Source: Pseudoalteromonas sp. XMcav2-N (lineage in GTDB: Bacteria; Pseudomonadota; Gammaproteobacteria; Enterobacterales; Alteromonadaceae). From it: a stretch of 64,000 nucleotides of DNA. Each line of letters opens with the position of its first letter. Positions within the stretch are counted from its first letter, which is position 1. The stretch covers positions 1-64,000 of the forward strand of contig NZ_JAMXSF010000010.1 in NCBI RefSeq assembly GCF_024124545.1, given 5' to 3'. Positions 1 through 64,000 of this stretch are shown here, one piece after another. Made by a program: the position numbers and the translations under genes. Under the pieces are notes generated by a model. That model was not told the origin of the DNA and searched no databases. It worked only from the letters and a program-made list of their open reading frames with translations.

Positions 1-436
1 CTTCAACAAGTTCAAGGTGGCTAAATAATGACATAATTAACAAGTAGATGGTGATAAAAGTGGGCGTTATTAGATCAGAAAAGCGGCGGGTGTTAAAGCC
101 TTTTTACAAAGTGTGATCCCGCCGTGCTACACCGATAGCCTTGAAGTGTGTCAAAGCTGTTCCCTAGCAAAACATCATATAGGAATATACTCAATTACAA
201 TCAATGTAGAAAAACAAACCAAACATCTGACAAATCGACTAGTCTACTTGCCTGGCAACAAGGTTCAAGCAATCTAACACGACGCACAAATGTTGGTTAG
301 CGCTGGCCCACGGAAAGCCAGCAGCATAAGTGGTGAAATTTAGCAGTTAAGGAGCATTCAAATCAGACCTTATCTCTGACTAAATAAAATCGATTAATGA
401 CGCTCATAATAAACAGGTAATACAGTCTCATCTACA
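1..436. other. Left edge, no clear gene
   Basis: No convincing gene is visible. Positions 2-28 read as eight sense codons and a TAA on the + strand (FNKFKVAK), which could be the last residues of a gene entering from the left, but this is too short to judge. An inverted repeat CGGCGGG (84-90) / CCCGCCG (118-124) with a 27-nt loop is present; its role is unknown. Confidence 0.3.
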
Positions 437-3400
437 TCAATTAAAAGCACCTTCCTGGGAATCTTCAATAGGAAAAACTACCTCTTCCATTATATGCCTA
501 CATAAAACTGTTTTAACGCCCCCGATCAAGTCTTTCTTAAAGTTTGAATAGTCTGATATAACAGAATCAGGCCTCTTTTTATATAGAATTAACTGTATCA
601 AACACTCAAGCGAATCTAAGTCCCTTGCTATGCAAGTATTAATATCTGGTAAGTCATCATCTTCGAAAAAATTCCTATTGAATTTTAACCAAGGCTTGTA
701 CACCGTTTCGTACGGATCAGCAAGCAACTCCGAACCTCCGCACGTTGTTGTAAGTGCTATTTTTAATACCGCGCCATGCTCTCTCTCATTCGACTCTTCA
801 GTTCGTTCAAAATCAACAACATCTCCGGCATAATACTCTCCCAAATCATGATTTATCAACTGGATAATGATGTCACTTTTATCATAATTTAAGTACTTAT
901 TATCTGTGATTTTTCCACTTTTAATCAGTTTTTCCATTTGCTGATTAGAAGGCAAATAAATTTGTGCTAACCTAACGGCAAAGTCTGTATGAGATGAAAC
1001 AGACTCTGCCCCCCTAATTCTTCGAACAATTTTATCGCTCAAAACCTCTTTATTCCATCCCGTCCTTGGAGTTTCTTTCAGTTTGTACATTTGAACCAGA
1101 GATTCTGAAAATGGAGGTAGACTACTATTGTAGTAGAATAAAAAAGCCTTCAAAACACTTCGATTAAAATCAAGTAGCCCATCAATTTTAAGAGCTATTT
1201 CAGCAAGCTCTTTTAACTTCCCATTATTGTCCGTTTGACTCAGCGTGCGCCTTTGCAGCCTGCCAAGTGCGAGAGAAAACAGAGTATAAACAACCAGGTT
1301 AAATAGAGATTCAGCATTCCCATCTTTGGCAATATAGATTTTTTGTTCTATTTGGCGCAAGGTGTTTTTAAAGCTCTGATTGGCGTCTTTAGCGACCATA
1401 TCATTATCCTGGATATAGTCCCCATCACCATAATAGGACAAATGAAAACCCTTATTAACAGAGTCAAGCAACTTACTTGAAGCTATCAACTTTATATATT
1501 CTTCATCAGACTTTTGATTTAGATATATCAAACTGATATATATCGTTCTATGCAACACTAAGTCTTCATCTTTATAATCACCGAGAACCATTCTTTTTTC
1601 GATGTTTTTCAACTGGTTTTTAGCATTTAAAAGAAACTTCGTTGCCTTTTGCTTTAAGTCTACTTTGGTGACTCGACCCAGCAAATAGCACAAAAATGCC
1701 TGAAGCCGCTTACCTGAAAAGTCATAAATAGATATAATTGCATCAACAAACTCACTTTGATTTTCTCTGAGAATGATATTTTTGGCATGCTTATTTATTA
1801 AGTAAGGATATACATTCTCTAACTCCATATAACGAGAGCCACTTCTTATTCCGTTTAGGCTCTCTTTATACATCTTTTTTATTGCATCACAAATATGACT
1901 AGCACATAACCAACCCAGCATTTCAAAGCTCTGTGTGGCTATACGTTTAATGAGTAAATTATTCCTCCCTCTTGATTGACTGGGATCTTTTGTAACCAGA
2001 AAGCGATATGCAAAATTGGCAGCATTCTTCATATTTTCATCTGCCGAGTCAAAGTGCTCACCAAAGCGCTCAACATAATCTCTAAAGAAACACTCCAAAA
2101 AAAGCGAGCCATTATATTTATCAGAATTATTAAAGTCGTCAAAATCTGAAACCCCAGAATCTTGAACATACTTTATCAACAAGTTGAGCAGTCGAATATT
2201 ATTTCTACTTTCGAAAAACCAACGAATCAACAGCTGGGCCGCGACAAATACATACTTCTCATTATTAATGTCTTGACAACATGAGAAATCAGTAAGTAAG
2301 TTTAACTCCAACTCATTAATCTTATCTATTGGAAGACCAACCTCAAATGGGTAATGCCTGGAAAATATACATTGAAAACCTACTCGATCATTGCAGTGAG
2401 ATATACCTTTGTAACTTCTTTTGAAAATAATAACATTGCAGATAAAGTCGTTCGATATAAAGTCAAAAACAACTTCTGACAATTCTACTTTTTCATCCAC
2501 ACCGTCAAAGATATAAATAGCATCTTGGGATGTATTACCTAATAAATTTAGAGACCTTTCAAACCTTTCTTTTGTAGTTAATTTTAAAATTATATCCTTC
2601 TCGATACTCATTAGATCGATGAAATGAACTTGAGATTCACTACTATTTTTACAGTAGTGATATATATAAGAAGCAACGACTGACTTTCCAACACCGGGAA
2701 GACCAGAAAACTCAATTAAGGTCTTACTTGAACAATCATTGTTAATATCAACCAGATTGTGTCGAAGTTTTTTAAAATTTTCACACCCAAGAAGCCGCTT
2801 AGAAAGTTCAGCATTATTGTTACTCTCAAACACATTCTTTTCAAAAGTTTTGCCAACTAGCATACATTCTAAATTAGGCTCATCAATCTCATCTAAAAAC
2901 TTCATCAGGTACTCTGAAGATACACCATATGGGTTAACACTGTTCTCCAAATGTAGATTACAGCTCAGAACCCCAATAACATTTTTCTTGTCTACACAAA
3001 AAATAGGGGAGCCACTATAACCAGGCAAAAACTCTTCATTCGATGTCAACTTCAGATAATTAATTTCATGTCCACCATCCTTACATATAACAACATTACT
3101 ATTAACTCGCACAGTGGAAGAAACTTCTTTTTTTTCTATCTGATTACCATTAAATGAACACCACCCACACACTCTAGCCTCAGCTTCCCCATCAACCCGC
3201 GTATGTGCCAACGGAATCGCCCTAATCTTACAATTTGGTAAAAATAATACGGCAAGGTCAACGCCTTTTTCATGAAATGACGAAACCAAATCGCACGCAA
3301 TACCATTAACAATGGGGGCTAACTGTGATTTTAGTATTTTCTCAACAGTGTGGTAGCACGTGGCGACGTAGCTTCCATTTTCAACCTCTTTTATAGAAAA

Positions 3401-3463
3401 ACCTGTGCCTGTAATTGTTTTGTTCTCATCATGTACCATCACAACTGAGTCATTCATTTTCAT
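437..3463 (-). CDS. Trypsin-like protease fused to P-loop NTPase (predicted conflict/defence protein)
   Basis: The protein is about 1008 aa. The N-terminal 190 residues resemble a trypsin-fold serine protease: a His in CYHTV (about 38), an Asp in GVDLAVL (about 69) and a Ser in PGYSGSP (about 150) fit the catalytic triad. A P-loop NTPase follows, with Walker A GLPGVGKS (about 254-261) and a Walker B-like IYIFDGVDE (about 316-324). The remaining 650 residues are helix-rich and unrecognised. Protease plus STAND-like NTPase next to a Trypco1 gene matches the predicted trypsin-based conflict systems described by comparative genomics; a role in sensing invasion and triggering proteolysis is inferred. 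The ATG at 3463 was chosen because AAGG lies 9 nt upstream; GTG 3469 and ATG 3457 are alternatives. It overlaps the 3' end of the Trypco1 gene, suggesting coupling. No signal peptide is seen, so it is cytosolic. Confidence 0.75.
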   Translation of the reverse strand: MKMNDSVVMVHDENKTITGTGFSIKEVENGSYVATCYHTVEKILKSQLAPIVNGIACDLVSSFHEKGVDLAVLFLPNCKIRAIPLAHTRVDGEAEARVCGWCSFNGNQIEKKEVSSTVRVNSNVVICKDGGHEINYLKLTSNEEFLPGYSGSPIFCVDKKNVIGVLSCNLHLENSVNPYGVSSEYLMKFLDEIDEPNLECMLVGKTFEKNVFESNNNAELSKRLLGCENFKKLRHNLVDINNDCSSKTLIEFSGLPGVGKSVVASYIYHYCKNSSESQVHFIDLMSIEKDIILKLTTKERFERSLNLLGNTSQDAIYIFDGVDEKVELSEVVFDFISNDFICNVIIFKRSYKGISHCNDRVGFQCIFSRHYPFEVGLPIDKINELELNLLTDFSCCQDINNEKYVFVAAQLLIRWFFESRNNIRLLNLLIKYVQDSGVSDFDDFNNSDKYNGSLFLECFFRDYVERFGEHFDSADENMKNAANFAYRFLVTKDPSQSRGRNNLLIKRIATQSFEMLGWLCASHICDAIKKMYKESLNGIRSGSRYMELENVYPYLINKHAKNIILRENQSEFVDAIISIYDFSGKRLQAFLCYLLGRVTKVDLKQKATKFLLNAKNQLKNIEKRMVLGDYKDEDLVLHRTIYISLIYLNQKSDEEYIKLIASSKLLDSVNKGFHLSYYGDGDYIQDNDMVAKDANQSFKNTLRQIEQKIYIAKDGNAESLFNLVVYTLFSLALGRLQRRTLSQTDNNGKLKELAEIALKIDGLLDFNRSVLKAFLFYYNSSLPPFSESLVQMYKLKETPRTGWNKEVLSDKIVRRIRGAESVSSHTDFAVRLAQIYLPSNQQMEKLIKSGKITDNKYLNYDKSDIIIQLINHDLGEYYAGDVVDFERTEESNEREHGAVLKIALTTTCGGSELLADPYETVYKPWLKFNRNFFEDDDLPDINTCIARDLDSLECLIQLILYKKRPDSVISDYSNFKKDLIGGVKTVLCRHIMEEVVFPIEDSQEGAFN

Positions 3464-3761
3464 GATCACAAGCCTTAAACGTCATTGATACTTTTACGTG
3501 TCCTTCCATTGCACTTTTCGCGACAATAAAATTCCCCTCTCCAGTTACTTTCATTCCAACTTCTACAATGGCTGACTCCATTGCTATATCTTTGTTCAAC
3601 TCTTTGAATGTGTTCACTACGGGGATCATTACTGTCTCAAGAGCATTCTTCAGCTTATTCACTGTACCCACGGAATTGGATTGACTATTAATGTCGGAGA
3701 AACCAGATTCTTTTGTGTCCAATTCAAACTCAATTCCTTCATCAAACCTAAGTGTAGTCAT
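3450..3761 (-). CDS. Trypco1 (trypsin-co-occurring domain 1) protein
   Basis: A 103-aa cytosolic protein resembling the CU044_2847/Trypco1 family. An N-terminal beta-strand region (residues 1-20) is followed by a helix (about 30-60). The C-terminal strand block VEVGMKVTGEGNFIVAK (about 67-83) continues into a strand ending VKVSMTF, the family's most recognisable part. These proteins occur with trypsin-fold proteases in predicted NTP-dependent conflict systems; the biochemical role is not known. The gene lies directly upstream of the protease-NTPase gene and overlaps it by 14 bp, so the two almost certainly form one operon. An AGAGAGAG-type purine stretch precedes the ATG. Alternative: an unrelated small protein, which the context makes unlikely. 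Confidence 0.75.
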   Translation of the reverse strand: MTTLRFDEGIEFELDTKESGFSDINSQSNSVGTVNKLKNALETVMIPVVNTFKELNKDIAMESAIVEVGMKVTGEGNFIVAKSAMEGHVKVSMTFKACDHENE

Positions 3762-4404
3762 TCATCTCTCTCCTTAGCATCGTGTTCAAATATTTGAAAT
3801 ATTTACCAGAAAAACATCTACCCAACACAATGAATGATTAAGTTATAAATCAAAACTTTGTTGGGGTGTAAAAACCAATGTATCACAATTAACAATCTGA
3901 AAACTTTTCTGGTTTAAAAATAGACAATTAAGTTCTTAAGTCAAGGGAATAAAAGTTTACAAAGTAGACGGATGATGTATCTCAAGTGGTGCTTTTGAAA
4001 AAGCCACTCTGTATAGAGTGTAAGCAAGCAGTAGTTGTATACTTACTGCCTGCAATCGGAAGTTCAATTGTAACTTAACCCTTCCATTTTCGCAGATTAC
4101 CTGTTGTTGCAAACCCTTGGTATGCGCTGTGATTCATTGCGAATCAGTACTCAGATCCCGTCAAAGTTAAAACTTGATAAATGAGTTAATATAGAATCCA
4201 CTAGCCCGGTTTCTGGAACCTGATTCAATTGAGAAGCTGCGCGCGAAAGTCGCCATGTAAGCTATGGAGAAACTTTTTGGTCGGTATAACACTGCGAGAG
4301 TCATGCCTCGGGTAATCCAAAATGCATTGACGCGAGCTACAGACGCGCTGTGGTAAATCTTGTACTCGCGCCATCGACAAAACTTTGAATATCGGTGCTA
4401 TATT
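3762..4404. other. Intergenic region, no gene seen
   Basis: About 640 bp between the divergent-side ends of the Trypco1 and phospholipase genes. It is AT-rich near the Trypco1 start, where its promoter should lie. No ORF with coding character, RNA gene or repeat was recognised. Confidence 0.4.
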
Positions 4405-4431
4405 GTGAGTGCCTGACTTTCAGGCACTCAC
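4405..4431. terminator. Perfect 12-bp hairpin downstream of the phospholipase gene
   Basis: GTGAGTGCCTGA (4405-4416) is followed by a CTT loop and the exact reverse complement (4420-4431). It lies 5 bp beyond the stop codon of the minus-strand phospholipase gene. The following sequence has only a weak U tract, so it may act as a terminator or as an mRNA 3' stabiliser. Confidence 0.6.
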
Positions 4432-4436
4432 AAACA

Positions 4437-6128
4437 TTATTGGTATTTGAACACCCATTTCGCGTTGTCATTGCTGGCCTTACCATGACGGTTCAGGTGC
4501 AGTTGCTGCGAACTGCTATCAAGCCAGACATATTGCTCCCAACGCGTGCTTTTGAGATTCCACACACCACCTTGATCGATCAGGTCAAACCCCGAGTCTT
4601 TTGCAGAATCCCAAAGCTTTACGTAGCCGCTTGAAGAGGCACTGTAACTTAGGAACAGACCTGCATTTTCTCTGGCGCGAAAATACACTTGCTGGTTTTT
4701 ACCGGTCACACCAATGAATTCGACAGGCGTATTGCCACTGGCCTTAAGTCTGGCATGATTCTCCAGACCTGACTCGCTTGATACCGCCAGCCCTGTCTCT
4801 GCACTTTTCAGGATCATGGCCTGGCCCGCATCCGCAGGTAAGTCTGGGGCTTGCCAGCCTTCAGGGGCTGTTTTCCAGAAAGTTGATTTCCATTGCCAGT
4901 TGTAAGGTATATCCATCAGAGGATCGTTAAGGTCTTCATAGCCCTCTACGGCTTCAACATTATACAAGCACTGACGGCGCTCTTCATCCAACTGAGCGAC
5001 ACGCTCTAGCTGGCTGACGGTCCCAACATTCAGCTCTGCCATACACTGTTCAAGAGACTTCCCTTTGCCAGATTCCCCCGGTGCCAGTACATAAGTGTTA
5101 TCGCGACGGCTTTCGTCATCATACCATTGACGCATGGCGGTTTCGTCAAATGATAACCAGGCATCAACCAGCATCTGAGCTTGCGTACGTGCATACGTTT
5201 CACGTTGTTCAACCGGCGTTGCCATAGTGCGGATAAATGCTGCCCACAGATCTTTACTGGCTTCCAGTGCCACCAGCGCTACGGGCTTCATATTGCTGGG
5301 CCTATAACCATCCCAGCTGCCATCTGTACGCGTGCCCGGGTACCAGATCACATCGCCACTTTCATAACTGATGGCGTCGCCGGTGGCATGGGTATGCTGC
5401 TCAGCTCCTTCGGAGCACAAATAGGCTTTTACTTGCCAGACTTTTTCATAGTTGTCTTCAGGCAGACGTACCGTATGCTCAGGGCTAAATGAGTCCTGAA
5501 ACAAGTGCACAGCCCGACCAAACAGGAAGTAGTTATGATCCACCTCTACCGCGCTGGCATAGCCTCCCCCATCCCACACTTTAATCTGCTTGCTCTGCGC
5601 CATGGCAGCATTGACGAAATGGTCAATAAACCGGGCTTGTCCGCGCTTTGCGGCATCTACACCACCCGCTCCACCCACATCGTCATAGCGACGCATAAAG
5701 TGATCCTGCTGCAGGTCAGCAGGCTCCTGAGCGACGGCATTAAAACAGTTTGGACCTGTGGGATCGATACTGGCATTGGTGACATTAAAACCGGCAATAT
5801 CCACCCAGCGCTCACCGACTATCGCCGCGAAGATTGCGTCATATTCTGAGTAATAAGTGTTGTCATTACGACGACTGGCAAGAATTTTTGCGACTTCAGT
5901 TTGCGCGATATTGAGCTCTGTTGATTTTGCTAAGCCTTTGTTCCAGCTCAGACGAGGGTCATTGGCATCTTCTACCTGAGTGTTTTGTGACAAAAGCTCA
6001 AGAGCTGAGGTTCGGGTTAACCATTCATGGCCAATGGGCATTACCCCGCTGCCGCCCAGCTGGGTAAATGCCGTGACTTGAGCGCTTGCGGCAATGGCAA
6101 CAAAACAGGTAAGAGATTTTAACTTCAT
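4437..6128 (-). CDS. Secreted zinc-dependent phospholipase C-like protein with C-terminal accessory domain
   Basis: 563 aa with an N-terminal signal peptide (about residues 1-20, cleavage near VTAF). The first 330 residues look like the all-helical zinc phospholipase C / P1 nuclease fold: a His near the mature N terminus (GHEW, H34), H143, H170 and H198 as further candidate ligands, and a clear HxxxDxxxPxH motif HLFQDSFSPEH (208-218). These would bind the trinuclear zinc centre that hydrolyses phosphodiesters. Residues about 430-563 form a separate domain with short beta-strand repeats (LAVSSESG, YLSYSASSS-like, VWLDSSSQ), resembling a beta-trefoil or carbohydrate/lipid-binding module. The likely role is extracellular lipid degradation or cytolysis. 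It is transcribed alone and followed by a perfect hairpin. A nuclease specificity cannot be excluded. Confidence 0.65.
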   Translation of the reverse strand: MKLKSLTCFVAIAASAQVTAFTQLGGSGVMPIGHEWLTRTSALELLSQNTQVEDANDPRLSWNKGLAKSTELNIAQTEVAKILASRRNDNTYYSEYDAIFAAIVGERWVDIAGFNVTNASIDPTGPNCFNAVAQEPADLQQDHFMRRYDDVGGAGGVDAAKRGQARFIDHFVNAAMAQSKQIKVWDGGGYASAVEVDHNYFLFGRAVHLFQDSFSPEHTVRLPEDNYEKVWQVKAYLCSEGAEQHTHATGDAISYESGDVIWYPGTRTDGSWDGYRPSNMKPVALVALEASKDLWAAFIRTMATPVEQRETYARTQAQMLVDAWLSFDETAMRQWYDDESRRDNTYVLAPGESGKGKSLEQCMAELNVGTVSQLERVAQLDEERRQCLYNVEAVEGYEDLNDPLMDIPYNWQWKSTFWKTAPEGWQAPDLPADAGQAMILKSAETGLAVSSESGLENHARLKASGNTPVEFIGVTGKNQQVYFRARENAGLFLSYSASSSGYVKLWDSAKDSGFDLIDQGGVWNLKSTRWEQYVWLDSSSQQLHLNRHGKASNDNAKWVFKYQ

Positions 6129-6461
6129 AATTACTCCTTAATTAATTTAGCCGCATCATTGTCACACAATTGAAATATGAAATCTTTAATAAAAACATAA
6201 AAAATTCATATAAAGCATAAAAATAAGAATAATTAGTGACCTAAAACTCCGTGTTCAGTATATAAATCCATCAAATAGCGGGAGAAGAAATGGCTTATTA
6301 TTGAAAGCAGCAATGGTAAGTCACTCGGTCCACCCGTTAGTTGGGAGCCGGACCGATATTAGCGAGTGTCAGGAATATCACACTAAGTGGAGTCAGGAGG
6401 TCGGCAACTTTGTGCGTCTTACCAACCTCATGCAGATGGAATCGAGTAAAACCCCGAGGTA
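6129..6461. other. Intergenic region upstream of the phospholipase gene
   Basis: About 330 bp, very AT-rich at 6170-6240, where the phospholipase promoter is expected. A short plus-strand reading frame (6301-6489) starts with TTG, has no family resemblance and overlaps the next gene, so it was not called. Confidence 0.4.
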
Positions 6462-7370
6462 TCAGCGTAAATCTGCCGGTGTAGGGTAATCCGGGTGTTC
6501 AACATTTTGATGAGACCACACGGCTGGGATTGCCGGTTCCCATCTATCTTTAATCAAGTTAACCAGGGTTGTCAGGTCATGCTCAGGTTTACCATAATAG
6601 TCCAGCCAACCTGAAGGCACATTTTCCGGCGCAGTCGCCTGAATCACATGTGCCATCCATTGCTTTCTGAGCTCAGCCCATTGTGCAGATTGCTTTTCAC
6701 TTTCGGCGATGCCGGCAACAGGCCGCAACTCGATATAGATAGTGCGCCGTGGCCCTTCACTTCTTTTCGGTTCAGAACTATGCAGTATCATCATATCCTG
6801 CACCAAAATATCCCCCGCCTTCGCCGGTTGCTGCACGACGCCGGGAATGTTCCAGCCATACTGACTTGAAAGCTCATAGATATCTAAAATCTCATGTTGC
6901 GAGTCCGGAATATAACGCAGACAGCCATCATCCAAATCCGCATCATCCAGGTAAACGCCAACATTGAGATACGGATAATTTCTGGGATGTGGTGCACCGT
7001 GGTGCCAGGAAATATGTGGATGGGGATGCTGATATTTGTATACCAAATCAAGCTGCATAGGCACACAGCCCTCACCCACCATTTGCTCACAAATCGCCAT
7101 CATAGTTGGGCTGGCAAGCAAATCTAAAACAAGCTCAGGGTCATCAAACAGCAGATCATTGTAACGAAATAGTTTCGGTTCGCCAGATTCAGTAGACAAA
7201 TAGTACTGATTGCGTAATGCCCCTTTTGCCAAATCTTCCTTTGCCGACGCTTCCAATTTGACAGACAAATCTCTCAAGCGCTGCAACAAGTCTTGTGACA
7301 ACGCCTGCTCAAAGCGAACAAACCCATTTTGTGCATAAAAGCTCAGCTTTTGTTTTTCTATTGATGCCAT
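6462..7370 (-). CDS. Phytanoyl-CoA dioxygenase (PhyH) family protein
   Basis: 302 aa from the ATG at 7370, which has AGAGTCAGG just upstream; an in-frame start at 7427 would add an unconserved extension. This is a non-haem Fe(II)/2-oxoglutarate dioxygenase of the PhyH family: an iron-binding His-rich segment (WHHGAPH), the acidic/glycine stretch DADLDDGCLRYIPDSQH typical of the core barrel, and a distal His/Arg region (ILHSSEPKRSEG...RR) for the third ligand and 2-oxoglutarate. PhyH-family enzymes hydroxylate diverse small molecules; the substrate here is unknown. Neighbours (racemase, lipoprotein) give no pathway. It is probably a single-gene unit. Confidence 0.8.
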   Translation of the reverse strand: MASIEKQKLSFYAQNGFVRFEQALSQDLLQRLRDLSVKLEASAKEDLAKGALRNQYYLSTESGEPKLFRYNDLLFDDPELVLDLLASPTMMAICEQMVGEGCVPMQLDLVYKYQHPHPHISWHHGAPHPRNYPYLNVGVYLDDADLDDGCLRYIPDSQHEILDIYELSSQYGWNIPGVVQQPAKAGDILVQDMMILHSSEPKRSEGPRRTIYIELRPVAGIAESEKQSAQWAELRKQWMAHVIQATAPENVPSGWLDYYGKPEHDLTTLVNLIKDRWEPAIPAVWSHQNVEHPDYPTPADLR

Positions 7371-7479
7371 AACCTGACTCTTTCTTTGTCCTTTAACCAA
7401 TAACTTAGCATTACTTATCATCACCAAAATAGCAATTACGCTTTATTACGCCTTTGTACTCGTGTTTTACGACCCTGGG

Positions 7480-8184
7480 CTATGATTGTTCTGGTTCAAG
7501 CGATAAATTAAGCGCACTTCGTACATGCAGACTCGTGGTATCGTAAAGCGGTATTTCCAGATTTTCATCGCCAATAAGCAGGGCTATTTCAGTACAACCC
7601 AAAATAACCGCTTCGGCACCGGCGGCTTTCAGTGCCGCGATGATTTTTAAGTACTCGTCCCGAGAGCTGTCGTATATTTTGCCCAGGCACAGTTCCTGAT
7701 ATATCACATCATGAACGCGCTGCTGATCGGCACTATCTGGCACACAGACTTCCAGAGCGTACTTGTCTTCCAGCCGCTGACGATAAAAAGTCTCCTGCAT
7801 CGTAAAACGTGTACCGAGCAGCCCGACTTTCTTTATGTTATCTCGTACCAGCGCCTGGCCGGTTGCATCGGCAATATGTAACAAGGGGACGGAAATCGCC
7901 TGCTGAACCTGATCTGCTACTTTGTGCATAGTATTGGTGCATATCAACACGAAGTCAGCCCCCGCAGCTTCGACAGACTGTGCCGCCTGAGCCAGTAACT
8001 CAGCCGCACCGTGCCAGTCACCTTTGTGCTGCTGCGCTTCTATCTCTGCAAAATCAACGCTGACCAAAACAATTTTGGCCGAATGTAAGCCCCCCAGCTG
8101 TGCTTTTACCCCTTCATTAAGCAAAGTGTAGTAACTTAACGTTGACTCCCAACTCATACCGCCTATCAATCCGATTGTCTTCAT
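7480..8184 (-). CDS. Aspartate/glutamate racemase family protein
   Basis: 234 aa starting at ATG 8184 (MKTIGLIGGMSWES), the conserved family N terminus; a longer frame to 8229 is not needed. Racemases of the Asp/Glu/hydantoin superfamily use two Cys residues for PLP-independent two-base epimerisation. Both are visible, in LICTNTMHK and VILGCTEIALL. The protein fits the YgeA/aspartate racemase subgroup in length and motifs. It could supply D-Asp or another D-amino acid. It lies behind the PhyH gene on the same strand, separated by 109 bp; a shared operon is possible but unsupported. Substrate specificity is not decided by the sequence. Confidence 0.85.
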   Translation of the reverse strand: MKTIGLIGGMSWESTLSYYTLLNEGVKAQLGGLHSAKIVLVSVDFAEIEAQQHKGDWHGAAELLAQAAQSVEAAGADFVLICTNTMHKVADQVQQAISVPLLHIADATGQALVRDNIKKVGLLGTRFTMQETFYRQRLEDKYALEVCVPDSADQQRVHDVIYQELCLGKIYDSSRDEYLKIIAALKAAGAEAVILGCTEIALLIGDENLEIPLYDTTSLHVRSALNLSLEPEQS

Positions 8185-8460
8185 TGTTGCTATCCCATTG
8201 TGTTTGTTCTGATATTGCCAGACTCTCACAAATGAACGGAGTAATGCAGCTTTTTTATATCAGCCGCAGCTCAGCCCGTGCCAGCGGTATTTTCTTCAGG
8301 CCTGTCTCACCGCTCGTCAATATATCAATTGTTTCAATGCTCTGGCTAAGTCCTGTCATCAATTCGTTATTGTACCCGTTTAGATTGTTTTGTATTCGCC
8401 CCAAAACTCAATCAGCCAGAATGTGCAAACTCTGGCGACAATCATTAAAAGGATTCGACA

Positions 8461-10068
8461 ATGAAACCTAGTACAAAACCCCTGCTGGCTTTATCGGTGA
8501 TATTCGCCCTTGCGGCCTGCGATGGTGATAATGGAAAAGACGGGCAGGCTGGAATTAACGGTGAAGATGGCATCAACGGCGTAAATGGCAATACCGGTGC
8601 GAAAGGATTGACCAGCCTGTTAAGTCAGGTATCCCTGCCCATGGGTGATCCCCAATGCTACTTTGGGGGCATAGCGTTGCACTCAGGTGTCGACATTAAC
8701 AGTGATAACCAACTCAGTGGCGTGGAAGTCACCCAGACTAATTATGTGTGCCAACCATCTCCGCTTTCAGCACAAGGTTCTGCATTGCCTCATACCGCGC
8801 TACGCAGTGATCTGCAAAACGGCGATATTGCAGGCAGCACCTTCGAAATCCGAAATGGCGGTTATGGTTCGGATATGGTAGCCCACCCAACCAACAAAAC
8901 GCAGTTTTATGCTTTGACTGACCGCGGACCCAATGCCACATATACCGGGGAATACGGTAAAGGTAAGAAGTTTCCGACCCCCGACTATACGCCCCGCATC
9001 GGCTTATTTGAGCTGCAAAGCAACGGTCGCGTAGTCAAGTTAAAAGAAATTTTACTCAAGCGCCCTGATGGCACACCAATTACCGGTCTGCCTAATAGTT
9101 CTGATCTCGGGGGCACAGGAGAAACCCCCTATACAGCAGAAGGAGCGCCCATTTTGGTTGATAACTCTCAGCCGTATCATGAGCAGGATAACCCGCTCAA
9201 ACTAGACGATTATGGCCTGGACGGAGAAGGCCTGGTTGCCTTAAAAGATGGTAGTTTTTGGGTCAGTGATGAATATGGCCCACATATTGTCCACTTTGAT
9301 GCCAACGGCGTTGAACTGGCAAGAATTAACGCATTCGCAGAAGATAACCGGGTTGCACTACACCTGCCAGCTGAATTTGCCAATAGACGTGCCAATCGAG
9401 GCATGGAAGGCCTGGCAATCACACCAGACGAAAAAACACTGGTAGGTATAATGCAGTCTACCCTGTATAACCCCTCCAAGACTGTCAAAGATTTAGATAT
9501 CGTTCGTATTGTAACCGTCAACCTGGAAACCAAAGCAGTGGGACAATACCTGTACAAACAGGAAAAGAACCAGAATTCAAATTCTGGTATCGTTGCGCTA
9601 TCTGACTCTGAGTTTCTGGTTATTGAGCGAGATGGCGCATTTTATGGCACCAACCCGGATGCCATGAAACGCATTTATAAAATCAACCTCAGTGACGCCA
9701 CTAACCTGGAAGAAATCGCTTCATCGCCGTTGATAACGCAAGATAACGCGCTCGGTTTGGTTATTTCAGGCAAAACACTGGAAGAAGTGATCATGGAACA
9801 AGGCTGGGAAGCACTGAGTGACGCTGGGATTGTGCCTGTCACTAAATCTCTGGTACTCGATCTGATTGATCAGGTTGGTTATCCACACGACAAACTCGAA
9901 GGCATGTGGCTGATTGATAACACAAGGCTGGGTGTACTAAACGATGACGACTTTGCGACTTGGTCCACCGATGGTGTACTTGAGCAAAAATACCTGGATA
10001 CAGGCAAAACACAAGTAGACAGTAATCGACTTTTTTTATTTGAAAACCTTACCCTGGTGACCAATTAA
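8461..10068 (+). CDS. Lipoprotein with collagen-like linker and esterase-like (phytase-type) domain
   Basis: 535 aa. Residues 1-20 are a lipoprotein signal ending in the lipobox LAAC. Immediately after it come about nine Gly-X-Y triplets (GKDGQAGINGEDG...), a short collagen-like spacer of the kind that holds surface lipoproteins away from the membrane. Residues about 50-100 resemble a DUF7151-type module (two Cys, IALHSGVDINSDNQLSG). The rest (about 115-530) matches the esterase-like activity of phytase family: a six-bladed propeller-like fold with ALTDRGPN, DGEGLVALKDGSFWVSDEYGP and NRGMEGLAITPD. A phosphomonoesterase or phytase-related role is predicted but unproven. It is anchored in the cell envelope, transcribed alone, and followed by a strong terminator. 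Confidence 0.8.
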   Translation: MKPSTKPLLALSVIFALAACDGDNGKDGQAGINGEDGINGVNGNTGAKGLTSLLSQVSLPMGDPQCYFGGIALHSGVDINSDNQLSGVEVTQTNYVCQPSPLSAQGSALPHTALRSDLQNGDIAGSTFEIRNGGYGSDMVAHPTNKTQFYALTDRGPNATYTGEYGKGKKFPTPDYTPRIGLFELQSNGRVVKLKEILLKRPDGTPITGLPNSSDLGGTGETPYTAEGAPILVDNSQPYHEQDNPLKLDDYGLDGEGLVALKDGSFWVSDEYGPHIVHFDANGVELARINAFAEDNRVALHLPAEFANRRANRGMEGLAITPDEKTLVGIMQSTLYNPSKTVKDLDIVRIVTVNLETKAVGQYLYKQEKNQNSNSGIVALSDSEFLVIERDGAFYGTNPDAMKRIYKINLSDATNLEEIASSPLITQDNALGLVISGKTLEEVIMEQGWEALSDAGIVPVTKSLVLDLIDQVGYPHDKLEGMWLIDNTRLGVLNDDDFATWSTDGVLEQKYLDTGKTQVDSNRLFLFENLTLVTN

Positions 10069-10102
10069 CTTGCTACCGAATTTACACGGCTCCAATAACG
10101 TT

Positions 10103-10126
10103 AAAAGCCAGGATTTCCTGGCTTTT
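10103..10126. terminator. Bidirectional rho-independent terminator
   Basis: AAAAGCCAGG (10103-10112), loop ATTT, CCTGGCTTTT (10117-10126). The perfect stem is flanked by A and T tracts, so it can serve both the lipoprotein gene and the convergent peptide genes. Confidence 0.9.
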
Positions 10127-10146
10127 ATTATTTAGTTTTTGAACAA

Positions 10147-10374
10147 TCAGATGCTTGGATCGGGGCAGTTCATAAACTCATTTGAATAGCAGTTTCCATT
10201 AGTCGGGCAACCATAAAAGACCGCCGTATTACAATGCGGTTGCATAGTTGGTCCACATAAAGGTGCAAAATCGGTCGGATAACCGCCGGCTACTTTTGGT
10301 GTCATATTGTTTGGCAACGACTTGTCGTCAGCTGTCAAACCCTTGAGCTTCTTCTTGTTAAGTGTCAGTTTCAT
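10147..10374 (-). CDS. GG-leader Cys-rich peptide precursor
   Basis: 75 aa, starting at ATG 10374 with AAGGA nine bases upstream. The leader MKLTLNKKKLKGL followed by TPKVAGG is a lysine-rich, double-glycine leader like those of class I lanthipeptide-type precursors in Bacteroidetes and marine gammaproteobacteria. The presumed core (after residue 31) carries five Cys and the signature GCPTNGNCY. It is a close paralogue of the next gene, sharing leader and core pattern. The likely product is a secreted, possibly modified or disulfide-bonded natural-product peptide; no modification or C39-protease exporter gene is adjacent, so maturation would be in trans. Assignment to a named class is inferred. 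Confidence 0.7.
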   Translation of the reverse strand: MKLTLNKKKLKGLTADDKSLPNNMTPKVAGGYPTDFAPLCGPTMQPHCNTAVFYGCPTNGNCYSNEFMNCPDPSI

Positions 10375-10404
10375 GGCTTATTTTCCTTATACTATATATT
10401 GAGT

Positions 10405-10632
10405 TTATGCGGGGATCCGGCAGTACTGATCTCCATACGCGGTATAGCAGTCACCATTGGTTGGGCAACCCTGCTGTATGTCGGTATTGCAGGCAGGGTC
10501 AATCGTTGGGTAACACAGGATCGGATGGTTGGTATACGTACCACCCGCAACCTCAGGTGTCATTTCACCAGGCAAAGCATTGCTGTCAGCTGTCAGGCCT
10601 TTGAGTTTTTTCTTGTTGAGAGTCAGTTTCAT
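10405..10632 (-). CDS. GG-leader Cys-rich peptide precursor (paralogue)
   Basis: 75 aa from ATG 10632, preceded by AAGGA. The leader (MKLTLNKKKLKGLTAD...TPEVAGG) is nearly identical to that of the gene at 10147-10374, while the core differs but keeps the spacing: two Cys, then GCPTNGDCY and a terminal Cys. Conserved leader plus diversified core is typical of ribosomal peptide precursors. The two genes are 30 bp apart on the same strand and are probably cotranscribed, ending at the 10103-10126 terminator. No enzyme for modification is nearby. Confidence 0.7.
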   Translation of the reverse strand: MKLTLNKKKLKGLTADSNALPGEMTPEVAGGTYTNHPILCYPTIDPACNTDIQQGCPTNGDCYTAYGDQYCRIPA

Positions 10633-10721
10633 TACAATGTTCCTTATATTAAAACCCATTGTTAACACAATAAAAACAACTAATCAACAAAACAACCATA
10701 CAACAACCCAGTATCTGGAGG

Positions 10722-11729
10722 CTACTGCGCTTTGAGCACCTTAATTAGGGTATCTATATCTGCACGGCTAACACCCAGGTGGGTCACCAGCCTCATCCCC
10801 TGATATCCTGGGGTAATTTGGATCCCCTGCTCGACCAGCTTTTTAGCAATCTTATGAATATCAATTTCACTGGCAACATCCACGTAGACCAGGTTGGTTT
10901 GCACCTGATAAGCCGAAGTATTGAATCCATCCACTTCATTAAGTCGCTCAGCCAGATAACGCGCATTTTGGTGATCTTCACATAAACGCTCGACGTTGTT
11001 TTCCAGTACGTACAAGCCTGCTGCAGCGAGTATACCTGCCTGGCGCATACCACCTCCCAACATTTTTCTCAGGCGTCTAGCCCTGTAAATCAGCGCCTTA
11101 CTTCCCAATAGTAAAGAGCCAACTGGAGCGCCCAGGCCTTTTGACAGACAAATTGTCATAGAATCAAAATGCTGAGCGATTGCCCGAATGTCGACCTCTA
11201 ATGCTACTGCCGCGTTATATACCCGGGCGCCGTCAAGATGTAGCTGCAGTTTGTGTAAATCACAAAAGGCACGTGCCTGTGCCAGATAATCCAGGCTGAG
11301 AACCTTACCGCCAATGGTATTTTCCAGGCTAAGCAGCTTGGTACGGGCAAAATGAAAGTCATCCGGTTTTATATACGTTGTCAGCTTTTTCAGGTCTAAA
11401 CTGCCATCAGATTCGTTTTCAACAGGTTGCGGCTGCACCGATCCCAGTACCGCTGCACCACCCGCTTCATAGCGATAGTTATGCGCACTTTGCCCACACA
11501 AATACTCATCACCACGCTCACAATGCGCCAAAATGGCCAACAGGTTAGCCTGTGTGCCGGAACTCACAAACACCGCCGCTTCAAACCCGTGGCGCTGCGC
11601 TGCAAACTGCTCAAGCTGGTTTACCGTCGGGTCATCGCCATATACATCGTCCCCTACTTCTGCCTCCAGCATAGTTTGAAGCATGTTTTTACATGGTTTG
11701 GTCACGGTATCGGATCTGAAATCTATCAT
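10722..11729 (-). CDS. ltaE: Low-specificity L-threonine aldolase
   Basis: 335 aa PLP-dependent fold-type I enzyme that cleaves L-threonine and L-allo-threonine to glycine and acetaldehyde. The N terminus MIDFRSDTVTKP is the family hallmark. The Schiff-base Lys lies in CLSKGLGAPVGS (about residue 199), and LHLDGARVYNAA carries the PLP-contacting Asp/Arg. Length matches the family (about 330-345 aa). Cytosolic, apparently a single gene. Nothing unusual in the sequence. Confidence 0.92.
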   Translation of the reverse strand: MIDFRSDTVTKPCKNMLQTMLEAEVGDDVYGDDPTVNQLEQFAAQRHGFEAAVFVSSGTQANLLAILAHCERGDEYLCGQSAHNYRYEAGGAAVLGSVQPQPVENESDGSLDLKKLTTYIKPDDFHFARTKLLSLENTIGGKVLSLDYLAQARAFCDLHKLQLHLDGARVYNAAVALEVDIRAIAQHFDSMTICLSKGLGAPVGSLLLGSKALIYRARRLRKMLGGGMRQAGILAAAGLYVLENNVERLCEDHQNARYLAERLNEVDGFNTSAYQVQTNLVYVDVASEIDIHKIAKKLVEQGIQITPGYQGMRLVTHLGVSRADIDTLIKVLKAQ

Positions 11730-11797
11730 TGTCGTTTTTCCTGTTTGCAGCGATAAACTAAAGCGCCAGTAGAAAACATTTTTACCCTTTATACAAG

Positions 11798-12199
11798 TCA
11801 GAGGCTGTTACACAGATCGCTGTAACGCTTTTCTACCCGCCATGGCGGATTAAGGCGATTCTCACCAGCCCAGTATAATTTGATTTTATTACCTGATGGA
11901 TCTGCCACAATGGCTTCGCGCCAGAGGTATGACTCTTCGGTGGGTGCCTGCAACAACGCAATGCCCCGCGATTCAATCAGTGCGACCCATTCATCCAGTG
12001 CCTGATGCTCAAAATAAATGGTGGTGTTATGAATGATTTCGTCTGCACTCAGGGACAAAGAGAAAGTCGCATCTCCCTGTGGACACGCAAAGCGTGCATA
12101 ATGGGGCGTATCAACAATTTGTATAAAACCCAGCTTAAGATAAAACGTGACAGCATCATCCATATTGTTAACGCTCAATGTGACCTGATTTAAGTTCAT
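11798..12199 (-). CDS. VOC (glyoxalase/bleomycin-resistance fold) protein
   Basis: 133 aa with the paired beta-alpha-beta-beta-beta modules of the vicinal-oxygen-chelate superfamily: N-terminal LNQVTLSVNNMDDAVTFYLKLGF and C-terminal EAIVADPSGNKIKLYW, the latter with the usual Glu/Asp region for metal binding. Members include glyoxalases, dioxygenases and drug-binding proteins; the substrate cannot be told. It lies 69 bp upstream of the threonine aldolase gene on the same strand. Confidence 0.8.
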   Translation of the reverse strand: MNLNQVTLSVNNMDDAVTFYLKLGFIQIVDTPHYARFACPQGDATFSLSLSADEIIHNTTIYFEHQALDEWVALIESRGIALLQAPTEESYLWREAIVADPSGNKIKLYWAGENRLNPPWRVEKRYSDLCNSL

Positions 12200-12299
12200 A
12201 TTTTTTATCCTTTTTTATTTTTCATACGCGGTATTGCGCTGAAAGTGCAGCAAAGATAAAACCTCAACTTAGATTTAGGTCAATGACTTTTTATAAACT

Positions 12300-13435
12300 A
12301 AGTGGCTCTTTTATTGATGACCGCGTATGGGGTCATTTCGGAGTTAGATTGGTCGCCAATACCAAAGCGTCCCCATGACGAAGTATGCGCTCATTCCGGT
12401 ATTAGATTGGCTTCCAGTACCAATTCGTCCCCAGATCCTCACCTTCCCTCGTCATCCCGGCCAACGAGCCGGGAACCATTCGGTAGTCAATTAAAGTGCT
12501 ACAGATAATAATGCTGACTGTCAGATAACGAGATACAGTACGCTTTTTACTGAGTAAAGATTGCCAAACCGAACCGCCGGTAAGTAGATCCCGCATCAAG
12601 TGCGGGATGACAGGGGGTTGTGCGGGATGACCGGGAGTTGTGCAGAATGACCGCGTATGAGCTCATTCCGGTATTAGATTGGCCTCCAATACCAATTCGT
12701 CCCCATGACGAAGTATGCGCTCATTCCGGTGTTAGATTGGCTTCCAGTACCAATTCGTCCCCAGCTCCTCACCTTCCCTCGTCATCCCGGCCAACGAGCC
12801 GGGAACCATTCGGTAGTCAATTAAAGTGCTACTGATAATAATGCTGACTGTCAGACAACGAGATACAGTACGCTTTTTACTGAGTAAAGATTGCCAAACC
12901 GAACCGCCGGTAAGTAGATCCCGCATCAAGTGCGGGATGACAGGGGTTTGTGCGGGATGACCGGAAATTGTGCAGAATGACCGGGAGTTGTGCGGAATAA
13001 CAGGGAGTTGTGCGGGATGACCGCGTATGGGGTCATTCCGGTGTTAGATTGGCCTCCAGTACCAAAGCGTCCCCATGACGAAGTATGAGGTCATTTCGGT
13101 ATTAGATTAGCCTCCAATACCAAAGAGTCCCCAGTTCCTCACCTTCCCTCGTCATCCCGGCCAACGAGCCGGGAACCATTCGTCAGTCAATTAAAGTGCT
13201 ACAGATAATAACGCTGAGTGTCAGATAACGAGATACAGTACGCTTTTTACTGAGTAAAGATTGCCAAACCGAACCGCCGGTAAGTAGATCCCGCATCAAG
13301 TGCGGGATGACAGGGGGTTGTGCGGAATAACAGGGAGTTGTGCGGAATAACAGGGAGTTGTGCGGAATGACCGCGTATGGGGTCATTCCGGTGTTAGATT
13401 GGCCTACAGTACCAAGTACGGTAATCAAATGAACA
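12300..13435. repeat. REP-like compound repeat cluster A1 (three long units)
   Basis: Three units starting near 12451, 12781 and 13151. Each has a left palindromic arm (GTCATCCCGG...GCCGGGAACC), a spacer of about 120 bp shared between copies, and a right arm (GATCCCGCATCAAGTGCGGG) ending CGGGATGAC. Units are joined by sequence repeating ATTCCGGT-TTAGATTGGC and by 20-bp microrepeats. The same spacer recurs in cluster A2 on the far side of the efflux operon. Short reading frames inside are repeat-derived and not genes. Confidence 0.9.
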
Positions 13436-13437
13436 AC

Positions 13438-16400
13438 CTAAGCTCTTACCTGCGATTCAGTCAGGTGATGTTGTGCCGCCAGCCCTCGGTCTTCAAGGAC
13501 CACATACAGACAGGGCAAAATAAACAACACCAGGAAAGACGAAGCCGCAATACCAAAGAGCAAACTCACCACCAGCGGCTGTAAGATTTGCGCCTGCAAG
13601 CTGGTTTCCAGTAGCAACGGTAGCATGCCTGCGACTGTGGTTGCGGTGGTGATAAATACCGCTCTGAACCTTTCTAGTGCGGCCTGCACCGCAGCCTGGT
13701 GGGCATCCAGCCCCTCCTTTTGATGTTCCTTAATATAGGTGACCAACAAAATGGAGTCATTCACCACAATGCCCGCCAGGGATACAAACCCCATCATGCT
13801 GGGAATGGTAAAATCGTAGCCCAGTAACACATGCCCCCAAAGTGCGCCAATCAGAGCCAGTGGTATAGCCAGCATGACCATCACAGGCTCCATATAACTT
13901 CTGAACTGAAAACTCAAAATGATAAACACACCGACCAGACCCATCAGGAACTTCTTACCGATAGATGAACCTGTACTGCCCCCTTCTTTCACCTCACCTT
14001 CATAGCTTACTGACAGAGACGGATACTTATCCAGCAGCTGGGCAACGACAGTTTTGTCGACCGCGGCAATTATCTCGCCGGTATTGGCAATCGCAGCATC
14101 AACATCACCAATGATGGTCACCGAACGTTGACCATCAACCCGATTAATCCGTGCATAGCCCCGGGCCGGGATAAGCTCTGCCACTGCCGATAACGGGATC
14201 TGCCTGCCATCGGCCAGTGTGATTGGGTAATTCTGTAGCTGCCACCAGGATGCCTTATCTTCTTTTCTTAGTCGTACGTCCAGTTCAATAGTTTCGTCTC
14301 CACGCTGAAACTCATCGGCCTTTTGACCGAAAAAAGCGGTTCTGAGCTGGTTGGCAATCGTTGCCCCATCAACACCCAAAGACATAGCCCCCGGCAACAG
14401 ACGCACCAGCCACTCCTCCTTACCCGGGCGCAGATCATCCATCAGATTTTGCACACCATCATACTCGGCCAGCGCCTGCTGGATTTCAAACGAGGCACTC
14501 GATAACATGGCGAGATCATTGCCATACAAGCGGATCTCTATTGCCCGCCCGGCTGGGCCAACTGCTGGTTGCTTAAAGGCCAGCGCCAGCGCGCCCGGGA
14601 TTTCACCGACTGCATCACGCCAGCGATCCTGAAGTACCAGCAGGCTGGTATTGCGCGTTTCAGCCGTGAGCAAATCGGCACGTACAGTGGCAACATGGGT
14701 CCCTTCTTCACCGGCATCCTGATTGTTGTTGTATTCAACTATCACATTTTGCACCAGCGCCTGCTGCTCAGGTTGCACTGGTGTAAGCTCCTGATTTAGT
14801 TTGTTAAGTTCATCTACTGCGTGGGCAACCAGCTGTTCAGTCTCGTATAACGGCGTGCCTTGCGGCATCAGCAGTCTCATTTCAAGAATATCGCCTTCCA
14901 GCTCGGGGAACGCTTTGAACTTTAAAAATCCCCCCGCCATTAAAGAAATACTGAGGAAGAACAGCGCCAGTACCCCACCAACTGCGGCATAACGGTAAGT
15001 CACCACACGTTCAACCCATTCAACCAGTACCTCTGTGCGAAAGCGTTCAAAGCGCTGATTAAACCGAGCTTTGAATCCAGACTCCGGCTCATCCTGTTTT
15101 TTATGCAGTGAATGCAACAGATGATTGGGCAAAATAAGGAAAGCCTCGACCAGACTCACCACCAGCACAGCCAGCAGCATTTGCGGAAACACCTTCATGA
15201 TTTGACCAATATCACCGGCGATAAAGGCCAGCCCGACAAACACTGATGCCGTGGTTAAAAAAGACGACAGTACGCCAGGCGCTACTTGTTTTACGCCTTT
15301 AATCACCCCGTCATCAATGCTTTCACCTCGCTCAACATGGCTGGCAATACTCTCAGCAATCACTATCGCATCATCCATCAGAATACCTATGGCCATGAGC
15401 ATGCCAACCATAGAGATCATATTGATACTCACGCCCAGCACAGTCATCAGCCAGAATGCCCCAAGAAAGGAAATAGGTAGCCCCATCGACACCCAAAAAG
15501 AATAACGCCAGGTGAAAAACAGCCACATTACCGCAAAGACAAGCAGAAAACCTTGCCAGGAGTTAGTCGTCAACATGGCCAGGCGATCAGAGACAATTTT
15601 TGCCTGATCAGAGGTCAATGCCATCTCAATACCTGCAGGCAGTAGCCGGCGTTCTGACTCAACAAATTTATACACTTGCTCGACCAGATCGAGCGCATCC
15701 TGTGCTTTGGTTTTCTTAATTTTCAGCAGTGCAGCAGGTTTACCATTAAACTCAACTTTCGCCTCATCCAGTTCAAACCGCTCCGTGATCTGACCAAGAT
15801 CTTTCAATTTTAGCTGGCCGCCAGACTGAGTGCTGGCAATCACCAGCTCGCCCAACTCTTTGGCCGTCACCCCTTGCTGGTCAAAGCGAATTTGCAGAGT
15901 TTTTCCCTGAGTCTCTAAATTACCTGCCGGCAGTTTGATATTTTGCCGTTCAATATGGCTTACGACATCATTGATGGACAATCCATATTGACGCAGTAAA
16001 GCCAGCGACAACTCAACTCGTAACTGTCGATCTGAAAAACCATGAATTTCTACCAAAGAGATATCGGGTAATCGCTGCAACTTATGCTTAACTGACTCAG
16101 CATAATCTTTGAGTTCCGCAGAAGGTAAATCTGCACTGATGGCCAAAGTGATCAGGGACTCGGTACGGCCAAGTTCCTTAATGACCGGGCTTTCAGCCTT
16201 GTCCGGAAACGTGTCGATGGCATCTACCTCGGTTTTTACATCCGACATCAGTCGGGTGATATCACCACCTTCTTGCATCTCGACTATCATTTTGGCCATG
16301 CTTTCGCGCGCTTCACAGCTGATCTGCTCTATGTCGCTGAGCCCATCCATTGCTTCTTCCAGTGGCACACATAATGCCAGTTCCGATTCCTCCGGATTGG

Positions 16401-16554
16401 CCCCGGGATATGGCACACTGACCTGAATTTGACTGGGTGCAATTTCCGGAAAAGTTTCCCGCTTAAGCTGTGGCAGTGCGCTCAGCCCAAGTACAATAAT
16501 GGCCAACATAAGCAAGTTGGCTGCCGTCGGGTGACGGGCAAAGTAGGCAATCAT
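13438..16554 (-). CDS. RND efflux transporter, inner-membrane permease
   Basis: 1038 aa, the usual length of AcrB/MdtB-type HAE-1 pumps. TM1 is at the N terminus (LLMLAIIVLGLSALP), followed by porter domain 1 (VPYPGANPEE, the conserved PYPGA motif). The TM2-6 bundle carries the proton-relay Asp pair in AIGILMDDAIVIAE, and the second half repeats the arrangement (SLAGIVVNDSILLV). It forms the trimeric proton-driven pump of a tripartite system with the adaptor encoded just upstream (4-bp ATGA overlap). No outer-membrane factor gene is adjacent. The 3' end abuts repeat cluster A1. Drug substrates are unknown. Confidence 0.93.
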   Translation of the reverse strand: MIAYFARHPTAANLLMLAIIVLGLSALPQLKRETFPEIAPSQIQVSVPYPGANPEESELALCVPLEEAMDGLSDIEQISCEARESMAKMIVEMQEGGDITRLMSDVKTEVDAIDTFPDKAESPVIKELGRTESLITLAISADLPSAELKDYAESVKHKLQRLPDISLVEIHGFSDRQLRVELSLALLRQYGLSINDVVSHIERQNIKLPAGNLETQGKTLQIRFDQQGVTAKELGELVIASTQSGGQLKLKDLGQITERFELDEAKVEFNGKPAALLKIKKTKAQDALDLVEQVYKFVESERRLLPAGIEMALTSDQAKIVSDRLAMLTTNSWQGFLLVFAVMWLFFTWRYSFWVSMGLPISFLGAFWLMTVLGVSINMISMVGMLMAIGILMDDAIVIAESIASHVERGESIDDGVIKGVKQVAPGVLSSFLTTASVFVGLAFIAGDIGQIMKVFPQMLLAVLVVSLVEAFLILPNHLLHSLHKKQDEPESGFKARFNQRFERFRTEVLVEWVERVVTYRYAAVGGVLALFFLSISLMAGGFLKFKAFPELEGDILEMRLLMPQGTPLYETEQLVAHAVDELNKLNQELTPVQPEQQALVQNVIVEYNNNQDAGEEGTHVATVRADLLTAETRNTSLLVLQDRWRDAVGEIPGALALAFKQPAVGPAGRAIEIRLYGNDLAMLSSASFEIQQALAEYDGVQNLMDDLRPGKEEWLVRLLPGAMSLGVDGATIANQLRTAFFGQKADEFQRGDETIELDVRLRKEDKASWWQLQNYPITLADGRQIPLSAVAELIPARGYARINRVDGQRSVTIIGDVDAAIANTGEIIAAVDKTVVAQLLDKYPSLSVSYEGEVKEGGSTGSSIGKKFLMGLVGVFIILSFQFRSYMEPVMVMLAIPLALIGALWGHVLLGYDFTIPSMMGFVSLAGIVVNDSILLVTYIKEHQKEGLDAHQAAVQAALERFRAVFITTATTVAGMLPLLLETSLQAQILQPLVVSLLFGIAASSFLVLFILPCLYVVLEDRGLAAQHHLTESQVRA

Positions 16555-17867
16555 AACGTCTGCTCCTCGCTCACCTGATTTTGAGTGCGCAATGCACGAC
16601 CCGGCACAGCGGGGATCACATCACTTACGACTATCACTTCACCTTCACGCACACCGCTTCTGATCACAGTTCGGCCATTGGATTCAAATGCCACTTCAAC
16701 GTGACGGATCGTCAGTTTTCCGTCTTCGAGCAGATAAAGTCTGCGACCATGAAGTGCGTCGGAAGGCACCGACAACAGCGGCCTTGGCGCACCTTTTACT
16801 TTAACCTGCACATACATATCGCTGATCAAAGGTGGCCGTTTGCCAGGCTCAAAAGCTTTGTAATCAAACGCTACGTCGACAATCAAGGTGACCGTATTAC
16901 CTTCAGGGTCAATACTCTCACCCACACTGGTTAACTTGCCCTGCCAGCTATACTGTTTATTACCAATATATAAACTGGCCTCAGCTTCGAGGTCCCAGGT
17001 TTGTACATCCGGAAACTCCCCTTTAATCAGTTGAGGAGACAGGTATTGTCCAAAATGCCGCATATCGCTGAGTGCAACCTGTACCGGTATCTCCATCAGG
17101 TCCGTTCGGTGCGCTGTGACCAGGCTTTCACGCTCGGCAACCACTTGCTGCATCTCAACGTTCACATTGGCTATTCGCGCGTCAAACGGTAAGGTGATGG
17201 TGGTTTTTGCCAGTTTGCGCTCGGCCTCACTCAGCCTGGCCTGTGCCAGTTTAACTTTAGCCTGTGCCACTGCCATATTATCGGGATGCTGGTCCACGGC
17301 GTTTTTCACATCCAGGACTTTTTGCTCTTGTGCCCAAACATTAGCCTGCTCGGCATCCACCGTAGAAGCAGACACAGAGCCCGAATTTAAAAGCCCCTGC
17401 TTACGTTTCAGCTCCTTTTGCAACACACTCAGGCGCTGCTCTTCCAGTCTCAGCGATAACGCCAGCTTTTCATCGTTAAGCTGAGTACGAGACAGCTCGG
17501 CTTCCGCGGAATTAAGGTCGGATCGAGCCTGAGCCAGCTTTAGCTCATAATCAATGGGGTCTATTTTCAGCAGTACGGTGCCAGCGCTAAGCGCTTTACC
17601 TTTTTCCAGCTTTGGATGTCGATAGATGACTCGACCACTGACTTCAGACAATGCCTGCCAACGCTCTTTTGGCCGCACCCTGCCAAACCCTGTCACATAA
17701 GGTTCGATCAGAGTACTTTTAACTTCAGCCGTCTCGACCAGTAACGCATCTACGCCATTGCGGTGTTTTTGTGGCGGCTTTTTCCCCGACGCCAGGGCCA
17801 CTAAAATGACAATACCCAGCACAGGTAATACCAACAGCCAGCGTCTTTGTTGCCAGTTAATCTTCAT
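16551..17867 (-). CDS. RND efflux periplasmic adaptor (membrane fusion protein)
   Basis: 438 aa from ATG 17867; upstream in-frame codons overlap the TetR gene and are not conserved. The N-terminal membrane anchor (WLLVLPVLGIVILVALASG) is followed by a lipoyl-like half-motif, a long alpha-hairpin coiled coil (about residues 100-210, rich in Ala/Leu/Glu heptads) and beta-barrel domains. The protein bridges the RND pump to an outer-membrane channel. Start and stop overlap neighbouring genes (11 bp with tetR-type gene, 4 bp with the pump), so TetR-MFP-RND is one translationally coupled operon. Confidence 0.9.
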   Translation of the reverse strand: MKINWQQRRWLLVLPVLGIVILVALASGKKPPQKHRNGVDALLVETAEVKSTLIEPYVTGFGRVRPKERWQALSEVSGRVIYRHPKLEKGKALSAGTVLLKIDPIDYELKLAQARSDLNSAEAELSRTQLNDEKLALSLRLEEQRLSVLQKELKRKQGLLNSGSVSASTVDAEQANVWAQEQKVLDVKNAVDQHPDNMAVAQAKVKLAQARLSEAERKLAKTTITLPFDARIANVNVEMQQVVAERESLVTAHRTDLMEIPVQVALSDMRHFGQYLSPQLIKGEFPDVQTWDLEAEASLYIGNKQYSWQGKLTSVGESIDPEGNTVTLIVDVAFDYKAFEPGKRPPLISDMYVQVKVKGAPRPLLSVPSDALHGRRLYLLEDGKLTIRHVEVAFESNGRTVIRSGVREGEVIVVSDVIPAVPGRALRTQNQVSEEQTL

Positions 17868-18498
17868 GCTTTTCTCGCTCTTTAAAACAGCCATACTTGA
17901 ACATATTGGCATTGTGGGTTGCCATTTTTGACAGCTGCTCATCGTTAAATTCAATGCCCATAGCTTTGGCCATGCCTTCACGCATATACCAGGGGAAAAT
18001 CAACAACCCCATCAGGTTCAAAATGAGTAACCTGTCGTCCAGTTCATCTTTGATCAGCCCTTGCTGCTTAAACTGGGCAAGCATGCCGAAGAAAAACGGC
18101 TTGCGGGTATTTTGTAGTTTGTCTATCAGATAGTCGCGGCAGATCCCCTGTTCAAGCACAATTTCCTTAAACATTAAAATAGGAAATGACGGCGACTGTT
18201 TGATCACGTCATAAAAGATGTGAAAGATATCTTCCAGGTCAAATGGCTTGTCATCACCAATTGCTTGCTCAATGCCAGTAATAACCTCACCTGTTACCTC
18301 CATAAACATAGCCTTGTAAAGACCTTCTTTGTTTTCAAAGTAGTAGCGGATCAACGCTGCATCTACACCGGCTTCCTGTGCCAGCATGCGCGTAGTAACC
18401 TGTGAATAGGGTGCCGTGGTAAAGCAACGTCTGGCAGCCAGCACCAGGCGGGCTCTGCCATCTTCATCGTTTTTGTCGGGACGACCTCGGGTTTTCAT
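17857..18498 (-). CDS. TetR-family transcriptional regulator of the efflux operon
   Basis: 213 aa from ATG 18498 (MKTRGRPDKN), with AGGAG upstream. The N-terminal HTH (about residues 15-60) shows the TetR pattern VTTRMLAQEAGVDAALIRYYFENKEGLY; the C-terminal region is a helical ligand-binding/dimerisation domain. As first gene of the efflux operon it most likely represses its own promoter and is released by a pump substrate. The presumed promoter lies between 18499 and repeat cluster A2. Confidence 0.88.
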   Translation of the reverse strand: MKTRGRPDKNDEDGRARLVLAARRCFTTAPYSQVTTRMLAQEAGVDAALIRYYFENKEGLYKAMFMEVTGEVITGIEQAIGDDKPFDLEDIFHIFYDVIKQSPSFPILMFKEIVLEQGICRDYLIDKLQNTRKPFFFGMLAQFKQQGLIKDELDDRLLILNLMGLLIFPWYMREGMAKAMGIEFNDEQLSKMATHNANMFKYGCFKEREKHED

Positions 18499-18779
18499 AA
18501 TGCTCCTGTATGTCTCTGCTCGCTCCGTACCAGTCAATCGCCAGTCGAATGAGCAGAACGTTAATTCAACACCTGATGAATAAAGTAATTCTAGGGCACT
18601 GATAATTTTTGACCACAGAAACAATTCTCCAATTCGCGGTGGTTTGATGAATAGCAACGCTGAGGTTGCCTGCTTGGCGCTTCCTGCTCGGTGATTCGAT
18701 CCTGAACTTCTCCACGGCTTCCGATACGCTCGTCCTCCAGCTCACCTCTATTCTTCGTCCTGCTAACCTCAATTTTTCA

Positions 18780-19625
18780 TCCAGATCACCTCGTCATCCC
18801 GGCCAGCGAGCCGGGAACCATTCGCCAGTCAATTCAAGTCCTACAGATAATGACGCTGAGTGTCAGATAACGAGATGCAGTGCGCTTTTTACTGAGTAAA
18901 GATTGCCAAACCGAGCCGCCGGTAAGTAGATCCCGCATCAAGTGCGGGATGACAGGGAGTTGTGCGGGATGACCGCGTATAGGGTCATTTCGGTGTTAGA
19001 TTGACCTCCAGTACCAAAGAGTCCCCATGACGAAGTATGAGTTCATTCCGGTGTTAGATTGGCCTCCAGTACCAAAGCGTCCCCAGCTCCTCACCTACCC
19101 TCGTCATCCCGGCCAGCGAGGCGGGAACCATTCGGCAATCAATTCAAGTCCTACAGATAATAACGCTGAGTGTCAGATAACGAGATGCAGTGCGCTTTTT
19201 ACTGAGTAAAGATTGCCAAACCGAGCCGCCGGTAAGTAGATCCCGCATCAAGTGCGGGATGACAGGGAGTTGTGCGGGATGACAGGGAGTTGTGCGGGAT
19301 GACCGCGTATAGGGTCATTTCGGTGTTAGATTGACCTCCAGTACCAAAGCGTCCCCATGACGAAGTATGAGTTCATTCCGGTGTTAGATTGGCCTCCAGT
19401 ACCAAAGCGTCCCCAGCTCCTCACCTACCCTCGTCATCCCGGCCAGCGAGCCGGGAACCATTCGGCAGTCAATTCAAGTCCTACAGATAATAACGCTGAG
19501 TGTCAGAAAACGAGATGCAGCGCGCTTTTTACTGAGTAAAGATTGCCAAACCGAGCCACCGGTAAGTAGATCCCGCATCAAGTGCGGGATGACAGGGAGT
19601 TGTGCGGGATGGCGGTGTTTGGGGC
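18780..19625. repeat. REP-like compound repeat cluster A2 (three units)
   Basis: Left arms begin near 18793, 19103 and 19433. Spacer sequence (including CGAGATGCAGTGCGC and TGAGTAAAGATTGCC) matches cluster A1 some 5 kb away, in the same orientation. Between right arms and next units are 20-bp microrepeats of GGGATGACAGGGAGTTGTGC. The two A clusters bracket the RND operon. Confidence 0.9.
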
Positions 19626-19924
19626 TATGACAGTGTTAGTTTGATTACTTGTGCTTATGAGCAACCGATACTAGAGCTCGCGCTTACCGGTCAAAAAAGA
19701 AACATTTTGCTAACGTAAAACACGTTAAGCGCGGCCTTTTAGTGCTGGGTAGTAAGTTTCCCGTTAAAAAAGTTACAACTAATGAACACATTAATATTCA
19801 ATTAGGCTATGATTTAACACTATAACAACATGGTTGCATAACAATCTCTGCAAAAAAACGAACTAAAGGACATAGCAACCAGGTACATAACCCGTTGAAT
19901 AACAATACTTGAAGGAGCCAAGAT
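19626..19924. other. Intergenic region, no gene seen
   Basis: About 300 bp between repeat cluster A2 and the next gene. It is AT-rich in the second half and probably holds the promoter of the 19925 gene. No RNA gene or conserved motif was recognised. Confidence 0.4.
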
Positions 19925-20353
19925 ATGTTCGAACAATTTAAGTCATGGGCCACGTCGGCGCACAAATCAGGCACAGACATGTTTACTTCCAGCCTGGTAA
20001 CACTAAGCGATGTACAGATTAAAACCGTTTTTAATCAAGGGGTTCACGATATTGCAAAGTACTCCCGCAACGGCCGCTCGGTCTATATCAAGCATGTTTA
20101 TCTAAACAGGCTAAACGACACGGTAAAGCCAAACATCAGTGCCAGCGATATCGACTTTTTCCGCTCATTAGACCAAATATTTCAATATTGTTATGTGCTG
20201 GTCTATGTTAAATGCCCCCGTTCAAACAAGTATGATACCGCGTTCTTTTTGGATGATTACGAGGCTATCAAAGGGATCAGTAAAAGCGAGGCCATGCAAC
20301 GTCAGACAGATTTAACCTCCATTGCCCGAATCATACGAAGTGAGCTGCTTTAA
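19925..20353 (+). CDS. Hypothetical protein
   Basis: 142 aa, start supported by GAAGGAGCC eight bases upstream of the ATG. No family was recognised. It has no signal peptide or membrane segment. The middle (LDQIFQYCYVLVYVKCPRSN) is strongly beta-like, flanked by helical regions; two Cys are close together there. It sits immediately before the duplicated HTH/membrane cassette but is separated by 386 bp including the palindrome, so a functional link is not established. Confidence 0.6.
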   Translation: MFEQFKSWATSAHKSGTDMFTSSLVTLSDVQIKTVFNQGVHDIAKYSRNGRSVYIKHVYLNRLNDTVKPNISASDIDFFRSLDQIFQYCYVLVYVKCPRSNKYDTAFFLDDYEAIKGISKSEAMQRQTDLTSIARIIRSELL

Positions 20354-20638
20354 ACTGCCTCACTTTGCAGTGTTGAGATTTGCCCATTAAGCTTGATTAA
20401 TTGCTTTGCGTTGGTTGCCAGTTTCTTGGTAATTCCCCCTACAATTACGCACCAAAACAATATCCAATATACAAACTAATTCACCTCAAGCTTACATTGC
20501 GCTAAAATACGCAACGACGCTGTTCCTGAGTGCTTTCTCGTACACCTTTGAACATTTTCCGGCCTAAATGTATAAAAAGTAGAAAACCAAAACGTTTACA
20601 GAGTGAATAATAGCCGTACAAACCTAAAAGCTGAGAAG

Positions 20639-20656
20639 TGATGAATGTTTTCATCA
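20639..20656. promoter_or_regulatory. Palindromic operator candidate upstream of cassette 1
   Basis: TGATGAA (20639-20645), spacer TGTT, TTCATCA (20650-20656): a perfect 7+7 inverted repeat about 85 bp upstream of the HTH start codon. The same half-sites with a 4-bp spacer occur in front of the paralogous cassette at 22104-22121. A TATAAT at 20709-20714 is a possible -10 element. The binding protein is probably one of the HTH proteins (inference). Confidence 0.6.
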
Positions 20657-20739
20657 ATTGCAGGACGCATGGTATTAAACATTGCAGCAACGTTACAATA
20701 AAGTAAAATATAATCAATATACCTCTTACAGGAAATAAT

Positions 20740-21048
20740 ATGAAGAACAGTCCAGGGAAGAGAAAACGGCAAATTGACAAGTTTAAAGTACAAATGCAGC
20801 GATCTATCCGGCAAATGCGCATTGAGGTGGGCTTGAGTCAGAGGGAATTAGCTGCCAAAATGTCCTCAAAAGTTGACCAATCCACTGTGAGTAACTGGGA
20901 AAGTGGAAAAACAGAAATGACCAGTGCCCAATTACTGGACTTATTTCTGATCTTTGGTAAAGATATGGTGGCGATGTACTTCGGCTTCTTGAATAACGCA
21001 GAAAAAGAGTCAGACACCAAAAAAGAACAAGAAGAGAAGGAGTCTTAG
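20740..21048 (+). CDS. XRE-type helix-turn-helix regulator, cassette 1
   Basis: 102 aa cytosolic protein. Residues about 18-75 form a Cro/C1-type HTH: IRQMRIEVGLSQRELAAKM then VDQSTVSNWESGKTEMTSAQ, with the recognition helix around STVSNWESG. A very basic N terminus (KRKRQIDKFK) and an acidic Lys/Glu tail (KKEQEEKES) flank it. It is followed one base after its stop codon by a membrane protein gene. A paralogue at 22269-22574 is near-identical through the HTH. It probably regulates the cassette through the palindrome at 20639-20656. Confidence 0.85.
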   Translation: MKNSPGKRKRQIDKFKVQMQRSIRQMRIEVGLSQRELAAKMSSKVDQSTVSNWESGKTEMTSAQLLDLFLIFGKDMVAMYFGFLNNAEKESDTKKEQEEKES

Positions 21049-21049
21049 G

Positions 21050-21571
21050 ATGGATTTTGGTACTTTTATTACGTATGCCCCACTTCCGATAATCATATTT
21101 GCTTTGTTAGCTACGTGGAAATATGAGTGCTCGCGTTACTTTCTCTTCCTGTTATTAATAGTAGAGCTAATTGACGAAGCGCTGTATAAGACCAGCTTAA
21201 CATGGACTACACACCACTACTTGTATTGCATGATTTTAGATGTCATGTTTGTGGCTCCCATTCTATATCGAAAAGCAACATCTAACTGGCTGTATAATAA
21301 GACAGGTTTGGACTTTTTTAGAAGGGTCTATGAGTCTCATCACTATTCCTTGCAGGAAATTGGTTTACTGTTGATCTTTAGTCTCAACTTCGTGATTAAC
21401 TTCATTGTTTATATAGAGATATGGCTCTATAAGCTTTATGTAATCGACAACCCTTACATTAAGCTTATATTCAGAAACCCCATTCAAATTGGTTTACATT
21501 TGTTTGGTATATGTGCACTACTTACTTACGTTGTAAAAACACCTCTACGGGAGAAACACTATCATGATTAG
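21050..21571 (+). CDS. Five-TM membrane protein of unknown family, cassette 1
   Basis: 173 aa with about five hydrophobic helices (roughly residues 9-22, 29-43, 55-72, 98-124, 148-166). No family was recognised. Comparison with the paralogue at 22576-23130 shows conserved polar/aromatic blocks between helices: TWKYECSRYF, TWTTHxYLYC, YRK, DFFRRVY followed by two His, LQEIGLL and NFIVYIE. Such His/Glu/Asp conservation in membrane helices suggests an enzymatic or sensory role rather than a simple channel. The gene follows the HTH gene with AGAAGGAGTC as ribosome site and overlaps the start of a peptide gene by 8 bp, so HTH, membrane protein and peptide are coupled. Confidence 0.8.
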   Translation: MDFGTFITYAPLPIIIFALLATWKYECSRYFLFLLLIVELIDEALYKTSLTWTTHHYLYCMILDVMFVAPILYRKATSNWLYNKTGLDFFRRVYESHHYSLQEIGLLLIFSLNFVINFIVYIEIWLYKLYVIDNPYIKLIFRNPIQIGLHLFGICALLTYVVKTPLREKHYHD

Positions 21572-21698
21572 AATACCAACAGACTTATTAAGAAAAATTC
21601 ATGCAGGTTTGGGCGGCGGTGGTGGTGGCGGTGGTCCTGGCCTTCCAGACCGTACCGCTGTTTACATACCACCTGTTCCAAAGAATAAATGCGGCTAG
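21564..21698 (+). CDS. Gly-rich small peptide 1
   Basis: 44 aa. The ATG overlaps the stop region of the membrane-protein gene (ATGATTAG), a typical coupling arrangement. The N terminus MIRIPTDLLRKIHAG is amphipathic and leader-like; it is followed by a run of nine residues that are nearly all Gly, then PGLPDRTAVYIPPV and a C-terminal KNKCG. The second peptide (21777-21899) shares the LPDRTAVY-PPV block, the Gly stretch and a single Cys near the end. Possible roles: secreted signalling peptide, bacteriocin-like peptide or modified ribosomal peptide. The function is unknown. Confidence 0.65.
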   Translation: MIRIPTDLLRKIHAGLGGGGGGGGPGLPDRTAVYIPPVPKNKCG

Positions 21699-21776
21699 CC
21701 TCTAAATAGTCTCACGTTTGCTAACTTTTTCATTAGCTACACATATTGAAAAACGCCTTTAAGGATAGATATTATC

Positions 21777-21899
21777 ATGGCTAAAGTTCCAAGAAATTCA
21801 CTTGTAAAAGTTTATGATGGCGGCGGCACCGGTGGTCCAGATCTACCGGATAGGACGGCTGTTTATACGCCACCCGTTTGCAAAAAGAAGCCTGGATAG
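21777..21899 (+). CDS. Gly-rich small peptide 2
   Basis: 40 aa, preceded by AAGGATAG, a plausible ribosome site. Sequence pattern: basic N terminus MAKVPRNSLVKVYD, GGGTGG, then PDLPDRTAVYTPPV and a lysine-rich tail with one Cys (CKKKPG). It is clearly paralogous to peptide 1, although the leader part has diverged while the LPDRTAVY block is retained, so the C-terminal half is probably the functional part. A short hairpin GCTAA-N8-TTAGC (21720-21737) separates the two peptide genes. Confidence 0.65.
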   Translation: MAKVPRNSLVKVYDGGGTGGPDLPDRTAVYTPPVCKKKPG

Positions 21900-22103
21900 C
21901 AACTGGCTCTTTTCTAGAAGCACCGTTGGAATAGTAATACACAAGTGGCTAGCATCACATTAAAGTAATAGTTGCTTTCCTTGCTGTAATTCCTACAGCG
22001 CGTTTTCTATTACATATCTATATCCTCATCTTTTAGAGCTCTTAGCTTTATCGGTTATAATTTTTCTAAATAGCTAAAATTATTGACTATGAGCTCTATT
22101 CGT
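21900..22103. other. Spacer between the two cassettes
   Basis: AT-rich sequence with no ORF of coding character. With the following palindrome and promoter it forms the control region of cassette 2 (21900-22268). Confidence 0.4.
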
Positions 22104-22121
22104 TGATGAATATATTCATCA
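22104..22121. promoter_or_regulatory. Palindromic operator candidate upstream of cassette 2
   Basis: TGATGAA (22104-22110), TATA, TTCATCA (22115-22121): the same perfect half-sites and spacer length as at 20639-20656. It lies about 90 bp upstream of the likely -35 element at 22210. Confidence 0.6.
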
Positions 22122-22209
22122 CATGATTCCTAGCCATAAGACTTCATCCTTCCGCTATAGTTAGCCCCATTAATATATTCATTAAAAGTAGCTAACCCAT
22201 TCTTATTTA

Positions 22210-22237
22210 TTGATACATAGTATCTGTTGTGTAAAAT
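22210..22237 (+). promoter_or_regulatory. Sigma-70-like promoter of cassette 2
   Basis: TTGATA (22210-22215), 16-bp spacer, TAAAAT (22232-22237). The predicted start of transcription is about 25 bp before the HTH start codon. Confidence 0.6.
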
Positions 22238-22268
22238 TCTTCTCCACATAAAACTTGCGGATATAAGA

Positions 22269-22574
22269 ATGACAACAACAACAGGGAAGCGCAAAAAGGA
22301 AATTGATAAGTTCAAGCTGCAGTTACAACGCTCTATTCGACAGATGCGCCAGGAGATGGGGCTCAGTCAGCGAGAGCTCGCCGCCAAAATGACCTCAAAA
22401 GTAGACCAATCCACCGTCAGTAACTGGGAAAGCGGTAAAACCGAAATGACCAGTGCACAGCTACTCGACCTGTTTCTAATTTTTGGTAAGGACATGGTCA
22501 GTATGTATTTTGGCTTTGTTACGAGTAGTGAAGCTAAAGACTCCGATGAAGAGCAAGACGAGGAGGATAAATAG
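22269..22574 (+). CDS. XRE-type helix-turn-helix regulator, cassette 2
   Basis: 101 aa from ATG 22269 (MTTTTGKRKKEIDK), chosen because it aligns with the paralogue's start; an upstream in-frame ATG at 22227 lies inside the promoter region. The HTH (about residues 17-74) differs at only a few positions from cassette 1, including an unchanged VDQSTVSNWESGKTEMTSAQ block, so both proteins should bind the same DNA site. The acidic tail (DSDEEQDEEDK) differs. One base separates its stop from the membrane-protein start. Confidence 0.85.
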   Translation: MTTTTGKRKKEIDKFKLQLQRSIRQMRQEMGLSQRELAAKMTSKVDQSTVSNWESGKTEMTSAQLLDLFLIFGKDMVSMYFGFVTSSEAKDSDEEQDEEDK

Positions 22575-22575
22575 A

Positions 22576-23130
22576 ATGGACATCAGCATATATGACTTCG
22601 TCTATTATCTAACATTTATTGCGATGATAATTGCACTTGTTTCGACCTGGAAATATGAGTGCTCTCGCTACTTTTTACTATTTCTTTTTGGTCTTGAGGC
22701 AATCGATGATGCCATACTCCCTATAACCTTGACCTGGACAACACACTTTTACCTTTATTGCATCGTGTTCGATTTGATATTTTGTATTCCTATCATTTAC
22801 AGAAAACATATCGCGTACTGGATATATCAAAAAACACACTGGGATTTTTTCCGCCGAGTCTATAACAATCACCACCTCGCACTGCAGGAAATAGGACTTC
22901 TGATGTTGTTCGGGGTTGACATAGCAATTAACTTCATTGTTTATATCGAAGTTTGGTTATATAAATGGAAGTTTCTGGATCAGCTCTTCATAAAGAACAA
23001 CATCCGATTAAACGTTGTACTGTTTATAAACTTTTTCACGCTCTGTGCACTCGTCACCTACGCTGCTAAAGCAAGAGCCAGAGAAGAGTTCTATCGTACG
23101 AATAAGGCACCGGAATCGTCGACAATATAA
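22576..23130 (+). CDS. Five-TM membrane protein of unknown family, cassette 2
   Basis: 184 aa starting at ATG 22576. Same topology and conserved blocks as the cassette 1 protein (STWKYECSRYF, TWTTHFYLYC, YRK, DFFRRVYNNHH, LQEIGLL, INFIVYIE), with more divergence in the hydrophobic stretches, which argues that the polar blocks are under selection. The C terminus is longer (ending APESSTI). No peptide gene follows: a repeat begins 13 bp after the stop. Function unknown. Confidence 0.8.
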   Translation: MDISIYDFVYYLTFIAMIIALVSTWKYECSRYFLLFLFGLEAIDDAILPITLTWTTHFYLYCIVFDLIFCIPIIYRKHIAYWIYQKTHWDFFRRVYNNHHLALQEIGLLMLFGVDIAINFIVYIEVWLYKWKFLDQLFIKNNIRLNVVLFINFFTLCALVTYAAKARAREEFYRTNKAPESSTI

Positions 23131-23139
23131 AGATAACTA

Positions 23140-23465
23140 GCCGTCATCCCGGCCAACGAGCCGGGAACCATCCTACATCCAGCTGGAATGCCACATATAG
23201 CTGTATGGATTTTCAGATATCGCTCAAAATTTCTAAACCGCGTCGCCTGTACGTAGATCCCGCATCAAGTGCAGTATGACAAGGAGTCGTGCAGTATGAC
23301 AAGGAGTGGTGCAGTATGACAAGGAGTCGTGCAGTATGACGAGGATTGGTGCAGGATGACGGAGTGTAGAGTTAACGCAGAGTCATTTTATCGCCTGTGC
23401 CAGCGTTCCCCCAGCTCCTCACCTGCTCTCGTCATCCCGGCCAACGAGCCGGGAACCATCAACAA
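23140..23465. repeat. REP-like repeats with 20-bp tandem array (cluster B1)
   Basis: Left arm at 23143, right arm near 23252, then about four to five copies of a 20-bp unit GCAGTATGACAAGGAGTCGT (about 23271-23360), and another left arm near 23431. The array looks like slippage amplification of the right-arm tail. Confidence 0.85.
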
Positions 23466-23493
23466 CCTTTAGAGCTGCCAGCCCAACAACCGC

Positions 23494-24612
23494 CTAAAAT
23501 CGATGTGCTGTTAGCCTTTGTCTTGCCAATTGTGCGTAACTGTTCTCAAACTGCCCTGCTCCGGTCTCAAAAATGGACTGGATCTGGTTGTATTCAAGCA
23601 GATCACAGGGGTTATCCTGCTCCAGCCGCATATAATGCTTTAACTGGGAACGTCCGCGTTGCGAGCTCATAAGGTAATAGATAAATGCCCAGCTACTTTT
23701 GTACATTCGCCTTTGTGCTTTACCTCTCCAGGAACCGGCCGCCTCAAACAAGCTATTGGGATGCACCAAAGTACCTACCAGATAATCGTTACGCACCCAG
23801 GTTTTATTGGGTTTTAACTTGCTCAGGTTCATAGACGTTTCTATGTACTCAAAATATTCTGCTACTCCCTCGTTAAACCAACGTGGCGAATTACCCAGCA
23901 CAGCCTGATTAATCGCGTGAACCGCTTCATGGACAGCGGTACGCATGGCCTGTGCTTCGTTACGATATTCCACTACAGCGATATTGTGCTTAGACACGTA
24001 AATACCCTGATTGCCGTGCGGGCTGGCATCTAATACTTCAAGCATTTTAATATAGGCGCTGCGATTATTAGCAACGACTATGCGCAGCTTGACTTTACGC
24101 ATCGCTTGCAGGCCAATCATCCCGGCATAGGTACGAAATACAGCATTCAGCTTTGCCTCAAGGCGATTACGAAAGCCGGTACTCTGCGCGCCCGGATCCA
24201 GTTCCAGCTCAAAATAGTCCAACACCTGATTTGCTTTAAACCGATATTGCATCGCGCCCTGCTCTGGCGGCCGGTCGCTAAAGTGCGTGATCCCTCTGTC
24301 GTCCTGCCAGGTGTATATACCGTCGGCGTTTTGCATTTTCACTTTACCCAGTGAAGCACTATCGCACTGGTACAGAGCCGGTGTGCCACATGAAGAATGC
24401 TCCGAATGTTCAGCTTCTTGATCGTTGGCGTTATATCGTGTAGTAGTTTGGGTGCTGTATTGGGGCTGACTTGCCTCATAAACGGTTTTATTTTGTATAG
24501 CAGGCTCAGTAAAGATGTTCACACCCAGCAGATCGGCGATAAGTACACGATTCATATACAGCGCAAACATTACGAATACCAGCAACAGCAGGTTCGATAT
24601 CCAGTCTTTCAT
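23494..24612 (-). CDS. DUF4124 protein with gluzincin-type (peptidase MA-like) domain
   Basis: 372 aa. One N-terminal membrane helix (WISNLLLLVFVMFALYM) is followed by a DUF4124-like segment (YTWQDDRGITHFSDRPP, about residues 97-115), common in envelope proteins. The C-terminal half carries HEAVH (about 231-235) and, about 20 residues later, FNEGVAEYFEY, matching the HExxH plus Glu zinc site of gluzincin peptidases. It is therefore probably a membrane-tethered periplasmic metalloprotease. Substrate unknown. It is transcribed alone, convergent with repeat cluster B1. Confidence 0.75.
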   Translation of the reverse strand: MKDWISNLLLLVFVMFALYMNRVLIADLLGVNIFTEPAIQNKTVYEASQPQYSTQTTTRYNANDQEAEHSEHSSCGTPALYQCDSASLGKVKMQNADGIYTWQDDRGITHFSDRPPEQGAMQYRFKANQVLDYFELELDPGAQSTGFRNRLEAKLNAVFRTYAGMIGLQAMRKVKLRIVVANNRSAYIKMLEVLDASPHGNQGIYVSKHNIAVVEYRNEAQAMRTAVHEAVHAINQAVLGNSPRWFNEGVAEYFEYIETSMNLSKLKPNKTWVRNDYLVGTLVHPNSLFEAAGSWRGKAQRRMYKSSWAFIYYLMSSQRGRSQLKHYMRLEQDNPCDLLEYNQIQSIFETGAGQFENSYAQLARQRLTAHRF

Positions 24613-24763
24613 TTATTAAAGCGCCTCCTTGGCGACTGAAGTAGATCTGTAGAAGATGATACACTATGCGTAATCGATACAAATAATTACTCTATTGGGT
24701 TAGCGCTATTTTGCAATTGATAGAAGCATAGTTGTTAATCTAAAGAGTTTATAGTCCCCGCAC

Positions 24764-25528
24764 TTACCTGCCTTTTGCCACACTATTCCAGTGTTCCCTT
24801 ATTTGCTGATATCGACCAGTCTGTACCAGCTTTTTAAGACTGACATTAAACTCATCTCTTAACTGAGGGTCAGCAAATGCAACATAAAACCACAGCGGAT
24901 TGCTCTCAAAAGGTAATAGCACTTTGCCCCATTGCCTATTAATGACGACAGAAGGCGATTGATTAAGCTCAGACAGGTGCCAGTGCAGTAGCGTGTCGTC
25001 AATCAAAATCACATCACACTTGCCGTTCAGCCAGTCAATAACCTGATCGCGCTGCTTTGAAAATTCCAGATAATCTTCTTTACCGGCCACTATTTCATTC
25101 AGTTTGAGGTGCTCAGACGCATTTTGCCATGCGCAAATGCTGTGGCTGGCCAAATCTTGCATCGAGTTCAGGGTAAAGTCCGGGTTGCGACTGTGTATTG
25201 CATAATTACTGTAAGAGATAAAAGGAATGGAATAATGCAATCCGGGTTGAGCGCGAGACATTTCAACAGCTACGTCAATATCCCCGCGCTCGACCAGACG
25301 TTTCATCCGTTTGATTGATACAAACAATGTTTTGTATTGCCACCCCAGAGGCTCGGCTGCCTGTTTAAATAACTCAACACTGATCCCGGAGCCACTTCGC
25401 TCATCCACATAAGGCGGGCGGCTAAGACCAAAAGCCACCGTAAGCTCTTTTGCAAATGCATCATGACAAACGAGTAACAGGTTTGAAGTGATAAGTAATT
25501 TAATCAATAACTTAAAACCGTCAACCAT
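24764..25528 (-). CDS. Periplasmic solute-binding protein family 3 (amino-acid type)
   Basis: 254 aa with a signal peptide (LLIKLLITSNLLLVCHDAFA). The mature part starts ELTVAFGLSRPPYVDE and continues GISVELFKQAAEPLGWQ, the typical start of SBP_bac_3 proteins; later DVILIDDTLLHWHL and the C-terminal LKKLVQTGRYQQIREHW fit the family. No permease or ATPase genes are adjacent, so it may be an orphan receptor rather than part of an ABC importer. Ligand unknown. Confidence 0.85.
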   Translation of the reverse strand: MVDGFKLLIKLLITSNLLLVCHDAFAKELTVAFGLSRPPYVDERSGSGISVELFKQAAEPLGWQYKTLFVSIKRMKRLVERGDIDVAVEMSRAQPGLHYSIPFISYSNYAIHSRNPDFTLNSMQDLASHSICAWQNASEHLKLNEIVAGKEDYLEFSKQRDQVIDWLNGKCDVILIDDTLLHWHLSELNQSPSVVINRQWGKVLLPFESNPLWFYVAFADPQLRDEFNVSLKKLVQTGRYQQIREHWNSVAKGR

Positions 25529-25552
25529 ATTAAAAAGGTGCCTTTTTAGAAC

Positions 25553-26509
25553 TTATTCCAAGCTTGAGTTTAGCATAGAATTACCCAACACTCCGCCAGC
25601 ACCCGCTGTTTGGGTTTCCTGTTCGCCTGCCATAAACTGCGCAATAAGCCAATTTCTGAATGCCTGAACCTTTGGCCATTCAAAATGAGCAGCAGGCGCG
25701 ACCAGATAGTACTTGTAACGACACGGCCACGAAAAGTGCGGATAAACATCAAGCTGGCCTAAAGATACAGCCAGTTCTAACAAGCTTTTACGTAGCATGG
25801 CTGCCCCCTGTCCGGCAACGGCAGCCTGTAGCACCAGAGCAGCGTTATCTATGCCCATTTGGCTGGGTTTCGGCTCACGATTTCCCAAATCATGATTCAG
25901 TGCCGTCCAGGCCTGCTGTGCGTCAGGGCAGATATCCTGAATAAACGGCAATGACGCCAGCTGCGCTTTTAAAGATTTATCAGGGTCGATCAACCCGGGT
26001 TTATACACCAACAGTACCGTGTCTTCAGCGATTAATTCGCTTTTTAACCCCGGATATTCGCCCAGCCCAAACCGAATACCAATATCGGCATCGCCATTTC
26101 GAAAGTCGGCCTGAGCATCGCTGGGGTCTATACGCAGCTGCAGGTGCGGATTCACCTGATTGAACAATGGCATTTTGGGTAATAGCCAGCAAGTTGCAAA
26201 TGACGACAATACTGACAAGTTGAGTACATTAGGCTGAGGCTCAGCCTGAAGCGCCTCTATCCCCTGCTCTATTTGGGAAAATGCCTGCGTAAGATGTGGC
26301 AGCAATGCCATCCCTTCACGGGTAAGCGTGACTTTTCTGACCTGACGGTCAAATAGTTCGCACCCCAAAGCCGATTCCAATGCCCTGATCTGCTGGCTTA
26401 TCGCCGCCTGAGTCACAAACAACACCTCTGCCGCGAGCTTAAAGCTCCCCAGCTGCGCGGCAACATGAAAGTACCATAACCCTTTAAATGGCGGCATTTT
26501 GTACGCCAT
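25553..26509 (-). CDS. LysR-family transcriptional regulator (GcvA-like)
   Basis: 318 aa from ATG 26509 (MAYKMPPFKGLWYF), with GAGG eight bases upstream. The N-terminal winged HTH has the GcvA-like pattern LGSFKLAAEVLFVTQAAISQQIRALE; residues about 95-300 form the LysR substrate-binding domain (LSVLSSFATCWLLPKMPLF; GDADIGIRFGLGEYPGL). Its target is probably nearby: the divergent small secreted protein gene or the solute-binding protein gene downstream. The inducer is unknown. Confidence 0.88.
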   Translation of the reverse strand: MAYKMPPFKGLWYFHVAAQLGSFKLAAEVLFVTQAAISQQIRALESALGCELFDRQVRKVTLTREGMALLPHLTQAFSQIEQGIEALQAEPQPNVLNLSVLSSFATCWLLPKMPLFNQVNPHLQLRIDPSDAQADFRNGDADIGIRFGLGEYPGLKSELIAEDTVLLVYKPGLIDPDKSLKAQLASLPFIQDICPDAQQAWTALNHDLGNREPKPSQMGIDNAALVLQAAVAGQGAAMLRKSLLELAVSLGQLDVYPHFSWPCRYKYYLVAPAAHFEWPKVQAFRNWLIAQFMAGEQETQTAGAGGVLGNSMLNSSLE

Positions 26510-26621
26510 CACGCACCTCATAATTAAGTTTTTCTTAACTATAGAAAACAATTACTCGTTTGTCAGCTCAGTGTCGCAGGGTAATACTTGCAGCTGTAAA
26601 ACACACAACAGGAGCAAAACA

Positions 26622-26942
26622 ATGAGAACCTATTTACTATTAACGCTAGCATTATTGGGCTTATTGGTAAGCAACGCCGTATATGCCCGGTCAACCGTTA
26701 TGGCAGACAAAGTCTACACCAGCGAAGGATACCCATACAAAAACTTAATTATGAAAGCCGAACGTGTAGAGCTGATCTACAGCGAAGAAGGCAGCACAAC
26801 CAACTGCCGTGTCAAGGTGCATTCCAACAACCAAGTGTTGGAAAGCAAAAACGTCAACGTATCCCAACAGGACTTTAGCAGCGCCCCGATCACCCACTGT
26901 CTGGCACGTAAAACAGCAAAAGCGTTTCTCGGTCAGCTTTAG
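26622..26942 (+). CDS. Small secreted hypothetical protein
   Basis: 106 aa from ATG 26622, preceded by CAGGAGC. A clear signal peptide (YLLLTLALLGLLVSNAVYA) is followed by an 85-residue mature protein with two Cys (TNCRV, THCLA) that could form a disulfide. No family was recognised. It diverges from the LysR gene (112 bp apart), so it may be the regulator's target. Confidence 0.65.
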   Translation: MRTYLLLTLALLGLLVSNAVYARSTVMADKVYTSEGYPYKNLIMKAERVELIYSEEGSTTNCRVKVHSNNQVLESKNVNVSQQDFSSAPITHCLARKTAKAFLGQL

Positions 26943-27019
26943 GTTGGACTAGGCCGACACGCAGATTTACAGAAGACTGAAAAGTCACACCACTCCGCCC
27001 CCCACTCGTCATCTAACCT

Positions 27020-27365
27020 AATCTCCTTTCGCCATCCCGGCCAACGAGCCGGGAACCATCCAACGGAGTGAAGAGTTAATGCGAGGTCGTATACTCACCT
27101 GTGTCAAAGGTGCCCCAATTCCACAACTCCTCTCGTCATCCCGGCCAACGAGCCGGGAACCATTCAACGGAGTGAAGAGTTAATATGGTGTCGTTTACTC
27201 ACCAGTGACAAAACTCCCCGGTTCCACACCTCTTCACGTCATCCCGGCCAATGAGCCGGGAACCATTCAAAGTACAACTCGAACCGCACAGATATTCAGA
27301 TATGGCGCTAACTTTGCCAAACCGAGTCGCCGGTAAGTAGATCCCGCATCAAGTGCGGGATGACG
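27020..27365. repeat. REP-like repeats (cluster B2)
   Basis: Left arms near 27033, 27137 and 27238, separated by about 100 bp of shared sequence (CAACGGAGTGAAGAGTTAAT), ending in a right arm near 27341 (GATCCCGCATCAAGTGCGGG). Confidence 0.9.
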
Positions 27366-27490
27366 GAGTGTGAGGTCACTTTATTGACGGAATGTGGGCA
27401 CTTCAATAACGGCAATGAATTAATTTCTACCTTTAAAACAATCACTTATTATCATAGCAAGCTCCAATCCTTAGGTCATCTAAACATAGG

Positions 27491-27775
27491 TCAAAGCGAA
27501 GAATACAAATCTCGCCAATCCAGATTCCTTTTTTCTATTAGCTCAATTTTCCAACGTCGTCGCCAACGTTTAAGCTGCTTTTCTCGTTTAATTGCACTTT
27601 GGATGCTTTGGCTCACTTCATAATAAACAAGGTTTAGTACTTCATACCTAGCGGTAAAACACGATAAATCAATTTTACTCTTGTGCTGCCATACTCGTTG
27701 CTTCAGGTTAGTCGTGACACCTGTATATAAAGTGCCACAGGGAGCCGAAGCCATGATGTATACATATGCTTGCAT
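27491..27775 (-). CDS. GIY-YIG nuclease family protein
   Basis: 94 aa, UPF0213/YhbQ-like size. The N terminus YVYIMASAPCGTLYTGVT is a GIY-YIG variant (VYI...YTG), with the conserved Arg in LKQRVWQHK and the metal-binding Glu region in KREKQLKRWRR. Single-domain proteins of this kind cleave or nick DNA in vitro in some cases, but cellular roles are poorly defined. An AAGGA-type site precedes the ATG. The gene lies inside a field of REP-like repeats (B2 on one side, B3 on the other), with no other gene between, suggesting an association with repeat maintenance or spread. Confidence 0.85.
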   Translation of the reverse strand: MQAYVYIMASAPCGTLYTGVTTNLKQRVWQHKSKIDLSCFTARYEVLNLVYYEVSQSIQSAIKREKQLKRWRRRWKIELIEKRNLDWRDLYSSL

Positions 27776-27854
27776 CAGGATATCCTTTCCTTCTTTTCGT
27801 ATAAAAATTTTAGCCTACAATCTCATCCTCTGTTTCGTATTGTCATAAAAACTA

Positions 27855-29275
27855 ACTCAGTCATCTCGGCCAACGAGCCGACTCGAGCCACACAGATATT
27901 CAGATATGGCGCTAACTTTGCCAAACCGAGTCGCCGGCAAGTAGATCCCGCATCAAGTGCGGGATGACGTAGTGTGGTGTCAATACGGTCGTTTGATCAC
28001 TTGTGTCAAAGGTGCCCCAATTCCACAATTCCTCTCGTCATCCCGGCCAACGAGCCGGGAACCATCCAACGGAGTGAAGAGTTAATATAGTGTCGTGTAC
28101 TCACCAGAGACAAAGATCCCCAATTCCACAATTCCTCTCGTCATCCCGGCCAGCGAGCCGGGAACCATCCAACGGAGTGAAGAGTTAATATGGTGTCGTG
28201 TACTCACCAGTGACAAAGAATCCCAGGTTCCACACCTCTTCTCGTCATCCCGGCCAACGAGCCGGGAACCATTCAAAGTACAACTCGAACCGCACAGATA
28301 TTCAGATATGGCTCAAGATTGCCAACCACATTGTCGGTAGGTAGATCCCGCATCAAGTGCGGGATGACGGAGTGTGGTGACAATACAGTCGTTTGATCAC
28401 CAGAGACAAAGATCCCCAATTCCACAACTCCTCTCGTCATCCCGGCCAACGAGCCGGGAACCATCCAACGGAGTGAAGAGTTAATATGGTGTCGTGTACT
28501 CACCAGTGACAAAGAATCCCCGGTTCCACACCTCTTCTCGTCATCCCGGCCAACGAGCCGGGAACCATCCAACGGAGTGAAGAGTTAATATGGTGTCGTG
28601 TACTCACCAGTGACAAAGAATCCCCAATTCCACAACTCTTCTCGTCATCCCGGTCAACGAGCCGGGAACCATTCAAAGTACAACTCGAACCGCACAGATA
28701 TTCAGATATGGCTCAAGATTGCCAACCACATTGTCGGTAGGTAGATCCCGCATCAGTGCGGGATGACGGAGTGTGGTGTAAATACGGTCGTTTGATCACC
28801 AGAGACAAAGATCCCCAATTCCTCTCGTCATCCCGGCCAGCGAGCCGGGAACCATCCAACGGAGTGAAGAGTTAATATGGTGTCGTGTACTCACCAGTGA
28901 CAAAGAATCCCCGGTTCCACACCTCCTCTCGTCATCCCGGCCAACGAGCCGGGAACCATCCAACGGAGTGAAGAGTTAATATGGTGTCGTGTACTCACCA
29001 GAGACAAAGATCCCCAATTCCACACCTCTTCTCGTCATCCCGGCCAACGAGCCGGGAACCATTCAACGGAGTGAAGAGTTAATATGGTGTCGCTTACTCA
29101 CCAGTGACAAAACTCCCCAATTCCACACCTCCTCTCGTCATCCCGGCCAACGAGCCGGGAACCATTCAAAGTACAACTCGAGCCGCACAGATTTTCAGAT
29201 ATGGCTCTAACTTTGCCAAACCGAGTCGCCGGCAAGTAGATCCCGCATCAAGTGCGGGATGACGGAGTGTGGTGT
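27855..29275. repeat. REP-like repeat field (cluster B3)
   Basis: About ten left arms (for example near 28041, 28143, 28246, 28440, 28545, 28645, 28830, 28936, 29037, 29139) spaced by about 100 bp, with right arms near 27945, 28344, 28745 and 29240. Linkers repeat ACGGAGTGAAGAGTTAATAT and TCACCAGTGACAAAGA. All short reading frames here are repeat-derived. Confidence 0.9.
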
Positions 29276-29484
29276 AAATACGGTCGTTTGATCACCAGTG
29301 CCAAAGAACAACCCCCGGTTCCACACAGCCTGATAGCCGCTTCCCTATCAAATCCGGAAAAAGAGATATTTAAAAAACAATCGCTGGCTATATTCGAAGG
29401 GCTGAACAGCCCAGCACTTGGATTTGGTGAAAAACATGCCGGCCAATACCTGTCGGAGTTTACTGAACATGCTCTCTGTTCAGT

Positions 29485-30735
29485 CTACTTCTGCCTGAGC
29501 CAGAACAAGCTACCCTCTACACTCAACCAGGCTTTTTTACCGCCCGCTTCGAGGTAGTAATCGACTTCCTCTTCACTGCCAGGAGAATAGGTATCCAGAT
29601 AAGGTTTTGCTTTTTTCTGCCCCGTAGCAACCATCTGAAAATGGCTGTTATAGTCTTTCAGTGCTCTTTTGGCCTCACGGCTATGTGCAGAGTCACCTTC
29701 GGTAGCATACAGCATCAGCGCATGAGCGGCCTGAGTAAAGGTAGAGCATTCACTGAACTGGCCAAGATAGTCTCTAAGCTGTGCCCAGTCTTTCATCACA
29801 ATCAGGCAATTGAGTAATAAATAGCGATTTCCCTGGTTATCATTTGGGTTGAGTTGCAATAAATCCTGAAGCTCTTTTGCTGCCTTATCTGCATGCCCGT
29901 AAGACAAATTTAAATGCGCCCGCTTAGCCCGTAACATCATATAGGGCCGGGTTTCGTGCATTTTCCAGAATACCCCCATGTTTTCGGTCACGAAATCCGG
30001 GGTGATCATATTGGCCTCAAACTTTTCAACCAGACCATCAAACTCTGTAATCGCAGCCTCATCGTCACGGTCCAATACTTCTGCCAGCATCTCATTGAAT
30101 ACTTCGTTGGCCTGCTCCAGCATTTCCTCATCGGTAATGCCATATTCGCCCAGTACTTCGACCATATCGTCGGCAAAGCGCATCGCATAAGCGGTGTTTG
30201 CAACATAGGTTGGGATCATTCGACGCTGCTTGATTAGCACTTTTTCAAAGTCGCTCTCGCCATCATCAAACTCTTTTTTGGCCTTATCATAACTGGTGAA
30301 GCCCCGCAGTACCTCTTTGAGCCATTGTAACTGCTGGCGCTGTTCCGCATTAATATGCTCCATATTAATCCAGGTCAGCGAGCGCAGCATACCCATGCAA
30401 TAAAGTGGCAGAGGCTTTCCCGCCTGCAAACTTTCTTTCGGATCGGACTTAGACAATACACAGGACTTGGGTAAGGCGTTTTCGTCTCGCATCATTTTGC
30501 GCATACAAATAGCCTGAAAGTCCATAACGGCTTCCAAAGGTTTCGTATTGTCGAGCTCATAGTGACCAAATAAGTGCTCTAGCCATTCACTTGGCAAAGG
30601 AGGTTGCAAAGCAACACCCAGCCCCATTAAATATCCTTCAATGTAAAGAATATCTGGTTGGAGCTCACTATTTGCCGAGAGGGCTTTAACAGCCTTTTTA
30701 ATCAACTGAATAGACATAGAAATTTGTTTTTGCAT
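29485..30735 (-). CDS. UPF0149 (YecA/YgfB)-like protein with C-terminal TPR-like region
   Basis: 416 aa, cytosolic, no signal peptide. The N-terminal part (LYIEGYLMGLGVALQPPLPS...) resembles the UPF0149/YecA helical domain, which typically reads as a GYLxGL module; conserved function is unclear. The C-terminal 200 residues look like TPR helices (AKRAHLNLSYGHADKAAKELQDLLQLNPNDNQGNRYLLL). The protein is very acidic in the middle. It is transcribed alone; the start may be either Met1 or Met7. Confidence 0.65.
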   Translation of the reverse strand: MQKQISMSIQLIKKAVKALSANSELQPDILYIEGYLMGLGVALQPPLPSEWLEHLFGHYELDNTKPLEAVMDFQAICMRKMMRDENALPKSCVLSKSDPKESLQAGKPLPLYCMGMLRSLTWINMEHINAEQRQQLQWLKEVLRGFTSYDKAKKEFDDGESDFEKVLIKQRRMIPTYVANTAYAMRFADDMVEVLGEYGITDEEMLEQANEVFNEMLAEVLDRDDEAAITEFDGLVEKFEANMITPDFVTENMGVFWKMHETRPYMMLRAKRAHLNLSYGHADKAAKELQDLLQLNPNDNQGNRYLLLNCLIVMKDWAQLRDYLGQFSECSTFTQAAHALMLYATEGDSAHSREAKRALKDYNSHFQMVATGQKKAKPYLDTYSPGSEEEVDYYLEAGGKKAWLSVEGSLFWLRQK

Positions 30736-30933
30736 AAGTTTAGAGTGTTATACCGCCCAGCAGCGCGAAGGTAAAGGCATTAACCATTAAATAACAGCTG
30801 TTATACAAAAAAAGCGTCTATTCGGTCATTAAGTATGCACTTATGCAGCAATAAAGATGGCTAGCCTTGTATAACCTTGTGAACATTAAAAACAGAAAAA
30901 AGAGCAATGCCACACAGGGAGCCTGACATTGCT

Positions 30934-30958
30934 AAAAAGGCCATCTGAATACAGATGG
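30934..30958 (-). terminator. Terminator of the 30976 peptide gene
   Basis: On the minus strand: CCATCTG, loop TATT, CAGATGG, then CCTTTTTA. It lies 18 bp beyond the peptide stop codon. Confidence 0.75.
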
Positions 30959-30975
30959 TTCACATGAGACAGGAA

Positions 30976-31107
30976 TTAACACACACCTGTTTTCAACATG
31001 GTGTACATTGAGCTGACCAGGCCACCCGCAATTAGCTTAGTCGCGGGTTCACCCAGCTCAGAGTCATCCAGTTTTTTGATGACTTTTTTATTCAATTTAA
31101 TCTGCAT
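30976..31107 (-). CDS. Short GG-leader peptide precursor
   Basis: 43 aa from ATG 31107 with GGAGG seven bases upstream. The leader MQIKLNKKVIKKLDDSELG...TKLIAGG belongs to the same lysine-rich, double-glycine leader type as the other precursors in the window. The core is only 14 residues (LVSSMYTMLKTGVC) with one terminal Cys, unlike the Cys-rich cores. It is followed by a good terminator and lies 153 bp downstream of the next peptide gene on the same strand. Confidence 0.6.
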   Translation of the reverse strand: MQIKLNKKVIKKLDDSELGEPATKLIAGGLVSSMYTMLKTGVC

Positions 31108-31260
31108 CCTTAACCTCCAAAAAATCGATATAACACCTGAGCTCACAAATTGTACTGACAAGGCGGTTATAAACACCGACTTGCGCTTATTACCTCTGAG
31201 TTCAACTCACTTCAAACACATTAAACAACGCTGTCATTCAAGCAACAAACTTAATGTACC

Positions 31261-31431
31261 CTAGCAATAACGCTGGGATGTTGCGGGTGTATAACAAGGT
31301 CCGTTATAGCTATTAGAACCACCACCAGTGCCGCCCGCAAATTTATATGTAAGCGACTTATTAAGTGCCACATTGTCTAGATTTTTAATGACCTTTTTGT
31401 GCAGGTTCAGCGTCATTTTTTTGGTGTTCAT
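31261..31431 (-). CDS. GG-leader peptide precursor
   Basis: 56 aa, ATG 31431 with AAGGA ten bases upstream. Leader MTLNLHKKVIKNLDNVALN...YKFAGG; the core begins TGGGSNSYNG and carries two Cys (GPCYTPATSQRYC). The leader HKKVIKNLD is closest to that of the 30976 gene (NKKVIKKLD), so the two form a subgroup. A near-palindrome related to the cassette operators lies just upstream (31451-31468). No processing enzyme is adjacent. Confidence 0.65.
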   Translation of the reverse strand: MNTKKMTLNLHKKVIKNLDNVALNKSLTYKFAGGTGGGSNSYNGPCYTPATSQRYC

Positions 31432-31450
31432 TGTTTGTCCTTAGTTATCG

Positions 31451-31468
31451 TGATGAATAAATTCATGG
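31451..31468. promoter_or_regulatory. Imperfect copy of the TGATGAA palindrome
   Basis: TGATGAA-TAAA-TTCATGG: one arm is identical to the cassette operators and the other differs at its last two bases. It lies 20 bp upstream of the peptide start codon at 31431. It could be coincidence. Confidence 0.3.
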
Positions 31469-31715
31469 TTGATGAAATGACATACACAGTGTTTGGCTCA
31501 ATTTGCATCCTGCTCGCTATACACGCTATGGTTTCACAAAGCTGATGCCACCTCAATTACATGAGGTTACAATATAACCACATTACAGGTACATGAAAAA
31601 GCCTGCCGATATTAGATTTTGGTCTTATATCAACCGGGGACAGGACCAGGCACAAAAATCAGAAAATGAAACCAAACTCAAAACAAGTAGTAAAACTGAG
31701 GATAACAAGAGGCCT

Positions 31716-31737
31716 AAAAAAGGCCGCAAACACGGCC
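31716..31737 (-). terminator. Terminator downstream of the 31803 gene
   Basis: On the minus strand: GGCCG, a six-base loop, CGGCC, then six T. It lies about 65 bp past the stop codon. The rest of 31469-31802 holds no recognisable gene. Confidence 0.55.
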
Positions 31738-31802
31738 CAATATCCACTTAAAAAGTGTGACTAAAATTCAGCTGGCGGGCAATGCCACCAACTGCGCAGC
31801 TA

Positions 31803-32117
31803 TTAGTAGTTAACACAAGTCACTGTATCAAGCAGTGCATAACACTGATTCTTTGAGCCGCTATCTTTTTGCACCCACTTAGTGCCACCAGCATAACGTG
31901 CAAAAGTAGACTCATCTTCACCACACTTAGTGGTAAAACGCACTGCATCGTCAAAACCATTTACATGGCAGTAGCCATATGCATTGTAGGCACTCGCCCA
32001 TACATCCAGCTTTACAGAACTATTTGCATAGACGCCTACGTTATCCAGTACTACCTCTGCTGCCACAGAAGAAAACGCACACGTACTCAATGCCGCAGCA
32101 ATAATCAGCTTTTTCAT
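31803..32117 (-). CDS. Small secreted Cys-containing hypothetical protein
   Basis: 104 aa. Signal peptide MKKLIIAAALSTCAFSSVAA, cleavage probably after VAA. The mature 84 residues contain four Cys (GYCHV, TKCGE, NQCYA, VTCVN), enough for two disulfides, and are rich in aromatic residues. No family recognised. A good purine-rich site precedes the ATG. It is a stand-alone secreted protein. Confidence 0.65.
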   Translation of the reverse strand: MKKLIIAAALSTCAFSSVAAEVVLDNVGVYANSSVKLDVWASAYNAYGYCHVNGFDDAVRFTTKCGEDESTFARYAGGTKWVQKDSGSKNQCYALLDTVTCVNY

Positions 32118-32310
32118 TTCTTAATCCTTTTACTTATTTTTAGAGTTTAGTAAGCGGGTAATTTGCTACCCAAGCTGATGGTAAAGTGAGCAGATTTAAT
32201 TTTTGCTGCATAAATATGAATAAAGAGTTACCCACTTTAAAAATGGCCGCTATCCTCGCTACTAATTTAAGCGAGCTTTGCTATGATGTTAAAACACATA
32301 GGAGCAACCC

Positions 32311-32478
32311 ATGACACACAAAGGCCACTGGCTCACCAGCAAACAAACACAAAAGCATTTAAAGGTCAGCGGCTGCGAACTAATGCATCGCCGCGAACGT
32401 GGTGAACTTAAATTCGAAAAGCGTGGCAGGGCTTACTATTACTATTTTGAACATGTCGACCTCTCTCAGCTTTCCTGA
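32311..32478 (+). CDS. Small excisionase/MerR-like HTH protein at the head of the Dnd island
   Basis: 55 aa; ATGACACAC preceded by AGGAGC. The sequence reads LTSKQTQKHLKVSGCELMHRRE then GELKFEKRGRAYYYY: a winged-helix DNA-binding domain of the excisionase/MerR-like type, where the first helix pair is followed by the K-x-GRxYYY wing. It overlaps the following methyltransferase start by 26 bp, so translation is coupled and both belong to one operon. It probably acts as a small regulator or DNA-targeting subunit; this is inferred. Confidence 0.65.
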   Translation: MTHKGHWLTSKQTQKHLKVSGCELMHRRERGELKFEKRGRAYYYYFEHVDLSQLS

Positions 32479-34522
32479 ATACAAGGCACAAATCAAAGCG
32501 CTTAAAACTGGCAAGGTATTGCCCAGCGCCATTTACCTCCACAAGAGTGCGTTAGAATCAGCCCTACCTGCCCCATTAAAAAATTTGGTGTTTGAGGCGA
32601 TTGAATTCCTTCAGTTAGATCAGCCCTGGAATGTGCTCAAGCTCTTTAAACGAGACTTTAAGTTCACCTTGTTACATTATCCAGACTTTGAGCGCTACGC
32701 TTATCCGGCACTATGTGCCAGCACAACGGTAGATGTCATAGCACAATCCGTAAAATGCACCGACTATACCAAGTCTGCAAACCCACCTATTTTGCACCGT
32801 AAGGAAACCTTTGTGCTTCCATCGCACCCTGATGTTGACACATTCAAAGCCATCACTATGGAAGGTGAAGCCATTGGCCTGTATGAAAACACCAAAACTA
32901 TTGGCTTTAAGCAGCAATGGGAAAAACTCATAAAGCGAAAAGGCTATAAGCTGGACGAGCAAGGAAGACTTCAAGCAATTCAAGAGCCAAAAGAATGTGC
33001 AGAGCAAGCGTCCAAAACCCCTACAAATGGCATTCAGCGCCACCTAACCGCAATTAACCGAGATCGCTTATCAGCTCCTTTCCAAAAACTAGCCAAATTT
33101 GGCTATTTAACTGGCGATCACAGCATCTTAGATTTCGGCAGCGGCCTTGGTGATGATGCAGCTGAGCTCGAAGCACATGGCCTAAACATTAACGCCTGGG
33201 ACCCGGTTCACCGGCCAAATGGCAACAAAGTACAAAGCGATATTGTAAACTTGGGCTTTGTTTTAAATGTGATTGAAGACTACCCTGAGCGGGTAGATAC
33301 CCTGCGCCAAGCCTTTGAGCATTGTAACAAACTCCTTGTTGTGTCTGTGATGCTGACCAATTCCTCGGTGCTTGAACAGTTCAAGCCTTTTAAGGATGGT
33401 GTGATCACCAAACGCAATACCTTTCAAAAGTACTACAGCCAAGCGCAGATCCGCGAGTTTATAGAAGACACTTTGCGCGTAAAAACAACGCCCTTTGGCC
33501 AAGGGATCATCGCGGTATTCAAATGCCCGGAGCTTGAAGAACAACATCATGCGGAGCTACAATTTCAAAGCCATAACTGGCAGCATATTACCCAGCGCCC
33601 GGCCCTAAAGAGCTTACCCACCGCAGCAAAGCAATCTCTGTTTGAAAAACACCAGCCGTTATTCGAAGAGTTTTGGCAGCACTGCCTACACTATGGCCGC
33701 ATACCAGCGAACGAAGAGTTTGAACAAAGCGAAGCACTGCGCGCACTTATAGGCAGTCACAACAAAGCCTTTGCACTATTGCAATCTCAGTACGACCAAC
33801 AAGATATGGCGCTTGCCAAAGACAAACGCAAGCAAGATGTCCTTGTGTACATTGCACTGAGCTTGTTTGGTAAACGCCAGGCCAAAAGCCACTTACCGAC
33901 TCAATTAATGCGAGACATTAAAAGCCATTTCGAGAGTTTTAACCAGGCAATTGACGCAGCCAAAGCACTACTCTTTTCAGTATCTGACACACACCAAATA
34001 GGACAAGCCTGTCATGATGCCTATACAGAGCTGCAATTAGGCGAACTCATTGATAGCCATAGTTATATTTTGCCACGAAGCCGCTTAAACCAACTGCCCG
34101 CCATCTTGCGCGTGTATGTTGGCTGCGCCGCCCTGCTGTACGGCGATTTAGACGACATAGACCTCATTAAAATCCACATGCGCTCGGGCAAAGTCACCCT
34201 ACTTAAGTACGACGACTACAGCAAAAAACTCCCGCTACTCACAGAGCGCATTAAAGTAAAACTACTAGAGCAAGATATAGACTACTTTAACTACGGCACC
34301 GACTATCCGCTGCAACCTTTGTACAACAAAATTGACTTTATGACACCAGGCACCAAAGAGCACAAAGCCCAACAACGCTTTGATAAAAAACTAGCAGATA
34401 TGCTCAAAGGCGTACCAAAAGCAGAATGGCCCAACTGGGACATTCTGCAAAAAGTGTTTGAGTATTGGGGGGTTGAATTAAAAACTGGCAAATTTTATAT
34501 GAGATCAAGCTCAACATCATAA
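32453..34522 (+). CDS. DNA phosphorothioation-associated putative methyltransferase
   Basis: 689 aa from ATG 32453 (MSTSLSFPEYKAQIKAL); an upstream in-frame start would lie inside the HTH gene. It matches the family found beside dnd genes: a conserved N-terminal region (LHYPDFERYAYPAL), then GIQRHLTAINRDRLS and a SAM-binding motif ILDFGSGLGDDAAEL with INAWDP after it. The C-terminal 300 residues are helical and unassigned. The target (DNA base, protein or small molecule) is unknown. Its last 28 bp overlap the 3' end of the convergent Mrr-type gene. Confidence 0.8.
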   Translation: MSTSLSFPEYKAQIKALKTGKVLPSAIYLHKSALESALPAPLKNLVFEAIEFLQLDQPWNVLKLFKRDFKFTLLHYPDFERYAYPALCASTTVDVIAQSVKCTDYTKSANPPILHRKETFVLPSHPDVDTFKAITMEGEAIGLYENTKTIGFKQQWEKLIKRKGYKLDEQGRLQAIQEPKECAEQASKTPTNGIQRHLTAINRDRLSAPFQKLAKFGYLTGDHSILDFGSGLGDDAAELEAHGLNINAWDPVHRPNGNKVQSDIVNLGFVLNVIEDYPERVDTLRQAFEHCNKLLVVSVMLTNSSVLEQFKPFKDGVITKRNTFQKYYSQAQIREFIEDTLRVKTTPFGQGIIAVFKCPELEEQHHAELQFQSHNWQHITQRPALKSLPTAAKQSLFEKHQPLFEEFWQHCLHYGRIPANEEFEQSEALRALIGSHNKAFALLQSQYDQQDMALAKDKRKQDVLVYIALSLFGKRQAKSHLPTQLMRDIKSHFESFNQAIDAAKALLFSVSDTHQIGQACHDAYTELQLGELIDSHSYILPRSRLNQLPAILRVYVGCAALLYGDLDDIDLIKIHMRSGKVTLLKYDDYSKKLPLLTERIKVKLLEQDIDYFNYGTDYPLQPLYNKIDFMTPGTKEHKAQQRFDKKLADMLKGVPKAEWPNWDILQKVFEYWGVELKTGKFYMRSSSTS

Positions 34523-35283
34523 ATCGGGATGTTGTTTTTGGTAACACCGATTTCTCTGTCAATCATTATCTCAGCCAGTGTTTGTCCATCAATTAATACA
34601 ATAGGTACGCAACCTCTTTTAAACGCAATTTCTTGCGCTTCTTGGGTGAATTCACTCGTAGTAATGAAAATACCCTGCTGATATTCTCCTTGAATATCGC
34701 CACGAAACTGAGAGATATCAGGTCGTGATACCTTGTTTCCCCGTTTGTACCTTTTACACTGTGCAGCGACATGCAGCTGTGAAATACCCACCTCAAGATA
34801 CCCGTGCACATCGATGCCACCATCACGTCCACGCTGTGTGACAACCATATCTTCAAACCCATAGCGGGTAAGAAAACGCTGGCAAAATGATTCAAAATCA
34901 TCAGGCTCGAGGCTATATAAACGTTCAAGAATTTGATTTATGGTATTTTGGCGCAAGTTTTTAGCTAATTGCTGAACGAGTAAGAGGTTGTCCACTGGAC
35001 TTTCAGAAATTAGATTATCAAGACTAGGTTTCATCCGGTACTCTAAAAGCGAGTAAAACCCATTGTCATCCTTTGAAAAAACTTTATCTTTTGCAGCAGC
35101 TGACCAGTTGGTTTCTTCGCAATGACGCTCAATCTGCACCCTGAGCACTGACAAAGGATCTTTAGCACCGAATTGATACAAAGAACGCTCGAGGATTTTT
35201 CCATAAATTTGCTTCAGGTTTGCTGGTCTGTCAATAAGCTGCAACGCAATTTTTGCAGCTTCTACAATTGTGGGCTTAGTCAT
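34495..35283 (-). CDS. HARE-HTH / Mrr-type restriction endonuclease
   Basis: 262 aa. Residues 1-80 look like a HARE-HTH winged helix (EAAKIALQLIDRPANLKQIYGKILERSLY ... NGFYSL, shown in parts: IALQLIDRPANLKQIYGKI), a domain proposed to sense modified DNA. Residues about 118-250 form the Mrr-type PD-(D/E)xK nuclease: an Asp/Glu pair in DDFESF (E131), GRDGGIDVHG (D158) and VAAQCKRY (Q175-x-K177). It is a type IV-like candidate that cleaves according to modification status. It is coupled to dndA by a 4-bp ATGA overlap. Whether it attacks phosphorothioate DNA or DNA lacking it is unknown. Confidence 0.8.
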   Translation of the reverse strand: MTKPTIVEAAKIALQLIDRPANLKQIYGKILERSLYQFGAKDPLSVLRVQIERHCEETNWSAAAKDKVFSKDDNGFYSLLEYRMKPSLDNLISESPVDNLLLVQQLAKNLRQNTINQILERLYSLEPDDFESFCQRFLTRYGFEDMVVTQRGRDGGIDVHGYLEVGISQLHVAAQCKRYKRGNKVSRPDISQFRGDIQGEYQQGIFITTSEFTQEAQEIAFKRGCVPIVLIDGQTLAEIMIDREIGVTKNNIPIYDVELDLI

Positions 35284-36407
35284 ATTCTGACTTGTTCAAT
35301 CCTTTCTATAATTTCTTGAATCGGAAGCGACTCCGTCATACATCCCCATGATATCCTGATCGCCCCATCAATGCGACTCTTGTTTAAGCCCATTGCAGTC
35401 AACACATGTGACGGCGTATAGCTACTTGATGTACAAGCAGATCCGTTGGAGACAGCAGCAACTCCTTTCAGCATCACCATGGCAGCCTCCGAACTAACGT
35501 TTGGTACAGAGAAGTTGAGTACAAAAGGCGAAGTGTGCTCACCATTGTACTCAGTACCGAGTTTATCAAGTTCAGCTTTGAGTTGGCTTTTCAGCTGTTG
35601 CGCTTGTAGTTGCCACTGCTCTGCATTTTTGATTGCAATTTCACACGCTAAACCAAATCCAGCTATCAAAGGCACAGGCAAAGTCCCTGGGCGGAGCCCT
35701 TTCTCTTGCCCACCGCCATACTGTATTGGCTTTAGTGGGGGTTTTAAAAAACCTCTCTTGCGCGCTATTAATGCACCAACACCTTTTGGAGCATAAACTT
35801 TGTGCCCACTTGCACTGATCAAATCGATGCGTTCGTGGTTCAAGTCATCACTCAACTTGCCGAAACTTTGCGCTGCATCAACATGAAAGTAAGCTTCATG
35901 CTCGCTTAGTACTTCACTAAGCGCTTTAATAGGCTGAATACAACCGGTTTCATTGTTTACATGCATGATGGATACAAGAACTGTATCTGCTCTCAATAGT
36001 GATTTGAGTTCATCTGGGTCAACTTGACCACTTTCACCAACCTTCAAATAGCTGACCTCAAAACCACAATTAACTAGATACTCAACAGGCTCAAGCACTG
36101 CTTTATGCTCAATCCGTGTAGTAATAATATGTTTTTTGTTGTGCTCTTCCGCAAACTCTCTTAACCCCAAAATTGCGATATTATTACTCTCAGTTGCACC
36201 GCTTGTGAATATAACTTCAGACTTGTCGGCAGCTACCACCTCTGCAACTTGTTTACGAGCTGCTTCTACAGCTTGTTTAGCTTTTACACCAAATTCGTGA
36301 GTTCGGCTACCAGCATTGCCATACTCTTCTACCATCAGCTTGTAGACCAAATCAGCCACTTCTTTTAAAACTGGGGATGTTGCACTGAAGTCAAGGTAAG
36401 TAGACAA
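35280..36407 (-). CDS. dndA: Cysteine desulfurase DndA
   Basis: 375 aa NifS/IscS-like PLP enzyme that mobilises sulfur from cysteine as persulfide for DndC. Visible: the N-terminal substrate loop STYLDFSATSP, the PLP-phosphate region FTSGATESNN, the Asp/His pair HVDAAQSFGKL, the Schiff-base Lys in SASGHKVYAPKG and the catalytic Cys in NGSACTSSSYTP. It is divergent from dndB (114-bp intergenic region) and overlaps the Mrr gene by 4 bp. Because IscS can replace DndA in some hosts, its presence here suggests a dedicated sulfur supply. Confidence 0.9.
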   Translation of the reverse strand: MSTYLDFSATSPVLKEVADLVYKLMVEEYGNAGSRTHEFGVKAKQAVEAARKQVAEVVAADKSEVIFTSGATESNNIAILGLREFAEEHNKKHIITTRIEHKAVLEPVEYLVNCGFEVSYLKVGESGQVDPDELKSLLRADTVLVSIMHVNNETGCIQPIKALSEVLSEHEAYFHVDAAQSFGKLSDDLNHERIDLISASGHKVYAPKGVGALIARKRGFLKPPLKPIQYGGGQEKGLRPGTLPVPLIAGFGLACEIAIKNAEQWQLQAQQLKSQLKAELDKLGTEYNGEHTSPFVLNFSVPNVSSEAAMVMLKGVAAVSNGSACTSSSYTPSHVLTAMGLNKSRIDGAIRISWGCMTESLPIQEIIERIEQVRI

Positions 36408-36474
36408 GTTGGCTCCTTTTAGATTTTAAGCGAGACTTTACATCAAATTTGATTTATCATGGTCAATTATTTTT

Positions 36475-36504
36475 GTACGTACGTACAATAAATTTAAACG
36501 TACG
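36475..36504. promoter_or_regulatory. CGTACG palindromes in the dndA-dndB intergenic region
   Basis: GTACGTACGTAC (36475-36486) is a perfect 12-bp palindrome, and CGTACG recurs at 36499-36504, 24-29 bp downstream. They lie 18-47 bp before the dndB start, in the divergent promoter region. DndB-family proteins (for example DptB in Salmonella) are reported to repress dnd transcription; these palindromes are the best candidate operator here. Confidence 0.55.
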
Positions 36505-36521
36505 AACTTTAGAATTGTGTT

Positions 36522-37607
36522 ATGAATCAGATTATATCTGGAATTTCGTTTCCAGCAATACGCGGTACACAAGCAGAGAAAGAGTATTTCGCTGTCATGT
36601 GCCCGCTAAAAAGGCTAAAGCGAATATTTACATTCGATGAAACAGAGCTTCTCCCAGAAGACAGAGCGCAAAGAAGCCTTAATCCTAACAGAATCCCACA
36701 GATCAGTAACTACATACATGAAAATAGAAGTAGTTACACTTTTTCTTCATTGACAGCCTGTATCTCGGGGAAATGCACCTTTCTTCCCACGGAACATAGC
36801 GGTCCAGGAAAGAACATAGGAACATTATTAGTCGATGAAGACGCAGAGTTTTACATCACTGATGGTCAACATCGAACAGCGGCGATTAAAGATGCGCTAG
36901 AAAGAGATCCTTCTTTGGGGAATGAACATATTTCTGTAGTTTTTTATATAGGGAAAACACTTGAGCAAAGACAAAAGATTTTCCGAGACCTCAACTTTTT
37001 TCCTGTTAAGACCGGTAGAGGTTACGGTGTTCTTTTTGGTAATTCACCTGAGGAAGTGCTAACGAATGAAGTCGCAAAACAGTGCCGTTTTTTTAACGGT
37101 ATTATCAGTTTTGAAGAAGGTAACTTAGGACCTCGTTCCTCCAAGCTTTTTAAGCATAGCTCCCTTCACGCAGCCAACCTTGAGCTATGTCCTAATGTAA
37201 ACGAAGAAAACCTTAAGCAATGCATTAACGAAGCAGTTCAATACTGGGACTGTGTTGCGGAAAACTTAAATACTTGGTACTTGGCAAAAAACCACGAGTT
37301 ACCAGCAAAAGACCGAAAAGAGTATGTAAACTTCTCCGCTATTGTTCTCAAATGCCTTGGCATCATAGGGAATCAGCTACTTGAACAAAAAAGCTATAAA
37401 CGAGTTATTAAGAAGCTAAAGCAAATTGATTGGCGACGAACAAATAAACAGAACTGGGAAGGACGTTGCATTAATCAAGGTCGTATGATGCATAACAATG
37501 CTGCAGCACTGCTCACTGTTGCCACGATCAAAAACCATCTTGAGTTGCCGCTAACTCCGAAAGAAAAAGCGGAAGAAACTAAATTCAAAGGGGCAAACAA
37601 TGACTGA
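36522..37607 (+). CDS. dndB: DNA sulfur modification protein DndB
   Basis: 361 aa. DGQHR at residues 114-118 is the family signature (YITDGQHRTAAI), preceded by PEDRAQRSLNPNRIPQI and followed by RQKIFRDLNFFPVKT. DndB is not required for phosphorothioation itself; it acts as a regulator and influences modification frequency. The gene starts with a leader of only 114 bp from dndA, with CGTACG palindromes in between, and overlaps dndC by 8 bp. Confidence 0.92.
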   Translation: MNQIISGISFPAIRGTQAEKEYFAVMCPLKRLKRIFTFDETELLPEDRAQRSLNPNRIPQISNYIHENRSSYTFSSLTACISGKCTFLPTEHSGPGKNIGTLLVDEDAEFYITDGQHRTAAIKDALERDPSLGNEHISVVFYIGKTLEQRQKIFRDLNFFPVKTGRGYGVLFGNSPEEVLTNEVAKQCRFFNGIISFEEGNLGPRSSKLFKHSSLHAANLELCPNVNEENLKQCINEAVQYWDCVAENLNTWYLAKNHELPAKDRKEYVNFSAIVLKCLGIIGNQLLEQKSYKRVIKKLKQIDWRRTNKQNWEGRCINQGRMMHNNAAALLTVATIKNHLELPLTPKEKAEETKFKGANND

Positions 37608-39255
37608 TAATGTAGTACAGTCACAGTCTGCTTTTGCTGGCGGGCTTAAACAGGCCATTAGGCAAAGTATTGACCATATTAAAATGCTTTACATGAGCGA
37701 CAGTATTCCATGGGTACTTGGTTACAGTGGTGGTAAAGACTCAACAGCTATTTTGCAATTAGTTTGGTATGCCCTGCAAGAGCTAAAAGACGAAAGCAAA
37801 GCAAACAAAAAAGTACATGTAATTAGCACAGATACTCTAGTTGAAAACCCAATTGTTGCTTTGTGGGTTGAGAAATCACTCGATAGAATGAAAACGTCTG
37901 CCGATGAACAACAATTACCAATCGTGCCACACCGCTTAACGCCAGAAATCAAAGATCGATTTTGGGTTAACTTGATTGGTAAAGGCTACCCCGCCCCACG
38001 TATGAAGTTTCGTTGGTGTACTGACCGTTTAAAAATATCGCCATCAAACACTTTTATTCAAAACCTTGCTAACAAGAGTGGAGAAGCCATTTTAGTACTA
38101 GGTACACGTAAGGCAGAAAGTACAGCGCGTGCCGCTGTGATGGAAAAATACGAAAACTCAGCCACCAATACCCGTAAAGCGCTTGGCTTGACCGAAAACG
38201 GTTCGTTAGACCGAGTTTGGGTATACACACCTATTTCAACATGGAGTAACGACGATGTTTGGGTTTACTTAAACAGCATTAAAAACCCATGGAACTTTCC
38301 AAATCACGACTTAATGGGTATGTACCAAGGTGCGACAGAAGGCGGTGAATGCCCGCTTGTAGTAGACAAGTCAACGCAAAGTTGTGGCGATAGCCGTTTT
38401 GGTTGCTACGTATGCACTATGGTAACCGAAGATAAATCAATGAATGCCATGATCTCAAACGACGAAGAAAAAGAATGGATGTACCCGCTTGTTTCACTTC
38501 GTAACGAGCTTGAGATCAATGATAGTAATAAAGACAAAAAGCTCGTAAAGCTGCGCAAAGATCGTGACAACCGTGATTTTAGGCGCATGAATGGCACACT
38601 CACCGTGCATGTATCCAAACACGGTGCAGACGTAGTACATGGACCTTACATTCAATCATTCCGTGAACACATGCTTAAAAAAGTACTGGAAGCACAAGTT
38701 GCCGTGCAACACATGGGTCCAGCGGAAGTCAAAAACTTAGAGCTACTACCAATTGAAGAGTTAGAAGCCATTCGTAAAATTTGGCTTGAAGATAAACACG
38801 AAATTGAAGACAACTTGCCAAAAATATATGAGCAAGTAATTAAAAAGCCATATCCAGGTAAACGCCGTGCGCACCACCCTATTTTAAACAATGACACCTT
38901 AAGTAAATTAAAAACTTATTGTGAGCAACATGGCGATAAAGAAGGCTTACTGTATCAGCAAATTCGCGCCACCATGAGCGTTGCAAATAAATACCGCAAC
39001 CAACTTCGAAGAGCAAAACTGAGCGATGAACTCAATGATGTGCTCGACAAAGGTGCATTCAACAACATGTTTGAAGCAAAAGAATTTGCCCTAGAGCGCG
39101 AACGTCATCGTTTACACATTAAGCTAACAAACGATCAAAGCCTCACACCAAAAGAACAAGAAGAAATTAAAGACAAGATCCAAATGATCACCAAGTGTAT
39201 TAAACAAAAAGGTTATAGCTCCCTCCCACCAGTTGACGTAGTGGAGGTAGATTAA
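37600..39255 (+). CDS. dndC: DNA sulfur modification protein DndC
   Basis: 551 aa member of the PAPS reductase/ATP pyrophosphatase superfamily. The PP-loop is SGGKDST (43-49). Four Cys for a 4Fe-4S cluster are visible in FRWCTDR, GGECPLV, QSCGDSRFGCYVCTM, the signature spacing of DndC. It activates the phosphodiester with ATP for sulfur insertion. It overlaps dndB by 8 bp and dndD by 1 bp (TAATG). Length fits the family. Confidence 0.95.
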   Translation: MTDNVVQSQSAFAGGLKQAIRQSIDHIKMLYMSDSIPWVLGYSGGKDSTAILQLVWYALQELKDESKANKKVHVISTDTLVENPIVALWVEKSLDRMKTSADEQQLPIVPHRLTPEIKDRFWVNLIGKGYPAPRMKFRWCTDRLKISPSNTFIQNLANKSGEAILVLGTRKAESTARAAVMEKYENSATNTRKALGLTENGSLDRVWVYTPISTWSNDDVWVYLNSIKNPWNFPNHDLMGMYQGATEGGECPLVVDKSTQSCGDSRFGCYVCTMVTEDKSMNAMISNDEEKEWMYPLVSLRNELEINDSNKDKKLVKLRKDRDNRDFRRMNGTLTVHVSKHGADVVHGPYIQSFREHMLKKVLEAQVAVQHMGPAEVKNLELLPIEELEAIRKIWLEDKHEIEDNLPKIYEQVIKKPYPGKRRAHHPILNNDTLSKLKTYCEQHGDKEGLLYQQIRATMSVANKYRNQLRRAKLSDELNDVLDKGAFNNMFEAKEFALERERHRLHIKLTNDQSLTPKEQEEIKDKIQMITKCIKQKGYSSLPPVDVVEVD

Positions 39256-41219
39256 TGTTATTGCAGTCTCTTACATTACATAACTTTGGTATTTACAAAG
39301 GCACTCACACGGTTGATTTATCTGTTTCAAACTATAAACCCGTTATACTTTTTGGCGGCTTAAATGGTGGTGGTAAAACCACGTTTTTAGATGCGTTACA
39401 GCTCGTTCTTTACGGCAAACATGCCAAATGCTCTAACCGAGGAAATCTAGCCTATGGTACATACCTAGCCAATACACTGAACCGTTACGTCGCTAAATCT
39501 GAGCAAGTATCATTAGAGCTGACATTCAGCCACACCACAGACACAGAGGCACAAAAATTTACTGTTCGCCGCGAGTGGAAAGTAGCAAAGCAGGTTGAAA
39601 ACTCAAAAGACAAAGTTACAGTAAGCTGCAATGGCGAACACGACCAATATATCAGCGAACACTGGGATGAATTTGTAAACGAATTTATTCCTATGTCACT
39701 TTCTGATTTATTCTTTTTCGATGGTGAAAAAATAGAAAACCTCGCCCACCCAGAGCGCAGTAATGAGCTAATCAAAACAGGCATAGAAAGCCTACTAGGG
39801 TTAGATTTGCTCAGTCAATTACACCTAGATTTGAATAACATTGAGCGCAAACGCAAAGCAGAAAATCTAGATACCGGCGTAATTGAAAAGGTCGAAACTT
39901 GTGAAGCTGAGATAGAAACCAATAACAGTATTATTGAAGAGTTAAGCGTTGAGCTAGCCAAGCTACAAAACCAGCAAGGTAAGACCAATATTGATATTAA
40001 CAAAGCAAGGCAAAAAGTGCGTGATTCAGGCGCACACCTGATTGAAGAGCGCGATCAAATCAGCTTTGAACTCGGTGCCATTGCACAAAAGTTAAAAGAC
40101 AATCAACAACAACGCGTCAAGCTTGATTCCGGCATTGGTCCGCTTGGTTTAATTAGGCCGCTACTTAAACAAACACAAAGACAAGCGGAATTAGAAGAAC
40201 AAGCAAGCGAAGCCTGCGCGCTTAATAAGGCCATTGAAAGCTACGAATCTACTTTACTAAAATCGCTTGAAGGACAAACTTTGCCAGATGCTACGCGCAC
40301 TGCTCTTGAAAACTCAATGGCAAGCATGGCTACTGAACGCCAAGCCCTTGCCAATGTTGAAAGCTATGTGGGCTTACCTGGTAATTTGTTTAATGGGCTT
40401 GAAGAAAAGCTTGAGGTTGACCAACTAGAGCGCGAGGCTCTTATCAAAGAGCGTGAACTACTGCTTGAGAAAAAGGCTCTGTTCGAGAAAAAGGAAGAAT
40501 CAATCCCAGATTACGAAACCGTAAAACACGTACTGAGCGAACTGGCACAATTTGAAGCTGAGTTTAAAAACGCGCAAACACTGATTAAAGCCAAATCAGC
40601 TGAACTTGAACAAGTGCAAGCAAAACACGCCGTGCTAAACCAGCGTTACACCAACCTTCTTACACAACAAAGTAAAGACACCTTTGAGCAAAAACGTTCA
40701 CTCCAAGTGGTTGACCATATTGATAAGTTAAAGAAGACCATGCAAGGTTTTGCTAAAAGCTTAATAAAAGAAAATATCGAACTACTACAAGACAAAATTA
40801 CTGAAAAATTTATTGCCCTTACTCGTAAAGATCAGTTAATCAGTGGCGTACATATCTGCCCTACAAGCTTTTCACTTACGCTTCTTGCACAAACCGGTGA
40901 AGAACTCTCCCCCAGCCGGCTTTCAGCAGGTGAACGCCAGCTCCTTGCGATTGCTATTTTATGGGGGCTTTCAGAAGCGTCGGGTAAGGAATTACCAACC
41001 GTTATCGACACTCCACTTGGGCGATTAGACGGCAAACATCGTACCCGCTTAATTGAAGGCTACTTCCCGTTTGCAGCAAACCAAGTGCTGCTACTTTCTA
41101 CCGATGAAGAAATCATGGGTGATTACTACAGTAAGCTCAAACCTGCCATCAGCCGCGAATACCACATTAGCTATAATGAGCAGGCAACGACTTCGACTAT
41201 TTCAGAAGGGTATTTTTAA
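39255..41219 (+). CDS. dndD: DNA sulfur modification protein DndD
   Basis: 654 aa SMC-like ATPase. Walker A GGLNGGGKTTF (34-44), a long coiled-coil middle with a central break (about residues 190-480), the ABC-type signature LSAGERQLLAIAI (about 553-565) and Walker B VIDTPLGRLD. It is predicted to open or nick DNA to give DndC access. The stop/start with dndE overlaps by 1 bp (TAATG). Nothing unusual. Confidence 0.93.
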   Translation: MLLQSLTLHNFGIYKGTHTVDLSVSNYKPVILFGGLNGGGKTTFLDALQLVLYGKHAKCSNRGNLAYGTYLANTLNRYVAKSEQVSLELTFSHTTDTEAQKFTVRREWKVAKQVENSKDKVTVSCNGEHDQYISEHWDEFVNEFIPMSLSDLFFFDGEKIENLAHPERSNELIKTGIESLLGLDLLSQLHLDLNNIERKRKAENLDTGVIEKVETCEAEIETNNSIIEELSVELAKLQNQQGKTNIDINKARQKVRDSGAHLIEERDQISFELGAIAQKLKDNQQQRVKLDSGIGPLGLIRPLLKQTQRQAELEEQASEACALNKAIESYESTLLKSLEGQTLPDATRTALENSMASMATERQALANVESYVGLPGNLFNGLEEKLEVDQLEREALIKERELLLEKKALFEKKEESIPDYETVKHVLSELAQFEAEFKNAQTLIKAKSAELEQVQAKHAVLNQRYTNLLTQQSKDTFEQKRSLQVVDHIDKLKKTMQGFAKSLIKENIELLQDKITEKFIALTRKDQLISGVHICPTSFSLTLLAQTGEELSPSRLSAGERQLLAIAILWGLSEASGKELPTVIDTPLGRLDGKHRTRLIEGYFPFAANQVLLLSTDEEIMGDYYSKLKPAISREYHISYNEQATTSTISEGYF

Positions 41220-41566
41220 TGTTACACACTATCGACACCATCAAACTTTCTGAAAAACAAAAGCAACAGCTCATTCGTCTAAAAAGCAAAACAGGTATCG
41301 AAAATTGGAATGTACTGTGCCGTTGGGCACTGTGCATGTCACTAGCGGAAAAGTCAGCACCACCATTTGAAGAAATCCCGAGTGACAGCAATGTTGAGAT
41401 GACGTGGAAAGTATTTGCTGGCGAATATGCCGATGTGTATTTAGCAGTGCTCAGAGAAGCTTATCAAAAACAAAGTGCACACCTTTCTCCTGTGCACTTC
41501 ACTGACTTTGCTAGGTTACACCTAAATCGAGGTATAAGTTACCTAGACATGAAATGGGTCTTGTAG
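41219..41566 (+). CDS. dndE: DNA sulfur modification protein DndE
   Basis: 115 aa, the usual DndE length. N-terminal LHTIDTIKLSEKQKQQL and the conserved WNVLCRWALCMSL segment fit the family. DndE forms a helical tetramer that binds nicked DNA and sits in the phosphorothioation complex. It is the last gene of dndBCDE; its last 24 bp overlap the 3' end of the convergent HNH gene. Confidence 0.92.
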   Translation: MLHTIDTIKLSEKQKQQLIRLKSKTGIENWNVLCRWALCMSLAEKSAPPFEEIPSDSNVEMTWKVFAGEYADVYLAVLREAYQKQSAHLSPVHFTDFARLHLNRGISYLDMKWVL

Positions 41567-42487
41567 TTCGCTTCTCTTTACGTAACGCCCTGCCCTTGAG
41601 TCATGCTTTTTACATACAACTTTCATGCTCACGGGCGTTATAGCTTTGGAGCTCCCCAGGTTAGAGCAAACTGTAAGCTCGGAATTTTCAATTGAATTAC
41701 CGCACCCTGGAACTTCGCATTTACGCTTAAGCCCCAGGGTTCGAATTACCCAATAGTAGAAACTATTAGGAAAAAGTTGATTGCGGCCCGTTACTTTTGT
41801 GCCTGTGCTGTAACCTGTAATATGATTGCTTTTGACTTTATTAGCCCATCCACATATCAATCGGTAATTATCAATTTCATCTACACCACCTAGTGAGAAT
41901 GGATGCAAGTGATCTACTTCTATTGACAAATCTCTGCTTTTCGTTCCTATAGGCCGGTATTTGTCGATATATACAGGTAAGTCAAAATTTACTTTATCTT
42001 CTTGTTTCGCAGTAAAGTTATATATTGCTTCATCTGTAAATTTCACTCCTGTTAACCAGCACCTAGGTTCTGGGCCGTAAATAGCAAGTAAGTCTTCTTT
42101 CATATTCTTTGAAATGGATTTACGCCGTTTTGAATCCGAAATTAAAAACTTAATTCTTTCTTCAACCATCTCGCTGACCAGCCGAGCTATAGATAACTTA
42201 TCATCTGAATCTTTTTGACCACCAACAAGAATATCCACGCTTTCCTTGACACTTTCGTAAATTTTGAAGAAGTTAATATCTTCCTCAAAGAAACGGCTAT
42301 CAACAAATTGGTCAACTATCCATTTAAACCACTCTCTAGAGATATCCCCTTGCAATATATCCACTCGAGGACCGATGAGATAATCAGGCGTTTTCAGTGC
42401 AGATAGTTCCTTTTGAATACTCATGTCCCAGTTGTTATTTGGCTGGCATATTGAGCCTTTCAATTGCTTCTCAACAATTAGATTCAT
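41543..42487 (-). CDS. HNH endonuclease associated with the Dnd island
   Basis: 314 aa. The central HNH motif is VDHLHPFSLGG (191-201) with N207 and the downstream H222 (NKVKSNH). A Cys-rich zinc site follows: C257, C262 (CEVPGCG), C274 and C292 with H295. The N-terminal 140 residues are helical and unassigned. HNH proteins include modification-dependent nucleases such as McrA, so a role as phosphorothioate-linked restriction effector is plausible. It is coupled to the upstream DGQHR gene by a 4-bp ATGA overlap and convergent with dndE. Confidence 0.75.
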   Translation of the reverse strand: MNLIVEKQLKGSICQPNNNWDMSIQKELSALKTPDYLIGPRVDILQGDISREWFKWIVDQFVDSRFFEEDINFFKIYESVKESVDILVGGQKDSDDKLSIARLVSEMVEERIKFLISDSKRRKSISKNMKEDLLAIYGPEPRCWLTGVKFTDEAIYNFTAKQEDKVNFDLPVYIDKYRPIGTKSRDLSIEVDHLHPFSLGGVDEIDNYRLICGWANKVKSNHITGYSTGTKVTGRNQLFPNSFYYWVIRTLGLKRKCEVPGCGNSIENSELTVCSNLGSSKAITPVSMKVVCKKHDSRAGRYVKRSELQDPFHV

Positions 42488-44157
42488 GACTTTCTCGGAT
42501 TTCTAAATGTTCTAGCTTGAGGTAATTGATCTGGACTTTCCCGATACTCTGCCCAGTTTTCGGACCATCTCGCACGTATACCAGGGCTATCCTTCTTAAT
42601 TCCTGACAGCTCCCACTCTTGATCAAAATACTGCCTATTTACGTCTTCCAACCAATCATCGACTAATTCCGGTATGTCTTCTGCATTGTTAATAGTGACT
42701 TTTTTTGTTACCAAATACTTAAAAAAGTCTGAGGCCAAAATAGTTAGTGATATTTTATTAAATATATTTGATTTTCTTGGATTTCCCCAAAAATTATTCC
42801 TGCTGGGGTTTGTATCTTGTGCAAACTCTTGTTTTATTTTCACCCAAAACTGTATGAACACTTCTTGCCATGGCCCTTGAAGGGCACTCCACTCTTTGTA
42901 AGCATCCAGCAAACCATTGCTCTCAATCAGGTCACTCGACTCTAGAAACTTTTCCTTCCAACGTTTAGCATAATCATTCTTTGCATGAAATAATTTTCCT
43001 CCCTTCAACTCTCTAAAAATCTGAATTAAAGATCCCATAACATTCCACTGAAGAAGATCTTTTTGATCACTCGAAGTCCCTCTTTCAACAAGTCCGCAGA
43101 ATGGACTTTGAGGATTCCTCGCAGCCCAAGTAATTGCTCGAGCATCTTCAAGCGCGATCCCAGAGTCAAGGAGTCTATCATTTACGTCCTCCATTTCAGA
43201 AGTGGTCAGTGTAGTCGATATGATTGTTCCCAATAAAGACTTTCCTATCGGTGTCGCCTTTTGGTTTATGACTACAAATTGAAAGACTTGTTCTTTTGGC
43301 TCATCCTCCATTAGCAAAGAAACAGGGAGCTCCCTGGAATATTTTTGCTTCAGCTGATTAAACACTTGATCTGCTTCTATACCACTTTCAAGTAGCTGTA
43401 TGCCTTCATGCTTATTCTCATTTGCTTTTTCTTCTGCTGCTATCACAGCTCCTTTTAATCTATGTTGGCCGTCGACTAAAGTTACTGGCAATAGAAAGGA
43501 CATTAACGACGCTCTATCGAAACCAAGAAATTTGTCACCTTCAATGTTTTCACTGCCCAGCTCTTTTATAAGCTCATGTCTTATTGCGACGTCTTCAAGA
43601 AAGTCGTTCAAATGGCTTTCTTCATAAATTGCAGCTTCAATATCCTCTTCAGCTTCCAACTCTAACTCATCACCGGGTTCATTATCACTCTCCAAACCGA
43701 TTTGAGACTTTAATTCCAAGTATTTTGGAGAGGACTTGTTAACATCAAAGCCACCAACCCTTGACTCGAGAGAACTTCTTAAAAGGGCAAATAACGTCTC
43801 CCAGCTAGAACTATAGAAGTCAGGGAACTCAATTATTACCTGTCCGGTATTTCCTTCTCGTACATTTGGAATAAAATCAACACTACAACCTTCCAACTTT
43901 CTAAGGCTACATATTAAATTATTTTGAACCACATTATCTTTATTCTTATAGAAGTTGCTAAGCTGTCTCAATCGAGAAGGGCTTTCTGACCTCTGAAACC
44001 CTGTTGTTTCGGCCGCTCCAGGATCGAGGGTTTTCTTTTGAGGAATACCAGCCCACTTTTCTATATCAACGGCCTTGGCCCCAAATAAAATTAAAGGTTT
44101 ACTTTCTTTTGTTTGTACGACCTTAATAGCATCGTACTCAAATTTAACTTTATTCAA
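42484..44157 (-). CDS. Second DGQHR-domain (DndB-like) protein
   Basis: 557 aa. TLVDGQHRLKGAV (DGQHR at 229-233) and FVVINQKATPIGKSLL match the core of DndB-like DGQHR proteins, but the protein is 200 residues longer than DndB, with an acidic insert (about 155-185, rich in Glu/Asp) and a long C-terminal region. It is the first gene of a two-gene unit with the HNH nuclease, on the opposite strand to dndBCDE. It probably provides DNA-state recognition for that nuclease; this is inferred. Low GC relative to its neighbours suggests separate acquisition. Confidence 0.75.
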   Translation of the reverse strand: MNKVKFEYDAIKVVQTKESKPLILFGAKAVDIEKWAGIPQKKTLDPGAAETTGFQRSESPSRLRQLSNFYKNKDNVVQNNLICSLRKLEGCSVDFIPNVREGNTGQVIIEFPDFYSSSWETLFALLRSSLESRVGGFDVNKSSPKYLELKSQIGLESDNEPGDELELEAEEDIEAAIYEESHLNDFLEDVAIRHELIKELGSENIEGDKFLGFDRASLMSFLLPVTLVDGQHRLKGAVIAAEEKANENKHEGIQLLESGIEADQVFNQLKQKYSRELPVSLLMEDEPKEQVFQFVVINQKATPIGKSLLGTIISTTLTTSEMEDVNDRLLDSGIALEDARAITWAARNPQSPFCGLVERGTSSDQKDLLQWNVMGSLIQIFRELKGGKLFHAKNDYAKRWKEKFLESSDLIESNGLLDAYKEWSALQGPWQEVFIQFWVKIKQEFAQDTNPSRNNFWGNPRKSNIFNKISLTILASDFFKYLVTKKVTINNAEDIPELVDDWLEDVNRQYFDQEWELSGIKKDSPGIRARWSENWAEYRESPDQLPQARTFRNPRKS

Positions 44158-44276
44158 ACTATTCCCCCAATAACTAGTTATTTCATAAGTAAAATATAAT
44201 ACACCATATAAATGGATGAAAGTCGAATCACTCCAAGCTATAAGGAATATTGAGTGCGTTTGAGTAGTATGTAAAA

Positions 44277-44876
44277 CTATTCACCACTCACCCTTTCCAA
44301 CAAAGCATTGAGCCAGCGTTCGTGTTCGCGGCCGGGGCGTTGGTCGCCGGTTTGCCAGGTTTTGCAGGCTTTAAGGCCGGTGTTTTGTGCAAGCAAAGTG
44401 TTCAGGCTTTGCTCTGTGAGATCGGTGAATGCTCGGCCGTCCGCAGTGCGTTCGCCGTCGCCGTATTTAAATGAGATATAAATGATGCCATTTGGTTTGA
44501 GTGCGTTTTGCAGGCGCTGAAATACGTCTGGCAGCTGTGCCATTGGCACGTGCAGCAGGCTGGCGCAGCACCAGATTGCATCAAAGGTGTTGGTTGCTCT
44601 GAGTTCATCAAAGCTGAAGCAACCGACAGGTTGTTCCAGGTGGAAGCTGGCGATGTTAGCAAGCTCTGCGCAGGCGTCGAAGGCATCGACCCGGTAGCCT
44701 CGGTTTTTAAACGCCAGTGCGTCGCGGCCAGAACCGCAGCCTGCATCGAGGATTTTACCACCTTTGGGTATGGCCGGTAAAAACTCGTCATACAGAGGCT
44801 GCATGTTCACTGCAAAGGTTGCCTCGGCAAAGCTGACGGCATTGCGGCTGTAGTATTCTAATGTGGAGTCTGACAT
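44277..44876 (-). CDS. Class I SAM-dependent methyltransferase
   Basis: 199 aa from ATG 44876. Motif I ILDAGCGSGRDALAF, then VDAFDACAEL and FDAIWCCASLLHVP are the standard Rossmann SAM-binding elements of a small-molecule methyltransferase. Related proteins are widespread in Proteobacteria near tellurite- or arsenic-type genes, but nothing here indicates a substrate. It is separated from the Dnd island by 119 bp of AT-rich DNA and has a clearly higher GC content. Confidence 0.85.
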   Translation of the reverse strand: MSDSTLEYYSRNAVSFAEATFAVNMQPLYDEFLPAIPKGGKILDAGCGSGRDALAFKNRGYRVDAFDACAELANIASFHLEQPVGCFSFDELRATNTFDAIWCCASLLHVPMAQLPDVFQRLQNALKPNGIIYISFKYGDGERTADGRAFTDLTEQSLNTLLAQNTGLKACKTWQTGDQRPGREHERWLNALLERVSGE

Positions 44877-44921
44877 CACTCACCCGTTTGCTCTGTGGTG
44901 TAGCTGGTAAGGAGGTGATGC

Positions 44922-45110
44922 ATGGGACAGGTTTGGTGCCAGAGTGTTCTATGGCTCCTTGCTGCTAATCGGCGGTTACAACTTCCTTTGCGCGACACTT
45001 TAAAACTGTTCTTGTTGTGTGCCTGCCCTTCTTTTGACGGTTACGAATTAAATGGCTATAAGTTAGACCGTAATCAGGTGGACCATCATTTGGTGCAGAC
45101 GCATGGATAA
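44922..45110 (+). CDS. Doubtful small ORF with a perfect Shine-Dalgarno
   Basis: 62 aa, no family. TAAGGAGGTGAT ends four bases before ATGGGA, matching the full anti-SD of 16S rRNA, which is unusual. The protein (start MGQVWCQSVLWLL, Cys-rich N terminus, basic middle) has no clear coding signature otherwise. Could be a short leader-type gene or chance. Confidence 0.3.
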   Translation: MGQVWCQSVLWLLAANRRLQLPLRDTLKLFLLCACPSFDGYELNGYKLDRNQVDHHLVQTHG

Positions 45111-45224
45111 TTTACAACACTTTTTTCTGGTTGAGTAGCTTTTTGTCCGCTGTTGTTAGCGATTTTAAAACAATTGCTCAACTTTTGATTACATATTGGT
45201 TTAGATGCCTGAGTTGTTTGAGGA

Positions 45225-46310
45225 TTGGCGTACGGTATGGGCATTTGGCTGATGTGAATAGCGCAGGCTTACGGTGGTGCCGGTTAGTAGATCCCGGCTC
45301 GTTGGCCGGGATGACCGTGTGAGCATTTGGCTGATATGAATGTCGCAGGCTTACGGAGCTGTCTGTTAGTAGATCCCGGCTCGTTGGCCGGGATGACCGT
45401 GTGGGCATTTGGCTGATATGAATGTCGCAGGCTTACGGAGTCGATTGTTAGTAGATCCCAGCTCGTTGGCCGGGATGACCCCGTGTGGGCGTACTGGCTG
45501 ATATGAATGTCGCAGGCTTACGGAGCCGTTTGTTAGTAGATCCCAGCTCGTTGGCCGGGATGACCGTGTGGGCATTTGGCTGATATGAATGTCGCAGGCT
45601 TACGGAGCCGTTTGTAAGCAGATCCCGGCTCGCTGGCCGGGATGACTGTGTGGGCGTTTGGCTGATATGAATAGCGAAGGCTTACGGTGGTGCCGGTTAG
45701 TAGATCCCGGCTCGTTGGCCGGGATGACCGTGTGGACGTTATGGCTGATATGAATGTCGCAGGCTTACGGAGCTGTCTGTTAGTAGATCCCAGCTCGTTG
45801 GCCGGGATGACCGTGTGGGCGTTTGGCTGATATGAATAGCGCAGGCTTACGGTGGTGCCGGTTAGTAGATCCCGGCTCGTTGGCCGGGATGACCGTGTGG
45901 GCATTTGGCTGATATGAATGTCGCAGGCTTACGGAGTCGATTGTTAGTAGATCCCAGCTCGTTGGCCGGGATGACCGTGTGAGCATTTGGCTGATATGAA
46001 TGTCGCAGGCTTACGGAGCCGTTTGTAAGCAGATCCCGGCTCGTTGGCCGGGATGACCGTGTGGGCATTTGGCTGATATGAATGTCGCAGGCTTACGGAG
46101 CCGATTGTTAGTAGATCCCAGCTCGTTAGCCGGGATGACCGTGTGAGCATTTGGCTGATATGAATGTCGCAGGCTTACGGAGCCGTTTGTTAGCAGATCT
46201 TGGCTCGTTGGCCGGGATGACCGTGTGGGAGTACTGGCTGAGATAAATATCGCAAGCTTACGGAGCCGTTTGTTAGTAGATACCGGCTCGTTGGCCGGGA
46301 TGACGGACTG
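45225..46310. repeat. 82-bp tandem array carrying the REP-like left arm (cluster C)
   Basis: About thirteen units of about 82 bp, each with the inverted left arm (GATCCCGGCTCGTTGGCCGG followed by GATGACC) and a 50-bp spacer containing GGCTGATATGAATGTCGCAG. Orientation is opposite to clusters A, B and D. Spacers are nearly identical, so this is not CRISPR. Confidence 0.92.
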
Positions 46311-46537
46311 GGGCTTTTGAGGCAGTTCTATACTAGGATAGTCGCTCTGCGTTTGGTGGCTGCTTGTGCCCTCTATGGTATGAGTGAACTTATCTTTGCA
46401 CAACACATGGTTTCTGAAAAATGTGTACTCCCCAAATGGGGGTAATACGAAGTACCTGTTTTGGTATTTTGGGCGTTTACAATCATTAGATAAAGTGTAA
46501 AAGTGACCCTCGGTGACATAACAAAACGGAAACCATT

Positions 46538-46702
46538 ATGAAACTTACTCTAAAAACAAAAAAAATGAAGAATCTGTCGGCAAATCACGCTATGCAGGCA
46601 AGGCTAACACCGCTGGTACAAGGAGGAGTGATTGTAGACGTTGGAGGTCATAGCAAGCCATGTGCAACAGGGTCAAATGTAGTGACTTGTGAAAACAACT
46701 GA
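46538..46702 (+). CDS. GG-leader peptide precursor
   Basis: 54 aa from ATG 46538; CGGAAACC upstream is a weak ribosome site. The leader MKLTLKTKKMKNLSANHAM...LTPLVQGG keeps the lysine-rich pattern and the TP-x-V-x-GG end; the core is Gly-rich (VIVDVGGHSK) with two Cys (KPCATGSNVVTCENN). It lies between the 82-bp repeat array and a convergent sensor kinase and ends at a shared terminator. Same family as the precursors near 10.3 and 54 kb. Confidence 0.65.
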   Translation: MKLTLKTKKMKNLSANHAMQARLTPLVQGGVIVDVGGHSKPCATGSNVVTCENN

Positions 46703-46742
46703 TCGAACCTACCACTCAGACTGATCAGGATTTGTACCAAGA

Positions 46743-46783
46743 AAAAACATACCAGGCACGTTCTCCGTGCCTTGTATGTTTTT
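46743..46783. terminator. Bidirectional terminator between peptide and sensor-kinase genes
   Basis: AAAAACATACCAGGCACG pairs with CGTGCCTTGTATGTTTTT across a five-base loop (one mismatch). A and T tracts flank both sides. The convergent sensor gene ends at 46785, so it serves both directions. Confidence 0.85.
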
Positions 46784-46784
46784 G

Positions 46785-49700
46785 TCACTGTGATTCAGGC
46801 TCACACTGCTTTGCATAGTGTTGAGGCGAAATATTAAACTCTGCTTTAAAGCAACTACTGAAATAAGCAGGGGATGAAAACCCAACCTGATAAGCAACAT
46901 CAGCCACCAAACCGCCCGCTTGCAACTGGATGCGTGCTTGCTCTAAGCGATATTGCCTGAGCAAAGCATTTGGCGATAGCCCTGTCAGATTTCGGGTTTT
47001 GCGTTGCAACTGCCGCACACTCAAAAACACGTGACTGGCCATGCACTCAGTATCAAACTTGGGATCCTGATAGTTTTGCGCAATCACTTGTTGAATTTTA
47101 TCAATAAAGGGGAGCCGCTTTGTCGTGCTGAGCACATCAGCCTGCGGGGGGCTGTGTAGGATCTGATCAGCGAGTAGCCGCGCCAGTTTCTTGCGCCCTT
47201 TAATCAAGTTTTCCACTCTATGCCTTAGTACATCAAGATCGCAGGGTTTACCCATGTAATCATCGGCTTCTGCCTCAAACCCCAAAATACGACTGTCGTC
47301 GTCCTCTTTTGCTGTCAGTAATATCACGGGGATATGGCTCGTTGTATCATCCTGCTTGAGTTCTCGCAGCATTTCCAGTCCCGACATTTTTGGCATCATC
47401 ACATCGCTGATAATAAGGTCGGGTAACTCGGATTTTGCTTGTGACAGGCCTTGCTCTCCATCACAGGCAACTGAGCAATCAAACCATTCAGACAAAGTCT
47501 GCTGAAGCATCATTCTTAGCTGGGGGTTATCCTCTACAATTAACACTGGGGCGTTGGGCCCGGGTTTGTCAGTCATCTGGGACTTAGCCTTTGCTTTTGC
47601 TATGGCTTCTGTGTGTACTCTGCTACCTATATCTTGCGCTGACGCTTCACAGTAAAGCGGGATTGTCAGGGTAAACCGACATCCCTCTCCGGGCTCGCTG
47701 CTCAGCACTATTTCTCCTCCACAGTCGCTGATGAGCTGATGCACCACAGACAGGCCAATCCCCTGCCCGCCTATTTCACTGTGCTCTCCACGCACATACC
47801 GTTTAAACACGTGTGCCTGTAAAGATTTACAAATACCGGGCCCGGAGTTACTAAACATCAATTGCAGAAAGCCACCACGCTGATTCGCTTCCACAATAAT
47901 CTCGCCTTTTACAGGAGTATATTTCACGGCGTTAGACAAAAGGTTTGTGATTATCTGTTCAAAGTCCGCCTCATTAAGCAACACTTCCTGTGCATCCAGA
48001 GTATGAGTTACTTCATAACGGATCTGTTTTTCACTGGCGAGCAGCTCAAACGCATGAGCCTGTTTTAGTAATACCTCTTTGGCAGTAAAGTGATGATTCT
48101 CAAAAGGAGAGACATCGTCTTTTCTGGCATAGCGGATCAGGTTGTCGATGAGCTTTTCCAGCCTCAAAGCCTGTGAATACGCTGTATGCCATTTGCTGTT
48201 ACCGTCATTATTTGCTTGCTTCAACATACTTTTAATTGGCAGCATGATCACTGCCAGAGGCGTTCTCAGTTCATGAGATACATTACCAAAAAACACGTTT
48301 TTACTTTCCATTAAACTAGCTATTTGAGCACGCTTTTGCTCTATTTCTTCGGTGCGCGACAGCACGAGTTCTTCCAGATGCAGATTGCGTCGCTTTAGCT
48401 GATGTGTTCTGGCGAATAGAATTAGCCCAATCAACACAACAGCGCCAAAAACATAAAGTGTGAAAGCCCAGCCGGTTAAATACCAGGGGGTTGCAACCTC
48501 AAACTCAAAGCGCGATTCAGTCCAGTCACTCGAAATCGCCCGACTTCTAATCACAAACTCGTATCTGCCCGACGGCAAGTTGGTGTAAGTAGCGCTACGC
48601 TGCGTTTGCTCTGCCTCCGTCCAGTTCGTATCAAAACCCAGCAACCGATACTGATAATAGACATCGACATTCCGATCCCGCTTAATATTAACGAACTCAA
48701 ACTTAAAGTTCCTCTGCGCACTATTAAACCATCTGCCGGGCATAATCGCGTTCACCGAATGCTGGGGATCCTGGTACACAGCATAGCGCTCCCCTTGCAC
48801 ATAGACTCTGCTTATATGTACTCCATATGGCTCCTTGGCTTGTACTTTTGATAAGGCAGCAATCCCGCTTATTCCACCTAGGTACAAAACTCCAGAGCTC
48901 GATTCATCTACACTGTCATAAGTTTTTGCACCAATATTCATGTGCTTAACTGGCATTGAAAATACCACTTGCATGGTATCTGGCGAGAGTTTATACAGAT
49001 TAGTCATATCAGACACCCAGATATGCCCTGTACTAACCCGATATACAAAGCCAAATGCGACGTTGGGATAAACGCCATTGACATCAAACTGCTGTGATTG
49101 TTTGGTTTTCAAGTCATGAAGTAACAATCCATAAGAGGTTGCCGCCCAGAATCGTCCTTTTGGATCGATGTCAGCGTCATAAACAACCAGTTCATTACTG
49201 CTTTTCGATATCTGGAATTGCACCCTTTCCGGTTCGCCCTGGCCCAAAATGTATGTCTCAAAACCACACGCCAAGACAGTATCGTTACTGCCTTTTTTCA
49301 GGTTTTTAAAATTCCCGGGTAAAAAGGATACCCGCCGGCCAGTTTGTGGATCATATTCTATAACTCCCTGATAGGTCAGTAACCATAAATGACCGTTATT
49401 CGATTGCTCCATGTCTCTGATCGTAAGTTCAATACCTGCGTTTGAGGGTGGCACATTGACCCTGGTTGCAGAGGATGCCCCCTTATCAAGCCGATATAGG
49501 GCTGATGATGCACCAAACCACAGTGTCCCATCTCGCCCGGCATAAACAGTGTAAAAATCGCGCTCCGGCTGAGCCGGGTCCAAATATACGGGCTCTGGCT
49601 CTGCATGGCCTTTATACTGCACGTATACTCGGTTCAGGCTTACAAACCAGAGGTTATCGTTTTCATCAAACTGCAAGCCGTCAATATTAGGCTTTTGGGT

Positions 49701-50762
49701 CACGACAGAAATTGTGTTAGCTGAACCACTGGCATGCTCAGGCTGTATAAGCTCTACCTCAAATATGGAGTGGCTGCATGCGAGCCAGACCGTTCCCTGA
49801 TCGTCAAATACACTACGTATCAGAAATATTTGCTGCGAACGGGCGTTGGTATGGTACCTGCTGACTCGACTTACTCTGTCATTGGAATCTAATACAAGGA
49901 GCTCAGAGGCAGTTCCCACATAAACTGCTTGGCCGCCTGAATGCACAGAAGTAACCGCATGATGATCAATATCACTTAAATGGATCAGCAAAGGTTGCCC
50001 TGAATCAAGCTGTTCGAGCCTGAAAAAACCTTGCTCAGACACCACATATAAGGTGTCTTCAGGTCCGGTCGTTACAATTCGGGTATCGGCAAGGGTACTG
50101 TTTTGCCACAGTTTGATAAAAGTGCCGGTGGGTTTTTCAAACCAAAATACTTCGCCAAGTTTAGAGATAAACAAAGGGGCATCTTTATATAAGGTGACAC
50201 TAAAACGAAGATTATGTTTGACCCCTGAGCTGTCAAGGTCATATAACTGATAGATATCCTCATCGGCAGAAAAATAGACTAACTGACCATCATCGCCCAC
50301 AAGCCAAAACATATCCTGACTATCCTGATATAAGGCAGCTGGCCTGAAGGCGTCATTCTCCATGGTACGGACAGATAAAATGCTGTTCTTAAAAAGATTT
50401 GTGTCCTGTGGAGCCTGTTGACGAAGCGAGTCCATATAGGACGTAAAACTGTCCTGCTGGTCATTATGCAAATACAAACCATGGTCTGTCAGCAACCACC
50501 TTCGTCCCTGAGCGTCTTCAACGACTTCTCTTGCTAACGGGTGCGGATAAAATATGGACTGATACCCATCAAACCTCAATACACCAGACGTACCACTGAT
50601 CCACAAATAACCCTGACTGTCTTGTGAAACAGAGTTAATAATGGTGACCATATCGAGTTTGTCGATGGATTGAAGATGCAGCCTGAGCTCGGCTACCTCG
50701 CGCGCCTGTACATGACACTGAATGATAAAGAATAAGATAATTGCCAAGGTCCATTTTAGCAT
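46785..50762 (-). CDS. Hybrid two-component system protein (periplasmic propeller sensor, kinase, receiver, AraC output)
   Basis: 1325 aa. A signal peptide (about 1-20) is followed by a periplasmic two-propeller sensor built of Reg_prop-like repeats (SQDSQGYLWISG, DNLWFVS, GTLWFGA, GRFWAAT) up to about residue 640, and a Y_Y_Y-type domain (YQYRLLGFDTNWTEAE, LPSGRYEFVIRSR). One TM helix (about 765-790) leads to HisKA with phospho-His in NVSHELRTPLAV (about 830), HATPase (FSNSGPGICKS, GQGIGLSVV), a receiver domain (phospho-Asp in LIISDVMMPKMSG) and a C-terminal AraC HTH (VAYQVGFSSPAYFSSCFK). Such proteins (common in Bacteroidetes) usually sense oligosaccharides and activate nearby genes. It is convergent with a GG-leader peptide gene and divergent from the LuxR gene. 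Confidence 0.92.
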   Translation of the reverse strand: MLKWTLAIILFFIIQCHVQAREVAELRLHLQSIDKLDMVTIINSVSQDSQGYLWISGTSGVLRFDGYQSIFYPHPLAREVVEDAQGRRWLLTDHGLYLHNDQQDSFTSYMDSLRQQAPQDTNLFKNSILSVRTMENDAFRPAALYQDSQDMFWLVGDDGQLVYFSADEDIYQLYDLDSSGVKHNLRFSVTLYKDAPLFISKLGEVFWFEKPTGTFIKLWQNSTLADTRIVTTGPEDTLYVVSEQGFFRLEQLDSGQPLLIHLSDIDHHAVTSVHSGGQAVYVGTASELLVLDSNDRVSRVSRYHTNARSQQIFLIRSVFDDQGTVWLACSHSIFEVELIQPEHASGSANTISVVTQKPNIDGLQFDENDNLWFVSLNRVYVQYKGHAEPEPVYLDPAQPERDFYTVYAGRDGTLWFGASSALYRLDKGASSATRVNVPPSNAGIELTIRDMEQSNNGHLWLLTYQGVIEYDPQTGRRVSFLPGNFKNLKKGSNDTVLACGFETYILGQGEPERVQFQISKSSNELVVYDADIDPKGRFWAATSYGLLLHDLKTKQSQQFDVNGVYPNVAFGFVYRVSTGHIWVSDMTNLYKLSPDTMQVVFSMPVKHMNIGAKTYDSVDESSSGVLYLGGISGIAALSKVQAKEPYGVHISRVYVQGERYAVYQDPQHSVNAIMPGRWFNSAQRNFKFEFVNIKRDRNVDVYYQYRLLGFDTNWTEAEQTQRSATYTNLPSGRYEFVIRSRAISSDWTESRFEFEVATPWYLTGWAFTLYVFGAVVLIGLILFARTHQLKRRNLHLEELVLSRTEEIEQKRAQIASLMESKNVFFGNVSHELRTPLAVIMLPIKSMLKQANNDGNSKWHTAYSQALRLEKLIDNLIRYARKDDVSPFENHHFTAKEVLLKQAHAFELLASEKQIRYEVTHTLDAQEVLLNEADFEQIITNLLSNAVKYTPVKGEIIVEANQRGGFLQLMFSNSGPGICKSLQAHVFKRYVRGEHSEIGGQGIGLSVVHQLISDCGGEIVLSSEPGEGCRFTLTIPLYCEASAQDIGSRVHTEAIAKAKAKSQMTDKPGPNAPVLIVEDNPQLRMMLQQTLSEWFDCSVACDGEQGLSQAKSELPDLIISDVMMPKMSGLEMLRELKQDDTTSHIPVILLTAKEDDDSRILGFEAEADDYMGKPCDLDVLRHRVENLIKGRKKLARLLADQILHSPPQADVLSTTKRLPFIDKIQQVIAQNYQDPKFDTECMASHVFLSVRQLQRKTRNLTGLSPNALLRQYRLEQARIQLQAGGLVADVAYQVGFSSPAYFSSCFKAEFNISPQHYAKQCEPESQ

Positions 50763-50845
50763 TATTGCCCTTACGTCCTTACTGTAAAATGCGTAGTTAC
50801 TTTCTATAACCTTTAACAGGTACAGTCAACCTAAATGTTAAAAAA

Positions 50846-51003
50846 TTGACAATACTTTCAGTATTTTTAATCCTTCCACTTTCAATTTGCACAACAATCA
50901 ACCAGGTCGCATAGTGAGAGTTAAAACCAAGCTCGAAGCAACATTATGATTTATATGCTAATAATTTTACATGTCGCTTTTTCAGTATCAGGTGTCGCTT
51001 TTT
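50846..51003. promoter_or_regulatory. Control region between sensor kinase and LuxR genes
   Basis: AATACT-TTC-AGTATT (50851-50865) is a perfect inverted repeat overlapping a TTGACA hexamer (50846-50851). TGTCGCTTTTT occurs twice (50972-50982 and 50993-51003), 21 bp apart, about two helical turns. These are plausible regulator sites; no factor can be assigned. Confidence 0.4.
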
Positions 51004-51093
51004 TTATAACGGATAAACCACAAAACTCTCTAATTTAACGATGCAGACCCAAAAACGAATCTGTAAGACAACAAAAAGCACACAGGAGTTTAT

Positions 51094-51807
51094 ATGGACT
51101 ACTCAGGTAACAGGATCGAGCATCCAGACGCATTTGCACTTTATCCGGAAACAGCCATTACAAGCGCATTAAGCAGATTCTCAGAACCACTGGGCATGGA
51201 CCGGTTTCTTATCGTAGGTGTGAATGGTACAGAGCCGACTTTCAGATACCTTTCAACCTGCTCAGAGCAGTTTTTGCACACTTATTTTACTGAGGGTCAC
51301 TGCTTCTCTGACGAATTAATGCAGTACTGCCAGCATACACTGGCTCCCAGATACTGGTGCACCGACGACTATCATCGCGCAACTCTGGGCCCGCAAAGTC
51401 TGGGCAACCTCCTGCAACAAGAAAGTATTAACGGCGGTATTGTCATACCTGTTCATTACAGCAGTGCCATTGTGTTTGTGAATTACTTTTCAAACCAGAG
51501 CGCAGAAAAGATAAAGTTCCTTTATAAACAACATGGCACACTATTGAGTGATATCACCCTCACCCTGGTACCGAGAATAATCAACGAGTGCCCGGACTAT
51601 TTGTTTATGCGCCCATCACTGACGCCAAAAAGCAGCGAGTGTTTACTGTATATGGCAAAGGGCATGACAAACCCGGAAATATCTGAGCTGATGCAGGTCT
51701 CAAAGGATAGAGTCAAAGAACTCGTAAGCCAGATCCTCATTCAACTCGGCGCAGCAAACAGAACAGAAGCAGTATTAAAAGCAAAACAAAGCCTGCTTAT
51801 CCCCTAA
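51094..51807 (+). CDS. LuxR-family regulator (solo, autoinducer-binding-like N terminus)
   Basis: 237 aa. C-terminal GerE/LuxR HTH: LTPKSSECLLYMAKGMTNPEISELMQVSKDRVKEL (given here in part: GMTNPEISELMQVSKDRV), about residues 175-235. The N-terminal 160 residues resemble an autoinducer-binding domain (RYWCTDDY and GGIVIPVHYSS), but the canonical residues cannot be confirmed. No luxI homologue is present in the window, so it is a LuxR solo. It may control the secreted protein and peptides downstream. Confidence 0.75.
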   Translation: MDYSGNRIEHPDAFALYPETAITSALSRFSEPLGMDRFLIVGVNGTEPTFRYLSTCSEQFLHTYFTEGHCFSDELMQYCQHTLAPRYWCTDDYHRATLGPQSLGNLLQQESINGGIVIPVHYSSAIVFVNYFSNQSAEKIKFLYKQHGTLLSDITLTLVPRIINECPDYLFMRPSLTPKSSECLLYMAKGMTNPEISELMQVSKDRVKELVSQILIQLGAANRTEAVLKAKQSLLIP

Positions 51808-52081
51808 CGAGGCCAGCCCAGAGTGAGCGCTCAGGGAATGGCTTCTCACTGATGGTTTATTTACCTGAATACTGATTACAAAGCCGCACGAATGTCAGGA
51901 AACAGCGCCTTCGTGTTTCGTATATAGGCTACTCGTTACATGCCTTACACACCACTCCCTGAACAGGGAGGCAGCAAAAATTGCCAATAGTCATTGGCCT
52001 ACAACCCCACACATAGGTAGTGGATTGAATTAGAAAAACCTCGTTATAACAAGGACAACCTGTGAAAATGGAGCGTATAAA

Positions 52082-53029
52082 ATGAATTACAAATTTCTCA
52101 TAATCTCTGGTGCATTACTTGTGGCAAGCACACGTGTACATGCTGCGACCCCAGTTTATAGTGACGTAGATGGCTCCGGGCGCATTCACATGCAAGTATG
52201 GAAATACACACTGGATAGTAACAACAGCAATCACACTACCAGGCTCACGATTCCACATGACTGGGTAGTCGTAGGTGGTGGTGTTGACTTAAAGGTTAAT
52301 AATTCAGCGCTGATTGCGGCCTCATATCCAGATATAGAAACACAGCAATCATGGATTGTATCTACGCTAGCTGATAAAAGCTCAGCGGATCATGCGCTAA
52401 CAGCTTATGCTATTGGTATTAAGATAGAGGGTATCTCTCGCAGCGATATGGGCAAACACAGCATTGTTAAATCCTGGTGCAAAAATGAGGTGCAAAATGA
52501 CAGTGCAGACGTGGCCTCATCTGCCACTATTCCCGACAATGGCTACCTTATGATAAGCGGAGGTGCAAAGGCTACCCAAAATGCCGAGCGTGGAAGTGCT
52601 CCTGTGTATGCTTCCGCACCTGGAAGGTGGGATCAGTGGATCGCGGCCAGTAAGAAAGCGAGCGATATCAACAGCCCTGCGCTTACCAGCTGTGTTGTCG
52701 GTATTCGAAAGGATCTTGCAAGCGCACAGTTAGGCCACAATCTGGGGTATGTTGATACCATTCACCGAGTGAGTGCGGTCAATAAGTTAAGTAGTTCCAG
52801 AATCGAATCTGAAGTATTTATGGAGAATGATTATATTCTAACCGGGGTTGGCGCAAAGTTAAGTGCCAATAGGAACAAAGAGTCAGAGCCAAAGGTTCTG
52901 CTATATAGCATCATGCCCAAAAAATTTGGTGACAGCTCCAAAGTCGTCGCCAAGGCAAAAGAGTATTTGTACCCTGCGGGTGCGTTTCTGAAAACCTATG
53001 CTATTGGGGTCAGGCTGATTAAGCAATAG
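52082..53029 (+). CDS. Secreted protein of three tandem repeats, unknown function
   Basis: 315 aa. A signal peptide (about 1-22, ending VHAA) precedes three imperfect repeats of about 95 residues. Each has a strand pair with V-V-GGG (WVVVGGGVDLK; YLMISGGAKA; YILTGVGAKL), a later W/Y segment (QSWIVSTLA; DQWIAASKK; KVLLYSIMP) and a closing strand AIGIKI / VVGIRK / AIGVRL. No known family recognised; it may be a beta-rich surface or matrix protein. Standalone, GGAG within an upstream mini-frame serves as ribosome site. It precedes the peptide cluster. Confidence 0.7.
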   Translation: MNYKFLIISGALLVASTRVHAATPVYSDVDGSGRIHMQVWKYTLDSNNSNHTTRLTIPHDWVVVGGGVDLKVNNSALIAASYPDIETQQSWIVSTLADKSSADHALTAYAIGIKIEGISRSDMGKHSIVKSWCKNEVQNDSADVASSATIPDNGYLMISGGAKATQNAERGSAPVYASAPGRWDQWIAASKKASDINSPALTSCVVGIRKDLASAQLGHNLGYVDTIHRVSAVNKLSSSRIESEVFMENDYILTGVGAKLSANRNKESEPKVLLYSIMPKKFGDSSKVVAKAKEYLYPAGAFLKTYAIGVRLIKQ

Positions 53030-53586
53030 AAACGCAACATCTCAGAATGAGACATGCCTTTTTGAGTTGCTAAGAAAAGGCACCTCCAGTGTGCCTTAAT
53101 ACAAGTACTCTCATTACAGTCGTTTCTCTCTGACCACCTTTTCAGGCTACCCTGATCAGAGACTGTCGCTAATTACATATTTCATCCGTCAATACAGACT
53201 GATAACAAACATCAGTACCCAGCCATCTGATAATTAACGCGTGGAGTGGGCCACATTGGAATAACCCGGAGCCACCTCACTAAGATAGTTACCAAACAAC
53301 AAAAGCCCGAATAATAAGCAGACAGTAATTCCCTTAGACCGTCCCGAAAGGTTACCCAATAAATAAGAATAAAATATGGATGCGTGAAATCCTTATGCCA
53401 GGCCCAGGCTAAGGCCGTACTCACCGGGTAAAATTACATCACAAACAGCCACAACCAACTTGCACTTTACTTTGGAGCAGATTCAGAGATCCCTGATAAT
53501 GGCACATTAAATTCTTTCAATTTACACCAGCAACATTGTGTGCAAAAAATAACCACGACTATCAACATGTAAAAAAGGAAATATAT
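53030..53586. other. Intergenic region, no clear gene
   Basis: About 560 bp. A hairpin AGGCAC-CTCCAGT-GTGCCT lies near 53080 but has no U tract. No convincing ORF or RNA gene was found; the promoter of the following peptide gene should be in the last 100 bp. Confidence 0.35.
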
Positions 53587-53760
53587 ATGAAATTACATCT
53601 AAGCAAAAAGAACCTCAAAAACTTATGTGACAAAAAGACCGTGGCCGAAGAGCAGACGCCGATGATTGCAGGTGGCGCCAGTGCTATCCCTCCCACCAGA
53701 GTACAGCAAGGTTGTCCCTATTTCTCTTATTATCCATTGAATACGTGTAACCCGCGTTAA
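53587..53760 (+). CDS. GG-leader Cys-containing peptide precursor
   Basis: 57 aa from ATG 53587; AGGAAATATAT upstream. Leader MKLHLSKKNLKNLCDKKT...QTPMIAGG, core PPTRV-x2-GCP followed by an aromatic stretch (YFSYY) and NTC near the end. This PPT-x-GCP-aromatic-TC pattern recurs in the next two genes and at 54998, defining a core subfamily distinct from the GCPTNG type at 10.3 kb. A hairpin CAGGGTGC-TCTGA-GCGCCCTG (53773-53793) follows. Confidence 0.7.
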   Translation: MKLHLSKKNLKNLCDKKTVAEEQTPMIAGGASAIPPTRVQQGCPYFSYYPLNTCNPR

Positions 53761-53958
53761 AGCAATTACAGCCAGGGTGCTCTGAGCGCCCTGATGTTTC
53801 TGTGTATTCCGGATGGCAACCCCCGGCAAGAAACCTCTCTGCGAATAAAATAAAAAGCCAGTTCAAACCTCATAAAAAACACAATAAATTTACAACCCCC
53901 TTTAAATGTGACATAAATACAAATGGCACACTGCCAAACCTATCATAAGGAGATTAAA

Positions 53959-54138
53959 ATGAAGTTAAGTTTAAATAAAAAGAAATTCAAAAACTTATCT
54001 AGCAGTAAAAGCGTCGGTTTAGAACAAACACCTCAAGTTGCCGGTGGTGGTGATATCGCATTCCCGCCAACAAAAGTAAACAAAGGTTGCCCGTGGCACA
54101 CTTATGTTCAGGTATACACCTGTAACATGCCACTTTAA
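53959..54138 (+). CDS. GG-leader Cys-containing peptide precursor
   Basis: 59 aa from ATG 53959 with AAGGAG eight bases upstream. Leader MKLSLNKKKFKNLSSSKSVG...QTPQVAGG; core FPPTKVNKGCPWHTY...YTCNMPL, same pattern as the neighbouring gene with two Cys. A strong terminator follows. Each of these genes seems to be a separate transcription unit, as each has its own hairpin. Confidence 0.7.
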   Translation: MKLSLNKKKFKNLSSSKSVGLEQTPQVAGGGDIAFPPTKVNKGCPWHTYVQVYTCNMPL

Positions 54139-54153
54139 ACACAGGCATCAGCG

Positions 54154-54174
54154 AAGGCACATCTTGTGTGCCTT
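54154..54174 (+). terminator. Terminator of the 53959 peptide gene
   Basis: AAGGCACA (54154-54161), five-base loop, TGTGCCTT (54167-54174), then TTG. The stem is perfect. Confidence 0.75.
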
Positions 54175-54410
54175 TTGACAAGTTTAACTCCCACTCTATT
54201 GCACAACCCCTAGATCTAACTTTGGCTTTTTCCGTGTAGCAGACCATCATGTTTTAGTTGACCTGGATAGCCTCGACCTGATTCTACCTCTCTGGACTAA
54301 CTCATATACTTAACATCAGCTTAAACAAGCCAAAATAATATACAATATATTGTTGACAAAAATACTTGATGGGGTTAATTTTTAATCACCACTTATCAAG
54401 GACTCGTAAT

Positions 54411-54614
54411 ATGAAACTAAAACTACAGAAAACTAAGATAAAGAACCTTTCTTCAACGCAATCAGTGGATCACAAGGCTACTCCCATGATCGCAGGTGGC
54501 GGCCCCCGCCCTACCACAGATATTGAAACTCGCTTTGACAGAGGCTGCCCATTTTTTACTGACTGGTATGCAAATACCTGTGGGATGGGATGGACTTGTC
54601 GGGGTGTAAACTAG
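54411..54614 (+). CDS. GG-leader Cys-rich peptide precursor
   Basis: 67 aa from ATG 54411, with AAGGAC upstream. Leader MKLKLQKTKIKNLSSTQS...ATPMIAGGG. The core is longer, with three Cys: FDRGCPFFTDWYANTCGM then TCRGVN, and keeps the GCP-aromatic-NTC pattern. A terminator with stem AAGCGTC/GGCGCTT (54640-54658) follows. Confidence 0.7.
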   Translation: MKLKLQKTKIKNLSSTQSVDHKATPMIAGGGPRPTTDIETRFDRGCPFFTDWYANTCGMGWTCRGVN

Positions 54615-54639
54615 TTAATCATTACTTTCTTTATAATCT

Positions 54640-54661
54640 AAGCGTCGTCCAGGCGCTTTTT
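54640..54661 (+). terminator. Terminator of the 54411 peptide gene
   Basis: AAGCGTC, five-base loop, GGCGCTTTTT (one G-U pair). It sits 26 bp after the stop codon. The remaining 54662-54922 holds no recognisable gene. Confidence 0.65.
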
Positions 54662-54922
54662 ATGTTGTAAAGCCCCTTTACAACCACTTTGCCACGCACA
54701 TTTTTATTTGAAAAAATACGCTTTAACTTCCCGATAAATACGCAGCTTTATTACGGCGTAAATAAACTCACTAATTCGCCATGCGCAACCTATCCCTGTC
54801 TCTGGTGTGATATATCAATCTGGCAGAAGTAAAAACGCGGGCTGGAGCTGAACTGTCGTTCAGTATGCAGAAGTAAAGAACAAATGAGTAGAAGTGACCA
54901 ATGTTGTAGCAGACCCCAAAAC

Positions 54923-54952
54923 TAAAAACGCCTCGTCAAACTGACAAGGCGC
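54923..54952 (-). terminator. Terminator of the 54998 peptide gene
   Basis: On the minus strand: GCGCCTTGTCA, loop GTT, TGACGAGGCG, then TTTTT. It is a long near-perfect stem with one mismatch. Confidence 0.8.
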
Positions 54953-54997
54953 TTTACGCATCAAGGCACAGTTATAACTGCGCCAGACTATTGATTA

Positions 54998-55198
54998 TTA
55001 ACGAGGTACGTCGTTACAACCGTCACCCAGACCACAAGAGTACTGCCAGTCAAAAGAGTGACGATCGCAGCCTTCAAGGTAACGTGTAGGTGTATTATCA
55101 ATGATACCGCCACCAGCAACTGCTGGGGTTGCATTCATTTGCAGCTTAGAGCTTTGTGATAAGTTTTTCATTTTTGATTTTTTTAATGTCAATTTCAT
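54998..55198 (-). CDS. GG-leader Cys-rich peptide precursor
   Basis: 66 aa on the minus strand, opposite to the three upstream precursors. ATG 55198, with AAGGAAATTAAG upstream. Leader MKLTLKKSKMKNLSQSSK...ATPAVAGGG; core TPTRYLEGCDRHSFDWQYSCGL then DGCNDVPR (three Cys), the same PTR-x-GC-aromatic-C pattern. It ends at its own terminator and lies just upstream of the SPFH/exporter operon, transcribed in the same direction. Its exporter is not proven to be that one. Confidence 0.7.
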   Translation of the reverse strand: MKLTLKKSKMKNLSQSSKLQMNATPAVAGGGIIDNTPTRYLEGCDRHSFDWQYSCGLGDGCNDVPR

Positions 55199-55429
55199 TT
55201 TCTTAATTTCCTTTTATTGACGAGCTTGTCAGTAAGCTCAGAAACAAAGTAACGTAACCCTCATTGCCCGTCAACATCAAAACACTCTAATTTAATGTAA
55301 CAAAATTTTATAAACATTTGTTTTTTAATCAATATTGTTCATTTAGTTGATGGAGAATCACTCAACTTCGTTGTTGCCCCAATGCATTGTGATAATGCTC
55401 TGTGTACAGATTAAACTCTGACACTGATG

Positions 55430-56587
55430 TTATTTATGCATTGGCTCACCCGATTTTGCCGAGCTCATATGGTGCGAACTCATCGGCTCCCCGGGCTTAA
55501 TGATACTTTTTGTGTGTTCGCTCTGGGGCAATGATGTCTCCCCAGCCGTCACTAATGTCGACGTATCTTGTCCCAACGTCGGGGCTGGCCCACTTAGGCT
55601 GCTTTCGGTATTAAGGATCAAGGGTAAACCATCTTTTCCGCTGCCAATAACCACAACTTTACTGTTGTTTGACTTCGCCAATTCAATCGTGGCTTCAATG
55701 CCTCGCCACCTCAGGTAAGTTTCAGAAATACCACCAGCAACCGTTTCCTGAAAGTCTGCGATCCCCTGCGCTTCGGTTTTCTTTCTCAGCGCTTCTTTCT
55801 TCGCAACTTCCAGACGCATCGCATATTCTTCGTTCAGATAGCTTTGGTTAACTTTAGAGATGATGGCTTCATGCACTTTATCCGGCACATCCACTCGTTT
55901 TATCAGCATATCGTCCAGGTTGACTAAAGTATGGCCGTCTTTGAGTTTTCCGCTCTGTTCTAAAATGGTTTCTTCCTGAAGATGCAGTTCGTGTAATACT
56001 TCCTGAAGTAGCTCTTTTTGTACTTGGATCCGCTGATGACTGTACACTTGCTCAGCACGATAACGTGAAACTATCATACGTACTGCTGATGCCACTTCAG
56101 GCAAGACCATTTCTTCAAGATATTTTGGCCCCACAAGTTGATGCAGATAGGGAACATGGTTGATAACAGGCCGATACCTCACGGTGACATTTAATGTGAT
56201 CCTCAACCCTTCATTGGTTATCGCATCAATGTTCTCGTGTGCGGTCTGAAATCGCCCGTTATAGATAATCAACTTGTCCCAGGGCATGACGAGCACGGTA
56301 CCTTCACTAAAGTGCTGATCAAGATAAGTACCTCCACCGAAGCGTTTCCACAATACAGCAACCTCACCCGAATCTACCCTAACAAAAATGAAAGGCACTA
56401 GTGCCACAATTAAGAACAAGCAGATCAGTAAAGTCAGGCCGGCTCTGAAACGCCAGGATAATATACGTTTACGCCAGCTGGGTTTGTAGCGCCTGAGGCC
56501 TCGCATTACCAGGCTGGCGATCAGGATCAGCAGGCAAATACCCGCCAGTGCCATCAACATCAAATCGGGCGGTAAGATTATATTCAT
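55430..56587 (-). CDS. SPFH/prohibitin-domain membrane protein
   Basis: 385 aa. Two N-terminal hydrophobic segments (LMLMALAGICLLILIASLVM; AGLTLLICLFLIVALVPFIF) anchor it; then an SPFH domain (about 70-280): VDSGEVAVLWKRFGGGTY, TNEGLRITLNVTVRYRP and a coiled coil (LEVAKKEALRKKTEAQG). The C-terminal tail is Ser/Pro/His-rich and low-complexity. Flotillin/HflK-like proteins scaffold membrane domains. It overlaps the exporter gene by 4 bp (ATGA), which is unusual and implies a partner role for the cyclic-peptide exporter. Confidence 0.85.
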   Translation of the reverse strand: MNIILPPDLMLMALAGICLLILIASLVMRGLRRYKPSWRKRILSWRFRAGLTLLICLFLIVALVPFIFVRVDSGEVAVLWKRFGGGTYLDQHFSEGTVLVMPWDKLIIYNGRFQTAHENIDAITNEGLRITLNVTVRYRPVINHVPYLHQLVGPKYLEEMVLPEVASAVRMIVSRYRAEQVYSHQRIQVQKELLQEVLHELHLQEETILEQSGKLKDGHTLVNLDDMLIKRVDVPDKVHEAIISKVNQSYLNEEYAMRLEVAKKEALRKKTEAQGIADFQETVAGGISETYLRWRGIEATIELAKSNNSKVVVIGSGKDGLPLILNTESSLSGPAPTLGQDTSTLVTAGETSLPQSEHTKSIIKPGEPMSSHHMSSAKSGEPMHK

Positions 56588-58245
56588 GACGGCACTCCAT
56601 CAGTGTTTACTTCATGATGTTCCATTAGTTGTCCTTCTACCATCTTCAAATGTACGTCCGCCAGATGGAAATAGGCGTCGTCATGCGTAATTGCTATTAC
56701 CGTATTGCCCCGAGCCTTTAATCTGGGCAGCACTTGTTCGTAGAATTTCTTTCTGAATATCGGGTCCTGATCCGCCGCCCACTCATCAAAAATATAGATG
56801 GGCCGGTTTTCCAATATGGTGCTCAGTAACGCCAGGCGTTTTCTTTGCCCGGAAGAAAGCTCTATGGTACTAAACTCACCGTCCACAACACTGACCTTGG
56901 TGTTCATTTCTAAAAAGGCCAGCCACTCGTCAATTTCCTCCTGAGAGGTTGCGCGAATACCATATAGTTGTTTGAACAGGTGAAAATCCGCAAACACCGA
57001 TGTGAATATGCTGCGGAAACTTGCTCGTTCAGCGTCGCTGATTGCCTGTCCATCAAGGAATATCTGCCCGGCCTGAAGTTCATATAAACCGGTCAGCATA
57101 CGAATAAATGTGGTTTTACCGCTACCGTTTCCGCCAGTAATAAAGGTGATTTGACCCTTCTTCACCGTCAAATCAACAGGCCCAACAAAGAAGGGTCTGT
57201 CACCAGGCTTGCGGTTGTGCTGATAATAAGCGCCTTCCAGGCGCAGTTCATCGAAACTGTCAATTTGGGTTACCTGATGATTGCGTCGTGCTACGGATTC
57301 AGCCTGCTCCTGCTTGAGGTCGGCCTCGAGCGCCAGTACGTTTTGTGCCGCCTCCGTTGCTGTGGTGAAGATTGGAATACCGCCCACAATACTGGTGATC
57401 GGGCCGATTAAAAACAGCGATGCGGTGGTGACTTTTATCACCACTTCCGGATACACATCGGATAACACGGGAACAAAGAACACCATCGCACCGGTCGCGG
57501 CAAAAAAAGTAATTTGTGATAGCACAAAGTCGGTAGCAAATAAGGTTTTGGTGACGGTTTGAGCGCGTCGGGCTTTGCCCGAGGACATAGCAAACTCATG
57601 CTCCAGATCTTCTGCTCTTGGTGTGCTCAGTTTTACTTCCTTAAAACCGTCAAGCAGGTCTGACAGGCGCTGAATAAGCTGGTTTTCACTCTGAAACGCT
57701 TGTTGCATGTTGCGCTGGATCTCATCAGATCTGAAACGGTGAATAAAACCGCCCATGGTAATCAGTACGCCAAGTACCAGGAATGCTGCAACTGAATGAT
57801 AAGCAATATATAAAGATGTAAAAAACACCAAGCTTATTGACTGGCCGATGATCACAAACAGCTGCGCAGAGTGAGAAATGGTCTGCAATTCTTTACTCAG
57901 GGTGTTAAAAATACGTTCTTTACCAATTTTCTCCAGAGTTGATAGCTCGGTATGCCTTACAGATTCAAATAGCTCGACCCGCAACTTGTCGATGGCTTTT
58001 TCTACCATTTTTGCAGCTTTGGTCATAACTCTTTGTTGCGTCAAACCGTAGATCAAGACTGTCAGCGTGAACAGGATCAGGTAGTAAAAGATAAAGTTTT
58101 CTTTGTGGATATCAGAAATATTTTCTGCCACGTTGTTGATGAGAGCAAGCACCAGTGCATTCGCCAGGCCAGAGATACAACCGAGTAATACAAAGGTCCT
58201 TTTCTTAATTTTAATGTTTCGACTTATTAAATCGTATAATACCAT
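56584..58245 (-). CDS. Cyclic peptide/lipopeptide export ABC transporter (SyrD/PvdE type)
   Basis: 553 aa fused TMD-NBD half-transporter. About six TM helices (1-300), then NBD: Walker A TGGNGSGKTTFIR (about 370), signature LSSGQRKRLAL, and the family-specific Walker B region FDEWAADQDPIFRKKFYEQV ending ITHDDAYFHLAD. This WAADQDP form is typical of the YojI/SyrD/PvdE group, which exports nonribosomal peptides across the inner membrane as a homodimer. Neighbours (TE domain, SyrP-like hydroxylase) fit export of a nonribosomal peptide. Overlaps the SPFH gene by 4 bp. Confidence 0.92.
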   Translation of the reverse strand: MVLYDLISRNIKIKKRTFVLLGCISGLANALVLALINNVAENISDIHKENFIFYYLILFTLTVLIYGLTQQRVMTKAAKMVEKAIDKLRVELFESVRHTELSTLEKIGKERIFNTLSKELQTISHSAQLFVIIGQSISLVFFTSLYIAYHSVAAFLVLGVLITMGGFIHRFRSDEIQRNMQQAFQSENQLIQRLSDLLDGFKEVKLSTPRAEDLEHEFAMSSGKARRAQTVTKTLFATDFVLSQITFFAATGAMVFFVPVLSDVYPEVVIKVTTASLFLIGPITSIVGGIPIFTTATEAAQNVLALEADLKQEQAESVARRNHQVTQIDSFDELRLEGAYYQHNRKPGDRPFFVGPVDLTVKKGQITFITGGNGSGKTTFIRMLTGLYELQAGQIFLDGQAISDAERASFRSIFTSVFADFHLFKQLYGIRATSQEEIDEWLAFLEMNTKVSVVDGEFSTIELSSGQRKRLALLSTILENRPIYIFDEWAADQDPIFRKKFYEQVLPRLKARGNTVIAITHDDAYFHLADVHLKMVEGQLMEHHEVNTDGVPS

Positions 58246-58435
58246 TTTTATTGTCTTTTCATTGTGTTACCAATGGCCTGAAAGTCCGCCATTGGTCAGA
58301 ATACTGAGCGCTACGACGCAGCAAAAACTGCAATCCTTGTTATCTTATCTTGAGGATCTGCTTCCTCTGTTTTTTAGCTTGCCTGTTTTTCAATCACAAT
58401 CAAGCAATGACTGCTGGCAATGCGATCGTTTTCTA

Positions 58436-58615
58436 CTATTCTTCCTCTACTTCTTTCGGTTCTGCCAGGCGTGATTGCGCCAGTAGCAGCACTAACAAAC
58501 TGACTAAAGGCGTAAAGAACAGGCCAATTAAAAAGAATCCCACCGGACCTGCAAACGTGTTACGTCCCCAGTAGCCCGAAAGTACACACAACACCAGATA
58601 CAAAGTAACTAACAT
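58436..58615 (-). CDS. Small two-helix membrane protein
   Basis: 59 aa, ATG 58615 with a GGAG element upstream (AGGAGCGAAAA). Two hydrophobic helices (LVTLYLVLCVLSGYW; VGFFLIGLFFTPLVSLLVLLLA) separated by RNTFAGP, and an acidic tail EPKEVEEE. No family recognised. It lies between the DUF697-like gene and the exporter in the same direction and could be a small accessory subunit of the exporter or membrane assembly. Confidence 0.6.
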   Translation of the reverse strand: MLVTLYLVLCVLSGYWGRNTFAGPVGFFLIGLFFTPLVSLLVLLLAQSRLAEPKEVEEE

Positions 58616-58708
58616 TTTTCGCTCCTATGAACTGCTTTACAGTTCGATTTAACAAACGAAAATAAACCAACAGTAAACTGCTGGTTTATTTAAGATTTAG
58701 CGTCTCAA

Positions 58709-59269
58709 CTACACTGCAGCTTGATTCTCTTGAGTGCTGTTGCCTTTATCTTTACGATACTTTGCTGCAATTTCAGAGATATCTCCCTTAATACTTGCCA
58801 GATTCAGATCTAGCAAAGTACCGCCATTTTCAAAGTGTCGAATAAATGTGGAGCCGACTGCATTTGTAGAAGCAGCAGATACCACAGGCATAAATGCGAT
58901 TGCGCTAAGCGTGCCAATGATTGGTACTGACTTTAAGAAACTACTCAGTCCAGCACCGCCCAAAGATTGTGGGAATGAGCCGCCAATCACCGCACTAACC
59001 GTTCCGCGGATTTTATTGTCGCTGTATGACTGGCCGTAAACCTTGGCGATCTCACTGATCATCTTGATTTGCACCCCAGTTAACGCCACCAAATCAATCG
59101 CAGGTACTGGAATAAGACCGGTACCGAAAGACCATTTGGTGTACTTATCGACAATAATGCGCGCTACGGCTTCGCGATTCTCAGCTTCAACACTGACTGT
59201 ATCCTGCTTTGCAGCAGCTTCAGCAGCAGTTGTTGCCTTGTCATCCTTCGCTGTTTTTGTCGCTGTCAT
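58709..59269 (-). CDS. DUF697-like membrane-associated protein
   Basis: 186 aa. After a Lys/Ala-rich N terminus comes the DUF697 core (about 40-140): VDKYTKWSFGTGLIPVPAIDLVALTGVQIKMI and VSAVIGGSFPQSLGGAGL, with hydrophobic helices (PIIGTLSAIAFMPVVSAAS) suggesting membrane insertion. DUF697 proteins (YcjF-like) are often linked to GTPases or envelope stress; the role here is unknown. It is in the same direction as the exporter genes and separated from the upstream serine hydrolase gene by repeat cluster D. Confidence 0.75.
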   Translation of the reverse strand: MTATKTAKDDKATTAAEAAAKQDTVSVEAENREAVARIIVDKYTKWSFGTGLIPVPAIDLVALTGVQIKMISEIAKVYGQSYSDNKIRGTVSAVIGGSFPQSLGGAGLSSFLKSVPIIGTLSAIAFMPVVSAASTNAVGSTFIRHFENGGTLLDLNLASIKGDISEIAAKYRKDKGNSTQENQAAV

Positions 59270-59519
59270 GTTTTTTCCTCTATGATTGGAATTGTACCAA
59301 CGTCGTTTAAAACTCAGTTGGCATAAACAGTTGTTAAACCCACCAAGTCAGGTAAAGCCTAGACCCTAACTTGCCCTTTTTCACTTTCCATGTCCTAAAA
59401 CACAGCAAGTAAATGCTTAAAAATACAGTGGATAAGCCGTTACAATGCCTAAACTCACCGCGAGTATATTTTTTATTTCTACCAGGCTCGTTGCTGCTAA
59501 ATGACGCAATGCCCAAACA

Positions 59520-60715
59520 CACCAGCATCAGAGCCCGTCATCCTGATTTTGGGCACACGCCTATACTCCAACCCCGTCATCCCGGCCAACGAGCCGGGAA
59601 CCATAAATTCTTCACTCGTACCGCCATCTACCCAACAACCGTGTTGTCTGTGAGTAGATCCCGCATCAAGTGCGGGATGACAACGCAGTTGTTGTTTACA
59701 CTCCAAACCCCGTCATCCCGGCCAACGAGCCGGGAACCATAAATTCTTCACTCGTACCGCTAACTACCCAACAACCGTGTTGTCTGTGAGTAGATCCCGC
59801 ATCAAGTGCGGGATGACAACGCAGTTGTTGCTAATAGCCCTAAATCCGTCATCCCGGCCAACGAGCCGGGAACCATAAATTCTTCACTCGTACCGCCATC
59901 TACCCAACAACCGTGTTGTTTGTCGGTAGATCCCACATCAAGTGCGGGATGACAACGGAGCTGTTGCTAATAGCCCTAAATCCGTCATCCCGGCCAACGA
60001 GCCGGGAACCATAAATTCTTCACTGGTACCGCTAACTACCCAACAACCGTGTTGTCTGTGAGTAGATCCCGCATCAAGTGCGGGATGACAACGCAGTTGT
60101 TGTTTACACTCCAAACCCCGTCATCCCGGCCAACGAGCCGGGAACCATTCATTCTTGACTGGTACCGCTAACTACCCAACAACCGTGTTGTCTGTGAGTA
60201 GATCCCGCATCAAGTGCGGGATGACAACGCAGTTGTTGTTTACACTCCAACCCCATCATCCCGGCCAACGAGCCGGGAACCACAAATTCTTCACTCGTAC
60301 CGCTAACTACCCAACAACCGTGTTGTCTGTGAGTAGATCCCGCATCAAGTGCGGGATGACAACGCAGTTGTTGTCGGATAGCAGTATGTCCCTACAAACC
60401 AGCATCAGAGCCCGTCATCCTGATTTTGGGCACACGCCTATACTCCAACCCCGTCATCCCGGCCAACGAGCCGGGAACCACAAATTCTTCACTCGTACCG
60501 CTAACTACCCAACAACCGTGTTGTCTGTGAGTAGATCCCGCATCAAGTGCGGGATGACAACGCAGTTGTTGTTTACACTCCAAACCCCGTCATCCCGGCC
60601 AACGAGCCGGGGACCACAAATTCTTCACTCGTACCGCTAACTATCCAACAACCGTGTTGTCTGTGTGTAGCTCCCGCATCAAGTGCGGGATGACAACGCA
60701 GTTGTTGAAGGGTGA
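59520..60715. repeat. REP-like repeat cluster D inside the peptide-biosynthesis operon
   Basis: Eight left arms (about 59576, 59712, 59848, 59983, 60120, 60255, 60453, 60589) spaced about 136 bp, each followed by a shared spacer (TTCTTCACTCGTACCGC, CAACCGTGTTGTCTGTGAG) and a right arm. The flank ACCAGCATCAGAGCCCGTCA (59521) recurs at 60399, so the block was enlarged by duplication including flanking DNA. Reading frames inside are artefacts of the repeats. Confidence 0.9.
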
Positions 60716-60789
60716 CAAAGGTGTTGTTACGGGCTGGCTGGTTTGCCACCCCAGCCTTGAACCGATAAACACCTGTGTTGCCCGCACTT

Positions 60790-62157
60790 TTACGCTTCAT
60801 CCAATACTGTCTGACATGCCTCGGTGCGGTGCTTGTCGCTATAGAAAATAATGTTGCGAATTTCTTCTGCGATACAGTCCGACTCAGTGCCGGTTTTCAC
60901 ATAGTTGCTGAACACCATCACGTTCTGATCCCGCTCCAGCAGGCGATTAAAGCTGGTCACCCATGAGTAAGGGTAACTGCCCGAATATTGTAAAAATTTC
61001 TCGTACTTTCTGAGGTTTGTTTCGCTGGGGTCATCGGGACAGTCTGCGACTTTGCCGTACTGATTGGGGTCGATATAGGTGACAAACCAACCATATCCGT
61101 AGTATTCACACGAGCTTGAGCTGCCAGTATTTGAATAAGGCGCGAATGCTGCCAACTTCTGCGCTTCATTAAGGATTTTGTTGGTATATAAACCCTGATC
61201 CCACTTGTGCATATCTTCAACGGTGGAGTACATATCACCGGCCGAGTACAGCACCAAAGGGTTACTGTATGGATTAACCAGGATATCCTGATAGGGTGCC
61301 GGGCCACCGGTTGCTGGCGGACGGCCGTTGGCCAGTGGCAGGTATTGGTTGTCTTTGTAGATATAACCTGTTGTCATATCAGAATAAATGCCAATGGCAC
61401 TAAACGAGCCACTGTCACTCATATCCAGCGGATCCAGGATCTGTTCTTTTAGGATGTTGCTGAACCAGAAACTGCGGTCGATATCCCCTTGTGTACCCGC
61501 TGCTAGCTGCTCAATGATGTTGCCAACCAGATAGTAGTTACAGTTACTGTATTCGTATTTGCTTCCCTGGGTAAAAGAAGGCTGGCCCCCTTGCTCATCA
61601 CATGTACAAAAGCGGTTACCAAACCCTTCCGGACCATTCAGGTTGAGCGTTTCGTCATACAAGTAAGGACGCCAGCCCCAGTTGTTATACACTTCTTCGT
61701 TGTCACTGTAGTTAGGGATCCCCGACGACATCGCCAGCAAATTATGCAAGGTTACGTCTGCGCACTGGTTTTTAGGATACCAAGGCAGATAGTCACCAAC
61801 AGTTTCGACTCTGAGGTCCTTACCCTCTAACATGCGCATCAGGATAGCAGCAGCAAATGCTTTGGTATTTGAACCAATGCGGTACTTAGACTTAACCGTG
61901 TTGTCCACGTTGTATTGCATGTTTTGCGGGCCACAGTGGTACTCATAAACCACTTTGTCTACGGAAGTAATATAGATAGTCCCGAAAAACACCATAGCGT
62001 CGCAATACTGTTTAACGGATACATCGATCATTTCCAGTTGCGATGCCGTGATAGTTGTGTCTTTTGCCGAACTTTTGTTTTGCAGACACGATGCCAGGAT
62101 CAGGCTGATCAAACACATCACCATGATCTTGAGTCTTGAAGGGTATAACCAGTTCAT
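60790..62157 (-). CDS. Lipoprotein serine hydrolase (class C beta-lactamase / D-peptidase fold)
   Basis: 455 aa. Residues 1-24 form a lipoprotein signal with lipobox LASC (Cys24). SNTK (96-99, in IGSNTKAFAAA) is the S-x-x-K catalytic motif, and YSN in YEYSNCNYYLVG (about 217) fits the Y-x-N motif; a third-motif candidate is the GYGW region. Ten or so additional Cys are unusual and suggest disulfides. In NRPS clusters, similar envelope peptidases (ClbP type) remove an N-acyl prodrug cap; by context this one may process the exported peptide. Inference only. It lies 73 bp downstream of the SyrP-like gene. Confidence 0.75.
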   Translation of the reverse strand: MNWLYPSRLKIMVMCLISLILASCLQNKSSAKDTTITASQLEMIDVSVKQYCDAMVFFGTIYITSVDKVVYEYHCGPQNMQYNVDNTVKSKYRIGSNTKAFAAAILMRMLEGKDLRVETVGDYLPWYPKNQCADVTLHNLLAMSSGIPNYSDNEEVYNNWGWRPYLYDETLNLNGPEGFGNRFCTCDEQGGQPSFTQGSKYEYSNCNYYLVGNIIEQLAAGTQGDIDRSFWFSNILKEQILDPLDMSDSGSFSAIGIYSDMTTGYIYKDNQYLPLANGRPPATGGPAPYQDILVNPYSNPLVLYSAGDMYSTVEDMHKWDQGLYTNKILNEAQKLAAFAPYSNTGSSSSCEYYGYGWFVTYIDPNQYGKVADCPDDPSETNLRKYEKFLQYSGSYPYSWVTSFNRLLERDQNVMVFSNYVKTGTESDCIAEEIRNIIFYSDKHRTEACQTVLDEA

Positions 62158-62230
62158 TGTATGGATTCCTCAATTTTGACCACTTTGTTTGCCAACCACA
62201 TCACCACTAACAAACCCCAATTGGCGCTCA

Positions 62231-63184
62231 TTAACGCGCCGCTTTTGCCATTCCCACCAGTACCTTGCGAGTACCTGTATAAGCCTGACGGCCATGTGTG
62301 AATAGCATGTTGTCTAGCAGCAAAATGTCGTTGCGCTGCCAGGGGTAAGAAAAAGTGAGCGTACGGTAGACATCATTGATGACATCAATGTCTTCTCTGG
62401 CAATCTCACTACCGTCACCGTAATAGGCGTTGCGCGGCAAGTAATCGCTTCCGATGCTGTCGGGCATTTCATTGTCTACTGCAGAGCAATGGAATAAATG
62501 CGCCTGGTTAAACCAAACCTTTTCGCCGGTTTGCGGATGTGTCATAACCGCAGGTCTGAACTGTCTGGTCTGTAACCTGCCATCGTCAAACCACTCGCAC
62601 TGAATGTCGTTTTTCCAGCAATACGCCTCTACTTCATCCCGATCACTGGTCTGAAACACTTCCTGCCAGGGCAAATCTATGTCACCGTAATTGCGTACAT
62701 ACATAATGCCGCGCTCTTCAAACCGCGCTTTGAGGTCATCAGGCAGTCGCTTGTATACTTCCCGACTATCTGCAAGCGGGGTATCGCCCCCCGTTTTAGC
62801 AGGAACAACGCAAAAAAAGCCCATCCGCATTGGCCAGCAATTGGAGTAGGCATTTTCATTGTGTTGCAGGATCACCTGGTCGGCGTGATATTCCGTGGTG
62901 GTATAGATGTTGTTGCGAAGTGCGGTACGAGGCGAAGAGCGATAAATATATTGACTGAGCGGTTCACCAAAAATCGTTTCCAAAATGGTGCTGAACTGGT
63001 TGGTGCTAACAATGTTGAGGCCACGCAACAGCGCAAACCCATCGCGGTCAACCCAGGCATTAATTTCCTTAACATTCGCCTTAACCCAGGCAAGACCACT
63101 TTGCTTTTGTCCTGAGAGATCATGGATCCGTTGATCTGTATCGGCGGAATTTAAATCCATGTCTGGTGATAGTAACTGATCCAT
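62231..63184 (-). CDS. SyrP/TauD-type Fe(II)/2-oxoglutarate hydroxylase
   Basis: 317 aa from ATG 63184 (an earlier in-frame start at 63241 is less likely; AAGGATGGGA precedes this one). TauD/TfdA fold of the SyrP subgroup: iron ligands H108 and E110 in QHNENAYSN (HxE in place of HxD), preceded by EYHADQ, and a distal His in LFTHGRQAYTGTR. SyrP hydroxylates an amino acid bound to an NRPS carrier protein (beta-OH-Asp in syringomycin). A similar tailoring step on the upstream NRPS product is likely. In the same operon as the TE-containing gene. Confidence 0.85.
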   Translation of the reverse strand: MDQLLSPDMDLNSADTDQRIHDLSGQKQSGLAWVKANVKEINAWVDRDGFALLRGLNIVSTNQFSTILETIFGEPLSQYIYRSSPRTALRNNIYTTTEYHADQVILQHNENAYSNCWPMRMGFFCVVPAKTGGDTPLADSREVYKRLPDDLKARFEERGIMYVRNYGDIDLPWQEVFQTSDRDEVEAYCWKNDIQCEWFDDGRLQTRQFRPAVMTHPQTGEKVWFNQAHLFHCSAVDNEMPDSIGSDYLPRNAYYGDGSEIAREDIDVINDVYRTLTFSYPWQRNDILLLDNMLFTHGRQAYTGTRKVLVGMAKAAR

Positions 63185-63311
63185 TTTATTCCCATCCTTT
63201 AAGTAAGGTAACAAGTAAAATTTACATCGTAATTTTGACATTAATTGTTTACTTTTTAAGCTTAACCAACATCAAATTAAACATTTAAAAAACATATTCA
63301 TAAACAATAGA

Positions 63312-64000
63312 CTACAAAATATAATCACTCTCTATTATTTTCACGACCGCTCCGACGTCTTTGTGGCCCAAAATTGAAAGGTGTCCCCCTGCAACTTCAA
63401 ATGCGCGTACATGGCCATAAAGTGCCCGCCAGCCCATATCAGACGTTAAAGTTCGCCCTTCAAACTCTTGAGTCTGTGTGGCTTTGACCACCCTGACCGG
63501 ACAGCTAAGCTGTTCAGGCAAGTACACATCAGCCATCAGCTGAGCACAAAATACCGTTTGTAAACGCTGCAACTGGGCCGGCGAAAAGTGATACCCCGAC
63601 TGAGCCATGGACTGAGCTAAGGCTTTGCCCTGCGCCTCGGCCGACATTGCCAACAGCGCTTCCAGCTGAGCGTCATCAAACTGCAGTGCAAAGAATGCGT
63701 TCATATTGTCGAGCATCAGGCGATTTGCCTGTTGCTCCGTAACTGGTACTACGCTTTGCACAGGTCTGGGCGTGTCTAAAATCGTGATGGAAGCAACAGA
63801 CACTCCCTGCGAGTCCGAAACGAATTCATCGCTGTGTTCCAGGTGCCGGGCCATTGCCAGCGCAATAAAACTACCAAATGAATGACCAATCAGGTTGACC
63901 TGACCAAGACCGGCTTGTGTCAGCGCAGACACATAATGCAAAGCTGTGGTTTCAACCGATCCGACCGCATCCGGGTCATGTGCTATCAGATCTGGCTGTA
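63312..64000 (-). CDS. C-terminal thioesterase domain of a nonribosomal peptide synthetase (partial)
   Basis: The frame is open to the right window edge (no stop between 63942 and 64000), so only the last about 229 residues are seen. The catalytic Ser lies in IGHSFGSF (GxSxG), preceded by HYVSALTQAGLGQVNL; the Asp/His candidates are in the later ITILDTPRP region and GGHLSILGHKDV. This is an alpha/beta-hydrolase of the type I NRPS/PKS thioesterase family, releasing the product by cyclisation or hydrolysis. Its linkage to SyrP-like and SyrD-like genes supports a nonribosomal peptide cluster extending to the right. A free-standing TE cannot be excluded. Confidence 0.8.
   Translation of the reverse strand, partial: QPDLIAHDPDAVGSVETTALHYVSALTQAGLGQVNLIGHSFGSFIALAMARHLEHSDEFVSDSQGVSVASITILDTPRPVQSVVPVTEQQANRLMLDNMNAFFALQFDDAQLEALLAMSAEAQGKALAQSMAQSGYHFSPAQLQRLQTVFCAQLMADVYLPEQLSCPVRVVKATQTQEFEGRTLTSDMGWRALYGHVRAFEVAGGHLSILGHKDVGAVVKIIESDYIL

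Follow-up and report, generated by a model that had tools for sequence, protein, structure and literature searches.

A tandem Pseudoalteromonas cassette of an XRE-type regulator and an undescribed five-span membrane protein, with leader peptides whose alleles follow those of the membrane protein

What is the function of a regulator gene and a membrane protein gene that occur twice in succession, with two small peptide genes behind the first copy only? The question is raised by positions 20639..23130 of the window, the whole 64,000-nucleotide stretch of Pseudoalteromonas sp. XMcav2-N that was analysed. The ORF coordinates bear out the tandem arrangement seen in the initial annotation: on the forward strand, each XRE-type HTH gene is followed after one base by the gene of a protein with, by our reading, five membrane spans (TM). 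Cassette 1 contains HTH1 (20740..21048, 102 aa, Pfam HTH_3 E 2.2e-10), TM1 (21050..21571, 173 aa), peptide 1 (21564..21698, 44 aa) and peptide 2 (21777..21899, 40 aa); the start of peptide 1 overlaps the TM1 stop by 8 nt, in agreement with the overlap annotated earlier. Cassette 2 contains HTH2 (22269..22574, 101 aa from the ATG at 22269; HTH_3 E 1.3e-10, measured on the longer ORF 22227-22574) and the TM1 paralogue TM2 (22576..23130, 184 aa). A GG-leader-type peptide is absent behind copy 2, here and in its orthologs in genomes G253, G244 and G245. TM1 and TM2 are 50% identical and their alignment displays the polar blocks quoted before; peptides 1 and 2 are 60% identical. The HTH copies, previously called near-identical, do form a repeat (77% at the DNA level over 235 nt), but the term is too strong for proteins sharing 77% identity.

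Palindromes lie upstream of both cassettes (TGATGAATGTTTTCATCA, 20639..20656, and TGATGAATATATTCATCA, 22104..22121) and are probably their operators. A search of the 5.7-Mb genome for the exact sequence TGATGAANNNNTTCATCA located only this site and the one that precedes HTH2. In G253, G244 and G245, where the HTH1 orthologs are 99-100% identical, the cassette 1 palindrome is conserved at equal distance; a scan of the copy 2 orthologs found none for cassette 2. At several sites a palindrome precedes the HTH gene, its sequence varying from site to site, and the scan returned none for many of the 69 upstream regions. Four sites with one mismatch gave no convincing regulon, and the pattern with up to two mismatches occurred at 80 places per strand versus 15 for a backwards control, from which no inference was drawn.

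The TM protein had no match in Pfam, NCBIfam, PADLOC, PHROGs or PDB sequences, and no kinase, signalling or other accepted Pfam domain was found in the TM proteins. As the peptides also lack a Pfam or NCBIfam family, the earlier statement that neither belongs to a recognised family holds. The AF2 model of TM1 has a pLDDT of 91.5 and a pTM of 0.83. The family was detected in 33 of 108 genomes of the genus (Pseudoalteromonas, judged from named matches), with up to nine matches per genome, and is rare outside it; a genome of another genus (G020) carries an intact cassette. The match at L077 contains a stop codon, and L010 (G173, four stop codons) was left out of further analysis. The initial annotation had proposed a gene-order survey and had made its reading depend on the order being present in other genomes; the HTH-TM-peptide order recurs across many of them, and the reading therefore stands on this point. 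HTH and TM genes are usually separated by a few bases, and orphan or tandem TM genes without peptides exist as well (copy 2; L066-L068, which are rows of TM genes). The charged or polar positions R74, E123, E103, R29 and Y57 are conserved at 96% or more.

The peptide leaders fit the double-glycine type of C39 exporters, with Leu-12, Leu-7, Ile/Val-4 and G-G/A/S; according to PMC6363468, the C39 protease uses leader positions -12, -7 and -4 and GG/GA/GS. The two window peptides depart from strict GG: the 15-residue leader of peptide 1 ends in AG by the position rule, that of peptide 2 in DG or GG. With a first regular expression, a GG-leader-type peptide was found within 800 nt downstream of 56 of the 89 distinct TM-family ORFs outside the window (41/53 close and 15/36 divergent TM ORFs), at a density about 47 times that elsewhere in the same loci. 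A looser expression placed a peptide in 57 of 70 HTH+TM cassettes, the peptide start overlapping the TM stop in 31 of the 57; L022 and L078 were scored as peptide-less, yet a peptide is visible by eye, and L072, with its TM gene broken into two ORFs, was counted twice in this set and in the syntenic pairs below. At the TM stop, 37 of 70 ATG ORFs of 24-110 aa fitted the GG-leader expression (33 of 91 TM genes); of 165 control ORFs of the same kind inside TM genes, none did. The expressions were drawn up after the peptides were seen, though aimed at published positions. Adjacency of TM genes and peptides exceeds chance. L012, L015, L016 and L037, which repeat L048, L049, L051 and L074, were excluded from the peptide counts and the syntenic pairs.

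A profile made from peptides found beside TM genes matched 29 of the 108 genomes, and each of these belongs to the 33 TM-positive ones. In the own genome it gave four strong matches, each just behind a TM gene; peptide 1 (E 2.1e-16) and peptide 2 (E 2.4e-16) are themselves in the profile. At least two of the genus-wide peptide matches lack a full adjoining TM gene, L182, where it is gutted, and L183, a peptide remnant without HTH or TM. In one cassette of G201 the TM gene is gutted while HTH and peptide are retained; that genome has other TM copies. Several different peptides follow one TM gene in L026 and L035. The predicted mature peptides are Pro/Gly-rich (median 26.5 residues) with P-x-[LIVP]-P-x-[RK] in 35 of 76; the cores are hydrophilic (median GRAVY -0.83, maximum -0.14), have a net charge between -4 and +6 (median +1) and contain Cys in 10 of 76.

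The own genome has two C39 loci, neither within a cassette, and the proteins of L116 are a C39-ABC transporter and HlyD by Pfam. By hand count, a C39 domain of at least 100 bits was found in 33/33 TM-positive and 32/75 TM-negative genomes of the genus, an association (Fisher 8e-10) from which ancestry is not removed; at Pfam's cut-off the domain occurs in 81 of 108 genomes, i.e. 48 of the 75 TM-negative ones. It is also present in G020.

Alleles were compared at fixed chromosomal sites. TM identity was 34-70% in 59 of 76 syntenic pairs and 77-99% in the other 17, at sites where the HTH is mostly 85-100% identical and the flanks are mostly conserved. Over these pairs, which are not independent, peptide similarity tracked TM identity (rho 0.72, 71 of 76 pairs; 0 of 1000 label permutations) and not HTH identity (rho 0.02). 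Exceptions are L029/L032 (peptides 79%, TM 48%) and L027/L029 (TM 97%, peptides 67%). Within the 59 different-allele pairs, segment 22-29 of the TM protein, which would be an inner loop by our topology, was the most conserved (71% versus 35-59%). TM1 shares 56, 52 and 51% identity with its syntenic counterparts in G253, G244 and G245 and 90% with G201. For TM2 (longer ORF), identity is 96% to G253 and 67-68% to G244 and G245; TM2 does not follow the peptide 1 allele, since G000 and G253 have TM2 in common but not TM1. The TM protein and its peptides are exchanged together in matching versions, a pattern like that of pheromone-receptor or bacteriocin-immunity polymorphism, and this joint swapping between near-identical sites suggests a peptide-based recognition system. 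This swapping and the double-glycine leader pattern are additions to the initial annotation, which had offered peptide maturation, sensing or immunity; co-segregation of the alleles points to sensing or immunity, and nothing was found for maturation.

Gene order, leaders, genomic exporter genes and TM/peptide co-segregation beside a conserved HTH can be read off the genomes, and from them we infer export, contact between peptide and TM protein, relay to the HTH protein and a response. An exported peptide with a specificity-matched membrane partner is very probably what the cassettes encode. Our tentative preference within this frame is that the cognate TM protein recognises the exported peptide and controls the XRE regulator. 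Each cassette would then comprise the regulator, an inner-membrane TM protein and, mostly, one or more GG-leader peptides; a C39-peptidase ABC exporter with HlyD, encoded elsewhere in the genome, would cleave the leader and carry the peptide out of the cell, the mature peptide would be recognised by its cognate receptor, and the receptor would relay its state to the regulator of the same operon, so that a matched peptide switches the cassette in a pherotype-like manner. In agr, com and blp, which are peptide pherotype systems, each allele class combines its own variant of the peptide with its own variant of the membrane partner. The cassettes likewise form co-varying classes of peptide and membrane partner; unlike agr and com, they have no histidine kinase and response regulator but an HTH_3 protein, and a Gram-negative host.

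A close rival, somewhat less probable though a real possibility, is that the GG peptides are antibacterial and leave through C39/HlyD, with the TM protein conferring cognate immunity and the XRE protein acting as repressor of the operon; the allele swapping would then reflect an arms race between producers. The parts of the cassette match the list given for class II microcins in PMC9746304, where immunity proteins measure 51-216 aa and tend to the inner membrane, and some systems share an exporter. Like these microcins and other GG-leader bacteriocins with C39 (PCAT) export, the cassettes combine a GG-type leader with C39 and HlyD genes in the genome, a small adjacent membrane protein, and a variable core with its partner. 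In size, place, membrane nature and co-variation the adjoining TM protein fits as a candidate immunity protein; in the 31 cassettes where the peptide gene begins within the end of the TM gene, the TM gene would be read first, and the orphan and tandem TM genes would suit this explanation too. The cassettes differ from class II microcins in having no exporter and an XRE regulator, a leader of about 15 aa, a short hydrophilic core with recurrent P-x-[LIVP]-P, and several copies in many positive genomes. Speaking against immunity are the hydrophilic cores with their net charge of -4 to +6, the G201 cassette with its gutted TM gene, though other TM copies are present there, and the several different peptides that one TM gene may precede.

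We favour the receptor over immunity because the cores are hydrophilic and the gutting of the TM gene in the G201 cassette has spared HTH and peptide, and because HTH and TM genes usually lie close together and segment 22-29 is the most conserved. Several observations weigh against the receptor: the exporter genes, which TM-negative genomes have as well, are not part of the cassette, the window peptides depart from strict GG, the syntenic pairs are not independent and include exceptions, the peptide profile derives from peptides beside TM genes, the peptide-less HTH-TM cassettes and TM-gene rows resemble spare immunity genes, the other TM copies of G201 could protect its gutted cassette, and TM2, like the TM proteins in general devoid of a signalling domain, does not follow the peptide 1 allele.

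It is unlikely that the TM protein is a dedicated helper for processing, modification or export of the adjacent peptides, although the gene overlap, the co-variation and the five conserved charged or polar residues would fit such a role. Still less probable is a pair of regulator and membrane inhibitor resembling the LytTR Regulatory Systems, with an intracellular or incidental peptide. PMC6193735 describes these as two-gene units of a soluble regulator followed by a TM protein, two of which control bacteriocin genes; the cassettes share this order and, at several sites, carry palindromes upstream of HTH genes. Their regulator is, however, an XRE HTH protein, the repeat is inverted and not direct, and an extra GG-leader peptide is present whose leader, with the C39 genes, points to export and whose alleles follow those of the TM protein. 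A type II toxin-antitoxin (the TM protein matches no toxin family in Pfam or NCBIfam, and HTH hits on HipB/MqsA-type models lie below the curated cut-offs), phage defence (no PADLOC match for the window TM proteins, only weak ones for HTH1, best E 5.9e-06), a LanB/LanC substrate (a LanB-LanC-C39-HlyD locus exists, but Cys is in too few cores) and a lasso peptide (visual inspection showed no ring acid to be conserved) were rejected.

Returning to the preferred receptor, the cassettes might, though this is less likely than not, represent a new Gram-negative form of peptide communication. Each genome would run several cassettes in parallel, every one with an exported GG-leader peptide, a kinase-free TM receptor and a one-component XRE regulator; matched alleles of peptide and receptor would pass between species by recombination at HTH-conserved sites and compose a combinatorial kin or pherotype identity in Pseudoalteromonas. 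If they signal, the peptide receptor would be of a type for which our literature search returned no description in Gram-negative bacteria, and the natural allele series would make its specificity directly testable. If they serve bacteriocin immunity, one marine genus would hold 76 distinct candidate peptides, most with a matched membrane gene. Either reading would link an undescribed membrane protein family and an undescribed peptide family to a known type of exporter.

Two cassettes, each with an XRE-type regulator gene (HTH) followed by a membrane protein gene (TM), lie in tandem in the window. The first comprises HTH1 (20740-21048), TM1 (21050-21571) and two small ORFs, peptide 1 (21564-21698) and peptide 2 (21777-21899); the second comprises HTH2 (22269-22574) and TM2 (22576-23130), without a peptide gene. 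Identity between the copies is 77% for the regulators, both assigned to Pfam HTH_3, 50% for the membrane proteins and 60% for peptides 1 and 2. Around the cassettes, at 19539-19621 and 23142-23460, a CGTCATCCCGGCCAACGAGCCGGGAACCATC-type repeat recurs along with 20-nt units arranged in tandem; more were seen, by eye only beyond 19500-24500, around 18900-19500 and 27000-29300. These repeats are possibly sites of rearrangement.

No Pfam or NCBIfam match at E ≤1 was obtained for TM1, TM2 or either peptide, none in PADLOC or PHROGs at 0.01 for TM1 and TM2, and none among PDB sequences for the TM profile. The sole Pfam model touched was PAP2_3 (E 0.0045), by one of 41 TM family members scanned. AlphaFold2 gave a helical model (pLDDT 91.5, pTM 0.83; input of 22 window and named sequences), and hydropathy and charge suggest five membrane spans with the N-terminus outside and the C-terminus inside. 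Positions L19, W23, R29, Y57, F67, R74, A78, E103, E123 and Y127 are kept at ≥90%, and segment 22-29 is the most conserved part (71%) across 59 different-allele pairs.

Protein search found five TM copies in the genome of strain XMcav2-N, and the profile added a sixth, which is divergent. Of 108 genomes in the genus, judged from named relatives to be Pseudoalteromonas, 33 matched the profile, with at most nine matches per genome, partial ones counted; named carriers (22 loci) were P. rubra, P. luteoviolacea, P. aurantia, P. amylolytica and Pseudoalteromonas sp. Among 196 genomes at family level, two besides the strain's own matched, both outside the genus; the gene is intact in G020 (L009) and interrupted by four stop codons in G173. 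No TM match except the strain's own genome was found in the order sample (394 genomes, profile A1) or the class sample (369 genomes, profile A4).

The TM model was matched by 97 ORFs in the fetched loci, overlapping loci counted. A small ORF with a double-glycine-type (GG-type) leader lay within 800 nt in 57 of 70 HTH-TM cassettes, a set that includes two fragments of a single broken gene and a count that is too low, as at least two further peptides escape the regular expression. Overlap between TM stop and peptide start was seen in 31 of the 57. TM genes with neither HTH nor peptide also occur, and some genomes carry rows of several TM genes (e.g. L066-L068). One orphan on contig C21 of the strain (L007:4996-6441) precedes a gene whose product matches DUF4231 (PF14015, E 5.5e-10) and, weakly, the PADLOC '2TM effector' (E 0.0097).

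Most of 35 seed peptides begin with about 15 residues of the type M-K-x-L-x4-L-x2-[IV]-x-G-G. According to an excerpt of PMC6363468, the residues recognised by a C39 protease are Leu-12, Leu-7, one of Val, Leu or Ile at -4, and then Gly-Gly, Gly-Ala or Gly-Ser; by their sequence the peptides fit substrates of C39 exporters. Behind TM genes, a regular expression of these positions matched 78 times within 73.7 kb; the remaining 626.8 kb, both strands, yielded 14 matches. Unpreselected ATG ORFs of 24-110 aa starting at -35 to +45 of the TM stop matched in 37 of 70 cases, against 0 of 165 control ORFs of like kind inside TM genes. The predicted cleavage site is AG in peptide 1, which the strict expression rejects, and DG or GG in peptide 2. 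For 76 distinct peptides the median leader was 15 aa and the median core 26.5 aa (12-72), with a median GRAVY of -0.83 and a median net charge of +1 (-4 to +6); [SATGRN]P-x-[LIVP]-P was present in 48 cores, compared with 4.6 on average after shuffling. The four clear peptide-profile matches in the strain each lie behind a TM gene. Within the genus the profile matched 29 of 108 genomes, all among the 33 TM-positive ones (G231, G278, G281 and G292 had no match), a co-occurrence favoured by the profile having been built from peptides beside TM genes.

A Peptidase_C39 domain of ≥100 bits was found in 33/33 TM-positive versus 32/75 TM-negative genus genomes (tallied by hand; Fisher p 8e-10, shared ancestry not removed), and at Pfam's cut-off in 81 of 108. 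The strain has two C39 exporters, one with HlyD, LanC-like and LanB-like genes beside glmU (L116, by Pfam) and one with an HlyD-like gene, where other small ORFs of GG type lie in a row alongside (L117). Both lie outside the cassettes, and export of the peptides would therefore be in trans. The L117 row (92-605, contig C24) holds four tandem, near-identical ORFs of 36-37 aa, a different GG peptide family. The glmU-linked set (L116:3557-11530, contig C5; L118; L120-L125, Pfam run on L116 only and the remaining loci judged by eye) has no evident precursor adjacent, is also carried by TM-negative G018 and G275, and looks like lanthipeptide machinery acting in trans. Possible substrates of its LanB/LanC are small ORFs at L118:11298-11453 and L122:11176-11328, with a long leader ending in AGG and Ser/Cys-containing cores. 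In G232 (L119:1834-8433) a glmU-linked C39/HlyD pair without LanB/LanC adjoins, by eye, an apparent response-regulator gene and what may be a sensor gene.

The window site is syntenic in G253, G244 and G245, where flanking genes with counterparts share 87-99% identity (81-88% for one shorter gene). In these genomes HTH1 is 99-100% identical, but TM1 only 56, 52 and 51%, respectively. At the DNA level, identity is 98-100% over HTH1, 44-74% over TM1, 13-53% over the peptide region and 94-99% over HTH2; over TM2 it is 58-81% in G244/G245 and 92-98% in G253. Downstream of TM2, G244/G245 are again 87-96% identical; in the non-coding stretch upstream of HTH1 (20325-20625) they dip to 61-90%. The more distant G201 lacks the second cassette at this site and has a TM1 of 90% identity with a similar peptide 1 (75%).

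We compared 76 syntenic cassette pairs from different genomes, which are not mutually independent for the correlations below. HTH identity was mostly 85-100%; TM identity fell into two ranges, 34-70% (59 pairs) and 77-99% (17 pairs). Upstream DNA identity correlated with HTH DNA (rho 0.47) and not with TM (-0.02; 58 pairs with ≥500 nt aligned upstream). Seven further pairs, six different-allele and one same-allele, were profiled along the DNA; in three, identity was high on both flanks and low across the TM-peptide block, and at the C41 and C5 sites far downstream DNA failed to align, same-allele pair included. Peptide identity tracked TM identity (rho 0.72, 71 of 76 pairs, 0/1000 permutations) and not HTH identity (rho 0.02). 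Exceptions were L029/L032 (peptides 79%, TM 48%), L027/L029 (TM 97%, peptides 67%) and L062/L065 (TM 61%, best peptide pair 89%).

No published description of the HTH-TM-GG-peptide combination was found in titles and abstract beginnings among the matches listed, with subscription journals mostly uncovered. We prefer a reading in which the TM protein would act as receptor for its peptide, because the cores are hydrophilic and the HTH-TM linkage is tight, as in the regulator/membrane-inhibitor operons of LytTR Regulatory Systems (excerpt of PMC6193735), and because one G201 cassette (L182:3226-3829) keeps HTH and peptide intact although only the two ends of its TM gene are left, which sits awkwardly with immunity unless another copy protects. 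Peptide-less TM copies count against a receptor. A bacteriocin with its immunity protein (cf. excerpt of PMC9746304) is nearly as likely. Diversifying or balancing selection on a matched pair would be expected to leave a conserved regulator with a co-inherited peptide and membrane partner.
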